A stretch of 36,822 nucleotides of DNA from Candidatus Poseidonia sp. (GTDB lineage Archaea; Thermoplasmatota; Poseidoniia; Poseidoniales; Poseidoniaceae), in the NCBI GenBank assembly GCA_030828165.1, contig JAURDA010000014.1:1-36822 (forward strand). The letters run 5' to 3'. Shown here piece by piece: positions 1 to 36,822 of the stretch. The notes beneath the pieces are model-generated. The model was not told where the DNA came from, did no database searches, and saw only the letters and a list, made by a program, of their open reading frames with translations. Made by a program: the position numbers and the translations under genes. Positions within the stretch are counted from its first letter, which is position 1. Each line of letters starts with the position of its first letter.

Positions 1-2
1 AG

Positions 3-482
3 CACGTGTTCGCCAACGAGAAGATGTTCTTCTTCATCCTCACCTACGTCGCTCTGTTCATCGGTGCCGTTGTCGGTCCCGGATTGGCCCTTTCGTTGTA
101 CGGTGGAAAACTCGACGCTGGGGAAGAAGCCAAACCGTGGTTTGGGCCGGTTCTCGCTCTGAACGCCGCCATCAAGGGCCGTTACCATTGGGACAACTCG
201 GCCTTCGGAAAATCCGGCTTCGCAACAGCGCTCGAAAACCGCTTGTATTTCGACCATTACTACGACATGGCGATGCTCAAAATCGTCGCAGCCTTCTCCA
301 ACAAGGCGGCCGAAGCCGATTCCAGCGTGATTGACGGCACCGTCAAGGCCGTTGAGCGAACCTCGCAACAGCTCTCGACGTCCATTCGCTCGTTGACCAC
401 CGGTTCCGCACGGGACTACATTCTCATGGCGGCGTTGGGCACCTTGGTGCTCTTTGGCTTGATTTGGGGGGTGGTCGCTTGA
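3..482 (+). CDS. nuoL: NADH dehydrogenase-like complex I subunit L, C-terminal fragment
   Basis: This is the 3' end of a gene that enters from the left edge; the frame is open to base 3, so the true start lies outside the window. The visible 159 or so residues hold two hydrophobic segments (about residues 8-30 and the last 22) around an amphipathic stretch, as at the C-terminus of NuoL, which ends with a lateral helix and a final membrane helix. NuoL is one of the three antiporter-like proton-pumping subunits of complex I. The assignment rests mainly on position: nuoM and nuoN follow directly in the usual nuoL-M-N order. The stop codon overlaps the likely TTG start of nuoM, which implies translational coupling. 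Confidence 0.85.
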   Translation, partial: HVFANEKMFFFILTYVALFIGAVVGPGLALSLYGGKLDAGEEAKPWFGPVLALNAAIKGRYHWDNSAFGKSGFATALENRLYFDHYYDMAMLKIVAAFSNKAAEADSSVIDGTVKAVERTSQQLSTSIRSLTTGSARDYILMAALGTLVLFGLIWGVVA

Positions 483-2116
483 CGACCGACTGGATTTCGT
501 TGCCCCTCGTGGGCATGCCGCTCATCAGCAGCATCGTCCTGTTGGCTTACGTGGCTTACGTTTCGCCTGCGGCTCGTGAGAAAATTGGACCCACTGTCCG
601 GATGGCCACGCTCGTTCTTTCCTTGTTGATGCTCGTGTTGACCACGGCCATGTTCTTTGGCGACAATTACATCGAAGGAACGCTGGATTGGGCGAGTTTG
701 TCGTTCGGTTCGTTCAACTACGAATTCCAGTACGACTGGATTGAGTCCTTGGGCATTCACTGGTCGGTTGGTATGGATGCTCTTTCCTTCCCGATGGTGT
801 GGTTGACGACCTTCTTGTTGCCCATCACCATCGTGGCCACTTGGCACGAGAAGAACGCCGCCGTGTATTTCCCGCTGGTTCTCATGATGGGCGGTGCGCT
901 CATCGGCGTCTTCGTTGCGCTTGACCTCTTCATGTTCTACGTGTTTTGGGAACTGACGTTGATTCCGATGTTCTTCCTCATTCTCAAGTGGGGTGGCTAC
1001 GACCGAAAATACGCCTCTCAGAAGTTCTTCATCTATACCTTCACGGCCTCGGTCATCATGCTCCTCGGTTTGGTGACCGTCTATTTCCTCCAGCCCGAGA
1101 ACTTGGCGCACGCAGGCACGTGGACGGGACGCACCTTTGACATCCCGACCCTCACGGCCCACGCGCAATCCGCCAACGCCGGTGGCGAGTGGTTCCTCGG
1201 CGTTGGTCTGCAGAAGGTTCTCTTCGTGATGTTGATGATCGGTTTCCTCGTCAAGTTGCCCTCCGTCCCCTTCCACACCTGGCTGCCCGACGCTCACGTT
1301 CAGGCCCCCACCGGCGGCTCGATGCTCTTGGCCGGTGTGATGTTGAAGATGGGTGCGTACGGCATGTTCCGCTTGCCCTTGGCCTTGTTCCCCCACGCAG
1401 CCGAACACTTCCAATTCTGGCTGTTGGCCCTCGGCATGGTTTCCCTCGTGTGGGGAGCCGTGGTTTGTCTTGGTCAAACCAACCTCAAGAAAATGGTCGC
1501 TTATTCCTCGGTCTCTCACATGGGCGTGATTCTCATCGGCATCGCCACGATGCAACCGCTCGGTTGGGCTGCGGCCCTCTTCATGATGTTCGCCCACGGC
1601 ATCATCAGCCCGATGCTCTTCGCCGTTTGCGGTGCGTTCAAGCACCACTACCACAGCATGGAAATCGGGGCCATGCGCGGCATGGCCAAACACTCACCTT
1701 GGCTTGCAACATCGATGATGTTCGGTTGGATGGCGTCCCTCGGCCTGCCGCTTTTGGCCGGCTTCGTGGCCGAGTTGATGATGTTCCTTGCTCTGTGGCA
1801 TTTCATCGCCGCCGAAGGTTGGAGCGTGCTTTGGATGGTCGGTCCGGCTTTCGTGCTGGCCATCACCGCTGCGTATTACCTGTGGTCCATGCAACGCACC
1901 ATCTTCGAAGGCGGTGAAGCCACCCAACCTCCAGCAAGCCTCAACGGTCAACCCGTGCCGGACATCACCGATGCAGAAAAGTGGGCCATGGTCATCATGG
2001 CGGCCTTTACCATCCTGTTCGGTGTTATGCCTTGGATTGCACTCGACATGATGAACGGATGGACGGTGGCGTTCTTTGAAACGCTCTTGATTCCCATCCT
2101 GACGGGAGGTGCCTGA
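479..2116 (+). CDS. nuoM: NADH dehydrogenase-like complex I subunit M
   Basis: This is a polytopic membrane protein of about 545 residues, the normal size for NuoM, an antiporter-like proton-pumping subunit of complex I. Family hallmarks are visible: FWELTLIPMFF, holding the conserved membrane glutamate of helix 5; GFLVKLPSVPFHTWLPDAH, holding the conserved lysine and the HxWLPDAH signature of the proton-antiporter family; and a later conserved lysine in GQTNLKKMVAYSSVSHMG. I chose the TTG at 479 because it overlaps the nuoL stop (TTGA) and sits behind a G-rich ribosome site (GGGGGGTGG). An in-frame TTG at 464 would add five residues. The gene lies one base upstream of nuoN, so nuoL, M and N form one transcript. 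Function is firm; the start is moderately sure. Confidence 0.97.
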   Translation: MTTDWISLPLVGMPLISSIVLLAYVAYVSPAAREKIGPTVRMATLVLSLLMLVLTTAMFFGDNYIEGTLDWASLSFGSFNYEFQYDWIESLGIHWSVGMDALSFPMVWLTTFLLPITIVATWHEKNAAVYFPLVLMMGGALIGVFVALDLFMFYVFWELTLIPMFFLILKWGGYDRKYASQKFFIYTFTASVIMLLGLVTVYFLQPENLAHAGTWTGRTFDIPTLTAHAQSANAGGEWFLGVGLQKVLFVMLMIGFLVKLPSVPFHTWLPDAHVQAPTGGSMLLAGVMLKMGAYGMFRLPLALFPHAAEHFQFWLLALGMVSLVWGAVVCLGQTNLKKMVAYSSVSHMGVILIGIATMQPLGWAAALFMMFAHGIISPMLFAVCGAFKHHYHSMEIGAMRGMAKHSPWLATSMMFGWMASLGLPLLAGFVAELMMFLALWHFIAAEGWSVLWMVGPAFVLAITAAYYLWSMQRTIFEGGEATQPPASLNGQPVPDITDAEKWAMVIMAAFTILFGVMPWIALDMMNGWTVAFFETLLIPILTGGA

Positions 2117-2117
2117 A

Positions 2118-3815
2118 ATGGAGAAAATTGAACCCTTTGGCGAAGGCTTTGTCTTGGCCTTGGCGCCCGAATTCGTCCTCGTCATCGGCCTGTTCACGCT
2201 CATGATCGTCCCCAACCTCGGGGATGCGAAATTCCGAATCCCGATGACCCAGGTTCGAATTCCTTGGTTCTTTGGCGGTAAGCGGGGTAAACTCGACAGC
2301 GACCCCCGTCTCCCCGGGCTCTTTGCAACGGTGTTCTTCTCCCTCGCTTTCCTCCTCACGGCGGTGTCCTTCGTCAACGGGATGAACCGCACTCAAATCG
2401 TCTCGGGCGACAACGTCATGTTGCAAGTCGACGAATTCAGCCGGATGTTTGAGCTCATCTTCTTCGGCGCTTTGGCTCTGGCGAGTGCAGCCTCGGTCAA
2501 TCGCATTCCGGCCACGTCTCGAAACGACCGGAGTGCAAGCGGCTTGTACAACAACCGCCGCCAAGTGGACTTCTACGTTCTCTTGATGACCAGCGGTTTG
2601 GGCATGGCCGTCGTCGCTTTGGCGCAGGACCTCTTCTTGCTGTTCATCGGTTTGGAACTGGCGTCCTTCTCCACCTACGTGCTGGTCGCCTTCATGAAGG
2701 AAACGAAGGAAGGCACTGAAGCCGGTATGAAATACTTCATCGTTGGGTCGGTCGCTTCAGGTGTCGGACTTTACGGCCTTTCCCTGCTCTACCTTTGGTC
2801 CGGTTCGCTCCAGTTTTCCGAACTCGCAACGGCGTTTGCTGAAAACGGCATGGAGTCGCTCCCGCTCATCGCTCTTGGCATGCTCCTCGTCGGTTTCGGT
2901 TTCAAAGTCAGCGCCGCACCGTTCCACTTTGCCGCTCCCGACGCCTATGCAGGGGCGACGGCACCCGTTGCCGGTGTCCTCGCCACCGCCAGCAAGGCCA
3001 TGGGGGTGCTCGGTTTGCTCCGCGTCTTGCTCATCGTTGCTTCTCCCGAAGCCACGGATGGAGCAGCGGTCTGGCTGGTCGCTCTTGCCGTCCTTTCGGT
3101 CGTCACCATGACCTGGGGCAACCTTGCGGCGCTCGGCTCAACCAACCCCAAGCGGATGTTGGCGTACTCCTCCGTCGCTCATGCCGGCTACATGATGGCT
3201 GCCATCGCCGCCATCGGGGCCCTCAACTGGGAAACCGACCACGTGGACTTGAGCAACGACGCCGCCTTGGTCGTCGTGACGGCGTTGATTTTCCACCTCA
3301 CGGTGCTCGTCTGTTTCAAGCTCGGTGCGTTCCTCGTGCTCTCGCTGCTCGAATCCGAAAAGGGCGGCCACACCCTCGAATCCTTGGGCGGTTTGGCGAA
3401 GCGAGACCCCTTCCTCGCCGTCGCCATGTTCATCTTCATGATGTCCCTTGCAGGTGTTCCACCGCTTTCGGGCTTCGTCTCGAAACTGCTCGTGATCATG
3501 GGCATCGTCAAGGTGGCCCTGCTCGACGTCACCGTCAGCAACGACTTGGCGTTGGCGGACCTCCACTGGGTGTGGTACCTCGCCCTCGCCATGGTCATCA
3601 ACTCGGCGATTTCGGTCTTCTACTACCTGCGTGTCGGGCTTGTGATGTACTTCCATGAACCCGAGGAAGGACGAGAAGGACCGTTGCCGGCTGGTGGACC
3701 CGTTCGGCTCGCCATTCTCGCCTGTTTGGTCACCACCGTCTTCTTCGGCGTCGGTGCAGGGCAACTCATCGCCCTCGCTGAATCCGCTGCCAACGCCTTG
3801 GTTGGCGCATGGTGA
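2118..3815 (+). CDS. nuoN: NADH dehydrogenase-like complex I subunit N
   Basis: NuoN is the third antiporter-like membrane subunit of complex I. The protein is 565 residues with about 14 hydrophobic segments. Conserved features are the glutamate in LFIGLELASFSTYVLVA, the lysine in GFGFKVSAAPFHFAAPDAYAG and the lysine in STNPKRMLAYSSVAHAGYM. It is longer than the roughly 485-residue bacterial protein, partly because of a hydrophilic stretch at about residues 33-75 between the first two helices and extra loops near the middle. I chose ATG 2118 because GGGAGGT ends 7 bases before it; an in-frame GTG lies at 2109. It follows the nuoM stop by one base. The stop at 3813-3815 closes the complex I operon in this window. 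Confidence 0.96.
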   Translation: MEKIEPFGEGFVLALAPEFVLVIGLFTLMIVPNLGDAKFRIPMTQVRIPWFFGGKRGKLDSDPRLPGLFATVFFSLAFLLTAVSFVNGMNRTQIVSGDNVMLQVDEFSRMFELIFFGALALASAASVNRIPATSRNDRSASGLYNNRRQVDFYVLLMTSGLGMAVVALAQDLFLLFIGLELASFSTYVLVAFMKETKEGTEAGMKYFIVGSVASGVGLYGLSLLYLWSGSLQFSELATAFAENGMESLPLIALGMLLVGFGFKVSAAPFHFAAPDAYAGATAPVAGVLATASKAMGVLGLLRVLLIVASPEATDGAAVWLVALAVLSVVTMTWGNLAALGSTNPKRMLAYSSVAHAGYMMAAIAAIGALNWETDHVDLSNDAALVVVTALIFHLTVLVCFKLGAFLVLSLLESEKGGHTLESLGGLAKRDPFLAVAMFIFMMSLAGVPPLSGFVSKLLVIMGIVKVALLDVTVSNDLALADLHWVWYLALAMVINSAISVFYYLRVGLVMYFHEPEEGREGPLPAGGPVRLAILACLVTTVFFGVGAGQLIALAESAANALVGAW

Positions 3816-3894
3816 ACATTGCAAGCCTTTCCCGGCGTTTGCTGGGTGATGACTTCAAGAAGGGTTGGCCGCTGGGGAGGTTAGGTGAGACTGG

Positions 3895-4590
3895 TTGGGT
3901 CGCAGATTTGAGGAAAAGGTAGACGCCGAAGAACTCGCGCGGCTCGAGAATCCTGAAAATGCAAGCGACGGTAAAATCCGTGTCAAAATGCCCAACAAGC
4001 GCGTCAACGAAATGTTCGCTCTCGCCCAGCAATTGCTCGGCGGCCGTCGCGTCACCGTTCTTTGCGAAGACGGCGAGACCCGTATGGCTCGCATTCCAGG
4101 GAAGATGCGACGCCGGCAATGGGTCCGAGAAGGGGATTTGATCATCGTTTGGCCTTGGGATTTCCAAGACTCGAAGGCCGATGTCAAGCATCGCTACACC
4201 AAGACCCAAGCCATGTACCTCTCTCGAAAAGGCGTTCTGCCCGACGACGTTGACATGTTCGGAATGGGAGCATCGATGGATGAAGACAGCGAACACGACG
4301 ACCTCTTCGCTTTCGGCGAGGCTGATGACGAAGAGCCGATGGACGAGGAGACCGTCGAAGACGGCGAAGACCTCTTTGCCGACGACGACGATGACGACGA
4401 CTTGTTTGCCGATGACGACGATGACGACGACGTGTTCGCCGATGAAGCACCCGAGGAACCTGCTGAGGATTCGGAGGAGGCTGAAGCTGAATCGGAAGAT
4501 GTCCCTGAAGAATCTGCTGCGGTTGAGGAAGAGGCCTTTGACGATGACGATGACGACGATGACGAGGACATCGACGCCTTGTTTGCTTGA
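3895..4590 (+). CDS. eif1A: Translation initiation factor 1A with long acidic tail
   Basis: Archaeal IF1A (eIF1A family) binds the small ribosomal subunit A site and helps scanning or start-codon selection. Residues 1 to about 115 match the family: a basic N-terminus, then an S1-like OB fold with KIRVKMPNKRVNEMFALAQQ-type residues, RVTVLCEDGETRMARIPGKMRRR and the WVREGDLIIVWPW strand. The TTG at 3895 is the first possible start, since an in-frame TGA lies at 3886-3888; GGTGAG sits 5-10 bases upstream. The usual archaeal protein is about 100-115 residues, but this one has 231. The extra 110 or so residues are almost wholly Asp/Glu with repeated DLFA motifs and end in EDIDALFA. RIO1 follows 16 bp downstream. 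Confidence 0.94.
   Translation: MGRRFEEKVDAEELARLENPENASDGKIRVKMPNKRVNEMFALAQQLLGGRRVTVLCEDGETRMARIPGKMRRRQWVREGDLIIVWPWDFQDSKADVKHRYTKTQAMYLSRKGVLPDDVDMFGMGASMDEDSEHDDLFAFGEADDEEPMDEETVEDGEDLFADDDDDDDLFADDDDDDDVFADEAPEEPAEDSEEAEAESEDVPEESAAVEEEAFDDDDDDDDEDIDALFA
4369..4446 (+). repeat. 30-bp tandem repeat encoding DLFADDDDDD units
   Basis: Two 30-bp units (4369-4398 and 4399-4428) and a partial third starting at 4429 encode the ten-residue unit DLFADDDDDD, DLFADDDDDD, then DVFADEA. Units differ mostly at synonymous positions. They lie within the acidic tail of the IF1A gene. Confidence 0.85.
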
Positions 4591-4606
4591 TGCATGAGGT
4601 AGCGGC

Positions 4607-5593
4607 ATGCGTGACGACTGGGATGAACTGTCCAGTCGGCCAACGAAGCGCAAGAAAGGGCGTCGGTCATCGTCAAAGCGACCGAGCATCGAAGAATTGG
4701 ATGCCGAGCATCATCGGGAAGAAGAAAACGCCTTTCTTCGCGACCTCGGCGAAGCGGGAGGGCGCTTTCAATGGATGAAAGAAAAGCGCTACAAGAGCAT
4801 GTTTCGAGACATCGAGTCCAAGATTCAAGGGGCTTTGGGCACGGGCGGCTACGACTGGGTCGATCGCCGTGTCTTTGACCAGGTTTTTGACCGCCTCACG
4901 CTGATGGCGCTCTACAAACTGATGAAATCCGGGGTCATCGATACGTTGGATTTTCCCGTGGCTCGCGGCAAAGAGGCCCACGTGTTCCACGGCACCGACA
5001 TCAGCGGGCAACCGGTGGCCGTGAAAATTTTCCACACCTCAAATGCGGTCTTCAAGAACCTCATTCAGTACATCGAGGGCGACCCCAGATTCACCGGTCT
5101 CCGCCGAAAACACCGCGATTTGGTTGAGGTTTGGGTTCGCAAAGAGTACCGGAACATGAAGCGATTGGCTCGATGGGGTTTGGACGTCCCGAAAGCCTTG
5201 GGCGTCCACAAGAACGTCCTCGTGATGGAATATTTGGGCTCGGCGACCTCACCCTCTCCAAAGCTGCGCGAAGTCAACGTGGACGACGCCCAAGCGGTTT
5301 ACGACCGTTTGTTGAAGTTCCTCGCCGTGGCATGGCAGAAAGCCGACCTCGTCCACGGCGACTTTTCACCGTACAACATTCTCTGGCACGACGGCCAGCC
5401 TTGGGTCATCGACGTTGGCCAGGGCGTTGTGGAAAGCCATCCAAAGGCTCAGGAGTTTCTGGTTCGTGACGTCACTCGGCTGGTTGAATGGGGCGAAAAA
5501 GAAGGGCTTTCGGTTACGCTCGCTGAAGCGATGTACGACGTGCTCAACATGAATCTTGACGACGTTGAACAGCGCTTTGAAGACGAAGCGTGA
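4607..5593 (+). CDS. rio1: RIO1-family atypical protein kinase/ATPase
   Basis: RIO1 is an atypical kinase used in late maturation of the small ribosomal subunit. The 328-residue protein has a basic N-terminus (to about residue 60) and a RIO domain. Visible motifs are the nucleotide loop GKEAHVF (121-127), the phosphate-anchoring lysine in VAVKIF (K140), the hinge VMEYLG (about 206-211), the catalytic loop VHGDFSPYNIL (D252, N257) and the metal-binding IDVGQ (D269). ATG 4607 has GAGGT 8-12 bases upstream. It is probably cotranscribed with the IF1A gene. The next gene, a Dim2-like KH protein acting in the same process, converges on it, with stop codons sharing TGATCA. Confidence 0.96.
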   Translation: MRDDWDELSSRPTKRKKGRRSSSKRPSIEELDAEHHREEENAFLRDLGEAGGRFQWMKEKRYKSMFRDIESKIQGALGTGGYDWVDRRVFDQVFDRLTLMALYKLMKSGVIDTLDFPVARGKEAHVFHGTDISGQPVAVKIFHTSNAVFKNLIQYIEGDPRFTGLRRKHRDLVEVWVRKEYRNMKRLARWGLDVPKALGVHKNVLVMEYLGSATSPSPKLREVNVDDAQAVYDRLLKFLAVAWQKADLVHGDFSPYNILWHDGQPWVIDVGQGVVESHPKAQEFLVRDVTRLVEWGEKEGLSVTLAEAMYDVLNMNLDDVEQRFEDEA

Positions 5594-5596
5594 TCA
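5591..5596. other. TGATCA shared stop junction of rio1 and the KH gene
   Basis: The palindrome TGATCA supplies TGA for RIO1 on the plus strand and TGA for the KH gene on the minus strand, leaving no spacer between two convergent genes. The same arrangement recurs at 17673-17678. Confidence 0.9.
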
Positions 5597-6340
5597 TTCT
5601 TCTTCCCATTGAATGGTTTCGTCCTCGGCGAGTTCCATCATGTTCGCAACAGCTTCCTCGTCTTCGGGGTCAACTTGAGCCGCTCGCATTCGCCGGTCCC
5701 TTCGGTTGGAGACCTCGCTAAGGCCGGGAACCAAATCTTCGAAGCCGCCAAGGTTGGGCCGGGCTTCTTCGCGCTCCTCGTACACCTCCAAGGAGCGAGA
5801 TTCCAGGCGCGCTTGTTTGCGGTCCCGTTCAAGAAATCCGATGACGCTGCCGTGTTCCGAGCCTCCAGCAAGCATTTCGATGGCTTGGCGGGCAGAGAGC
5901 AGGCCGCTTTCTTCCCCAACGAGCACAACCGTTGAGTTGTAAATGCTGATTTGGGTCTGGGTCAACTGTTCGATCAGTTTTCGAATTTTCCCTTGGCGCC
6001 CAATGATTCGGGCACGGATGCGGCGCTGTTGATTGGACCGCTTGCCGACGTATTCCCGGAGGTCAACGAGTTCGAAGTAATGGTCGTCATCGAGCAGACG
6101 AATGGCGGCATCGGGGGCCATCCCCCGGCCGATGGCTTTGACCACGTCGGGGAGTTTCATGGCCTTCACGGGGTCGTAGGTTCCCACCTCGCCCCACTCG
6201 ACTTCGATGTCGCCGGTCGTGGAGTCGATGATGAATTTCTGGCACCCCGCAGCGTTGCGAATCGCTTTGCTCGTCTCTCCCTTGGCACCGATGATGACCG
6301 CAATGCGGTCCTTGGGTACACGAGCGAGCGACTGGCGCAT
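5594..6340 (-). CDS. Two-KH-domain RNA-binding protein, Dim2/Pno1 family
   Basis: The 248-residue product starts with a KH domain (KDRIAVIIGAKGETSKAI, with the GxxG loop at about residues 18-21) and has a second, diverged KH domain (RIIGRQGKIRKLIEQL, about 110-126), ending in an acidic tail. This layout is that of archaeal Dim2, the partner of Pno1 in eukaryotes, which binds the 3' end of small-subunit rRNA during maturation. An upstream in-frame extension to 6559 would read through the end of the preceding gene in a different frame and is Ser/Thr/Cys-rich without KH similarity, so I chose ATG 6340. The gene is often found next to IF1A and RIO1 in archaea; here it is on the opposite strand. 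Confidence 0.92.
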   Translation of the reverse strand: MRQSLARVPKDRIAVIIGAKGETSKAIRNAAGCQKFIIDSTTGDIEVEWGEVGTYDPVKAMKLPDVVKAIGRGMAPDAAIRLLDDDHYFELVDLREYVGKRSNQQRRIRARIIGRQGKIRKLIEQLTQTQISIYNSTVVLVGEESGLLSARQAIEMLAGGSEHGSVIGFLERDRKQARLESRSLEVYEEREEARPNLGGFEDLVPGLSEVSNRRDRRMRAAQVDPEDEEAVANMMELAEDETIQWEEE

Positions 6341-6365
6341 GGTCGGCCGTGCGGCCCACCACTTT

Positions 6366-8192
6366 TCAATCCCTTGTCTTGCGTTGGAGCAGGGAAAGGC
6401 CGAAGCCGACGAGCAGCACGAGCAACAAGGACGGTGCAAAGGACGGAACAAGTCCGGGGTCGTCCAGGGAAGCACCCGTAACCACGAGGTAGTTGTTGTT
6501 GTTTCCTTCATCGTACTCGTCGATGACGTTGGCAAAATCGATGACCAAACGCAGGTCAAATTGCCCCGCTCGGGGAACCGTGTACTGCCAGACGATGGTT
6601 TCCGAACTGTTGGACAGGGTTCCAGCAGGGAGGTTGCGGGTCTCCATCACCGTCCAATCCACGCTTGCGGTTCGGTCGGCTGGAGCGGTTTCCAAACGAA
6701 CGATCACGCTGCCGCCGTAGTCCTGATTGGATTCCAAGACGCTTGTCACCGTGACGTTCCCCGTCTGTTCGCCGGGGCGAACGATGATGCGGTCCACGTT
6801 GGTCTCGCTGATGTTCCAATACAAGTCCAGCCCCGGAAGGATTTGGAACGACGAGGCGTCCGTGGTGAACGAGTTGCCGGCTTGGTCCACGAGAACGGCC
6901 CGGAGCATCAGGTGTTGCCGAGACTTGGTCGCCCAGCTTGACAGCCCCACTTGGCCTGAGAGTCCGTTCACGCCCATGTTCAACCAACGGCCCGAGAGGT
7001 CAGGGGTTTGACCCACGCCGTTGGAATCAAAACCGTACTGAAGGTAGGATGAACCGTTGTCGATGCCCGATTCGGTGTCCTCGGCATGGAAGACGATGCC
7101 CGCAGCCCCGATGCGGCTGGTCGTCAATTCGTCCACGGACCACGACAGGCCGACCGGCGCCGTCTCGTCAACGCGCAACTGCACGGTGGTGTTTGCACCG
7201 ATGTTGCCCACCCTGTCAACCGCACGAAGCGTCAGGTCATGGACCCCCTCATCGAGGGTGAAGGTGACGCTATCGGCGGTGGTTGACGTCCAGGCGTTGG
7301 TTCCCAGTGCGTACTGCACGCTCGCCACCCCGGAGCCTTGGCCGTCGGTGGCCGCCGTGTTGAGGCCGCTGACCGTGACCGTGGTTGATTGCTGCCATGC
7401 CGATCCGTCGCCAACCGTCACGGTGCCGACGGTCGGTCCGGTGCGATCGATTCCAACAAACATCGTGGTCGTGGCGGAAAGTCCCGAACGATCGTACACC
7501 GTGAGTCGTGGCGACCACGTTCCCTCGCTCATGCTTCCGCTGCTCCAATCCCATCCGTAGGCGAGGCTGGTTGGCCCGTCTTTGGCCGGTGCGCCAGGGC
7601 CGGGAACGTTGGTGAGCGTGGCTTCCTTCAGGTCGTCATCGCTGGCGCCCCATCGGAAGGAAAGCGCCTCTCCGGTACCGATGTTGAACCAGGCTCGGTC
7701 AGCGAGGCTCGTCCCCGTTCCTGCGTCAGGGTTGAGAACGGTGAACGCGGTGATGACCGGGACTTGATTGACGATGTTGAACCAATCCGTCGTCGTGACG
7801 GCGAAACTTTCGCTGTCGCTGTCCCACCCCGAGGCTCGCAACTTGTAGGTGTCGTTGGTGTGGGCGGTGCTGTCGAAGGGGTAGATCCAGGGCGAAGACG
7901 ACAAGTTGGCGACCTCGGTCCAAGTTGATTCGTCGGACGAGAGCTCGATGAGCAAGGAATCAAGCGTGCCGTTGCCGCTGATGGAAAACGACAGGGCCTT
8001 CGAACCTTTGACATCGTCGTCAAGGGTCGGTCCGTTCGAGAAGGCGATGCTCAATCCGGATGGACTGGAGGAAAAAACGACCGATTCGGAGGGGAATGCA
8101 TTCTTTTCAGCATTGGGGGCAGGAGCCGAAAGCGGGACCAATGCACAGAGCATGATGGCGCAGAGCCAAACCGCCAGCGTGCCCCTGCCCAT
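6366..8192 (-). CDS. Exported cell-surface protein with Ig-like and CARDB repeats and C-terminal anchor
   Basis: The 608-residue product has a signal peptide (MGRGTLAVWL then a hydrophobic run to about residue 25), a long Ser/Thr/Gly-rich beta-sandwich ectodomain, and a C-terminal membrane helix (SLLLVLLVGFGLSLL) followed by the basic end RKTRD. Residues of about 310-400 resemble Ig-like modules, and about 480-570 resemble a CARDB domain, with a VIDFANVIDEYDEGNNN-type end. I chose ATG 8192 because GGGGAG precedes it closely and the signal peptide starts there; a TTG at 8222 is in frame. CARDB domains are thought to act in adhesion, but the ligand is unknown. Its stop lies 25 bp before the KH gene on the same strand, and it is divergent from another CARDB protein. 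Confidence 0.85.
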   Translation of the reverse strand: MGRGTLAVWLCAIMLCALVPLSAPAPNAEKNAFPSESVVFSSSPSGLSIAFSNGPTLDDDVKGSKALSFSISGNGTLDSLLIELSSDESTWTEVANLSSSPWIYPFDSTAHTNDTYKLRASGWDSDSESFAVTTTDWFNIVNQVPVITAFTVLNPDAGTGTSLADRAWFNIGTGEALSFRWGASDDDLKEATLTNVPGPGAPAKDGPTSLAYGWDWSSGSMSEGTWSPRLTVYDRSGLSATTTMFVGIDRTGPTVGTVTVGDGSAWQQSTTVTVSGLNTAATDGQGSGVASVQYALGTNAWTSTTADSVTFTLDEGVHDLTLRAVDRVGNIGANTTVQLRVDETAPVGLSWSVDELTTSRIGAAGIVFHAEDTESGIDNGSSYLQYGFDSNGVGQTPDLSGRWLNMGVNGLSGQVGLSSWATKSRQHLMLRAVLVDQAGNSFTTDASSFQILPGLDLYWNISETNVDRIIVRPGEQTGNVTVTSVLESNQDYGGSVIVRLETAPADRTASVDWTVMETRNLPAGTLSNSSETIVWQYTVPRAGQFDLRLVIDFANVIDEYDEGNNNNYLVVTGASLDDPGLVPSFAPSLLLVLLVGFGLSLLQRKTRD

Positions 8193-8353
8193 GTGCTCCC
8201 CACGCCCACGGACTGCCTTCAAGTCTCCCCTTTCTTCGGGAGGATACGGGGCATCCAGCCTGCTTCTTCGTGCGCAACCAAGCCTCCCAGCATGGGTCTC
8301 TTTGCGTCGTCTTTGGAGATGGGTTCAAGTGCTTTGCACGCTCTAAGGGGTTC

Positions 8354-11170
8354 ATGGAGCGAAGGACCAACGCTGCGCTCATCCTTTGCTTGGTGCTTGT
8401 GAGCCTGATGCCTCTTCCCGCCCATGCGGCCAACAGCAACGGCGTTGAAGCCACGGCGGCCCAGATGTGGTTCTCTCCTTCCAATCCGGTGATGGGCGGT
8501 TCGGTGGATGTTTCGCTGATGCTCTCCAACTCCGGTGGGACCGATGCTCAGGTTGACGTCACCTTTTATCGAGACAACATCACGAACACCAACCGTTTGA
8601 AATTCGAGCAAGTCGAAATTCCTCCGGGCGAATTTGTCACCGTGACCGCCACATGGCCCAGCCTTCCGTACGGTACACAAACGGTGTGGGTGGAATGGCT
8701 TGCAAACGGAGATCTCACCGGGGCCAAAGTCTCGAAGTCGTTCTCCGTCGAAGGTTTGCCCAACTTGAAGGTGGCTTCCCTTGAAATCGGTGACGGTTCA
8801 CCCGTCTTTTCGGGGGACGCCCTGCCCGTGGGTATTCTGGTGGAAAACTCGGGACCTGCAAACGCCAATGCGTCGACGTTGTTGCTCCACGTTCCCGGTG
8901 CAGCCGATGCCGAGTTGAACGTACCCGCCTTGACTTCGGGTGAATCGGCCTGGGTCAACAGCTCGGTCGTGGCCCCGAGCAGCGGCGTTCACCTGATCAA
9001 CGTTAGCGTTGACGCCTACAACATCGTTCAAGAGGCGTCCGAAAGCGACAACAGGGGCAGCGCGGAACTCGTGGTCTCCACTCGCATGGATTTGAGTTTC
9101 AAGGACGACCTGACGGTCACCAGCCAACCGGGCGACCTTGAAGGCCCGTGGACCGTTGAAGGCGTGTTGGTGCGAACCAACGGCACCGGACCGGCCACGG
9201 TTCCCCTGTGGTTGCAAATCGCCAACCCCTCAGGGGGACTGATCACCAGCCCCCCGTTCACGGTGAACTTTTCCGGCATGGGGTACAGCGAACAAGCGTT
9301 CAGCGTTGAACTCGACTCCAACGCCTTGGGCTCGCTACCCGACGGCGATCACGTGGTGGTGGCGAAGGTCAACCCCTTCAACGAACCCGGGTTCGACCAA
9401 GAATTCACCGACAACGACGAGGCCTCCGGTATTCTCACCATTTCCCCTCTTCCCGACGTGTACGTTGACGCCATGGCTCTGCCCACCGTTCCGTCGGTCC
9501 AGTCCGGTGAAGACGTGGAATGGCGGGTGACCATGGAGAACACGGGCGACATCGGTGTTTCCGGGCGCTTCCATTACACGTTCGACGGCTTGGAAGGCCA
9601 GTCTCCGCTCATCACGCTTACCGCAGGTCAGGCGTTGACCTGGACGGTGGTGCTGTCAACGGCCCTGGGCGCTCACACCGCCGAATTTGAGGGCCAATGG
9701 GTGGCTTCACAGGGCAGTTACGACGCCAACAAACAGAACTCCTTCGCCAGCGGCACGGTGTTGGTGGAATCCAAGCTGAAACTCGAATGGGAATACGCAT
9801 CGCTGGAAGTCACCGATGCCGAGGGCGACCCGGCGACCATGCCGTTGCGGGACGGCGAAGCCTACACCCTCACCATCGGGTTGACGAGCCAAGAAACCGG
9901 GCAAGCGAATTATACCTGCCAGGACAGCGCCAACACCGTTCTCGAGACGATGGCGGTGAACGTCGAAAACCGGAGTGACCGTGCTTCGCTCTCGTGCACC
10001 TTCAGCGCAACAGCCTCAACGACCACGGTCCGGATGATCCCCGAAGACGCCTCGATCAGTTCGGCCTTCCAGCGCTCCTTCGCCACGCTCGCCACAACAA
10101 CCGGCGACGATACCGATGGTGCTTCTTCCGGACTTGGAACCATGGCGTTGTTCGGTCTTGGAGCCTTGGTGCTCATCGGCGTTCTCATCGCCGCCGTGTT
10201 CCTCACCCGAGAGCGGGAGGAAGAGGTGGAGCGGGACATCTACGAATACTGCCCGTCGTGCGACGGCGAACTTGAAGGCGACGAAGACCGCTGTCCGCAC
10301 TGCGTGTTCAACCTCAAGAAAGCCCGCTCGCAATTTCACGATTGCAACGAGTGCGGCGAATCGATTCCAGACCTCATGGAAAATTGTGCCTATTGCGGTG
10401 CCTTCCAAGACGTCGCCTCCTTCTTTGAACGACGCGAACGACGTGAACGCCGTTCGGTGGTCAAGGAGACCGTGAGTCTTCCAGAGGAAGACAACGATGA
10501 CGAGATCGTGACCGGTGACCAAAACTTTGCTGATGCCGTGAAAGAGTTTGGATTCGACGAAGAACATCTCGAAGAGGAATGGGACACCAACATCGAGGCG
10601 GCCGAGGCCGAGGTTGAAGCTGCGTACGACCGCCGCTACGCCGACGAACTCGCGATGGAGGACATGACCGAGGAGGAACTCGAGGCCTACAAGTCGCAGG
10701 TGACCACGACCTTGCGAACCATGAAAGACGAATCCACCGACCACGACGTTGAGGCCTTCCTTTTCGAGAAGGGCGAACTCAAATCCTTGGGTGAAGACAC
10801 CGGTGAACTCAGCGCATCGGATGCAGATATTCGTGAACGTCTGTTCGAAATCACGGGTGAAGAGGGCGTTCTCCCGGGTGAGAAGGTCAGGGTCGGCATG
10901 AACTTGACCGATTCGTCCCTAGCGGGCAACGAAGTCAGCGAAGCCACCGCCAATTTCACCTTCGACGATGACGAACCGCTCTCCGCTTCAATGAAGAGCG
11001 ATGCCGAACTCAAGGAGGAGGCGAAAGCGAAGAAACCTGCTCGTCGGCGTGCTCCGAAGCGAGAAGCGGTTGTAGAGCCCACCGTTGAAACCGATGAGTG
11101 TGGGGCTTGCGGTGCCGATCTGCCCGTTGACGCCAACGAGTGCGGTACGTGCGGCGCTCGCTTTGGCTGA
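8354..11170 (+). CDS. Large CARDB-repeat membrane protein with cytosolic zinc ribbons
   Basis: This 938-residue protein begins with a signal peptide (MERRTNAALILCLVLVSLMP, cleavage probably after AHA). It has an ectodomain of several CARDB-like repeats, marked by NIVQEASESDNRGSAELVV and FDQEFTDNDEASGILTI ends. A single membrane helix (ALFGLGALVLIGVLIAAVFL) is encoded at about 10143-10205. The remaining 320 residues should be cytosolic. They start with two CxxC...CxxC zinc ribbons (CPSC/CPHC and CNEC/CAYC), continue as a charged, acidic coiled region, and end with a third ribbon (CGAC/CGTC). ATG 8354 follows AAGGGG. The layout suggests surface binding linked to a cytosolic scaffold. No enzymatic domain is seen, so the function is unknown. 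Confidence 0.85.
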   Translation: MERRTNAALILCLVLVSLMPLPAHAANSNGVEATAAQMWFSPSNPVMGGSVDVSLMLSNSGGTDAQVDVTFYRDNITNTNRLKFEQVEIPPGEFVTVTATWPSLPYGTQTVWVEWLANGDLTGAKVSKSFSVEGLPNLKVASLEIGDGSPVFSGDALPVGILVENSGPANANASTLLLHVPGAADAELNVPALTSGESAWVNSSVVAPSSGVHLINVSVDAYNIVQEASESDNRGSAELVVSTRMDLSFKDDLTVTSQPGDLEGPWTVEGVLVRTNGTGPATVPLWLQIANPSGGLITSPPFTVNFSGMGYSEQAFSVELDSNALGSLPDGDHVVVAKVNPFNEPGFDQEFTDNDEASGILTISPLPDVYVDAMALPTVPSVQSGEDVEWRVTMENTGDIGVSGRFHYTFDGLEGQSPLITLTAGQALTWTVVLSTALGAHTAEFEGQWVASQGSYDANKQNSFASGTVLVESKLKLEWEYASLEVTDAEGDPATMPLRDGEAYTLTIGLTSQETGQANYTCQDSANTVLETMAVNVENRSDRASLSCTFSATASTTTVRMIPEDASISSAFQRSFATLATTTGDDTDGASSGLGTMALFGLGALVLIGVLIAAVFLTREREEEVERDIYEYCPSCDGELEGDEDRCPHCVFNLKKARSQFHDCNECGESIPDLMENCAYCGAFQDVASFFERRERRERRSVVKETVSLPEEDNDDEIVTGDQNFADAVKEFGFDEEHLEEEWDTNIEAAEAEVEAAYDRRYADELAMEDMTEEELEAYKSQVTTTLRTMKDESTDHDVEAFLFEKGELKSLGEDTGELSASDADIRERLFEITGEEGVLPGEKVRVGMNLTDSSLAGNEVSEATANFTFDDDEPLSASMKSDAELKEEAKAKKPARRRAPKREAVVEPTVETDECGACGADLPVDANECGTCGARFG

Positions 11171-11319
11171 GCGTCTGTCAGCGTTCATAGGGCTCGTCAT
11201 CGCCGGAGCTCGGCCGTAACATCGCTTCATTCAGACGGTCGGTCCATGCAGCATACCCTCTTTCAATGCTCGGCACGCCGCATCGTCGCCTTGATAGGGC
11301 CCAACCGTGTGGTCGGCGT

Positions 11320-11883
11320 ATGGGGCATCCGAAGCTCGCAGCGACGCTGCTGTTGATGGTCTTGATGACCTCGACGTCGGGGTGCATGGGGCTCATCGCT
11401 GCGCGAGAGTCGGTCGAGTCGCTTCGTGACCCCGCCTACGACAGCCTGAACAACAAGAAACTCACCATCGCCCACGAGTTCACCACGCTCACCAATTATT
11501 CCACGGAGTATGTCAACCGGTCGACGTTCACCGTGACCGAACAAACCACTGAAATTGACATTTACTTCAAGGTGACCTTCGAACTTTCCGAGTCACCGTT
11601 GTTCCCGGATTTGTTCTTTGACAACGAGACCCATTACGTTCGGGCCACGCTGACGGACAGCGAAGGGCGAGTCCAATGGGAGCAAGACGTTAGCGAAGAC
11701 GCCTCCCCGCTTGAGGAACGGCTTCAACCCATCCCGTCCTTTGCGCTCGGTGAGTGGGAACTTGAAGTCCGAGCGAGGGGCGGTGGACAGAACACCGTCG
11801 ACTCCTTGCGAGACCAGTTCCTGCTGATCGTAACCGTCACCAACACGTGCGTCCAGTACCCCTTGGTGGACGACTGTGCGTGA
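11320..11883 (+). CDS. Predicted lipoprotein
   Basis: The 187-residue product starts with a lipoprotein-type signal: MGHPKLAATLLLMVLMTSTSGC, with a lipobox ending SGC at Cys22. The mature part is soluble and probably beta-rich, with no membrane helix. I do not recognise a family. ATG 11320 is chosen because the signal peptide begins there; an in-frame ATG at 11266 would add an unlikely basic stretch before it. The gene ends 6 bp from the end of the convergent Cas4-like gene. Confidence 0.75.
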   Translation: MGHPKLAATLLLMVLMTSTSGCMGLIAARESVESLRDPAYDSLNNKKLTIAHEFTTLTNYSTEYVNRSTFTVTEQTTEIDIYFKVTFELSESPLFPDLFFDNETHYVRATLTDSEGRVQWEQDVSEDASPLEERLQPIPSFALGEWELEVRARGGGQNTVDSLRDQFLLIVTVTNTCVQYPLVDDCA

Positions 11884-11889
11884 AAGCGC

Positions 11890-13083
11890 CTAGACCAAAC
11901 TGTCCTCACAGGCGTAACGGCGAGAACAGTGTCGACATTTCCCGGGGCGGTCATGGTCCCGAGCAGCACCTCCGTTCGCCATCGTTTGCTGGACGCTCTT
12001 CACCGCATCGAACAGAAGGGCCTGGTTGGCTTCGTCCCAAGCGACTTTGTGCAGGTTTTCCTGACCGTAACGAAGGATGCAATAGGGCGGCGTCTTACCG
12101 GTCGTGCTGTCAACCAACGCGGCGTAGGCCAAGACTTGAACCGTGTGGGAGCGATGGGGTTTTTCCGGAACCTTTCCCGTCTTTTGTTCAACGGGAATCA
12201 ATTCACCGTCGATGATGACGATTTGGTCCGGACGTCCCCTCAATCCCGTTCGTTCATCAACCAGCAACTGGGCCGACTTGTCATCGTCGGAATAGGTGAC
12301 TTGCGTGTCGGTAGCGAGGTCGTTTTTTGCGGCGAGCACTTGGGCTTCATGGTTGCTAATGAGCGCACGTTGGAGGCGAACCGAGGCCAACAACATCCAC
12401 CCGATGGTCGTCACGGCGAGCACGAACGCTGCTTGGTCTTGGTTGCTCGCAAAGCGCAAAGCCATGGCGTGAATAGCCAGCACGATGGCCGAGATGAACA
12501 TCGCCGCTTCAACCCAACCGCCTTCCAACCAGCCGCCCTTGAAGCCAACCGGTTCGAAAATCGGGTCGACCAAGGTTTGAGCTTCTTCCACGGTCTGGTC
12601 GGGATACATCGGGCCCACGCCGAGCATGGTCCGCCACGGAATGAACACGGCGCCGATGCCGACAAACAAGCATGAAAGGGAAGCCATGGCCAAGAGTTTG
12701 GAGAACTCCGTGGTATCAAAATCGATGTTATCGGCGTTTTGAAAGGCAACGGTGTCGATGGTCAACACCACGATAACGCCAAACCACCACTGCCAGATGA
12801 GCAGGTTTCTCCGGCTCCGGAAACGGTGCTTTTGCATGGTTTCAATCGAGTCGTGAATGGCTTGGTGCACTTCTTTGCCCTGTTCGATCGCCTCGCTTTG
12901 GCCTGAATGACCTTGCTTGGACAGGTGCCACGACATCGGGCAGTAAGTGAATCGCTCAAGATCGCTGGCGCTGACCGGAAGGGCGCTGCCGTCGGCGTCC
13001 CGCCAGAAGCCGTCGTCGCCTTCTTTCGCTTCCGGATGGGTGGGTTTTCGTGAGGAGGATTCGATGGCCTCTCCTCCCGACAT
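11890..13083 (-). CDS. Cas4-like PD-(D/E)XK nuclease with four inserted membrane helices
   Basis: The 397-residue product has the parts of a RecB/Cas4-type exonuclease. An N-terminal cysteine lies in SASDLERFTYCPMSWHL (C48). The catalytic histidine is in GKEVHQAIH (H73), followed by aspartate in GRPDQIVI (D286), the ExK pair in PVEQKTG (E299, K301) and the glutamine of HTVQVLAYA (Q316). The C-terminal triad C383, C386, C392 should join C48 around an iron-sulfur cluster. Unusually, about 150 residues with four membrane helices (about 94-114, 130-150, 191-211, 217-236) sit between the first part and the nuclease core. ATG 13083 has GGTGGAG upstream; a GTG at 13155 is in frame. No CRISPR genes are nearby. 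Nuclease fold is well supported; role is unknown. Confidence 0.88.
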   Translation of the reverse strand: MSGGEAIESSSRKPTHPEAKEGDDGFWRDADGSALPVSASDLERFTYCPMSWHLSKQGHSGQSEAIEQGKEVHQAIHDSIETMQKHRFRSRRNLLIWQWWFGVIVVLTIDTVAFQNADNIDFDTTEFSKLLAMASLSCLFVGIGAVFIPWRTMLGVGPMYPDQTVEEAQTLVDPIFEPVGFKGGWLEGGWVEAAMFISAIVLAIHAMALRFASNQDQAAFVLAVTTIGWMLLASVRLQRALISNHEAQVLAAKNDLATDTQVTYSDDDKSAQLLVDERTGLRGRPDQIVIIDGELIPVEQKTGKVPEKPHRSHTVQVLAYAALVDSTTGKTPPYCILRYGQENLHKVAWDEANQALLFDAVKSVQQTMANGGAARDHDRPGKCRHCSRRYACEDSLV

Positions 13084-13175
13084 GGAGGCTCCACCCGGGT
13101 CCGCTTTTTGATACCTTTTCCCAACGCAACCACCGGAGAGCGGGTTGAAATCCACGAACGTCTCGGACGAAGCGG

Positions 13176-13183
13176 TTTAATAT
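13176..13183 (+). promoter_or_regulatory. TATA element of the uS2 gene
   Basis: TTTAATAT is centred about 37 bp before ATG 13217, in the 133-bp gap between the divergent Cas4-like and uS2 genes. An archaeal start site about 25 bp downstream would give a leader of about 10 nt. Confidence 0.5.
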
Positions 13184-13216
13184 GGGGGGTCTGTGGGCGG
13201 CTTGCTGTGGTTCACC

Positions 13217-13831
13217 ATGTCCGAAGAAACCCAACTGCTCGTGTCCGCTGAAACATACGAGGAGCACGCCGTGAACATCGGTACCCAACAGAAAAGTTCC
13301 GACATGAGCCGCTTCGTGGACCGTGTTCGTGAAGACGGGCTCTACCTCTTGGACATTCCCACCACGGATGCCCGCATTCGCTCCATCGCTGCGCTTCTCA
13401 ACACTTACGACGCTCCCTCCATCATGGTCGTCAGCGCCCGTCAATACGGGCAGCGCCCTGCACGGAAGTTCGCCGAAGCCATCGGTGCTCACTCCGCTGT
13501 CGGTCGCTTCATTCCCGGTTCTTTGACCAATCCTGCTCTTCGCTCCTACATCGAACCCGATATCTTGTTCGTGACCGACCCGGCCAACGATCAACAAGCT
13601 CTTCGCGAAGCCGTCGCGACCGGTCTTCCCATCGTCGGCCTCGTCGACGCCAACAACCACTTGCGAAACGTGGACATCGCTTTGCCCGCCAACAACAAGG
13701 GTCGAAAATCGCTCGCCCTCGTCTACTGGTTGCTCGCCCGAGAAGTGCTCAAGGTGCGCGGTGAGACCACCGACGAAGCCTGGGCTGCGTTGGAAGACAA
13801 CGACGTCACGGATTGGGAATCGACCTTCTGA
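13217..13831 (+). CDS. rpsB: Small ribosomal subunit protein uS2
   Basis: This is the archaeal form of ribosomal protein S2 (204 residues), a small-subunit component near the back of the platform. Family features are YEEHAVNIGTQQKSSDM at the start, the FIPGSLTNP segment, IEPDILFVTDPANDQQALREA, the GLPIVGLVDANN strand and the NNKGRKSLALVYWLLAREVL helix. ATG 13217 gives the expected N-terminus; a GTG at 13193 is also in frame. It stands apart from its common archaeal partners (L13, S9, RpoN, RpoK, enolase), none of which are seen here. It converges on the dihydrouridine synthase gene, with two bases between the stop codons. Confidence 0.96.
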   Translation: MSEETQLLVSAETYEEHAVNIGTQQKSSDMSRFVDRVREDGLYLLDIPTTDARIRSIAALLNTYDAPSIMVVSARQYGQRPARKFAEAIGAHSAVGRFIPGSLTNPALRSYIEPDILFVTDPANDQQALREAVATGLPIVGLVDANNHLRNVDIALPANNKGRKSLALVYWLLAREVLKVRGETTDEAWAALEDNDVTDWESTF

Positions 13832-13833
13832 GG

Positions 13834-14859
13834 TCAACGTCCACCGGCGAGAAATTGGCTGATGGCTTCGGCCATCCCTTCGTTTGTCGACTCTTGGTGC
13901 ATCAGGGTTCGGACCTTTTTGGCACCGGGCAACCCCTTCGTGAACGCGATGGCGTGGCGTTGCATCCACTTGCCTTGCAGGCCAACCGTTGCTACGGAGT
14001 GTTCGATGTACCGGTCCCAACACCATCGGCGGGCGGCAAAGGAGCGGCCCTCTTCATTCAATTCATCCCAACCTTCGGTCGCTTCCACCCAAGGCAGTTC
14101 GTCCTCATCCATCCATCCCAAGCCGACTTTGATTTCGGCGAAGACGCTCGGTCGGCCGATGGCTCCTCGTCCAATCATCAGACCCGATGCCCCCGTCTGT
14201 TCAAGGCATGCAGCAGCACTCTGCGCGTCCACGACATCCCCGTTGGCCACCACGGGAACGTCCACGGCGTCCACGGCTTCCTTGATGCTGCTCCAATCGG
14301 CCACGCCGGCGTAGCGCTGACGAAGGGTTCGTCCGTGAATGCAAAGGCGTTGGGCGCCGACGTCTTCGAGCCTTTGGCAGAGCGAAGTGGCGTTGTTCTC
14401 TCCCTTTCCGGTACCAAGGCGCATTTTTGCGGTGACGGGCAGGTCGATACGGTCGACGATCGAGGCGACCATGTTCACCAAACGGTCGGGTTCGCCCATC
14501 AGCGCCGCCCCTGCGCAGATGTTGGTGACTTTGGGAGCGGGGCAACCAAAATTGAGGTCGATGATGTCGGCGGTGGGCGCCAACATTTCGGCGGCGGTTG
14601 CCATGTCGCCGGGATCGCCACCAAAGATTTGAGGGATGAACGGCGATTCGCTCGGATGGGTTTCCATTCGTCGCCAAGACGTTGCAGCCTCTCGGGTGAG
14701 GGCGGTTGAATTGGTGAATTCGGTGATGGTGAAATCGGCTCCGCACTCTCGGGCCACCATGCGAAACGGAAGGTCCGTCACCCCCGACATCGGGGCGAGA
14801 AAAAGCGGGCGCTGACCGCCGTCCCACGCATCTTGTTTTGCACCGATAAACGTCGTCAC
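13834..14859 (-). CDS. dus: tRNA-dihydrouridine synthase
   Basis: Dus enzymes are FMN proteins that reduce uridine to dihydrouridine in tRNA D-loops. The 341-residue length is usual. Visible motifs are LAPMSGVTDLPFR at the N-terminal flavin-binding strand, DLNFGCPAPKV with the catalytic cysteine, AKMRLGTG, IHGRTLRQRYAG, VVANGDV and GASGLMIGRGAIGRP at the phosphate-binding end of the barrel. A helical C-terminal part follows. GTG 14859 is preceded by AGGTGAG, which overlaps the end of the upstream regulator gene, so the two are probably cotranscribed. Which tRNA position it modifies cannot be told from the sequence. Confidence 0.95.
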   Translation of the reverse strand: MTTFIGAKQDAWDGGQRPLFLAPMSGVTDLPFRMVARECGADFTITEFTNSTALTREAATSWRRMETHPSESPFIPQIFGGDPGDMATAAEMLAPTADIIDLNFGCPAPKVTNICAGAALMGEPDRLVNMVASIVDRIDLPVTAKMRLGTGKGENNATSLCQRLEDVGAQRLCIHGRTLRQRYAGVADWSSIKEAVDAVDVPVVANGDVVDAQSAAACLEQTGASGLMIGRGAIGRPSVFAEIKVGLGWMDEDELPWVEATEGWDELNEEGRSFAARRWCWDRYIEHSVATVGLQGKWMQRHAIAFTKGLPGAKKVRTLMHQESTNEGMAEAISQFLAGGR

Positions 14860-14867
14860 GCGCTCAC

Positions 14868-15986
14868 CTACGACGCATCCGTCTTCATCATCGCTTCATC
14901 GAGCAAGCCGGCGACGCGGACCATGCGGCGAAGCACGCGGTCCAACCGGTCCTGGACGTTGCGTTTGACGGCAGAGGGTTCAGCCCCGGCCATTCGGTAC
15001 CCCATGGGAAGCCGGCCTCCGAGGAGGTTGAGCAGGAGCATTTGTTCCCGTGCTTCGACGGAGGCGAGCTGTTCGGTGACAAGGTCAACGGTCAATTTCC
15101 CGGTTTTGAGCGCTTTCAGGAGATGGGTTTGCTGGCCATCGGTGAGGAGGCGTTGAAACCCTCCTTTTTTCAGCAGCCAATCTTCGCCTCGTCGCTGGTG
15201 TTGCGTGGTCATGGCGGTCCACAACGCCGTACCCAATCGGTCCGTCCGTGGAACCCGCTCCACCATGGCGGTGGCTCGAAACCGGTCCAAGATCCGGCCC
15301 ACACGGGCTTTTGGTCCACCGAGAAGTTCCGCTGCCTCATCGAGGGAAAGCGGTGCGTCCCGTTCCAACAAGGTCAGAAACACCTTCGCCGTGAGCGAAT
15401 CGCCTGCAAGTTCCTTGCCCGGTCGTTCACCCAAGAGTCCGAAGTCGTTCATCCAGTGCGAAAGGGCCGTTCCCGTTCCGTCTTGCACGGGGCGATGGTC
15501 CACCAAACCCAGGGCAAAGGGAACCGTGTCGTCTTGAGGCAATTCCACCGGCAACGGCGTTGCTTCTCGCGTCCAATGCTGGTCGAGCAACGTCATACGC
15601 TGAGCCAGCACGAGCAAAGCGTGTTGCTGCACATAAGCCACGGCGTTGGAAATCGAACCACCCCGGAGGTAGTATTTCCGCCATCCTTTGCCCTCGTTTG
15701 TGTAGCCGACCAAACCCGTTTCCACCAGGCGGCCAAGGTGATGATTCAGCGCAGCGGGCATCTGAGCGAGTTCGTCGGCCAGCATCTGAGCGTCCCATGC
15801 CACGTCCGGCTGGCCGAACAGGTGATCGCGTAACAAACGGTGAACCACCCCGGCTCGACCGTGGTCTGCGGTCGCCTCCCCGCGTTTACGCACCAGGCAA
15901 AGCGTGTCCACCAACCAAGCGACCAGGCCATCGATGTCCCGGTCAAGCGAAGGCAGGGGTTGCTCGACCAAACGCAACGAGAACAT
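14868..15986 (-). CDS. Two-part winged-helix transcriptional regulator
   Basis: The 372-residue protein has no membrane segment. A winged-helix region lies at about residues 60-110 (WDAQMLADELAQMPAALNHHLGRLVETGLVGY, then a KGWRKYYL wing). A second HTH-like region lies at about 200-250 (FLTLLERDAPLSLDEAAELLGGPKARVGRILDRF). The C-terminal 120 residues are helical and basic. It resembles archaeal ArsR-like regulators, but I know no exact family. It lies between a membrane-anchored regulator upstream and the dihydrouridine synthase gene, which begins 8 bp after its stop. An AT-rich stretch at about 16020-16055 probably holds its promoter. Confidence 0.7.
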   Translation of the reverse strand: MFSLRLVEQPLPSLDRDIDGLVAWLVDTLCLVRKRGEATADHGRAGVVHRLLRDHLFGQPDVAWDAQMLADELAQMPAALNHHLGRLVETGLVGYTNEGKGWRKYYLRGGSISNAVAYVQQHALLVLAQRMTLLDQHWTREATPLPVELPQDDTVPFALGLVDHRPVQDGTGTALSHWMNDFGLLGERPGKELAGDSLTAKVFLTLLERDAPLSLDEAAELLGGPKARVGRILDRFRATAMVERVPRTDRLGTALWTAMTTQHQRRGEDWLLKKGGFQRLLTDGQQTHLLKALKTGKLTVDLVTEQLASVEAREQMLLLNLLGGRLPMGYRMAGAEPSAVKRNVQDRLDRVLRRMVRVAGLLDEAMMKTDAS

Positions 15987-16078
15987 GTGAAGAAGGCGGT
16001 GACGAGGGGCTTTGAACTTGGCGCATTAATCGTTGACTGAACAACAGATTTTGTATCCACTTTACGGATTGCGGCGAT

Positions 16079-16744
16079 TCATCGTCGCTCATCAACGTAG
16101 GCGTAATCAACGTCTCGTTGGGCACGGGTGTAAATCTCCAAATCGATGTGGGGCATGAGTTCGATTCGGTCCTCTCGGAGGATGCCACGTCGACGCAGCA
16201 CCTTGACGGCGCTGTGGACGGTCGCTCGTGTTCGTCCGAGGCGGCGAGCCAGTTCGGCTTGTGACCGCGGGATGCCTTCTCGGTCGATGTTTTCGAGGAT
16301 CATGCGTTGAACAGGCGACAAGCCGATGGGCAGTTGTTGTGCCATTCGGCCTTCACCGACCACCGTGCTGCGAAGCACTTCGACTTGGCTTGGACCGCCG
16401 GCAAAATAGCAGGTCCGCCCGTTGACGGGAAGAACCGTCACGGATTGTCGGCTTTGCAGCACGTCGAGATGATGGCGCAACGTGCCGTTTGCGGTGTTCA
16501 TCACGGTTTGCAGTTCACGGTAGCACAGACCCGGGCGGGCCTCGAGCGTCTTGAGAATCCGGCGGCGAAGCGGGTGTTCGGTAGCCGCCGTCGCTTTGGT
16601 TGAAATGCCGCCAAGGGCCATCGCACCGACCGTTCCCGCCACGGAGGCCAAACCGCCGGCGACGCCGACCACGCTGCTTGCAGCCCCGGCCAAACCTGCT
16701 GCAAGCCAAGGGCGCTGACGGGTCCACTGGGCGAGAAGAGGCAT
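16079..16744 (-). CDS. Membrane-anchored winged-helix transcriptional regulator
   Basis: The 221-residue protein starts with a Gly/Ala/Val-rich hydrophobic segment (about residues 13-46), enough for one long or two short membrane helices. Two winged-helix domains follow. The first is at about 55-115 (RRRILKTLEARPGLCYRELQ, then NGTLRHHLDVLQ and the wing ending TCYFAGG). The second is at about 140-205 (QRMILENIDREGIPRSQAELARRLGRTRATVHSAVKVL). Domains of this kind are common in archaeal one-component regulators. Anchoring to the membrane suggests that it senses an envelope or lipid signal, but that is inference. It is divergent from the PPP phosphatase gene. Confidence 0.75.
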   Translation of the reverse strand: MPLLAQWTRQRPWLAAGLAGAASSVVGVAGGLASVAGTVGAMALGGISTKATAATEHPLRRRILKTLEARPGLCYRELQTVMNTANGTLRHHLDVLQSRQSVTVLPVNGRTCYFAGGPSQVEVLRSTVVGEGRMAQQLPIGLSPVQRMILENIDREGIPRSQAELARRLGRTRATVHSAVKVLRRRGILREDRIELMPHIDLEIYTRAQRDVDYAYVDERR

Positions 16745-16826
16745 GTGTTCTGGTTCGCCTTCTCCCCAAAGAAACCATCGCTCTCGTGCTCGGGTGGAGA
16801 CCTCCTGCAGCGGTCTGTTTCCGCCC

Positions 16827-16833
16827 TTAAATA
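16827..16833 (+). promoter_or_regulatory. TATA element of the PPP phosphatase gene
   Basis: TTAAATA is centred 27 bp before ATG 16857. At the usual archaeal TATA-to-start distance, the transcript would begin at or near the start codon and be leaderless; no Shine-Dalgarno motif is seen. Confidence 0.6.
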
Positions 16834-16856
16834 CCGTCAGAGGCGTTCTCTTGTGT

Positions 16857-17675
16857 ATGACGAGCGAAGAAAATTACCGAGATGCAGAACTTGAGGCGAC
16901 CTTGCAGGAAGCACTTGACAACGGCCACCGCGTGTGGGTCGTGGGTGACGTCCACGGATTTCACCAAACCATGGAGGCGCTGGTTGAACAACTTGCGCTC
17001 AGCCCAGAGGATTGGGTCGTGTTCTTGGGTGACCTCATCGACCGTGGGCCGGATTCTCACGGGGTCGTGGCGGCGGTCAAAGCGCATCCACGCATGACCT
17101 CCGTGCTCGGCAACCACGAGGCGATGATGCTCGAACAATTTCATGCCCATCGCCTTGCAACCAACGACATGGATGTCCGACTCTGGTGGCAAAACGGCGG
17201 CTCAACGACGGTCTATTCCTACGAGCGCGCTCATCGCCAACCCGATGGAGAGGAAGACGATGCGGCCATGTACGCCACGGTGAACGCCCATCTCCAGTGG
17301 CTTGAATCGCTGCCAATCCACATCGTGCTCGATGCGTGGCGTTTGGTTCATGCAGGCTACGACCCCATGCAGAAACTCGACGAGCAATCCCGTAACGAGT
17401 ACCTGTGGATACGCAACCCGTTCCACCGTGCCGATGCGCCCGTTGACGGTCATCGTACGGTGGTGTTTGGCCACACGCCAACCGTTTCCCTTCCGGGTCA
17501 TTCCCCCGCTGACTGGGGCAAGGTGTGGAACAGCCCCGTCAAGTTGGGTGACGGACGGCCTGCAGCCATGGGCTTGGACACCTGCGTTTACCACCGGCAG
17601 AACGGACCAAAAGTGCTCACGGCGTACGATTTGCAAACGGGCACGGTCGTCCAGCAGGCTCGAATCGAGCGATGA
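16857..17675 (+). CDS. PPP-family metallophosphatase (Ser/Thr phosphatase or ApaH-like)
   Basis: The 272-residue protein carries the complete PPP-family metal-binding signature: GDVHG (about residues 30-34), GDLIDRGPDS (58-67), GNHE (85-88), then VHAGYD and FGHTP for the last two histidines. It should bind two metal ions and cleave phosphoesters. The family includes bacterial-type protein phosphatases (PrpA/PrpB) and diadenosine tetraphosphatases (ApaH); sequence alone does not separate these here. I chose ATG 16857 because the frame before it is unlike the family and a TATA element lies 27 bp upstream. It converges on the HxlR-type gene, with both stops within TGATCA. Confidence 0.88.
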   Translation: MTSEENYRDAELEATLQEALDNGHRVWVVGDVHGFHQTMEALVEQLALSPEDWVVFLGDLIDRGPDSHGVVAAVKAHPRMTSVLGNHEAMMLEQFHAHRLATNDMDVRLWWQNGGSTTVYSYERAHRQPDGEEDDAAMYATVNAHLQWLESLPIHIVLDAWRLVHAGYDPMQKLDEQSRNEYLWIRNPFHRADAPVDGHRTVVFGHTPTVSLPGHSPADWGKVWNSPVKLGDGRPAAMGLDTCVYHRQNGPKVLTAYDLQTGTVVQQARIER

Positions 17676-17678
17676 TCA
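17673..17678. other. TGATCA shared stop junction of the phosphatase and HxlR genes
   Basis: A second instance of TGATCA giving both convergent genes their TGA stop, with no intergenic base. Confidence 0.9.
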
Positions 17679-18131
17679 GGCCGATTGGACCGAACCTGCG
17701 GTGATTTTCAGATGGGCGACCAGCGGCGAGAGCAATCGACCGCAGGTCGTGCCGTGCGGGCTCAACTCGTAACTCACTTTGACGGGAGGGCCGTCGTTCA
17801 CCGTGCGCAAGACCAAGCCTTCCTCTGCAAGAAAGCGGAGTTTGTCGGAGAGCGTTCGGCTTGAGATGCCGCTGAGCATGGTCTTCATCTCGTTGAATCG
17901 GCGTGGGCCGGTGATGTAGAGGGTGGCGAGGATCTCGATGGTCCATCGTGAGCCAAAAACATGGAGTGCTTCCACGGCGGCTTCAACCTCCCATTCAGCG
18001 TTGTAAGGGCCTTGATTGGCGAACTTGCCCAGGCGTTGCCGGATGCGCGTCCCTTCAGAAATGGTTTGCTCAATTCCGTTTTCGACCGCCTCATAGTCTT
18101 CGCGTGGCAGTTTCATCGGTGGTGTTGGCAT
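17676..18131 (-). CDS. HxlR-family winged-helix transcriptional regulator
   Basis: The 151-residue protein has the HxlR (DUF24/PF01638) pattern at about residues 50-130: a VFGSRWTIEILATLYITGPRRF start, RFNEMKTMLSGISSRTLSDKLRFLAEEGLV as HTH and recognition helix, and PPVKVSYELSPHG as the wing. The N-terminal 45 residues are charged and helical. HxlR proteins are usually dimeric repressors or activators responding to small molecules or redox state. There is no cysteine at the N-terminal end of the HTH as in redox-sensing members. It is divergent from a glycosyltransferase gene (36-bp gap), a possible target. Confidence 0.88.
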   Translation of the reverse strand: MPTPPMKLPREDYEAVENGIEQTISEGTRIRQRLGKFANQGPYNAEWEVEAAVEALHVFGSRWTIEILATLYITGPRRFNEMKTMLSGISSRTLSDKLRFLAEEGLVLRTVNDGPPVKVSYELSPHGTTCGRLLSPLVAHLKITAGSVQSA

Positions 18132-18167
18132 GGCCCGTCAACGCACCCGAGCGGTTCAGACTACTTG

Positions 18168-19448
18168 ATGTCTTTTCCACACCAAATCGACCGCTCTTCC
18201 GATGCGGTTCTCAAGCGTCTTGAGAGGTGCTTGCTTGAAGAAGAGGCCCGCTTTCCCAAGAGTATGGGAACCGATTCCACCGGGTCGTCGTCCCCCCGTA
18301 TTTTGCTCGTACGCGGGGGGGTCCTCACCCCTTTTTCGGGGCTTGGAGGTGCGTTTCACGACCTCCGAACGGCGCTTGAACAAGGGCGCTTTGGTTCGTG
18401 GTCCTCCGCTGGTGTCGAAGAATACGATTTGGGAGAACACCCGTCCGCCTTCTCCAGGTTGTGGACGCGCTGGTCAAGCCATCCCCGCAGGGTGAAGGCC
18501 ACGATTGAAAACCTTCATCGAAAGCAGGCGGTCGACATCGTTCTCGTCAGTGACCAAGAACAAGCTCATCTCGTTCCAAAGAAATCAGCGGTTCCCGTGG
18601 TGGTGTACGTGCACGATTTTTTCCACCTCTTCCCCCATACGGTGACGCTGTCGGGTCAAACCGTTGAGGTGGGTGATCAATCCCCCTCAATGGTGCGAAA
18701 GCGGGACCTTCGCCGATTGCTGAAGGGTTTGCAACGAGCGGACGCCTTCATTTGCAACACCGGTGCGACCGCCTCCATGTGCCGAGAGCACTTTCCCAAC
18801 ACCCCGCTCTACCAGATACCCTACGCGCTGGACGTAGCGTCCTACGCCCCTCCCCAAACGCTTCCTTCGCCACCCGAACCGCTTGCAAACGATGCCTGTC
18901 GCCTGCTCGTCGTTGGAAGTCACGACCCTCGCAAAAGGCTGGCCTTCCTCATGGAGGTGCTCGCCGGTCTGGACGAAGCCGTGGCCAGCGACATCAGCGT
19001 GCATCACATCGGCGCAGACGCTTCACCAGCGGGGCATCCATCCGCCACCGACCTTGCCAATCAGCACGGCGTGAACTGGCACCACGTGGGCTCCAACATC
19101 AGCGATGACGTTCTCAATGCCTACCGTTGGAACTGCGAGGCCCTGCTCTTCCCCTCCGCCGCTGAAGGCTTCGGTTATCCGCCGGTGGAGTCCATGGCGG
19201 CCGGACAGCCGGTGCTGGCCTCCGACCTCCCCGCTCACAACGAACTCATGCCCGAAAGCACGTGCCTCCCAGCGGAGGACATGGCGGCCTGGCGCAACGC
19301 CATCGTCGACGTGCACCGGGCATGGAAGGCTCGCGAGGGTGCTCCCCGAACCCCCTCGGTTGCGTTGATGGAGCACGTTTCCTTTCTAGCCCCCGACCGA
19401 TTTTACCGGGACATGGCGAAGGCGTGGGATGAAATCTCCTCATCATGA
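18168..19448 (+). CDS. Glycosyltransferase, GT4-like (group 1)
   Basis: The 426-residue protein has the two-Rossmann-domain pattern of GT-B group 1 transferases. The N-terminal half holds LLVRGGVLTPFSGLGGAFHDL. The C-terminal half starts at RLLVVGSHDPRKRLAFLMEV and continues to LLFPSAAEGFGYPPVESMAAGQPVLASDLPAHNEL, with the EX7E-like motif (E of AAEGFGYPPVES) that holds the sugar nucleotide. The donor is unknown. The longer frame back to 17961 overlaps the HxlR gene on the other strand and is not GT-like, so I chose ATG 18168. No TATA is obvious in the 36-bp gap. It probably acts in surface glycan or glycolipid synthesis. Confidence 0.9.
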   Translation: MSFPHQIDRSSDAVLKRLERCLLEEEARFPKSMGTDSTGSSSPRILLVRGGVLTPFSGLGGAFHDLRTALEQGRFGSWSSAGVEEYDLGEHPSAFSRLWTRWSSHPRRVKATIENLHRKQAVDIVLVSDQEQAHLVPKKSAVPVVVYVHDFFHLFPHTVTLSGQTVEVGDQSPSMVRKRDLRRLLKGLQRADAFICNTGATASMCREHFPNTPLYQIPYALDVASYAPPQTLPSPPEPLANDACRLLVVGSHDPRKRLAFLMEVLAGLDEAVASDISVHHIGADASPAGHPSATDLANQHGVNWHHVGSNISDDVLNAYRWNCEALLFPSAAEGFGYPPVESMAAGQPVLASDLPAHNELMPESTCLPAEDMAAWRNAIVDVHRAWKAREGAPRTPSVALMEHVSFLAPDRFYRDMAKAWDEISSS

Positions 19449-19490
19449 GGCTCCAAATGCTTCATGAGCGGCTCTTGAGTCCGTCCCAAC

Positions 19491-21563
19491 ATGACAGCAC
19501 CAATCCAACGCGTGGCCGTCGTCGGCGCAGGCAACATGGGCTCCGGCATTGCGCAAAAAAGCGCTCAGGAAGAATTTGACGTCCAGATGGTCGACCGAGA
19601 ACTCCAATGGGTTGAGCGGGGCCAATCGATCATCGCCAACTTCCTTGAGGAGGCCGTTGAGCGACGAATTTTCTCACCGGCACAAGTTGAGGCGATTCAA
19701 GGGCGCATCACCGGCGTCGTTGGGGTGGAGAACACGGCGGCCGACACCGACCTCGTCATTGAGGCGGTGTTCGAGGACTTTGACGTCAAGACCGCCGTTT
19801 TCACGGCGCTTGACGGGGCGTGCGGCGAGCAGACCGTGTTGGCCTCCAACACCTCCTCATTGTCCGTTAACGCTCTGGCGGAGGCAACGGGCCGACCCGA
19901 CCGATTTGTTGGTCTCCATTTCTTCTACCACCCGGCGAAGAACCGCCTGGTCGAAGTCATACCCGCCCAAGCCTCCAGTCAAGCCACCATCGACAAGGTG
20001 GTGCAATACTGCAAGATGTTGGGCAAGGTCGTCATCGTTTGCGCCGACCGTCCCGGCTTTGTCGTGAACCGTTTCTTCGTACCTTGGCTCAACGAAGCCT
20101 GCTTGTTGCTCGAGGAAGGGGCAGCAAATGCGGCCCAAATTGACGCCATTGCGTGCAAAGCGTTCCGCATTGGTTTGGGACCCTTTGGTCTGATGAACCT
20201 CACCGGCCCTCCCATCGCTTTGCATTCCACGGATTACTTGGCCGAGCAACTCAACACCCCCCGTTACACGGGAGCTGCGAATCTCCGGGCGCTGGTTGAA
20301 GCGAACGAGCAGTGGGATGTCTCCCAGGACGATGGCTACACCGACGAGCAATACACCGTCGTCTCCGAACGCCTGTTGGGCGTTGTCTTTGGCGTGGCCG
20401 CACAAATCGTTGAGGAGGACATTTGCAGCATGGAAGACGTCGATCGTGGAGCGAAAGTGGGTCTGCGTTGGGCTCGCGGTCCGTTTGAGATGATGAACCG
20501 AATCGGCGTTGATGAAGCGTGCCGCATGGCCGTTGCCTACGCCGAAGTCGCCGGAGAGGGCTGGTCCGTCCCCGCCTTCTTCTCGCAACAAGGCTCAACG
20601 GGATGGCAGTTCTCCTACGTTGACACGGTCGTGAACAACGGCGTCGCCACCATCACCATCAACCGACCTGAAGCGATGAACGCCCTCAACGTCACCGTGG
20701 TGAACCAGTTGACCGAGGCCGTCGCCGCAGCCAACGCCAACGATTCGGTCCACACCGTGGTGCTGGACGGCGCTGGCAAAGCTTTCGTCGCCGGTGCGGA
20801 TGTCAAGTTCTTCGTCGACAAGATTCGTGCAGACGCCATCCCCGACATCTACGACTTTACGGCCGAGGGGCACGCGTTGCTCGAAGCGTTGGAAAACTCT
20901 CCAAAAACCACCGTGGCCCTCACCACCGGTTTGGCCTTGGGCGGCGGTCTTGAACTCGCATTGGCTTGCGATTACCGCATCGGTACCCGTCGCACGCAAT
21001 TCCGGTTCCCCGAAACCTCAATCGGCATTTACCCCGGTTTGGGGGGCTCTCAACGGCCAGCCCGTATTTGCGGCATTCCTGCCGCCCGCTGGGCCGTTCT
21101 CGCAGGGAACTTCATGGACGCCCAGACGGCCACCGATTTAGGCCTCGTGACGCACTTGGTTGACGTTGCGGGCGTGGATGCTTGCATCGCTGAACTGGCC
21201 CAAGCAGGCAAGCCCGAAAACAAATACCCCGGTGAACCTGCAAATCCGGATTCACCGGTTGCCGCGTTTGCTTCGTCCTTCTTCAACGACTCCAACATGA
21301 GCGTTTTGATGGAAGGTGGATGCCCCGAAGGCTTCAATCCCGAAGAGAAAGGCGTCGCTCGGCAGATCAAGAGCCTCTCCTTCACCGCCCCCATCGGCTT
21401 GCGAATGGCGAGCGACCTCATCGATGCAACGGCCACGACCTCCCTCAAGGAAGGCCTTCAGTTGGAGTTGGACGGCTTGCACACCATCTTCGCCACTCAG
21501 GACGCCCTCGAAGGACTTTCTGCACTGATTGAGAACCGCCGTCCGACCTATCAAAACCAATGA
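19491..21563 (+). CDS. 3-hydroxyacyl-CoA dehydrogenase/enoyl-CoA hydratase fusion
   Basis: The 690-residue bifunctional enzyme of fatty-acid beta-oxidation has the dehydrogenase first and the hydratase second, as in other archaeal fusions and opposite to bacterial FadB. The dehydrogenase (1 to about 380) shows the NAD-binding VVGAGNMGSGIA, SNTSSL, the catalytic-histidine motif HFFYHPAKN and PGFVVNRFF. The hydratase (about 385-690) shows the oxyanion-hole strand AFVAGADVKFF, GLALGGGLELALACDYRI with the first catalytic glutamate, and FPETSIGIYPGLGGSQR with the second. It likely catalyses two successive steps, hydration of enoyl-CoA and oxidation of the hydroxyacyl-CoA. It stands alone here, but a PaaI-type thioesterase lies nearby. 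Confidence 0.94.
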   Translation: MTAPIQRVAVVGAGNMGSGIAQKSAQEEFDVQMVDRELQWVERGQSIIANFLEEAVERRIFSPAQVEAIQGRITGVVGVENTAADTDLVIEAVFEDFDVKTAVFTALDGACGEQTVLASNTSSLSVNALAEATGRPDRFVGLHFFYHPAKNRLVEVIPAQASSQATIDKVVQYCKMLGKVVIVCADRPGFVVNRFFVPWLNEACLLLEEGAANAAQIDAIACKAFRIGLGPFGLMNLTGPPIALHSTDYLAEQLNTPRYTGAANLRALVEANEQWDVSQDDGYTDEQYTVVSERLLGVVFGVAAQIVEEDICSMEDVDRGAKVGLRWARGPFEMMNRIGVDEACRMAVAYAEVAGEGWSVPAFFSQQGSTGWQFSYVDTVVNNGVATITINRPEAMNALNVTVVNQLTEAVAAANANDSVHTVVLDGAGKAFVAGADVKFFVDKIRADAIPDIYDFTAEGHALLEALENSPKTTVALTTGLALGGGLELALACDYRIGTRRTQFRFPETSIGIYPGLGGSQRPARICGIPAARWAVLAGNFMDAQTATDLGLVTHLVDVAGVDACIAELAQAGKPENKYPGEPANPDSPVAAFASSFFNDSNMSVLMEGGCPEGFNPEEKGVARQIKSLSFTAPIGLRMASDLIDATATTSLKEGLQLELDGLHTIFATQDALEGLSALIENRRPTYQNQ

Positions 21564-21583
21564 ACGGCGACCAAGGAAGGGCT

Positions 21584-21820
21584 TCAAGCCCAGCGGTCGG
21601 CGAGGTCGTTCATCGCCCCAACGAGTTGAGCGATGTCGATGTTTTCGCCGCTTTCCTGCGCCATGCGGAGGCGGTTCGTCACGGCCTCAACCGTTTCCTC
21701 GGTTGGGACGCTGCCGGTGAGTTCTTCGATCACGTCGGCGATGCTTCGTCCGTGACCGTTCATGATGGCCAAGATGGCCTTGATGCGTTCTTCGTCGTCT
21801 TTTGGGCTTCGTGCAGTCAT
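21584..21820 (-). CDS. Small helical protein of the E1-JAMM operon
   Basis: The 78-residue product is predicted to be mainly alpha-helical, with no cysteine, no membrane segment and no C-terminal diglycine. The segment IKAILAIMNGHGRSIADVIEELTG could be an HTH-like or helical-bundle unit. I do not recognise a family. ATG 21820 overlaps the JAMM stop (ATGA) and has GGAGG 8-12 bases upstream, so it is translationally coupled. An extended frame to 21892 is less likely. As third gene of an E1-JAMM operon it may be a partner or substrate adaptor, but this is inference from position. Confidence 0.8.
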   Translation of the reverse strand: MTARSPKDDEERIKAILAIMNGHGRSIADVIEELTGSVPTEETVEAVTNRLRMAQESGENIDIAQLVGAMNDLADRWA

Positions 21821-22365
21821 TGGGCTTCCTCCAGGGCGATGTTGTTGTTCACGTACCAATCGTGCCACGGAACGGGGGCTTCCTCGGTCCACTTGTTCAG
21901 CGGACCGCTCTCGCGAATCATGCCGGTGCTTTCGACCTCAACGAAGGTGCGGTTGCTGCTGTGCTTCGGACCGGGTTGGCCCAAGACCATGGCGGATTCA
22001 AGAATACCGGCTCCCAAAGCAAGGCTGTTGGTGTCGGTGTTGCTCCAGTAGGAGGCGAAGCGAGGATGGGTGTGGACCCAGAGTTTGAACGGCAGACGGC
22101 CGCCCACGGGAGGTTGCAGGGTGACTTGGCCGGCCGTGCCCCAGTCGATGAAGACCTTGTCGTCGGCGTCGATCAGCACGGAGGTTTCCAAGGCGGCCAG
22201 CACCGAAAGAATGTACACGCCGTCCCAGCGACGGGCCTGTGCCAGTGCCGTTTGAACAGCGAGCAGTGCGGCATCGTCCACCCGCTTTTCGCTGGCAGCG
22301 AGGCAGGCCAACTCCCAGGTTTCATCCTCGATGGGCAACTCTTGAGCATCGGGAAGCACCATCAT
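21817..22365 (-). CDS. JAMM/MPN-family metalloprotease
   Basis: The 182-residue product has an exact JAMM zinc motif, H98-T-H100-P followed by six residues, then S108-x-x-D111 (HTHPRFASYWSNTD), as in deubiquitinases and prokaryotic JAB proteins. A candidate catalytic glutamate is E60 in ALETSVLID, 38 residues before the first histidine. Such enzymes cut isopeptide bonds or process C-termini of ubiquitin-like proteins. GGAGGTGAG sits just before the ATG at 22365, and the preceding gene's stop overlaps this start. A longer frame exists to 22458 but lacks such a site. Its partner upstream is an E1/ThiF-like enzyme. Confidence 0.9.
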   Translation of the reverse strand: MMVLPDAQELPIEDETWELACLAASEKRVDDAALLAVQTALAQARRWDGVYILSVLAALETSVLIDADDKVFIDWGTAGQVTLQPPVGGRLPFKLWVHTHPRFASYWSNTDTNSLALGAGILESAMVLGQPGPKHSSNRTFVEVESTGMIRESGPLNKWTEEAPVPWHDWYVNNNIALEEAQ

Positions 22366-23102
22366 GCGCTCACCTCCGGGAATCCGAGAGCGCCATAGGT
22401 GATGCTGCCCATGGACTGCACGGGACTTGGCTTCCCCCTCCATTGTTGAAGTGCCCACTGTGCCCCGATGGCGGCAGCGACGGCGAATCCAAATTCGAGG
22501 TTGCCGGCCTCAAGCGCGCCTTCAACTTGGCAGCTGGCGGGCTCGTGGTCGGGGGTCATGCGCTCGAGCAAGGCGGGAGGACTTTGAGAGGAAAGCACCA
22601 ACCAACCGTCACCGCTGCAACGCACGTCCATCCAAGGAACATCAAGGCCGTGGACCAACCGCCGAGGTTCGGGGCGGTCAACGCACACCATCACGAGGTC
22701 GGCGTTTTGGAGTTGGTCGGCGGTGCGAAGATTCTCAACGACGCCGCGAACCCGGAGGGCGCTCGTTTCGTCATCGAGTCGGTTTGCAAGGCAGGCCACT
22801 TTTGCCTCACCGATGTCGTCGCGGCTGTACTTTTGGTGGCCGAGGTTGCCTTCCTCGACGATGTCAGCGTCCATCAGGGTGACGTTTCCGGCGAGGTTCA
22901 CCCGTCGCAAGCCTGCGACGAGCAGTTCAACGAGTTGGGTTCCAATGCCGCCGGCACCGACGACAAGCAGGTTTTTTGGGACAGATTCAGGCTTCACGGA
23001 ATCCTTGTCCCTCAAGGGTATTTGAAGAACGCACCCTGAGCGCAGTTCCTTGGTGCCCAGCCCCCGTTCAAACGGTTTTGACTGAACGGGGCTCTGAGGC
23101 AT
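22362..23102 (-). CDS. E1/ThiF-like adenylating enzyme
   Basis: The 246-residue protein has the ThiF/MoeB/E1 fold. The ATP-binding loop is GAGGIG (49-54), preceded by NLLVV. The acidic strand and following motif are LMDADIVEEGNLGHQ (D78, D80, N86; the usual Arg is His). Lysine K101 follows in GEAKVACLA, and D142 in VCVDRPEP is the adenylation aspartate. A cysteine at C191 (PASCQVEG) lies where MoeB has its catalytic TC(V)EAG cysteine. The zinc-binding CxxC pairs of MoeB/ThiF are absent. Such enzymes activate ubiquitin-like or sulfur-carrier C-termini. I chose ATG 23102; the frame also runs to 23195. It begins an operon with a JAMM protease. Confidence 0.9.
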   Translation of the reverse strand: MPQSPVQSKPFERGLGTKELRSGCVLQIPLRDKDSVKPESVPKNLLVVGAGGIGTQLVELLVAGLRRVNLAGNVTLMDADIVEEGNLGHQKYSRDDIGEAKVACLANRLDDETSALRVRGVVENLRTADQLQNADLVMVCVDRPEPRRLVHGLDVPWMDVRCSGDGWLVLSSQSPPALLERMTPDHEPASCQVEGALEAGNLEFGFAVAAAIGAQWALQQWRGKPSPVQSMGSITYGALGFPEVSA

Positions 23103-23103
23103 G

Positions 23104-23113
23104 GTTGCGCAAC
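23104..23113. promoter_or_regulatory. GTTGCGCAAC palindrome between the E1-like and gmd genes
   Basis: A perfect 10-bp palindrome lies immediately upstream of the E1-like gene in the 58-bp gap between divergent genes; a half-site (TCGCAAC) lies near 23150. An operator role is only a suggestion. Confidence 0.35.
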
Positions 23114-23160
23114 GAGAATGAACACGACCTTTTGAAAAAGGGGGGCATCTTCGCAACACC

Positions 23161-24225
23161 ATGGGCGGCAAGACGGCGTTGGTGACCGGCATCACGGGAC
23201 AGGACGGCTCCTACCTTGCGGAATTGCTCCTCGACAAAGGCTACACCGTCTACGGATTGGTGCGCCGCGTCTCTCAACCGACCTCGGGACGCAGCCTCAT
23301 CAACCACCTGATGAACCACGAGAACTTTCACCTCATCAACGGCGATTTGACCGACCAGAACTCCATCGATAACGCCGTGAGCCAAACCCAACCCGATGAG
23401 TTCTACAACCTCGGTGCCATGTCCTACGTTCCGGAATCCTGGCGCTCCCCCATGATGACCGCCGACATCACGGGTCTGGGCTCGCTTCGCTGCTTGGAAG
23501 CGATTCGCAAGAACGCCCCAAATTGCCGCTTTTATCAGGCGGGCTCCTCCGAGCAATTCGGAAAGGTACGCGACGTTCCTCAGACCGAGTTGACGCCCTT
23601 CCACCCCCGTTCACCGTACGGCTGCGCCAAGGTGTTCGCCTTCGAAATCACCCGGAACTACCGGGAATCCTACGACATGTTTGCCTGCACGGGCATCCTC
23701 TTCAACCACGAGAGCCCACGCCGTGGTCTTGAATTTGTCACGCGGAAGGTCACGATGATGGCCGCCCGTATCGCTCACGGCTTCGACGAGTGCTTGTGGA
23801 TCGGCAATGTCGATGCGAAGCGAGATTGGGGGTACGCCGGCGACTACGTGGAAATGCAATGGCGGATGCTTCAACAAGACGAGCCGGGCGACTACGTCGT
23901 CGCCACCGGCCGCACCCACAGCGTCCGGGACATGATCACGCTCGCCTTCTCCCATGTCGGCCTCAACCTGAACTGGTCGGGCCAAGACGTTGACACCATC
24001 GCCACCGACCAAAACGGCGTGGTTCGCGTGCGGACCAACCCCAAATTCTTCCGGCCCGCCGAGGTGGACTTGCTCATCGGCGACCCTGCCCTCGCCGAAA
24101 AGGAACTGGGTTGGGTTCCGAAAACCTCCTTTGAGGAATTGGTGCAAATGATGGTCGATGCCGACATGGCCTTGGTGCAAGAAGCCGTCGACGGTGGATA
24201 CGCTCCGCCCACGCCTCCAGAGTGA
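23161..24225 (+). CDS. gmd: GDP-mannose 4,6-dehydratase
   Basis: Gmd converts GDP-mannose to GDP-4-keto-6-deoxymannose, the route to GDP-fucose, rhamnose and related 6-deoxysugars. The 354-residue protein is an extended SDR enzyme with the cofactor loop [13 protein letters not shown] (about 9-21), the Tyr-Lys pair in [10 protein letters not shown], the [20 protein letters not shown] stretch specific to this family, and [28 protein letters not shown] element about 27 bp upstream may be the promoter. It likely feeds the glycosyltransferases elsewhere in this window. It diverges from the E1-like operon. Confidence 0.96.
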
Positions 24226-24249
24226 AGGTACGCCGAAAGGAGGGTTCTC

Positions 24250-24669
24250 GTGGTCGCTACTTCCACGCTCAGCGAAGCGGACATGGCGGCGATGATGAAG
24301 CGCATTTTTGATGTCCCGATGATGCACACCCTTGACCTGGAAGTCCTGCGCTTGGACGAAGGAGAATGCGAGGCAAAGGTGAAGCGAAAGAAGGAATGGG
24401 ACGGGATTTTCGAAACCTTTCATGGCGGTATGTTGGGGGTTATCGCCGACTCCTTGACCTGCTTCGCCATCTTGACGAAAATTGGAGCGAACGAAAACGT
24501 CGCCACGACCGATTTCAACATTCGATTCCTAAGGCCGTGCAACACCGACGTCATCTGCGTCGGCCGAGCTATCAAGACCGGGCGAACCTTGTGTGTATCC
24601 GAGGCAGAAATCAAGGACATGAACGGCAAACTGGTCGCCATTGCCCAAGTCACCTATGCCCGCCTTTGA
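24250..24669 (+). CDS. PaaI-like hotdog-fold thioesterase
   Basis: The 139-residue protein has a hotdog fold, with the catalytic region FETFHGGMLGVIADSLTCFAI (the HGG loop and an aspartate in the following helix, typical of PaaI/YbdB-type acyl-CoA thioesterases) and strands NVATTDFNIRFLRPC and GRAIKTGRTLCVSEAEI. GTG 24250 follows AAGGAGGG at a good distance. It may hydrolyse acyl- or aryl-CoA, but the substrate is unknown. It ends 10 bp from the end of the convergent NikR-like gene. Confidence 0.88.
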   Translation: MVATSTLSEADMAAMMKRIFDVPMMHTLDLEVLRLDEGECEAKVKRKKEWDGIFETFHGGMLGVIADSLTCFAILTKIGANENVATTDFNIRFLRPCNTDVICVGRAIKTGRTLCVSEAEIKDMNGKLVAIAQVTYARL

Positions 24670-24679
24670 GCCAGCCCGC

Positions 24680-25105
24680 TCAGCAGCACCCTTGGCTGCG
24701 CATGGGTGCGGCGATGAACGCGACTCGGTCGATGTCCTGCGTGTTGTGAAGTTTCTCCAAGGCTTGGCGAATGGAGCCCGCTGAGCCGTGAATGTGCATG
24801 GTGTCCACGCAGGTGTGGCTGTTGGAGAGGCACTGGTGGTTGTACGATGAGACCTCAATGGCGTGGGAATGGCGCAACTCGATGAGTTTGTTTTCCACCC
24901 CGTGCTGATAGTAGATCACCAAGGTGCCTTCCACGTCTTCTTCGTCCTTCATGTTCGTCAAATCCCCACGTTTCGCGACCTCTGCAAAATGGTGCGTGGC
25001 GTCTCGCAAAAACATGCTGCGGTTGGTGTAGCCTGCGGCTTTCACGAGGTCGTCAAGCGAGGCTGCAAAGGCCTTGTCGGCACTGAACGAGAGAACTCGG
25101 CTCAT
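24680..25105 (-). CDS. NikR-like ribbon-helix-helix metal-responsive regulator
   Basis: The 141-residue protein has an N-terminal ribbon-helix-helix (SRVLSFSADKAFAASLDDLVKAAGYTNRSMFLRDATH) and a C-terminal ACT-like domain as in NikR (EGTLVIYYQH, LIELRHSHAIEV, CVDTMHIHGSAGSIRQAL). Residues that could bind metal, by comparison with NikR, are the histidine in YYQH, a histidine/cysteine cluster in YNHQCLSNSHTC and HIHG. The spacing differs from E. coli NikR. It is divergent from a ZIP transporter gene, which suggests that it regulates metal uptake; which metal is unknown. Start ATG 25105; a longer frame to 25162 is less likely. Confidence 0.85.
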   Translation of the reverse strand: MSRVLSFSADKAFAASLDDLVKAAGYTNRSMFLRDATHHFAEVAKRGDLTNMKDEEDVEGTLVIYYQHGVENKLIELRHSHAIEVSSYNHQCLSNSHTCVDTMHIHGSAGSIRQALEKLHNTQDIDRVAFIAAPMRSQGCC

Positions 25106-25124
25106 GGCAACGGCTCTCCGGCAG

Positions 25125-25147
25125 AAATTATTAACATTTCTTTTATA
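25125..25147. promoter_or_regulatory. Divergent TATA elements of the NikR-like and ZIP genes
   Basis: Within the 63-bp gap, AAATTATTAA (25125-25134; TTAATAATTT read on minus) is centred 25 bp before the NikR-like start at 25105. TTTTATA (25141-25147) is centred 25 bp before the ZIP start at 25169. Both transcripts are thus predicted to be leaderless. An operator overlapping this block would control both. Confidence 0.6.
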
Positions 25148-25168
25148 CCTATTATCCGACAACCTGCC

Positions 25169-26293
25169 ATGAGTGAAGCCCCACTCCTGTACGCCGCCCT
25201 CACGCTGGTCATTGCCCTAACCTTTGGACTGCTCCCCATTTTTTCTTCCATGAAAGACCAGCAGGACCGCTTGAAAACATTCACCGCCATCGCTGCTGGG
25301 ATTATTATTGCCTCAGCGATGCTCGTTGTCATTCCGGAAGGTTACGAACTGGCGACTTCACAGGACGCGCACGGCGAGGAAGAACTCGCCGGTTCGCTGG
25401 CATTGGTGCTGCTTGAGGTGCATCACGGCGACATCAACGCCACGCAAGCCGTCGAAGAGGTTGAGGCGCTGCTGGGTGGCCATGATGAAGCCCACGATGC
25501 CGAGCACGACGATGCCGGCCACGAAGAAGGCGAAGAAACGTTGGAGGAAGCGCTGCTCCACACCATCGAGGAATACGAAGCGGGTGACATCAACGCCACG
25601 CAAGCCGTCGATGAATTCGGGGCCTCGCTGGAAGCCCACGCCCACGAGGACGGCGACGACGCTCACGCCCACGAAGATGAAGCATCAATGCTTTTGATCG
25701 GGGGCGCCTTGTTGGCCGGCTTTGTGTTCATGCTGGTGCTCGAAGGCTCGGGCATTGGGCACGCTGTCCATGAAGAACACCACGACCACGGAGACGAACA
25801 CGGGCACGGTCACGTGCACCACAACGATTCGGGTTGGATGGTCGTGCTCGGCTTGACCCTGCACTCCGCTACGGACGGGTTGGCGATTGGGGCAGCTGCA
25901 GCGACGGGTCACCTTGCGTTGACGGCCACCGTGGCCTTGGCGGTCTTGATTCACAAAGCGCCGGCAGCCTTCAGCCTGGGTGTGTTTTCCATGCACGAGC
26001 GTGCCGAGCGAAACGACTCCATTCGAGATGTCGCCGTCTTCTCGTTGGCCACGCCCGTCATGATGCTGCTGGCGTTCTTTGCGCTCGCCGACCTCGACAC
26101 GCACGTGATTGGCCTCGCCATGCTCTTCTCGGCTGGCACCTTCCTCTACGTGGCGACCGTTGACACCTTGCCCGATATTCACAACATGGAAACAGGTCGC
26201 CGTGCCCTCTTCCATGTCCTCATCGGCGTGGTCGGTTTGGCCTTGGTGCTGATGGGCGCTGACGCCGCAGGGTTGATTGAACACGCCCACTGA
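25169..26293 (+). CDS. ZIP-family metal transporter with His/Asp-rich loop
   Basis: The 374-residue protein has about eight membrane helices and the ZIP signature: LHSATDGLAIGAAAA in helix 4 and VLIHKAPAAFSLG in helix 5, which carry the metal-binding His, Asp and Glu-type positions. A cytosolic-loop region between early helices (about residues 70-180) is rich in His, Asp and Glu and contains a 52-residue duplication marked by two GDINATQAV segments. A second His-rich stretch (HEEHHDHGDEHGHGHVHH) lies before helix 4. ZIP proteins import zinc, iron, manganese or other divalent metals. The start ATG 25169 lies 25 bp from a TATA element. The NikR-like regulator diverges from it. Confidence 0.92.
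   Translation: MSEAPLLYAALTLVIALTFGLLPIFSSMKDQQDRLKTFTAIAAGIIIASAMLVVIPEGYELATSQDAHGEEELAGSLALVLLEVHHGDINATQAVEEVEALLGGHDEAHDAEHDDAGHEEGEETLEEALLHTIEEYEAGDINATQAVDEFGASLEAHAHEDGDDAHAHEDEASMLLIGGALLAGFVFMLVLEGSGIGHAVHEEHHDHGDEHGHGHVHHNDSGWMVVLGLTLHSATDGLAIGAAAATGHLALTATVALAVLIHKAPAAFSLGVFSMHERAERNDSIRDVAVFSLATPVMMLLAFFALADLDTHVIGLAMLFSAGTFLYVATVDTLPDIHNMETGRRALFHVLIGVVGLALVLMGADAAGLIEHAH
25430..25611 (+). repeat. Intragenic duplication in the ZIP gene
   Basis: A 26-bp stretch at 25430-25455 (encoding most of GDINATQAVE) recurs exactly at 25586-25611, 156 bp (52 codons) later. The two copies sit in a His/Asp/Glu-rich loop of the ZIP transporter. In both copies the motif follows a LL-xx helix end, consistent with a duplicated loop module. 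Confidence 0.8.
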
Positions 26294-26296
26294 GCG

Positions 26297-26926
26297 ATGC
26301 TTGTCATGGAGCCGCTGCCGATTCTCTACTCGTTTCGCCGCTGCCCCTACGCCATGCGGGCGCGAATGGCCGTCGTGCGCGAGGGCTTTCGAGTTGAACT
26401 GCGTGAGGTGGTGCTGAGGGATCGCCCCGAACACATGATGGAAATCTCACCGAAAGGCACGGTCCCGGTGTTGCAGCTGCTCGACGGGACGGTGATTGAG
26501 GAGAGCCTCGAGATCATGCAGCACGTGCTGGATTGGGAACTCAGCGAGGAGGAAGCCAACTGGGCGGAGCGCAACGACGGGGAATTCAAACACCATCTCG
26601 ACCGCTACAAGTACCCCAACCGGTACGAGGGCGTGGAGGAAGACGAACACCGAGCCCTTGCGTCGGTGTACTTGAGCGACTTGAACACCCGCCTCGGCCA
26701 ACAACCCTCGTTCTCAAACGCGCTGAGCGATGCGCTGTTCCCGTTTGTGCGTCAGTTTGCGAACCATGACCGAACGTGGTTTGATGCTCAGCCGTGGCCC
26801 CATCTTCACGCTTGGCTCGAGGCTTGCCTGGCCTCTGAGGCGTTTGGTCGTTGCATGGTGAAGGTGAAACCTTGGGTGTCCGGGCAGGATCGCCTCCTGT
26901 TCCCTCAAGCAGAGGGGACCCTCTGA
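26297..26926 (+). CDS. Glutathione S-transferase-like protein
   Basis: The 209-residue protein has a thioredoxin-like N-terminal domain (LPILYSFRRCPYAMRARMAVV, then SPKGTVPVLQLLDGTVIEESLEIM) as in the GST superfamily, with cis-proline in GTVPVL, and a helical C-terminal domain. The single Cys-Pro-Tyr in RRCPYAMRA is like omega/glutaredoxin-type GSTs with a catalytic cysteine. Archaea generally lack glutathione, so the thiol partner is unclear. It starts three bases after the ZIP stop and is probably cotranscribed. An in-frame ATG at 26306 is another possible start. Confidence 0.82.
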   Translation: MLVMEPLPILYSFRRCPYAMRARMAVVREGFRVELREVVLRDRPEHMMEISPKGTVPVLQLLDGTVIEESLEIMQHVLDWELSEEEANWAERNDGEFKHHLDRYKYPNRYEGVEEDEHRALASVYLSDLNTRLGQQPSFSNALSDALFPFVRQFANHDRTWFDAQPWPHLHAWLEACLASEAFGRCMVKVKPWVSGQDRLLFPQAEGTL

Positions 26927-27017
26927 TGAGACGGGTCATCAATCCGTACCCTCTGAGGCCACGTACCCGTCAAGACGATCCATCGGAGGGGGTAGAGAAC
27001 GGTTGGCGTGCTGGCGC

Positions 27018-28253
27018 TCACGGCGTCTCAAAATACGGCGTCATGAACTCGAAGAGTTTCCTCGCCTGGGTTTCGGGTGTAAGGTCGAGCTGCTTGATGT
27101 GTTCTCGGCCAGCCGCCGACCACGCCGTTCGGTTTTGATGCCCTTCGTCAATGGCTGAAATCCAATCGTCCCCTTCGTTCATGAGGCGTCCGGTTTTTCC
27201 ATCGACCACGGTTTCTCGAAAGCCCCCTTGATTGGTCACGATCACCGGACAATCGACAAAATAGGCTTCAGGGGGCGTGAGGCCGAAAGGTTCGTTGATG
27301 GCGTTGCTCACCATGGCTTTGGCGTTTCTCATCAACGCCCGAATCGTCGCTTGGGAAACTCTTGGTAGGGGCTTGAGTTCGACGCTGTTCCTTCTGGCGT
27401 GCTCCCGATGCTTCTCCGTGACCCCACCGCCGATTTGGACAAGTTGCAAACCCGAACGGCTCAGTTTGGTGATGGTTTGCCACAGGCCTTTGGCAAAAAT
27501 CGCGTGGCCGATGGTGATGACGTAGTTGTTTTCGGTCAGGTCAAATTCTTTTTTCACCGACGCCCAGTCCTCATCTTCGGTGGCGTTGAGCGGCCAGAGA
27601 GTCGGGTTGATGCTGGGGTAGAGAAGGTTCGCATCAACACCGTAAACCTGTTTGATTCGGTCACATGTGAACCTTGAATTTCCACTCATTTCCCCTCTCT
27701 TCGACGCGAGCCTAGCCAATTTGAGGTCGATTTTTCGTTGTTTTGACAACAGAAGATTGGTCAGTTTGAGGTTGTGTTTGGGCGTCCCGTCGACCGCGTA
27801 GTGGAGTTCGTTGGTGTGCAAACCTCGGTTCGGCTCGAGCATGTGCGTGTGAACGGGAACGGCGTTCGGTATCAGCGGAAGGATCTCCAACGAAGCCATC
27901 CCGGAGGTGATGTTGACGGCGTCGATGTTGGAAAACACCGTGTTCAAACCGACGCCCTGTTCGGTTGAAGCGAGCATTGAGCGCCATTTTTGTGAGGCGG
28001 TCTTTGACGAGGTGGCGAAGATTTCTGAAACAATTCCACGGGCGTACGACCACTTCTTTGCTGGGGAATACAACGGGATGCTCAATTCATCCAAGTTCTT
28101 GATGAGTTCGTCGTTTGGATGCAAGGTGGCGAGGCTGATGTCGAAATAGGATGACCAAGCCTTGAGGTTGTTGATCAAATCCCGTTCGCCTCCTCCGAAG
28201 TGCTCAAACGAGCCTTTGACAACCAAAAGGCGCTTTCGTTGAGCGGGAGCCAT
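27018..28253 (-). CDS. Glycosyltransferase, GT4-like (group 1)
   Basis: The 411-residue protein has the GT-B fold. It starts with LLVVKGSFEHFGGGERDLINNL, a family N-terminal strand and glycine loop. The C-terminal half holds YVITIGHAIFAKGLWQTI and AKAMVSNAINEPFGLTPPEAYFVDCPVIVTNQGG, with the EX7E motif (E of NEPFGLTPPE). Donor and acceptor are unknown. It has no obvious signal peptide. It lies 57 bp downstream of an FkbM methyltransferase gene on the same strand, though a TATA element of its own is visible at 28278-28284, so it may be transcribed separately. Likely acts in exopolysaccharide or glycoprotein synthesis. Confidence 0.9.
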   Translation of the reverse strand: MAPAQRKRLLVVKGSFEHFGGGERDLINNLKAWSSYFDISLATLHPNDELIKNLDELSIPLYSPAKKWSYARGIVSEIFATSSKTASQKWRSMLASTEQGVGLNTVFSNIDAVNITSGMASLEILPLIPNAVPVHTHMLEPNRGLHTNELHYAVDGTPKHNLKLTNLLLSKQRKIDLKLARLASKRGEMSGNSRFTCDRIKQVYGVDANLLYPSINPTLWPLNATEDEDWASVKKEFDLTENNYVITIGHAIFAKGLWQTITKLSRSGLQLVQIGGGVTEKHREHARRNSVELKPLPRVSQATIRALMRNAKAMVSNAINEPFGLTPPEAYFVDCPVIVTNQGGFRETVVDGKTGRLMNEGDDWISAIDEGHQNRTAWSAAGREHIKQLDLTPETQARKLFEFMTPYFETP

Positions 28254-28277
28254 GTTTCATCTGAGAGGGGCGGTTGC

Positions 28278-28284
28278 TATAATG
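28278..28284 (-). promoter_or_regulatory. TATA element of the GT4-like gene
   Basis: ATTATAG on the minus strand is centred 28 bp before ATG 28253, which implies a leaderless transcript. Confidence 0.55.
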
Positions 28285-28310
28285 TTGAGCCGTTTTCGTA
28301 AAACCGGTCT

Positions 28311-29150
28311 CTAATTTGACGTGAACACAATTCCTTCTTCGCCGATGTTTGCGTCGTACATGTGCTGCAGCACGGTCTTGAGTTCCGAAACGTTGTGCTC
28401 CTGTTTTTGGTCCGGTAGGGCGAACTTGGTGAATTGGTCCGGTATGACCGAAAGGAAGGCATCAACGTCGATATCGGCGACGTTCTTGAGGTGGTGCGGC
28501 AGGAACTCAACGACGAGCGTTTTGCACTTCGACAGAATGTCCGGCATGCCTTTCATGGCGAAGTATTCCGAACCTTCGATGTCGAGCAGGACGAGGTCGT
28601 AGTCGTGTTCGGGCAAGTAGTCGTCCAATCGGTGGGCTTCCATTTCAAGAATTTCCGGGTTATCAAAATCATAGAGGAAACTGCTCTTTTTCGGCTTCCT
28701 CTTGCTTCCGCCCGAGTTGACCGTGTTGAGCAGAAATTCCACTTTCTCGGGGACGTCGTTGGCAAAAATGTTGTGCGGTGTGATGTTGGTTGCGGCGTTA
28801 AGGTGGAGGTTGATCTCCAGCAATTCAAAGGTGTTCGGATTTGCCTCAATCGCTGTGACCTCTTGACAGTGCTTCGAAAGCGGTATGGCGAGCGAGCCGA
28901 CGTGCGTTCCAACGATCAACACCCTGGAACGGTCGGTGATAAAGTTCTTGAGTCGCTCCACTTCACCGATACCAAATCCACCCTCGCGCAACTTTTGACC
29001 CACTTCGAGGTCCTCCGGGTCAACGGCAAACACACCGTTTTTGCTGTTCGTGATGATGGCCCTGATGTTGTCGCCGAGCTGCTTTCGCAGTCGCTTTGAC
29101 TTCCTTCGCTTCAACCCGAGATGGAGCCGCCAATAGAACGCTCGAATCAT
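28311..29150 (-). CDS. FkbM-family SAM methyltransferase
   Basis: The 279-residue protein has the FkbM methyltransferase fold (PF05050 type): RVLIVGTHVGSLAIPLSKH as SAM-binding motif I, VTAIEANPNTFELLEINL as motif II, and YDLVLLDIEGSEYFAMKGM as the family's DIEG motif. The N-terminal basic stretch (LGLKRRKSKRLRKQL) is unusual. FkbM enzymes methylate sugars, lipids or secondary metabolites; here, beside a glycosyltransferase, a role in sugar methylation is reasonable but inferred. The 184-bp gap upstream holds no recognisable gene. Confidence 0.9.
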   Translation of the reverse strand: MIRAFYWRLHLGLKRRKSKRLRKQLGDNIRAIITNSKNGVFAVDPEDLEVGQKLREGGFGIGEVERLKNFITDRSRVLIVGTHVGSLAIPLSKHCQEVTAIEANPNTFELLEINLHLNAATNITPHNIFANDVPEKVEFLLNTVNSGGSKRKPKKSSFLYDFDNPEILEMEAHRLDDYLPEHDYDLVLLDIEGSEYFAMKGMPDILSKCKTLVVEFLPHHLKNVADIDVDAFLSVIPDQFTKFALPDQKQEHNVSELKTVLQHMYDANIGEEGIVFTSN

Positions 29151-29334
29151 GGTGAGTCCTCGGTTGGTGTTGCGGTGCGCTTCGGTTCAGGTCTTCAGCG
29201 GATGATGGAGCATGGTTTTTCGTTCGCTTCGGTGGTCTTGAACGGTCGTGGTCGTCTTTTTGTCGTGTCCAGCAATCCAAGGTCAAGGTCGTCGTATTCA
29301 ATCGCTTCGGTGGGATTCAGCACCCCTCTTCCGG

Positions 29335-30345
29335 TCAGGACACCATCGGAAGGTGCTTCACCGGCGGGGCAATGCCCAGGTCTTCGGGGAAGAACATCGT
29401 CGGTTCTGGAATGGGGATGGGCGTGATTTCTCTCCCCACCAGAGCGACACGGCTGGGACGCGAGTCGGAGAGCACCTCTCGGTTGGTCAACGGGGCGATT
29501 TTTTCCGAGAACGCCATGATGTCGTCGTGAGAGGGCATGTTTTCCATCGACAGGTTCTCTCGGCTGTGACCGACGAAGACATAGCCCTTGTTTTCGATGA
29601 AATCCGGGTCAGCTCGGTTGTCCAAAGCAGCGAATTCCTCGATGTGGGCGTCGCTCATGTTCACGCCTTTCATCAGCGTATGCCGGCACACGATGCGGGT
29701 GTCCAGCGAAGGCAGGAGGTCAATCGTCTTCTCAAACTGGTCCCAAGCACCGCTGTTCCATTTTGGCCGACACACTTCGTCGAAGACCTGCTTGTTGGGA
29801 GCGTCCACCGACACGTAGAGCTGGGTCGGCAACGTGTCCAACTTCTCAAGCACCTTGGGCAGCGTTCCGTTGGTCACGAGCATGGTCGTCATGCCGTGCT
29901 TGTGGCACAGATCCATGTACTCGCCCAATCGGGTGTAGAGCGTTGGTTCTCCGTTGAGTGAAATCGCGACGTGCTTCGGGTTCTGAGCGTCCAGCCACTT
30001 CTCTCGAGGCACCTTGGGGTTGCCCCCGAAGCCCGAGAGCAAACGTCGCTGGGCCCGGACCGATTCGTACAGCAGGTCCAGAGGGTCCTGGTCGGTCAAT
30101 TCGAGGGTGTCCATGTGCGGTTCACGCCAGCAGTAGGTGCACGCAAGGTTGCACTGGTCAACCACCGGCGACATTTGCATGCAGTTGTGGCTGGCGACGC
30201 CGTAGAACTTGCCTTTGTAGCACTGGCGGTCCCGGAGCAAGGATTCCTTGGTCCAGTGACATGTCTTCACGCCGCCGTGTTCACCCACGATGTGGTAGCG
30301 TTGCTTCTGCAATTTGGCTTTCAGTTGCGGGTCCATGCCGGCCAT
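29335..30345 (-). CDS. taw1: 4-demethylwyosine synthase (TYW1/Taw1)
   Basis: TYW1 makes the tricyclic base 4-demethylwyosine from N1-methylguanosine at position 37 of tRNA-Phe, using pyruvate and a radical SAM mechanism. The 336-residue protein has the radical SAM motif CNLACTYC (CX3CX2C) and three earlier cysteines (in KTCHW, RQCYKG and HNCMQMSP) that form the second iron-sulfur cluster of this family. SLNGEPTLYTRLGEYM is also typical. I chose ATG 30345 because AGGAGTGAG is 5-13 bases upstream; the longer frame back to 30489 overlaps the PiT gene end. It is transcribed in the same direction as the phosphate transporter, 98 bp downstream. Confidence 0.95.
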   Translation of the reverse strand: MAGMDPQLKAKLQKQRYHIVGEHGGVKTCHWTKESLLRDRQCYKGKFYGVASHNCMQMSPVVDQCNLACTYCWREPHMDTLELTDQDPLDLLYESVRAQRRLLSGFGGNPKVPREKWLDAQNPKHVAISLNGEPTLYTRLGEYMDLCHKHGMTTMLVTNGTLPKVLEKLDTLPTQLYVSVDAPNKQVFDEVCRPKWNSGAWDQFEKTIDLLPSLDTRIVCRHTLMKGVNMSDAHIEEFAALDNRADPDFIENKGYVFVGHSRENLSMENMPSHDDIMAFSEKIAPLTNREVLSDSRPSRVALVGREITPIPIPEPTMFFPEDLGIAPPVKHLPMVS

Positions 30346-30443
30346 GTGGCTCACTCCTGGAGCCACGGTCCACGGTCGGCACGGGCCGGTTGGGGGTGGC
30401 TCGGATGCTTCCCCGTGAGGGGGCCTCGCTATCAAGGGCTCGC

Positions 30444-32570
30444 TCAACGATTGAGGATGGGCAGGAAGGCGTTGGCTGCCTTCTCGCAAGCGTTGGCCAC
30501 GTCGTCCAAACGCTGGAGAACCCGATACATGTGCATGGCCGCCAGCGCATCATCGTCGCCGTTGGAGAAGACGTATTTTGCCGCCGCCGCTTCGACCATG
30601 TCGGCTTCGTGCTCCTTGAGGTTGACCTGGCGGATTTGCTCTGCGAGGGCGTCTCGTCCGGCTTTCGTTTCGCCCGAGATGGTGAATTCACGCAGGGCGT
30701 TCACAGTATCCTCGTAGGTGGCCACGGTTGCGGCCACCGCCGCTGCCATCTGCTTGAGCTTGGCCTTGGCTTCTTCGTCTTGGTAGAGTTCACGGAAGGC
30801 CAGTTGTTCGGCGACGTTTTGTGCGTAATCGGCGATCCGGTCCTGACGGGTCAGCATGTGCAAGAAGTGATCAATGCCGACTTGATAGCCCAACCGCATG
30901 TCTTCGCTGAGCATTTCCCGAAGTTCGGTTTTGAGGTTGTCCGCCTCCAATTCGGCGTCGATGGTGGCCTGAATGGCTTCGGAAGCGTCCTCGCCGTCGC
31001 AGACAGCGTTCACGGCCGTGAGCATGTGGTTGGCCGTCACTTCAACCGCTTGAGCGTGCTCGTGGAACTTGTCAAAGGGCGAGCTTTGCAAGCGCTCTTG
31101 ACTGGCGTCCGAGAGGGCGTCTTCGACGTGGATCTCGCCGCCGCTCTTCCAGATGGCCACGCCAACGGCGATGAAGGAGAGCGGTAGGATGACGATCATG
31201 TTCAGGACGTCTCCGCCGGAGGCCACGAAGAGAACGATGGCACCGAACGCCGCCACGGGAACGCTGGCGACCCATGACGCAGCGATTTTTCCGAACACAC
31301 GGAAATCAACGCCTTTGGCGCCCCCCGCTAAGCCGACCCCGACCACCGCTCCCACGAGTGTGTGGGTGGTGGAGACGGGCACGGCCAAGAACGGCATGGA
31401 AAAGACGAGGATGGTGGTGGCGGCGCCAAATTCTGCTGCAAAGCCACGGGTGGGCGTGATGTCGGTGATCTTCTTTCCGATGGTTTCCATGACGCGCCAT
31501 CCCCAGGTCATCACACCGATGGCGATACCGGCCGAGCCCAAGAGAACCAACCACAAGGGGATGGGGGCTTCCTCGGCAAGGAGCATGTCCGGGTTGGAGA
31601 ACACGTCCCAAACGGCGGCCATGGGCCCGATAGCGTTGGAACGGTCGTTGGCGCCGTGGGCGAAGGCAACGTAGGCGGCGGTGATGATTTGCAACCAGAC
31701 GAAGATGCGCTCAACGCCCTTGAAGCCGCGGACCTCCTCTTCGATGTCCACGCGGCGGAGCACGTAGTAGAGGGCGATGCTGGCGAGCACGCCGATAGCG
31801 GCGGCGAGCATCAACGCGTTGAACGGCAACCAAGCGTTGTCGGCGTAGGGGTTGAACACACCGTCTTCCTTCGCGGGCAACCAGGTTGATTTGTCAATCC
31901 AGCCGTTGCTGTCCGCTCGGGAAATGAAGCCTTTGAGCGCCTTGAACTGAAGCGCAAGACCGAGAACGAAGAAGGTCGGGAAGGCCAGAATGGGCGCTAA
32001 CCAGCGGGAGCGGGACACGGGGTCGTCGTTGTCGAGGATGGTCTTCTTGATGATGATGTAGGAAAAGAACGCCAGCAAACCGCCCATCAGCGGACTGGCC
32101 ACCCACGACATCACCACTTTCTGGACAACCTCCCAATCGATGAGGCTCGTCTCGTGCTTGACCTCGAGGATCAAACCGACGCCGATGATGCCCCCGATGA
32201 TGGAGTGGGTGGTCGAGACGGGAAGACCGAGACGGGTGGCGATGGTCAGCCACGTGGCAGCGGCCATCATGGCGGCGATGAAGCCCAAGGCGATGTCCTG
32301 CGAGAGAACGGTGTCGGCCACCACGCCCGCATCGTTGAACGGGACCGTGAGGATCCCCTTGCGTACCGTTTTGGTCACGGCATCGCCGGCGAAAAACGCC
32401 CCTGCGAATTCGAAGATGGCGGCGATGATCACCGCTTGTTTCAGGGTGAGGGCCCGGGAACCGACGGAGGTTCCCATGGCGTTGGCAACATCGTTTGCAC
32501 CGATGTTCCAGGCCATGTAGGCGCAGACGACTAAAGCGAGGGAAATCAGAAGCACGGTGACAGGTTCCAT
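30444..32570 (-). CDS. PiT-type phosphate transporter fused to a PhoU-like domain
   Basis: The 708-residue protein joins a PiT/PHO4 inorganic phosphate permease to a PhoU/DUF47-like helical domain. The permease has the two family repeats, each with the signature GANDVANAMGT (about 24-34) and GANDRSNAIGP in the second half, around 10-12 membrane helices. The last 210 or so residues (from about VEDALSDAS) are helical, with the ELEADNLKTELREML and FLHMLTRQDRIADYAQNVAEQ motifs of DUF47. These are usually separate neighbouring genes (pap-pit). The gene starts at ATG 32570, with a TATA element (CGTATATG on minus) 28 bp upstream. The longer frame to 32687 overlaps the divergent regulator. Confidence 0.93.
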   Translation of the reverse strand: MEPVTVLLISLALVVCAYMAWNIGANDVANAMGTSVGSRALTLKQAVIIAAIFEFAGAFFAGDAVTKTVRKGILTVPFNDAGVVADTVLSQDIALGFIAAMMAAATWLTIATRLGLPVSTTHSIIGGIIGVGLILEVKHETSLIDWEVVQKVVMSWVASPLMGGLLAFFSYIIIKKTILDNDDPVSRSRWLAPILAFPTFFVLGLALQFKALKGFISRADSNGWIDKSTWLPAKEDGVFNPYADNAWLPFNALMLAAAIGVLASIALYYVLRRVDIEEEVRGFKGVERIFVWLQIITAAYVAFAHGANDRSNAIGPMAAVWDVFSNPDMLLAEEAPIPLWLVLLGSAGIAIGVMTWGWRVMETIGKKITDITPTRGFAAEFGAATTILVFSMPFLAVPVSTTHTLVGAVVGVGLAGGAKGVDFRVFGKIAASWVASVPVAAFGAIVLFVASGGDVLNMIVILPLSFIAVGVAIWKSGGEIHVEDALSDASQERLQSSPFDKFHEHAQAVEVTANHMLTAVNAVCDGEDASEAIQATIDAELEADNLKTELREMLSEDMRLGYQVGIDHFLHMLTRQDRIADYAQNVAEQLAFRELYQDEEAKAKLKQMAAAVAATVATYEDTVNALREFTISGETKAGRDALAEQIRQVNLKEHEADMVEAAAAKYVFSNGDDDALAAMHMYRVLQRLDDVANACEKAANAFLPILNR

Positions 32571-32596
32571 GCATAGAATCGACCCAACGACAATAC

Positions 32597-32624
32597 ATAT
32601 ACGGGCTGGTGTATATTCTATATA
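32597..32624. promoter_or_regulatory. Divergent pit/phoU promoter with dyads
   Basis: The 75-bp gap holds two perfect inverted repeats: ATATAC-GGGCTGGT-GTATAT (32597-32616) and TATAT-TCT-ATATA (32612-32624). The left arm overlaps the minus TATA for PiT (28 bp before ATG 32570), and the right repeat is the plus TATA, 25 bp before ATG 32646. Such overlap is suited to repression of both genes, perhaps by the AbrB-PhoU protein itself, which is inference. Confidence 0.6.
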
Positions 32625-32645
32625 GGTGTATTTAGGGAGAACGCC

Positions 32646-33686
32646 ATGGGCTTGGGACCGGGCGACCACGAAGTTCGAAAACTGCAAGCAACGGGGGGCA
32701 GCACCTACACGTTGAGCTTACCTAAACCGTGGGTGGTCGAGTTCGGATTGGAGCCCAGGGATTCGTTACGCGTGGATTGGCGGCCCAGTGGAGCCTTGCG
32801 CATCACCCCACTCAACGAGCGCACCGTTCGTGAACTTCACGCCTTTTTTGACCATTCCCGCCTTCCCGAAAACAGCCTTCACGACCACTTGATGGGAGCG
32901 TACATTTCAGGAGCCGATGTCATCAAAATCTCATTCGAAGAAACGAATCATGCCCTTTTAGCACGTTCAGTCCGACGATTCTTGAAGTCCACCCGTGGAT
33001 TCGAAATCGTTGATGAACAGGCGAGAACGATGGAATTGCGCTGTTTGCTCAACGCCGCCGACATGCCCCTGTACGCCAGTTTGAATCGAATGTATCTCTT
33101 GGTGACTTCGCTGATGCGGGACATCATCAACGTTTTCGAGGGCGGCGACGCTGATTTCCTGAGCGATGCTGAGGAGCGGGAATCTGAAGTCGACGCCCTG
33201 TTGTATTTGGTTGAGCGGCAAACTCGGTTGCTGCTCGACTCCCACAGCGTGGCTTCAAAACTCAACCTCACCCGGCCGCAGGCCTTGGAGTACGCGAACC
33301 TTGCTCGAAGTTTGGAACGCATGATGGACCACGTGAACGCGCTGAGCCGTTTCACCACGGACCACCCTCGGTTTGTCGCCAGTGTCGGGTCGTTCCCCCC
33401 GCTTGAGCACGTTCCAACGTGGAGGGGGGCGCTGAAGGAATTGATGATCAACATTCGGACCCGAGATTCAACACGGATCGAGGAAGCGCGCCACGTCCTC
33501 AAACGCACCCAGACCGCTTTGCTCGCTTACGAACAAACCCACCTCCGCAGCGGTGCCGACGGCGCTGACCTTGCTCACGCCCTCGGGATTTCCGAATCCG
33601 TACGGCGGTTGTGTGCGTATTCCCGTGATTTTGGCGAGGTTTTGCTCAACATGAAAATCGCGGCAGAAATGACCGCAGCACGGTGA
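32646..33686 (+). CDS. AbrB-PhoU phosphate uptake regulator
   Basis: The 346-residue protein has an N-terminal AbrB/SpoVT-type swapped-hairpin DNA-binding domain (EVRKLQATGGSTYTLSLPKPWVVEFGLEPRDSLRV, residues 9-43) and two PhoU-like helical regions (about 100-210, with YLLVTSLMRDIINVF, and 215-340). This is the archaeal form of phosphate regulator that binds DNA directly rather than acting through PhoR/PhoB. It is divergent from the PiT-PhoU transporter and likely controls it. ATG 32646 lies 25 bp from a TATA element. A short hairpin and T-rich stretch follow its stop. Confidence 0.9.
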   Translation: MGLGPGDHEVRKLQATGGSTYTLSLPKPWVVEFGLEPRDSLRVDWRPSGALRITPLNERTVRELHAFFDHSRLPENSLHDHLMGAYISGADVIKISFEETNHALLARSVRRFLKSTRGFEIVDEQARTMELRCLLNAADMPLYASLNRMYLLVTSLMRDIINVFEGGDADFLSDAEERESEVDALLYLVERQTRLLLDSHSVASKLNLTRPQALEYANLARSLERMMDHVNALSRFTTDHPRFVASVGSFPPLEHVPTWRGALKELMINIRTRDSTRIEEARHVLKRTQTALLAYEQTHLRSGADGADLAHALGISESVRRLCAYSRDFGEVLLNMKIAAEMTAAR

Positions 33687-33688
33687 TC

Positions 33689-33733
33689 CACCGGCGTCCT
33701 TCGGTGTGCTAAGAAACACTTGATTTTATTTTA
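33689..33733 (+). terminator. Possible terminator after the AbrB-PhoU gene
   Basis: A CACCG-N8-CGGTG hairpin (33689-33706) three bases past the stop is followed by T-rich TTGATTTTATTTT (33721-33733). Archaeal terminators are mainly T-rich tracts; the hairpin is short. The T-rich stretch could also be a TATA region of the following genes. Confidence 0.4.
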
Positions 33734-33778
33734 ACATCTATGTGTTGGCAATTTCACCGTGCCTTGAAATAGGGTGCG

Positions 33779-33813
33779 GTGTAAAATATACACTGAAGGA
33801 AGCACACCTTCAG
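33779..33813 (+). promoter_or_regulatory. Palindromic promoter/operator of the RNGIF microprotein genes
   Basis: GTGTA-AAATA-TACAC (33779-33793) is a perfect dyad overlapping a TATA-like AAAATATA (33783-33790). It is joined directly to CTGAAGG-AAGCACA-CCTTCAG (33793-33813), a perfect 7-bp inverted repeat ending 8 bp before ATG 33822. The second dyad overlaps the AGGGA that would serve as ribosome site. If the TATA at 33786 is used, transcription would start near 33811, so the second dyad would act as DNA, not as RNA hairpin. Confidence 0.55.
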
Positions 33814-33821
33814 GGATCGAC

Positions 33822-33986
33822 ATGGACAAAGAATTGGACACCTACACGCAGCTTGCCGTGGACTCGTTTGCGTACCGCAACGGTATCTTCCGGAGTTTTT
33901 GGGACCGTTGGATGACCGCTGTTGCGTTTTATCGCAGCGGTGTTGACCGTCGAGGTGCGCTGATGGCAAAAAGGAGGACGATTTGA
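33822..33986 (+). CDS. RNGIF microprotein A (54 residues)
   Basis: The product starts MDKELDTYTQLAVDSFAYRN and contains RNGIF at residues 19-23, then an amphipathic segment rich in Trp, Phe and Arg (FRSFWDRWMTAVAFYRSG) and a basic end. ATG 33822 has AGGGA upstream; the frame back to 33774 runs through the operator. It resembles the next gene: without any gap, M1, D2, L5, D14 and R19-N-G-I-F23 are shared. I do not recognise a family. The pattern resembles small proteins with a helix followed by a basic tail. It sits immediately downstream of the phosphate regulator gene on the same strand, with its own palindromic promoter. Confidence 0.7.
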   Translation: MDKELDTYTQLAVDSFAYRNGIFRSFWDRWMTAVAFYRSGVDRRGALMAKRRTI

Positions 33987-34106
33987 ATGGATGCATACTT
34001 GGAACGCTTTGTGGACGAAACGATGGACGCTCAGGTGACCCGAAACGGGATCTTCGCTCGTGAAGACCTCGGTTCGCGTGTTCGCCGCTGGCTCCGCATG
34101 AAGTGA
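33987..34106 (+). CDS. RNGIF microprotein B (39 residues)
   Basis: This very small gene starts at ATG 33987, adjoining the stop of the previous one (TGA 33984-33986). AGGAGG at 33971-33976 is a strong ribosome site about 10 bases upstream. The 39-residue product begins MDAYLERFVDETMDAQVTRN, has RNGIF at the same residues 19-23 as its neighbour, and ends in a basic RVRRWLRMK. Shared residues at fixed positions, equal spacing and a good ribosome site support a real gene and a tandem duplication. Function unknown. Confidence 0.65.
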   Translation: MDAYLERFVDETMDAQVTRNGIFAREDLGSRVRRWLRMK

Positions 34107-34143
34107 AGCGATTCTTTACAAGAAGCGAGGTTCATTGGCCCCC

Positions 34144-35124
34144 ATGGGTCAGAACTGGGTGCCTCACCTGTGGGGTTTGCTCACGCCCGGGTTAACCCTG
34201 GCGTGTCTGGTTCTTGGCGAAGGGTGGATGGCCGCTCCGTTGGTCCTTCTGCTTCTCGTTTATCCGCTGCTTGAAGCGTTGATTGGGCAGTCCGCCAAAA
34301 CCGATCCGCTCCAGGAAGGGAGGGCACACGACATCATCGTTCATCTGCATGCGGTGTTGGTCCCCGTGGTTCTGGTCGCCTTGCTTTGGCGGGTCTCCCT
34401 TGACGGGCTGACCCTCCCGGTGGCCTTTGGTGTGCTTTCAGCAGGGTTGAGCAACGGAGCCTCCGGCATCGTCTCCGCCCATGAGCTCGGCCATCGCCGG
34501 CCAAAGTCGAAGAGTTGGTGGACGGCTCGGCTCTCGCTTTTTTCGGTGCTTTACCTCCACTTCACGACCGAGCACAACCACACGCATCACCGGCATTGGG
34601 CACGAGACGTGGACCCCACGTCCTCGCCCTGGGGTCGCAGCATCTACGTCCACGTGCTCCAAACGGTGCCTCGTCAGGTGAAGGGAGCCTACCGGGCGCG
34701 ACCGGTGGACACGCGCCGCTCCCTGTTGGTTGAAGCGGCCTTCCTGCTCATGCTCGGACTGTTCGGCTGGGTGTATCTGGTGGCGTACGTTGGCCAAGCC
34801 CTCGTGGCCATTTACCTCCTGGAGTTCGTGAACTACCTGCAACACCACGGCCTACGACGAGGGGACGATGAGCGCCCCAACGCTACCCACGCCTGGGAGA
34901 GCCGTCACCGTCTGTCTCGATGGACGCTCATGGAACTGCCGCTTCACCCCTCGCACCATCTCAAAGCCAGCACGCCGTATCAACGGCTGGACGTCCACGA
35001 CGAGGCTCCGCAACTGCCCCTTGGCTACTACGGTATGTTTTGGGTTGCTCTGGTGCCACCGTTGTTTTCTCGTTGGATGCGTCGCCAACATGAGCGCTCT
35101 GCATCTCAACCCGTGCCGCCGTGA
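34144..35124 (+). CDS. AlkB-type membrane di-iron hydroxylase (alkane monooxygenase-like)
   Basis: The 326-residue protein has four or more membrane helices and the histidine boxes of the AlkB branch of membrane di-iron enzymes: HELGH (113-117), EHNHTHH (143-149), NYLQHHG (230-236, AlkB-specific NYxEHYG position) and HPSHH (268-272). The DPTSSPWGRSIY stretch matches the DPASARxGES region of AlkB. It lacks the rubredoxin partner in this window. AlkB enzymes hydroxylate alkanes or fatty acyl chains, so a role in lipid or hydrocarbon oxidation is possible. A TTG at 34135 closer to the GAGG site is another start. It converges on the rhodopsin gene. Confidence 0.85.
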   Translation: MGQNWVPHLWGLLTPGLTLACLVLGEGWMAAPLVLLLLVYPLLEALIGQSAKTDPLQEGRAHDIIVHLHAVLVPVVLVALLWRVSLDGLTLPVAFGVLSAGLSNGASGIVSAHELGHRRPKSKSWWTARLSLFSVLYLHFTTEHNHTHHRHWARDVDPTSSPWGRSIYVHVLQTVPRQVKGAYRARPVDTRRSLLVEAAFLLMLGLFGWVYLVAYVGQALVAIYLLEFVNYLQHHGLRRGDDERPNATHAWESRHRLSRWTLMELPLHPSHHLKASTPYQRLDVHDEAPQLPLGYYGMFWVALVPPLFSRWMRRQHERSASQPVPP

Positions 35125-35179
35125 CATGCGTGAGCGACCGGCTTCGGACCAAGAAGGGCGGTGAACAACCTCGCCGTCG

Positions 35180-36094
35180 TCATGTTGTGTTCGCGAGTTC
35201 CAACCGCCCTCGATACACGGCTTCGGCTTCCTCGGTTGACCGAGCGCCGATTAACACAATGACGACGAACGCAACTTTGTTGATCAGGTCGGCGATGTTG
35301 TAGGTGAAGATCATCCACGCTGCACCGTCTTCACCGCCAATTTGCAGGGCTCCTACGACATACCCCAGAGGGTACACGAGCCACCCCACGAGGATCAGCA
35401 GACGCATTCGTCGGATGGCCAATTGAATTGAGGCATCTGCTATCAGTCGGTGATCGATGCCGTAAGCACCCGTGAAGGGTGTGCCCACAACCACCAACAC
35501 CGTCAGCAAACCGACGCTTCCAAGGAAGAAGTAATACCAATGAATCACCGGTGGTTCGGCACCCGATGCTAAAGCGGCATCCACCTCAGTTTGGCCTGCA
35601 TAACCGAACACCATCATGAAGATGGAGGTCACGATGATGACACCGGGAACGGACATACCGGGAATGTCGTACATTCGGTGCTTGGTGAACGATTCTCTTC
35701 CCGCCAGCACTGCAAAGGTGATCGCCATCAAGGGGACGGTGGTCATCCAATCTGCATAGCGAAAGTCGGTCGGAATCGACCCGCTCGTGAGGTACACGTC
35801 TTGCATCAAAGCATACTGGAAGCCAGCGATTCCCACAATCATGACGCCGAGGCCAACCGCAGGTCGGTGTCGTCGGGCGACATCGTTTCGCTCCATGAAC
35901 AAAAAGAAGGCTGTTGCGATGAAGACGAGGCCGATGCCAACGAAACTGATGTAGGTCACCCGCTCGATAGCGCTCATGCTCGAACCGTCCTCAAACTGCG
36001 CAGCGCCTACGGCGGATACGGTGGGCAGCCAGAGCATGAATAAACTCGTAACGACAACCATTGCACCTAACGTTCGGTCTGTTTTCATGAGCAT
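35180..36094 (-). CDS. Proteorhodopsin-family microbial rhodopsin
   Basis: The 304-residue protein has a signal-like N-terminal helix (about 11-28) and seven helices. Helix C is FRYADWMTTVPLMAITFAV: R112, counter-ion D115, T119, and T126 at the usual proton-donor Glu/Asp position. M123 holds the spectral-tuning site, which suggests green absorption. Helix G is FTYNIADLINKVAF, with D269 and the retinal lysine K273. The His75-equivalent in helix B is Q93. It should be a light-driven pump, probably of protons, but the donor change makes the photocycle uncertain. ATG 36094 follows GGAG; TTG 36112 is in frame. A TATA (TTTATT) lies about 40 bp upstream. Confidence 0.93.
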   Translation of the reverse strand: MLMKTDRTLGAMVVVTSLFMLWLPTVSAVGAAQFEDGSSMSAIERVTYISFVGIGLVFIATAFFLFMERNDVARRHRPAVGLGVMIVGIAGFQYALMQDVYLTSGSIPTDFRYADWMTTVPLMAITFAVLAGRESFTKHRMYDIPGMSVPGVIIVTSIFMMVFGYAGQTEVDAALASGAEPPVIHWYYFFLGSVGLLTVLVVVGTPFTGAYGIDHRLIADASIQLAIRRMRLLILVGWLVYPLGYVVGALQIGGEDGAAWMIFTYNIADLINKVAFVVIVLIGARSTEEAEAVYRGRLELANTT

Positions 36095-36129
36095 CTTCCC
36101 TTCTCCGAACAATTTTCAATGGTTTAACT

Positions 36130-36138
36130 CAAATAAAT
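36130..36138 (-). promoter_or_regulatory. TATA-like element of the rhodopsin gene
   Basis: GATTTATTT on the minus strand lies about 40 bp before ATG 36094, which gives a leader of roughly 15 nt with the GGAG site in it. Confidence 0.45.
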
Positions 36139-36199
36139 CCGTTGGGGGTTTCCCCGTAGGTCGAAGGGTGCTCGAAAATTCAACCATCACACAGAGTGC

Positions 36200-36822
36200 C
36201 TAGCTTGAATCTGCCCCATCGCCGAGGTTCCAAAACCCAGCTCCACCTTCCTGTGTCTCGGATGGTTGAGAAGGGACTTCTCCCGCCTCCTGTGAGGCCT
36301 GAGGCACGCGTTCTCCGGGGTTCTCGGCTTGTTGTGGTGCAAGGATATCTTCGCTCGTCCTCTCCTCTTCCACAATGGGCCCGGTAGCAGAAGAGGCCGT
36401 ATCTTCAACAGAACCTTCCGTCCCGTGAATTTGAGCGAGCAAGGCTTCCCGGCTGATGTAGGCGAAGGCCGTGTTGGAACGTCCGGATTCGTGATGTTCT
36501 CTGCCATGGACTCCGTCATCATCCTCGTCGTCATCAGCATTATCATCATCGTAATCTTCATCGCTGACGTCAAAGTTCAAGTCTTCTTCAAAATCAAAGT
36601 CGTTCTCCGAGTCTATTTTGCCATTCTTTTTTAGGAAACTGGCGATATCCATGGACTCGCCGTCCTCTCCTTCAATGAAGAGACCATCTATGTCATCATC
36701 CTCGTCGTCATAAGCCAACAATGCAGCTGCTTTACGTGCAAATGCAGCTTTTTTTTGTGACACACGTGCCTTGCGTTGCGACAATGAAATTTTAGTACGA
36801 TTTCTTTGCAATGGTTTATCTG
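36200..36822 (-). CDS. Acidic low-complexity protein, 5' end cut by window edge
   Basis: The frame is open to the right edge, so the true start is probably outside the window. The visible 206 or so residues start with a basic stretch (QRKARVSQKKAAFARKAAALLA) and then become highly acidic, with YDDEDDDIDGLFIEGED, EDLNFDVSDEDYDDDNADDDEDDD and a Ser/Glu/Pro/Gln-rich end. The codon use and acidity resemble the aIF1A tail. No enzymatic motif or membrane helix is seen. The DIDGLF segment resembles DIDALF at the aIF1A end. The function is unknown. It may be the cytosolic tail of a larger protein. Confidence 0.65.
   Translation of the reverse strand, partial: DKPLQRNRTKISLSQRKARVSQKKAAFARKAAALLAYDDEDDDIDGLFIEGEDGESMDIASFLKKNGKIDSENDFDFEEDLNFDVSDEDYDDDNADDDEDDDGVHGREHHESGRSNTAFAYISREALLAQIHGTEGSVEDTASSATGPIVEEERTSEDILAPQQAENPGERVPQASQEAGEVPSQPSETQEGGAGFWNLGDGADSS

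Follow-up and report, generated by a model that had tools for sequence, protein, structure and literature searches.

Operons that pair an E1-like adenylating enzyme with a protease of the JAB (JAMM) family have been catalogued as types 6a-6e, which carry an E2-like domain, a ubiquitin-like (Ubl) protein or both, and fusions of E1 with JAB have been noted (Iyer et al. 2006, section 14; PMC1779556). Type 6d, the PRTRC cassette, combines a Ubl, an E2-like protein, a JAB protease, an E1 and an alpha-helical protein (PMC1779556), and the annotated plasmid cassettes include ParB. Among archaea four E1 families are recognised, Jab and Ubl genes are seldom linked, and a single methanogen Jab-E1 fusion has been recorded (Makarova and Koonin 2010; PMC2948915). 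An archaeal E1 and JAMM proteases also operate in the Haloferax SAMP system (UbaA, the SAMPs and HvJAMM1/2), in which SAMP is put on and taken off and acts on the general transcription factor TBP2, whose turnover depends on both UbaA and JAMM2 and which SAMP2 helps to stimulate (PMC4895103).

The operon described here lies in a window of 36,822 nucleotides, the whole stretch of DNA that was analysed, from the genome of a Candidatus Poseidonia (Marine Group II), and is a chromosomal archaeal locus; the Poseidoniales that host it are abundant uncultured archaea of the surface ocean. It encodes an E1, a JAMM protease and a small helical protein. As in types 6a and 6e (PMC1779556) and in the CBASS Cap2/Cap3, Bil and Bub systems (PMC13373217), E1 and JAB are adjacent or fused, but those systems have E2-like domains and/or Ubl partners and none is recognised in the Poseidoniales trio. 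Like the methanogen RC1 fusion, the fused Poseidoniales versions are archaeal proteins that unite JAB and E1, although RC1 is written with Jab first and the Poseidoniales fusion has E1 N-terminal and JAMM C-terminal (PMC2948915).

The PRTRC cassette supplies the nearest NCBIfam model for the E1, and likewise places a JAB gene beside or near E1; 15 of the 20 plasmid matches listed are annotated as PRTRC ThiF. Seven E1s of the new family and four plasmid PRTRC E1s share S155-C156, W122, D124, V106-D107 and the adenylation residues, and the PRTRC A protein of one locus (L207) reads HTHG...FWS..D where the JAMM protein reads HTHP...YWS..D (hhalign 13%, E 0.002). The differences are that the Poseidoniales E1 has H54 at a position occupied by arginine in each of the four PRTRC E1s compared; that the window operon is chromosomal and archaeal, has no ParB, Ubl or E2 gene and places E1 before JAMM; and that its 78-residue helical third gene is unlike PRTRC E or C. 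Kinship of the small protein with PRTRC E or C of locus L207 was considered and rejected (hhalign 0.2% and 0.1%). Of three type 6d features compared, the JAB gene beside E1 is present (101 of 101 loci found through JAMM); neither a beta-grasp Ubl gene nor an E2-like gene is recognised in the window operon. The Marine Group II and Poseidoniales literature on ubiquitin-like, JAMM, JAB1 or ThiF proteins, taken as the titles and abstract openings among the matches listed, with few subscription papers and no preprints, contains no description of this operon.

Gene order and the start of the E1 gene

All three genes are on the minus strand. The E1-type adenylating enzyme (22362..22997; 211 residues from a GTG start, stop codon counted in the coordinates) is followed by a JAMM/MPN+ metalloprotease of 182 residues with a helical extension at its N-terminus (21817..22365) and by a cysteine-free protein of 78 residues, modelled as four helices (21584..21820). 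The stop codon of E1 and the start codon of JAMM share four bases, as do the stop of JAMM and the start of the small gene; the former overlap is retained in 24 of 30 Poseidoniaceae loci and the latter in 29 of 30, the exception being one (L015) where the small gene leaves the contig. A gene resembling GDP-mannose dehydratase (GMD) on the plus strand (23161-24225) diverges from the trio, and a plus-strand gene for 3-hydroxyacyl-CoA dehydrogenase/enoyl-CoA hydratase (HADH/ECH; 19491-21563) converges with it, both named by eye.

The sequence-only reading had described this arrangement, an E1, a JAMM protease and a 78-residue helical protein joined by overlapping stop and start codons, and the description stands, except that it began the E1 gene at 23102. 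That start was dropped, since in many relatives in-frame stops lie just 5' and the alignment of start codons contradicts it. ATG or GTG occurs at the position of GTG 22997 in 28 of 30 aligned Poseidoniaceae loci, many with close upstream in-frame stops; the exceptions are a locus cut by a contig start (L025) and one with ATG five codons further upstream (L032). From GTG 22997 the protein begins shortly ahead of the Rossmann loop. A TATA-like box, TTCAAATA (23019..23026, minus strand), was picked out by eye in the upstream sequences about 30 nt 5' of the E1 start codon; a box like TTTAAG or TTTATA is seen about 30 nt before E1 in most of 27 loci of the genus Poseidonia, and is weak in the window. 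Such spacing would suit a leaderless archaeal transcript.

The E1-like enzyme and the JAMM protease

The profile search that the sequence-only reading had suggested for the E1 returns the ThiF domain, PF00899 (E=2.2e-17; 63.4 bits against a cut-off of 28.1), which places the protein in the E1-like superfamily. Across 99-101 aligned loci the glycine loop (GxGGIG) and residues D43, D45, N51, K66, D107 and R112 are invariant or nearly so, and C156 is kept in 100 of 100; the GAGGIG loop, aspartate and cysteine picked out earlier are all present, the last two being D107 and C156 from the corrected start rather than D142 and C191. The NLxRQ arginine is typical of the E1-like superfamily, but here its position is occupied by His54 in 98 of 99 loci. 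No CxxC pair is seen by eye in the sequence, in keeping with the earlier remark that MoeB-type zinc cysteines are missing.

The nearest NCBIfam models are PRTRC ThiF, ThiF and MoeB, all of them below cut-off. PRTRC ThiF (TIGR03736) reaches 3.5e-15 and 56 of the 144.75 bits needed, ThiF 46.1 of 275.25, MoeB 33.1 of 266 and UbaA only 30.6 of 450, the last a point of difference from the Haloferax SAMP system, in which, moreover, the E1 and JAMM genes are not known to be coupled or fused. An identity as MoeB, ThiF or UbaA was rejected on these scores, which fall far below the equivalog cut-offs. The earlier reading had named clustering with thiamine or molybdopterin biosynthesis as an outcome that would count against it; besides the low scores, no gene of either pathway was recognised in the ten window ORFs scanned or, by eye, in the listed neighbourhoods. 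Among solved structures the E1 profile matches best the microcin C7 E1-like enzyme MccB (5.5e-12), tied with UBA1 (6.4e-12), and also PaaA (3.5e-4). MccB adenylates the C-terminus of something other than a Ubl, a heptapeptide, and is not known to have a JAMM partner.

A second ThiF-family protein is encoded elsewhere in the host (276 bits, in a 402-residue frame) and would be of MoeB/UbaA type. Because this separate protein exists, and because a ThiS-family match is present in genomes with or without the JAMM gene, the operon E1 looks not like the housekeeping Ubl activator but like an extra enzyme that has a partner of its own.

The JAMM protein contains HTHPRFASYWSNTD, which fits the pattern HxHPx6SxxD exactly, as had been claimed from the letters. 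Single-sequence comparison is less generous, and the window protein scores 12.7 of 25 bits against Pfam Prok-JAB; 13 of 26 family members match that model at E<=1, the best at 6.7e-4. The interval between HxHP and the serine is one residue shorter in 13 of 26 aligned sequences. The JAMM/MPN+ active-site residues are complete: E60, H98, H100 and D111 occur in 101 of 101 loci and S108 in 100, with one unread. The best solved relatives of the family profile are the deubiquitinase AMSH-LP (E=9e-4 over 41 residues) and an archaeal Rpn11 homologue (0.018). We base the assignment on the motif, the AMSH-LP match and the universal E/H/H/D set together.

The small helical protein

The third gene had been judged from its sequence not to encode a ubiquitin fold, and an AlphaFold2 model agrees: it has four helices and no strand (mean pLDDT 71.6; a model, not a structure), and is not a beta-grasp. 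The C-terminus is modelled as helix, not as a free tail, and no close match to the model was found in the PDB. In a non-redundant alignment of 50 small proteins, the last residue is A in 28, V in 6, S in 4, C in 4, Q in 3, I in 2, T in 2 and E in 1; glycine is last in none of the 50, so that a terminal Gly-Gly is likewise missing from all of them. Cysteine of any kind appears in 16 of 50, is nowhere conserved, and is absent from the window copy, which consequently cannot be a thioester-carrying E2. Lacking a conserved cysteine, a strand in the model and a GG terminus, the protein was rejected as an E2 or a Ubl.

What the protein does have is an unusually fixed end. When sequences less than 50% identical are paired, the C-termini finish flush in 2601 of 2633 cases. 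The last ten columns of the 50-sequence alignment hold one gap in total, and 49 of the 50 sequences have W, L, M, V, I or F at the sixth position counted back from the C-terminus. Six flanking genes compared at the same identity gave 0/40, 0/15, 127/1402, 0/7, 0/26 and 0/61, and two further flanking controls had no pairs below 50%; HADH/ECH gave 71/99, and 1411/1458 at 50-70% identity. These pairs lack independence, and most of the control classes contain few of them. With other alignment settings, and fused ORFs included, E1 ended flush in 563/2436 pairs, JAMM in 564/3013 and HADH/ECH in 72/229. The small protein is therefore not alone in having a fixed end. In the small protein such an end points either to a function of the C-terminus or to a strictly packed last helix; with glycine absent, it is not a Ubl signature.

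Searches for a Ubl or E2 partner

Between the divergent and convergent genes the window operon holds only the E1, the JAMM protease and the helical protein, and the earlier statement that no Ubl or E2 gene is visible nearby holds. Across nine JAMM-positive genomes, neither PF14454 (Prok_Ub) nor PF14460 (Prok-E2_D) gave a match over its cut-off, the best for the latter being 0.02 in the window's own genome (G000), and control genomes gave none for either model. Because no control genome passed the PF14454 cut-off, a divergent Ubl could be encoded elsewhere. The small GG-ending protein that the sequence-only reading had thought worth seeking does exist, in that a different contig of the host, C61, encodes one ThiS-family protein with SGG at its C-terminus. 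ThiS-family matches were obtained from 56 of 59 genomes (37 of 39 with JAMM, 19 of 20 without), and with the host protein as the one query, none of 5949 ORFs in the loci searched resembled it.

Conservation and distribution of the trio

Relatives were compared at 101 loci, comprising the window, 80 of 98 confirmed JAMM matches and 20 divergent loci chosen by hand, with some genomes represented twice. All were found through JAMM; E1 is adjacent to it in 90 and shares its open frame in 11. These fusions (L142-L152), which could not have been seen from the window, all come from the second family of the order, and because 11 of the 20 chosen loci were selected for an open frame of about 400 residues, 11 of 101 is not a fusion frequency. 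The small gene is next in 98 of 101; two loci are cut by contig ends, and it is absent from one (L137). Relatives in which the three genes part company, named at the outset as the result that would tell against a unit, are therefore not what the neighbourhood survey finds.

The neighbourhoods themselves differ. Among 37 clustered wide loci, 24 share the HADH/ECH flank and 24 the GMD-like neighbour, but second-family loci fall in none of the flanking clusters listed and some divergent Poseidoniaceae loci do so only in part; six second-family loci have a common mutase-like upstream neighbour, judged by eye. Ratios of dN/dS range from 0.012 to 0.125 in 18 comparisons (three genes by six pairs), which indicates purifying selection on the trio. 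Since it recurs in 98 of 101 loci, with low dN/dS and its overlaps kept, the association is more than chance, and the view that the E1-JAMM pair is dedicated is supported.

With a single JAMM query, 39 of 59 genomes match, including 29 of 30 of the genus, the window's own among them. Searched with a JAMM profile, the order gives matches in 150 of 318 genomes. The window's family, the Poseidoniaceae, contributes 105 from about 171 genomes, and the second family, which we infer to be the sister family Thalassarchaeaceae, 45 from about 147 (the family totals may be off by a few). In a phylum-wide sample 39 of 292 genomes match, every one inside the order. Of 98 genomes sampled across the class, 37 match the E1 strongly (E<1e-45), all within the order, and a third family in that sample (21 genomes) gives weak matches or none. 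JAMM is present in 36 of these 37, the other (G121) having its E1 cut by a contig end; one genome (G270) has a JAMM match with only a weak E1 match. A viral origin was considered and set aside, as none of 16 pattern stretches from viral contigs was confirmed as a relative. Within the searches made, the module has so far been seen only in Poseidoniales.

A TFIIB-like gene beside the trio

In many second-family loci the small gene is followed by a fourth gene, which the window sequence could not have revealed; its product is about 315-450 residues long and has a zinc ribbon of the TFIIB type. In one Poseidoniaceae locus (L201) a TFIIB-like gene is upstream of E1. The homology is firm for the zinc ribbon and linker only (hhalign against canonical archaeal TFB 93.7%); PF08271 is found in two members (2.6e-10 and 6.8e-4), and several others scanned match no Pfam family.

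Strong matches (E<1e-25) were obtained in 21 of 318 genomes, all of the second family, with a search model built from operon-adjacent members only, so that strong hits lean towards such members. The subfamily occurs in 20 of the 45 JAMM-positive second-family genomes, the other 25 having no strong match, and a JAMM match is present in 20 of the 21; the remaining one (G289) has the small gene at a contig edge. Linkage to the module is seen in 19 of 21, and in the other two (G210 and G050) it is obscured by contig ends, the TFIIB-like gene being near a contig start and the operon near a contig end. At 18 of 20 loci examined, the small gene precedes the TFIIB-like gene by no more than 0.8 kb and is read from the same strand; two genomes (G213 and G206) have room for another gene between them, and in one (G317) the coordinates place the TFIIB-like gene 0.5 kb from JAMM. 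Short matches lie beside the operon in two genomes (G046 and G223). Weaker matches (E 1e-11 to 1e-19) are found in 12 further genomes, seven on a contig other than that of JAMM and five without a JAMM match. Fisher's test gives p=2e-11, a value that ignores relatedness. The linkage fits a role for the module in regulating general transcription factors, for which TBP2 in Haloferax is a precedent.

Discussion

Our preferred reading, to which we assign a probability of roughly 0.55, is that the trio modifies proteins covalently as a private on-off module, in which E1 and JAMM form the pair and the small helical protein is the dedicated third component. The E1 would bind ATP and adenylate the C-terminus of a protein, as its invariant adenylation residues suggest. 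The acyl group would then pass to Cys156 as a thioester and from there directly to a target, with no E2 involved, given that no E2 gene is recognised; and JAMM, adjacent or fused to the E1, would hydrolyse the (iso)peptide bond, as expected from its invariant residues. The small protein would work with the E1-JAMM pair, either as the activated C-terminus itself or as an adaptor, and a plausible target or effector, in those sister-family genomes that encode it next to the trio, is the TFIIB-like protein.

If the small protein were the modifier, E1 would adenylate its C-terminal carboxylate and JAMM would remove it from targets, a proposal that we advance tentatively and with considerable doubt. 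It is favoured by the fixed C-terminus, the strict coupling of the genes, with an ORF of this kind following in nearly every locus, and the existence of a separate second E1; the E1 profile, with MccB as its top solved match in a tie with UBA1, also agrees with it. Against it, the last residue is variable and never glycine, the C-terminus is helical in the model, and the flush end may merely mirror packing of the last helix, HADH/ECH ending flush too. We know of no E1-dependent protein modifier outside the beta-grasp fold. Taken together with this proposal, the thought that such a four-helix modifier would tag a dedicated TFIIB-like transcription factor in Thalassarchaeaceae deserves the same doubt. 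The missing glycine and helical C-terminus favour instead an adaptor or scaffold of the E1-JAMM pair, with a housekeeping MoaD/SAMP-like Ubl, encoded elsewhere, as the modifier. The near-universal ThiS-family protein ending in SGG would serve, the all-helical model and lack of a conserved cysteine suit an adaptor, and the JAMM profile resembles true deubiquitinases. We nevertheless consider this version about as doubtful as the first, for the Ubl match is as frequent without JAMM as with it, another ThiF-family E1 is available to serve the Ubl, the Ubl does not co-localise with the loci searched and the E1 carries the arginine-to-histidine change.

Covalent protein modification may not be the purpose at all. 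The E1 might adenylate a peptide or sulfur carrier on the way to a metabolite, with JAMM trimming a precursor; the profile matches to MccB and PaaA agree with this, and operons of ThiS/MoaD, JAB, E1 and sulfur metabolism are on record (PMC1779556), but no biosynthetic, sulfur or transport gene is recognised as a recurrent neighbour among what are mostly unannotated ORFs, and the sister family's recurrent neighbour is a TFIIB-like gene, so that we hold such a pathway to be improbable. An antiviral defence system akin to the CBASS, Bil or Bub E1-JAB operons seems to us slightly more improbable still. PADLOC models of the CBASS type (E1-E2) hit the E1 region, the best at 2.1e-11, and the module is patchier in the second family than in the window's own, yet the shared HADH/ECH and GMD-like flanks and its presence in almost the whole genus speak for vertical inheritance, no effector gene is recognised and viral-contig relatives were not confirmed.

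On our preferred reading of a private on-off module, an E1 and a JAMM protease without a recognised ubiquitin-like gene beside them may form a protein-tagging switch with an unusual partner at its centre, and the proteins of the trio are small, which makes the question accessible in vitro. Should the small protein be an adaptor, it would show how a minimal E1/JAMM switch gets aimed; should it be a modifier, protein-directed E1 chemistry would not be bound to the beta-grasp fold. For these marine archaea, the TFIIB-like linkage suggests that what is switched may include control of general transcription factors, comparable to the action of the SAMP system with JAMM2 on TBP2 in Haloferax (PMC4895103).

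Other genes of the window

On the plus strand of the window, positions 19491-21563 encode a protein read by eye as a fusion of a hydroxyacyl-CoA dehydrogenase, apparently N-terminal, with a C-terminal enoyl-CoA hydratase, which would be the reverse of the usual FadB domain order. Two matches (1.8e-13 and 4.3e-8) identify a PD-(D/E)XK or Cas4-like nuclease (11893-13068, minus strand), joined to a stretch that, by eye, appears to span the membrane. Two further genes diverge from each other: one (24683-25105, minus strand) has a product whose C-terminal domain matches the nickel-binding domain of NikR (8.6e-8), and the other (25154-26290, plus strand) encodes a ZIP transporter (1.5e-30), which carries long histidine-rich and acidic stretches and a repeated GDINATQAV motif.

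The trio across Poseidoniales

Among the 26 JAMM sequences aligned, 13 (L142-L149, L151-L153, L155 and L156) have an HxHP-to-S spacing one residue shorter than that of classical JAMM proteins.

Many loci of the Thalassarchaeaceae type carry a divergent TFIIB-type zinc-ribbon protein gene downstream of the trio; unlike these, L201 has it upstream (4396-5469). The gene occurs at L194:12379-12978, L195:8174-9292, L196:5979-7106, L198:603-1601, L200:7270-8400 and in loci L212-L231, and strong members of this subfamily are either linked to the module or situated at contig ends.

Seven genomes (G151, G030, G179, G109, G128, G169 and G208) each yielded two JAMM matches. The E1-type enzyme, JAMM protease and small helical-protein genes are all present in both copies in G030 (L157 and L158), and some of the seven may possess a second copy of the module.
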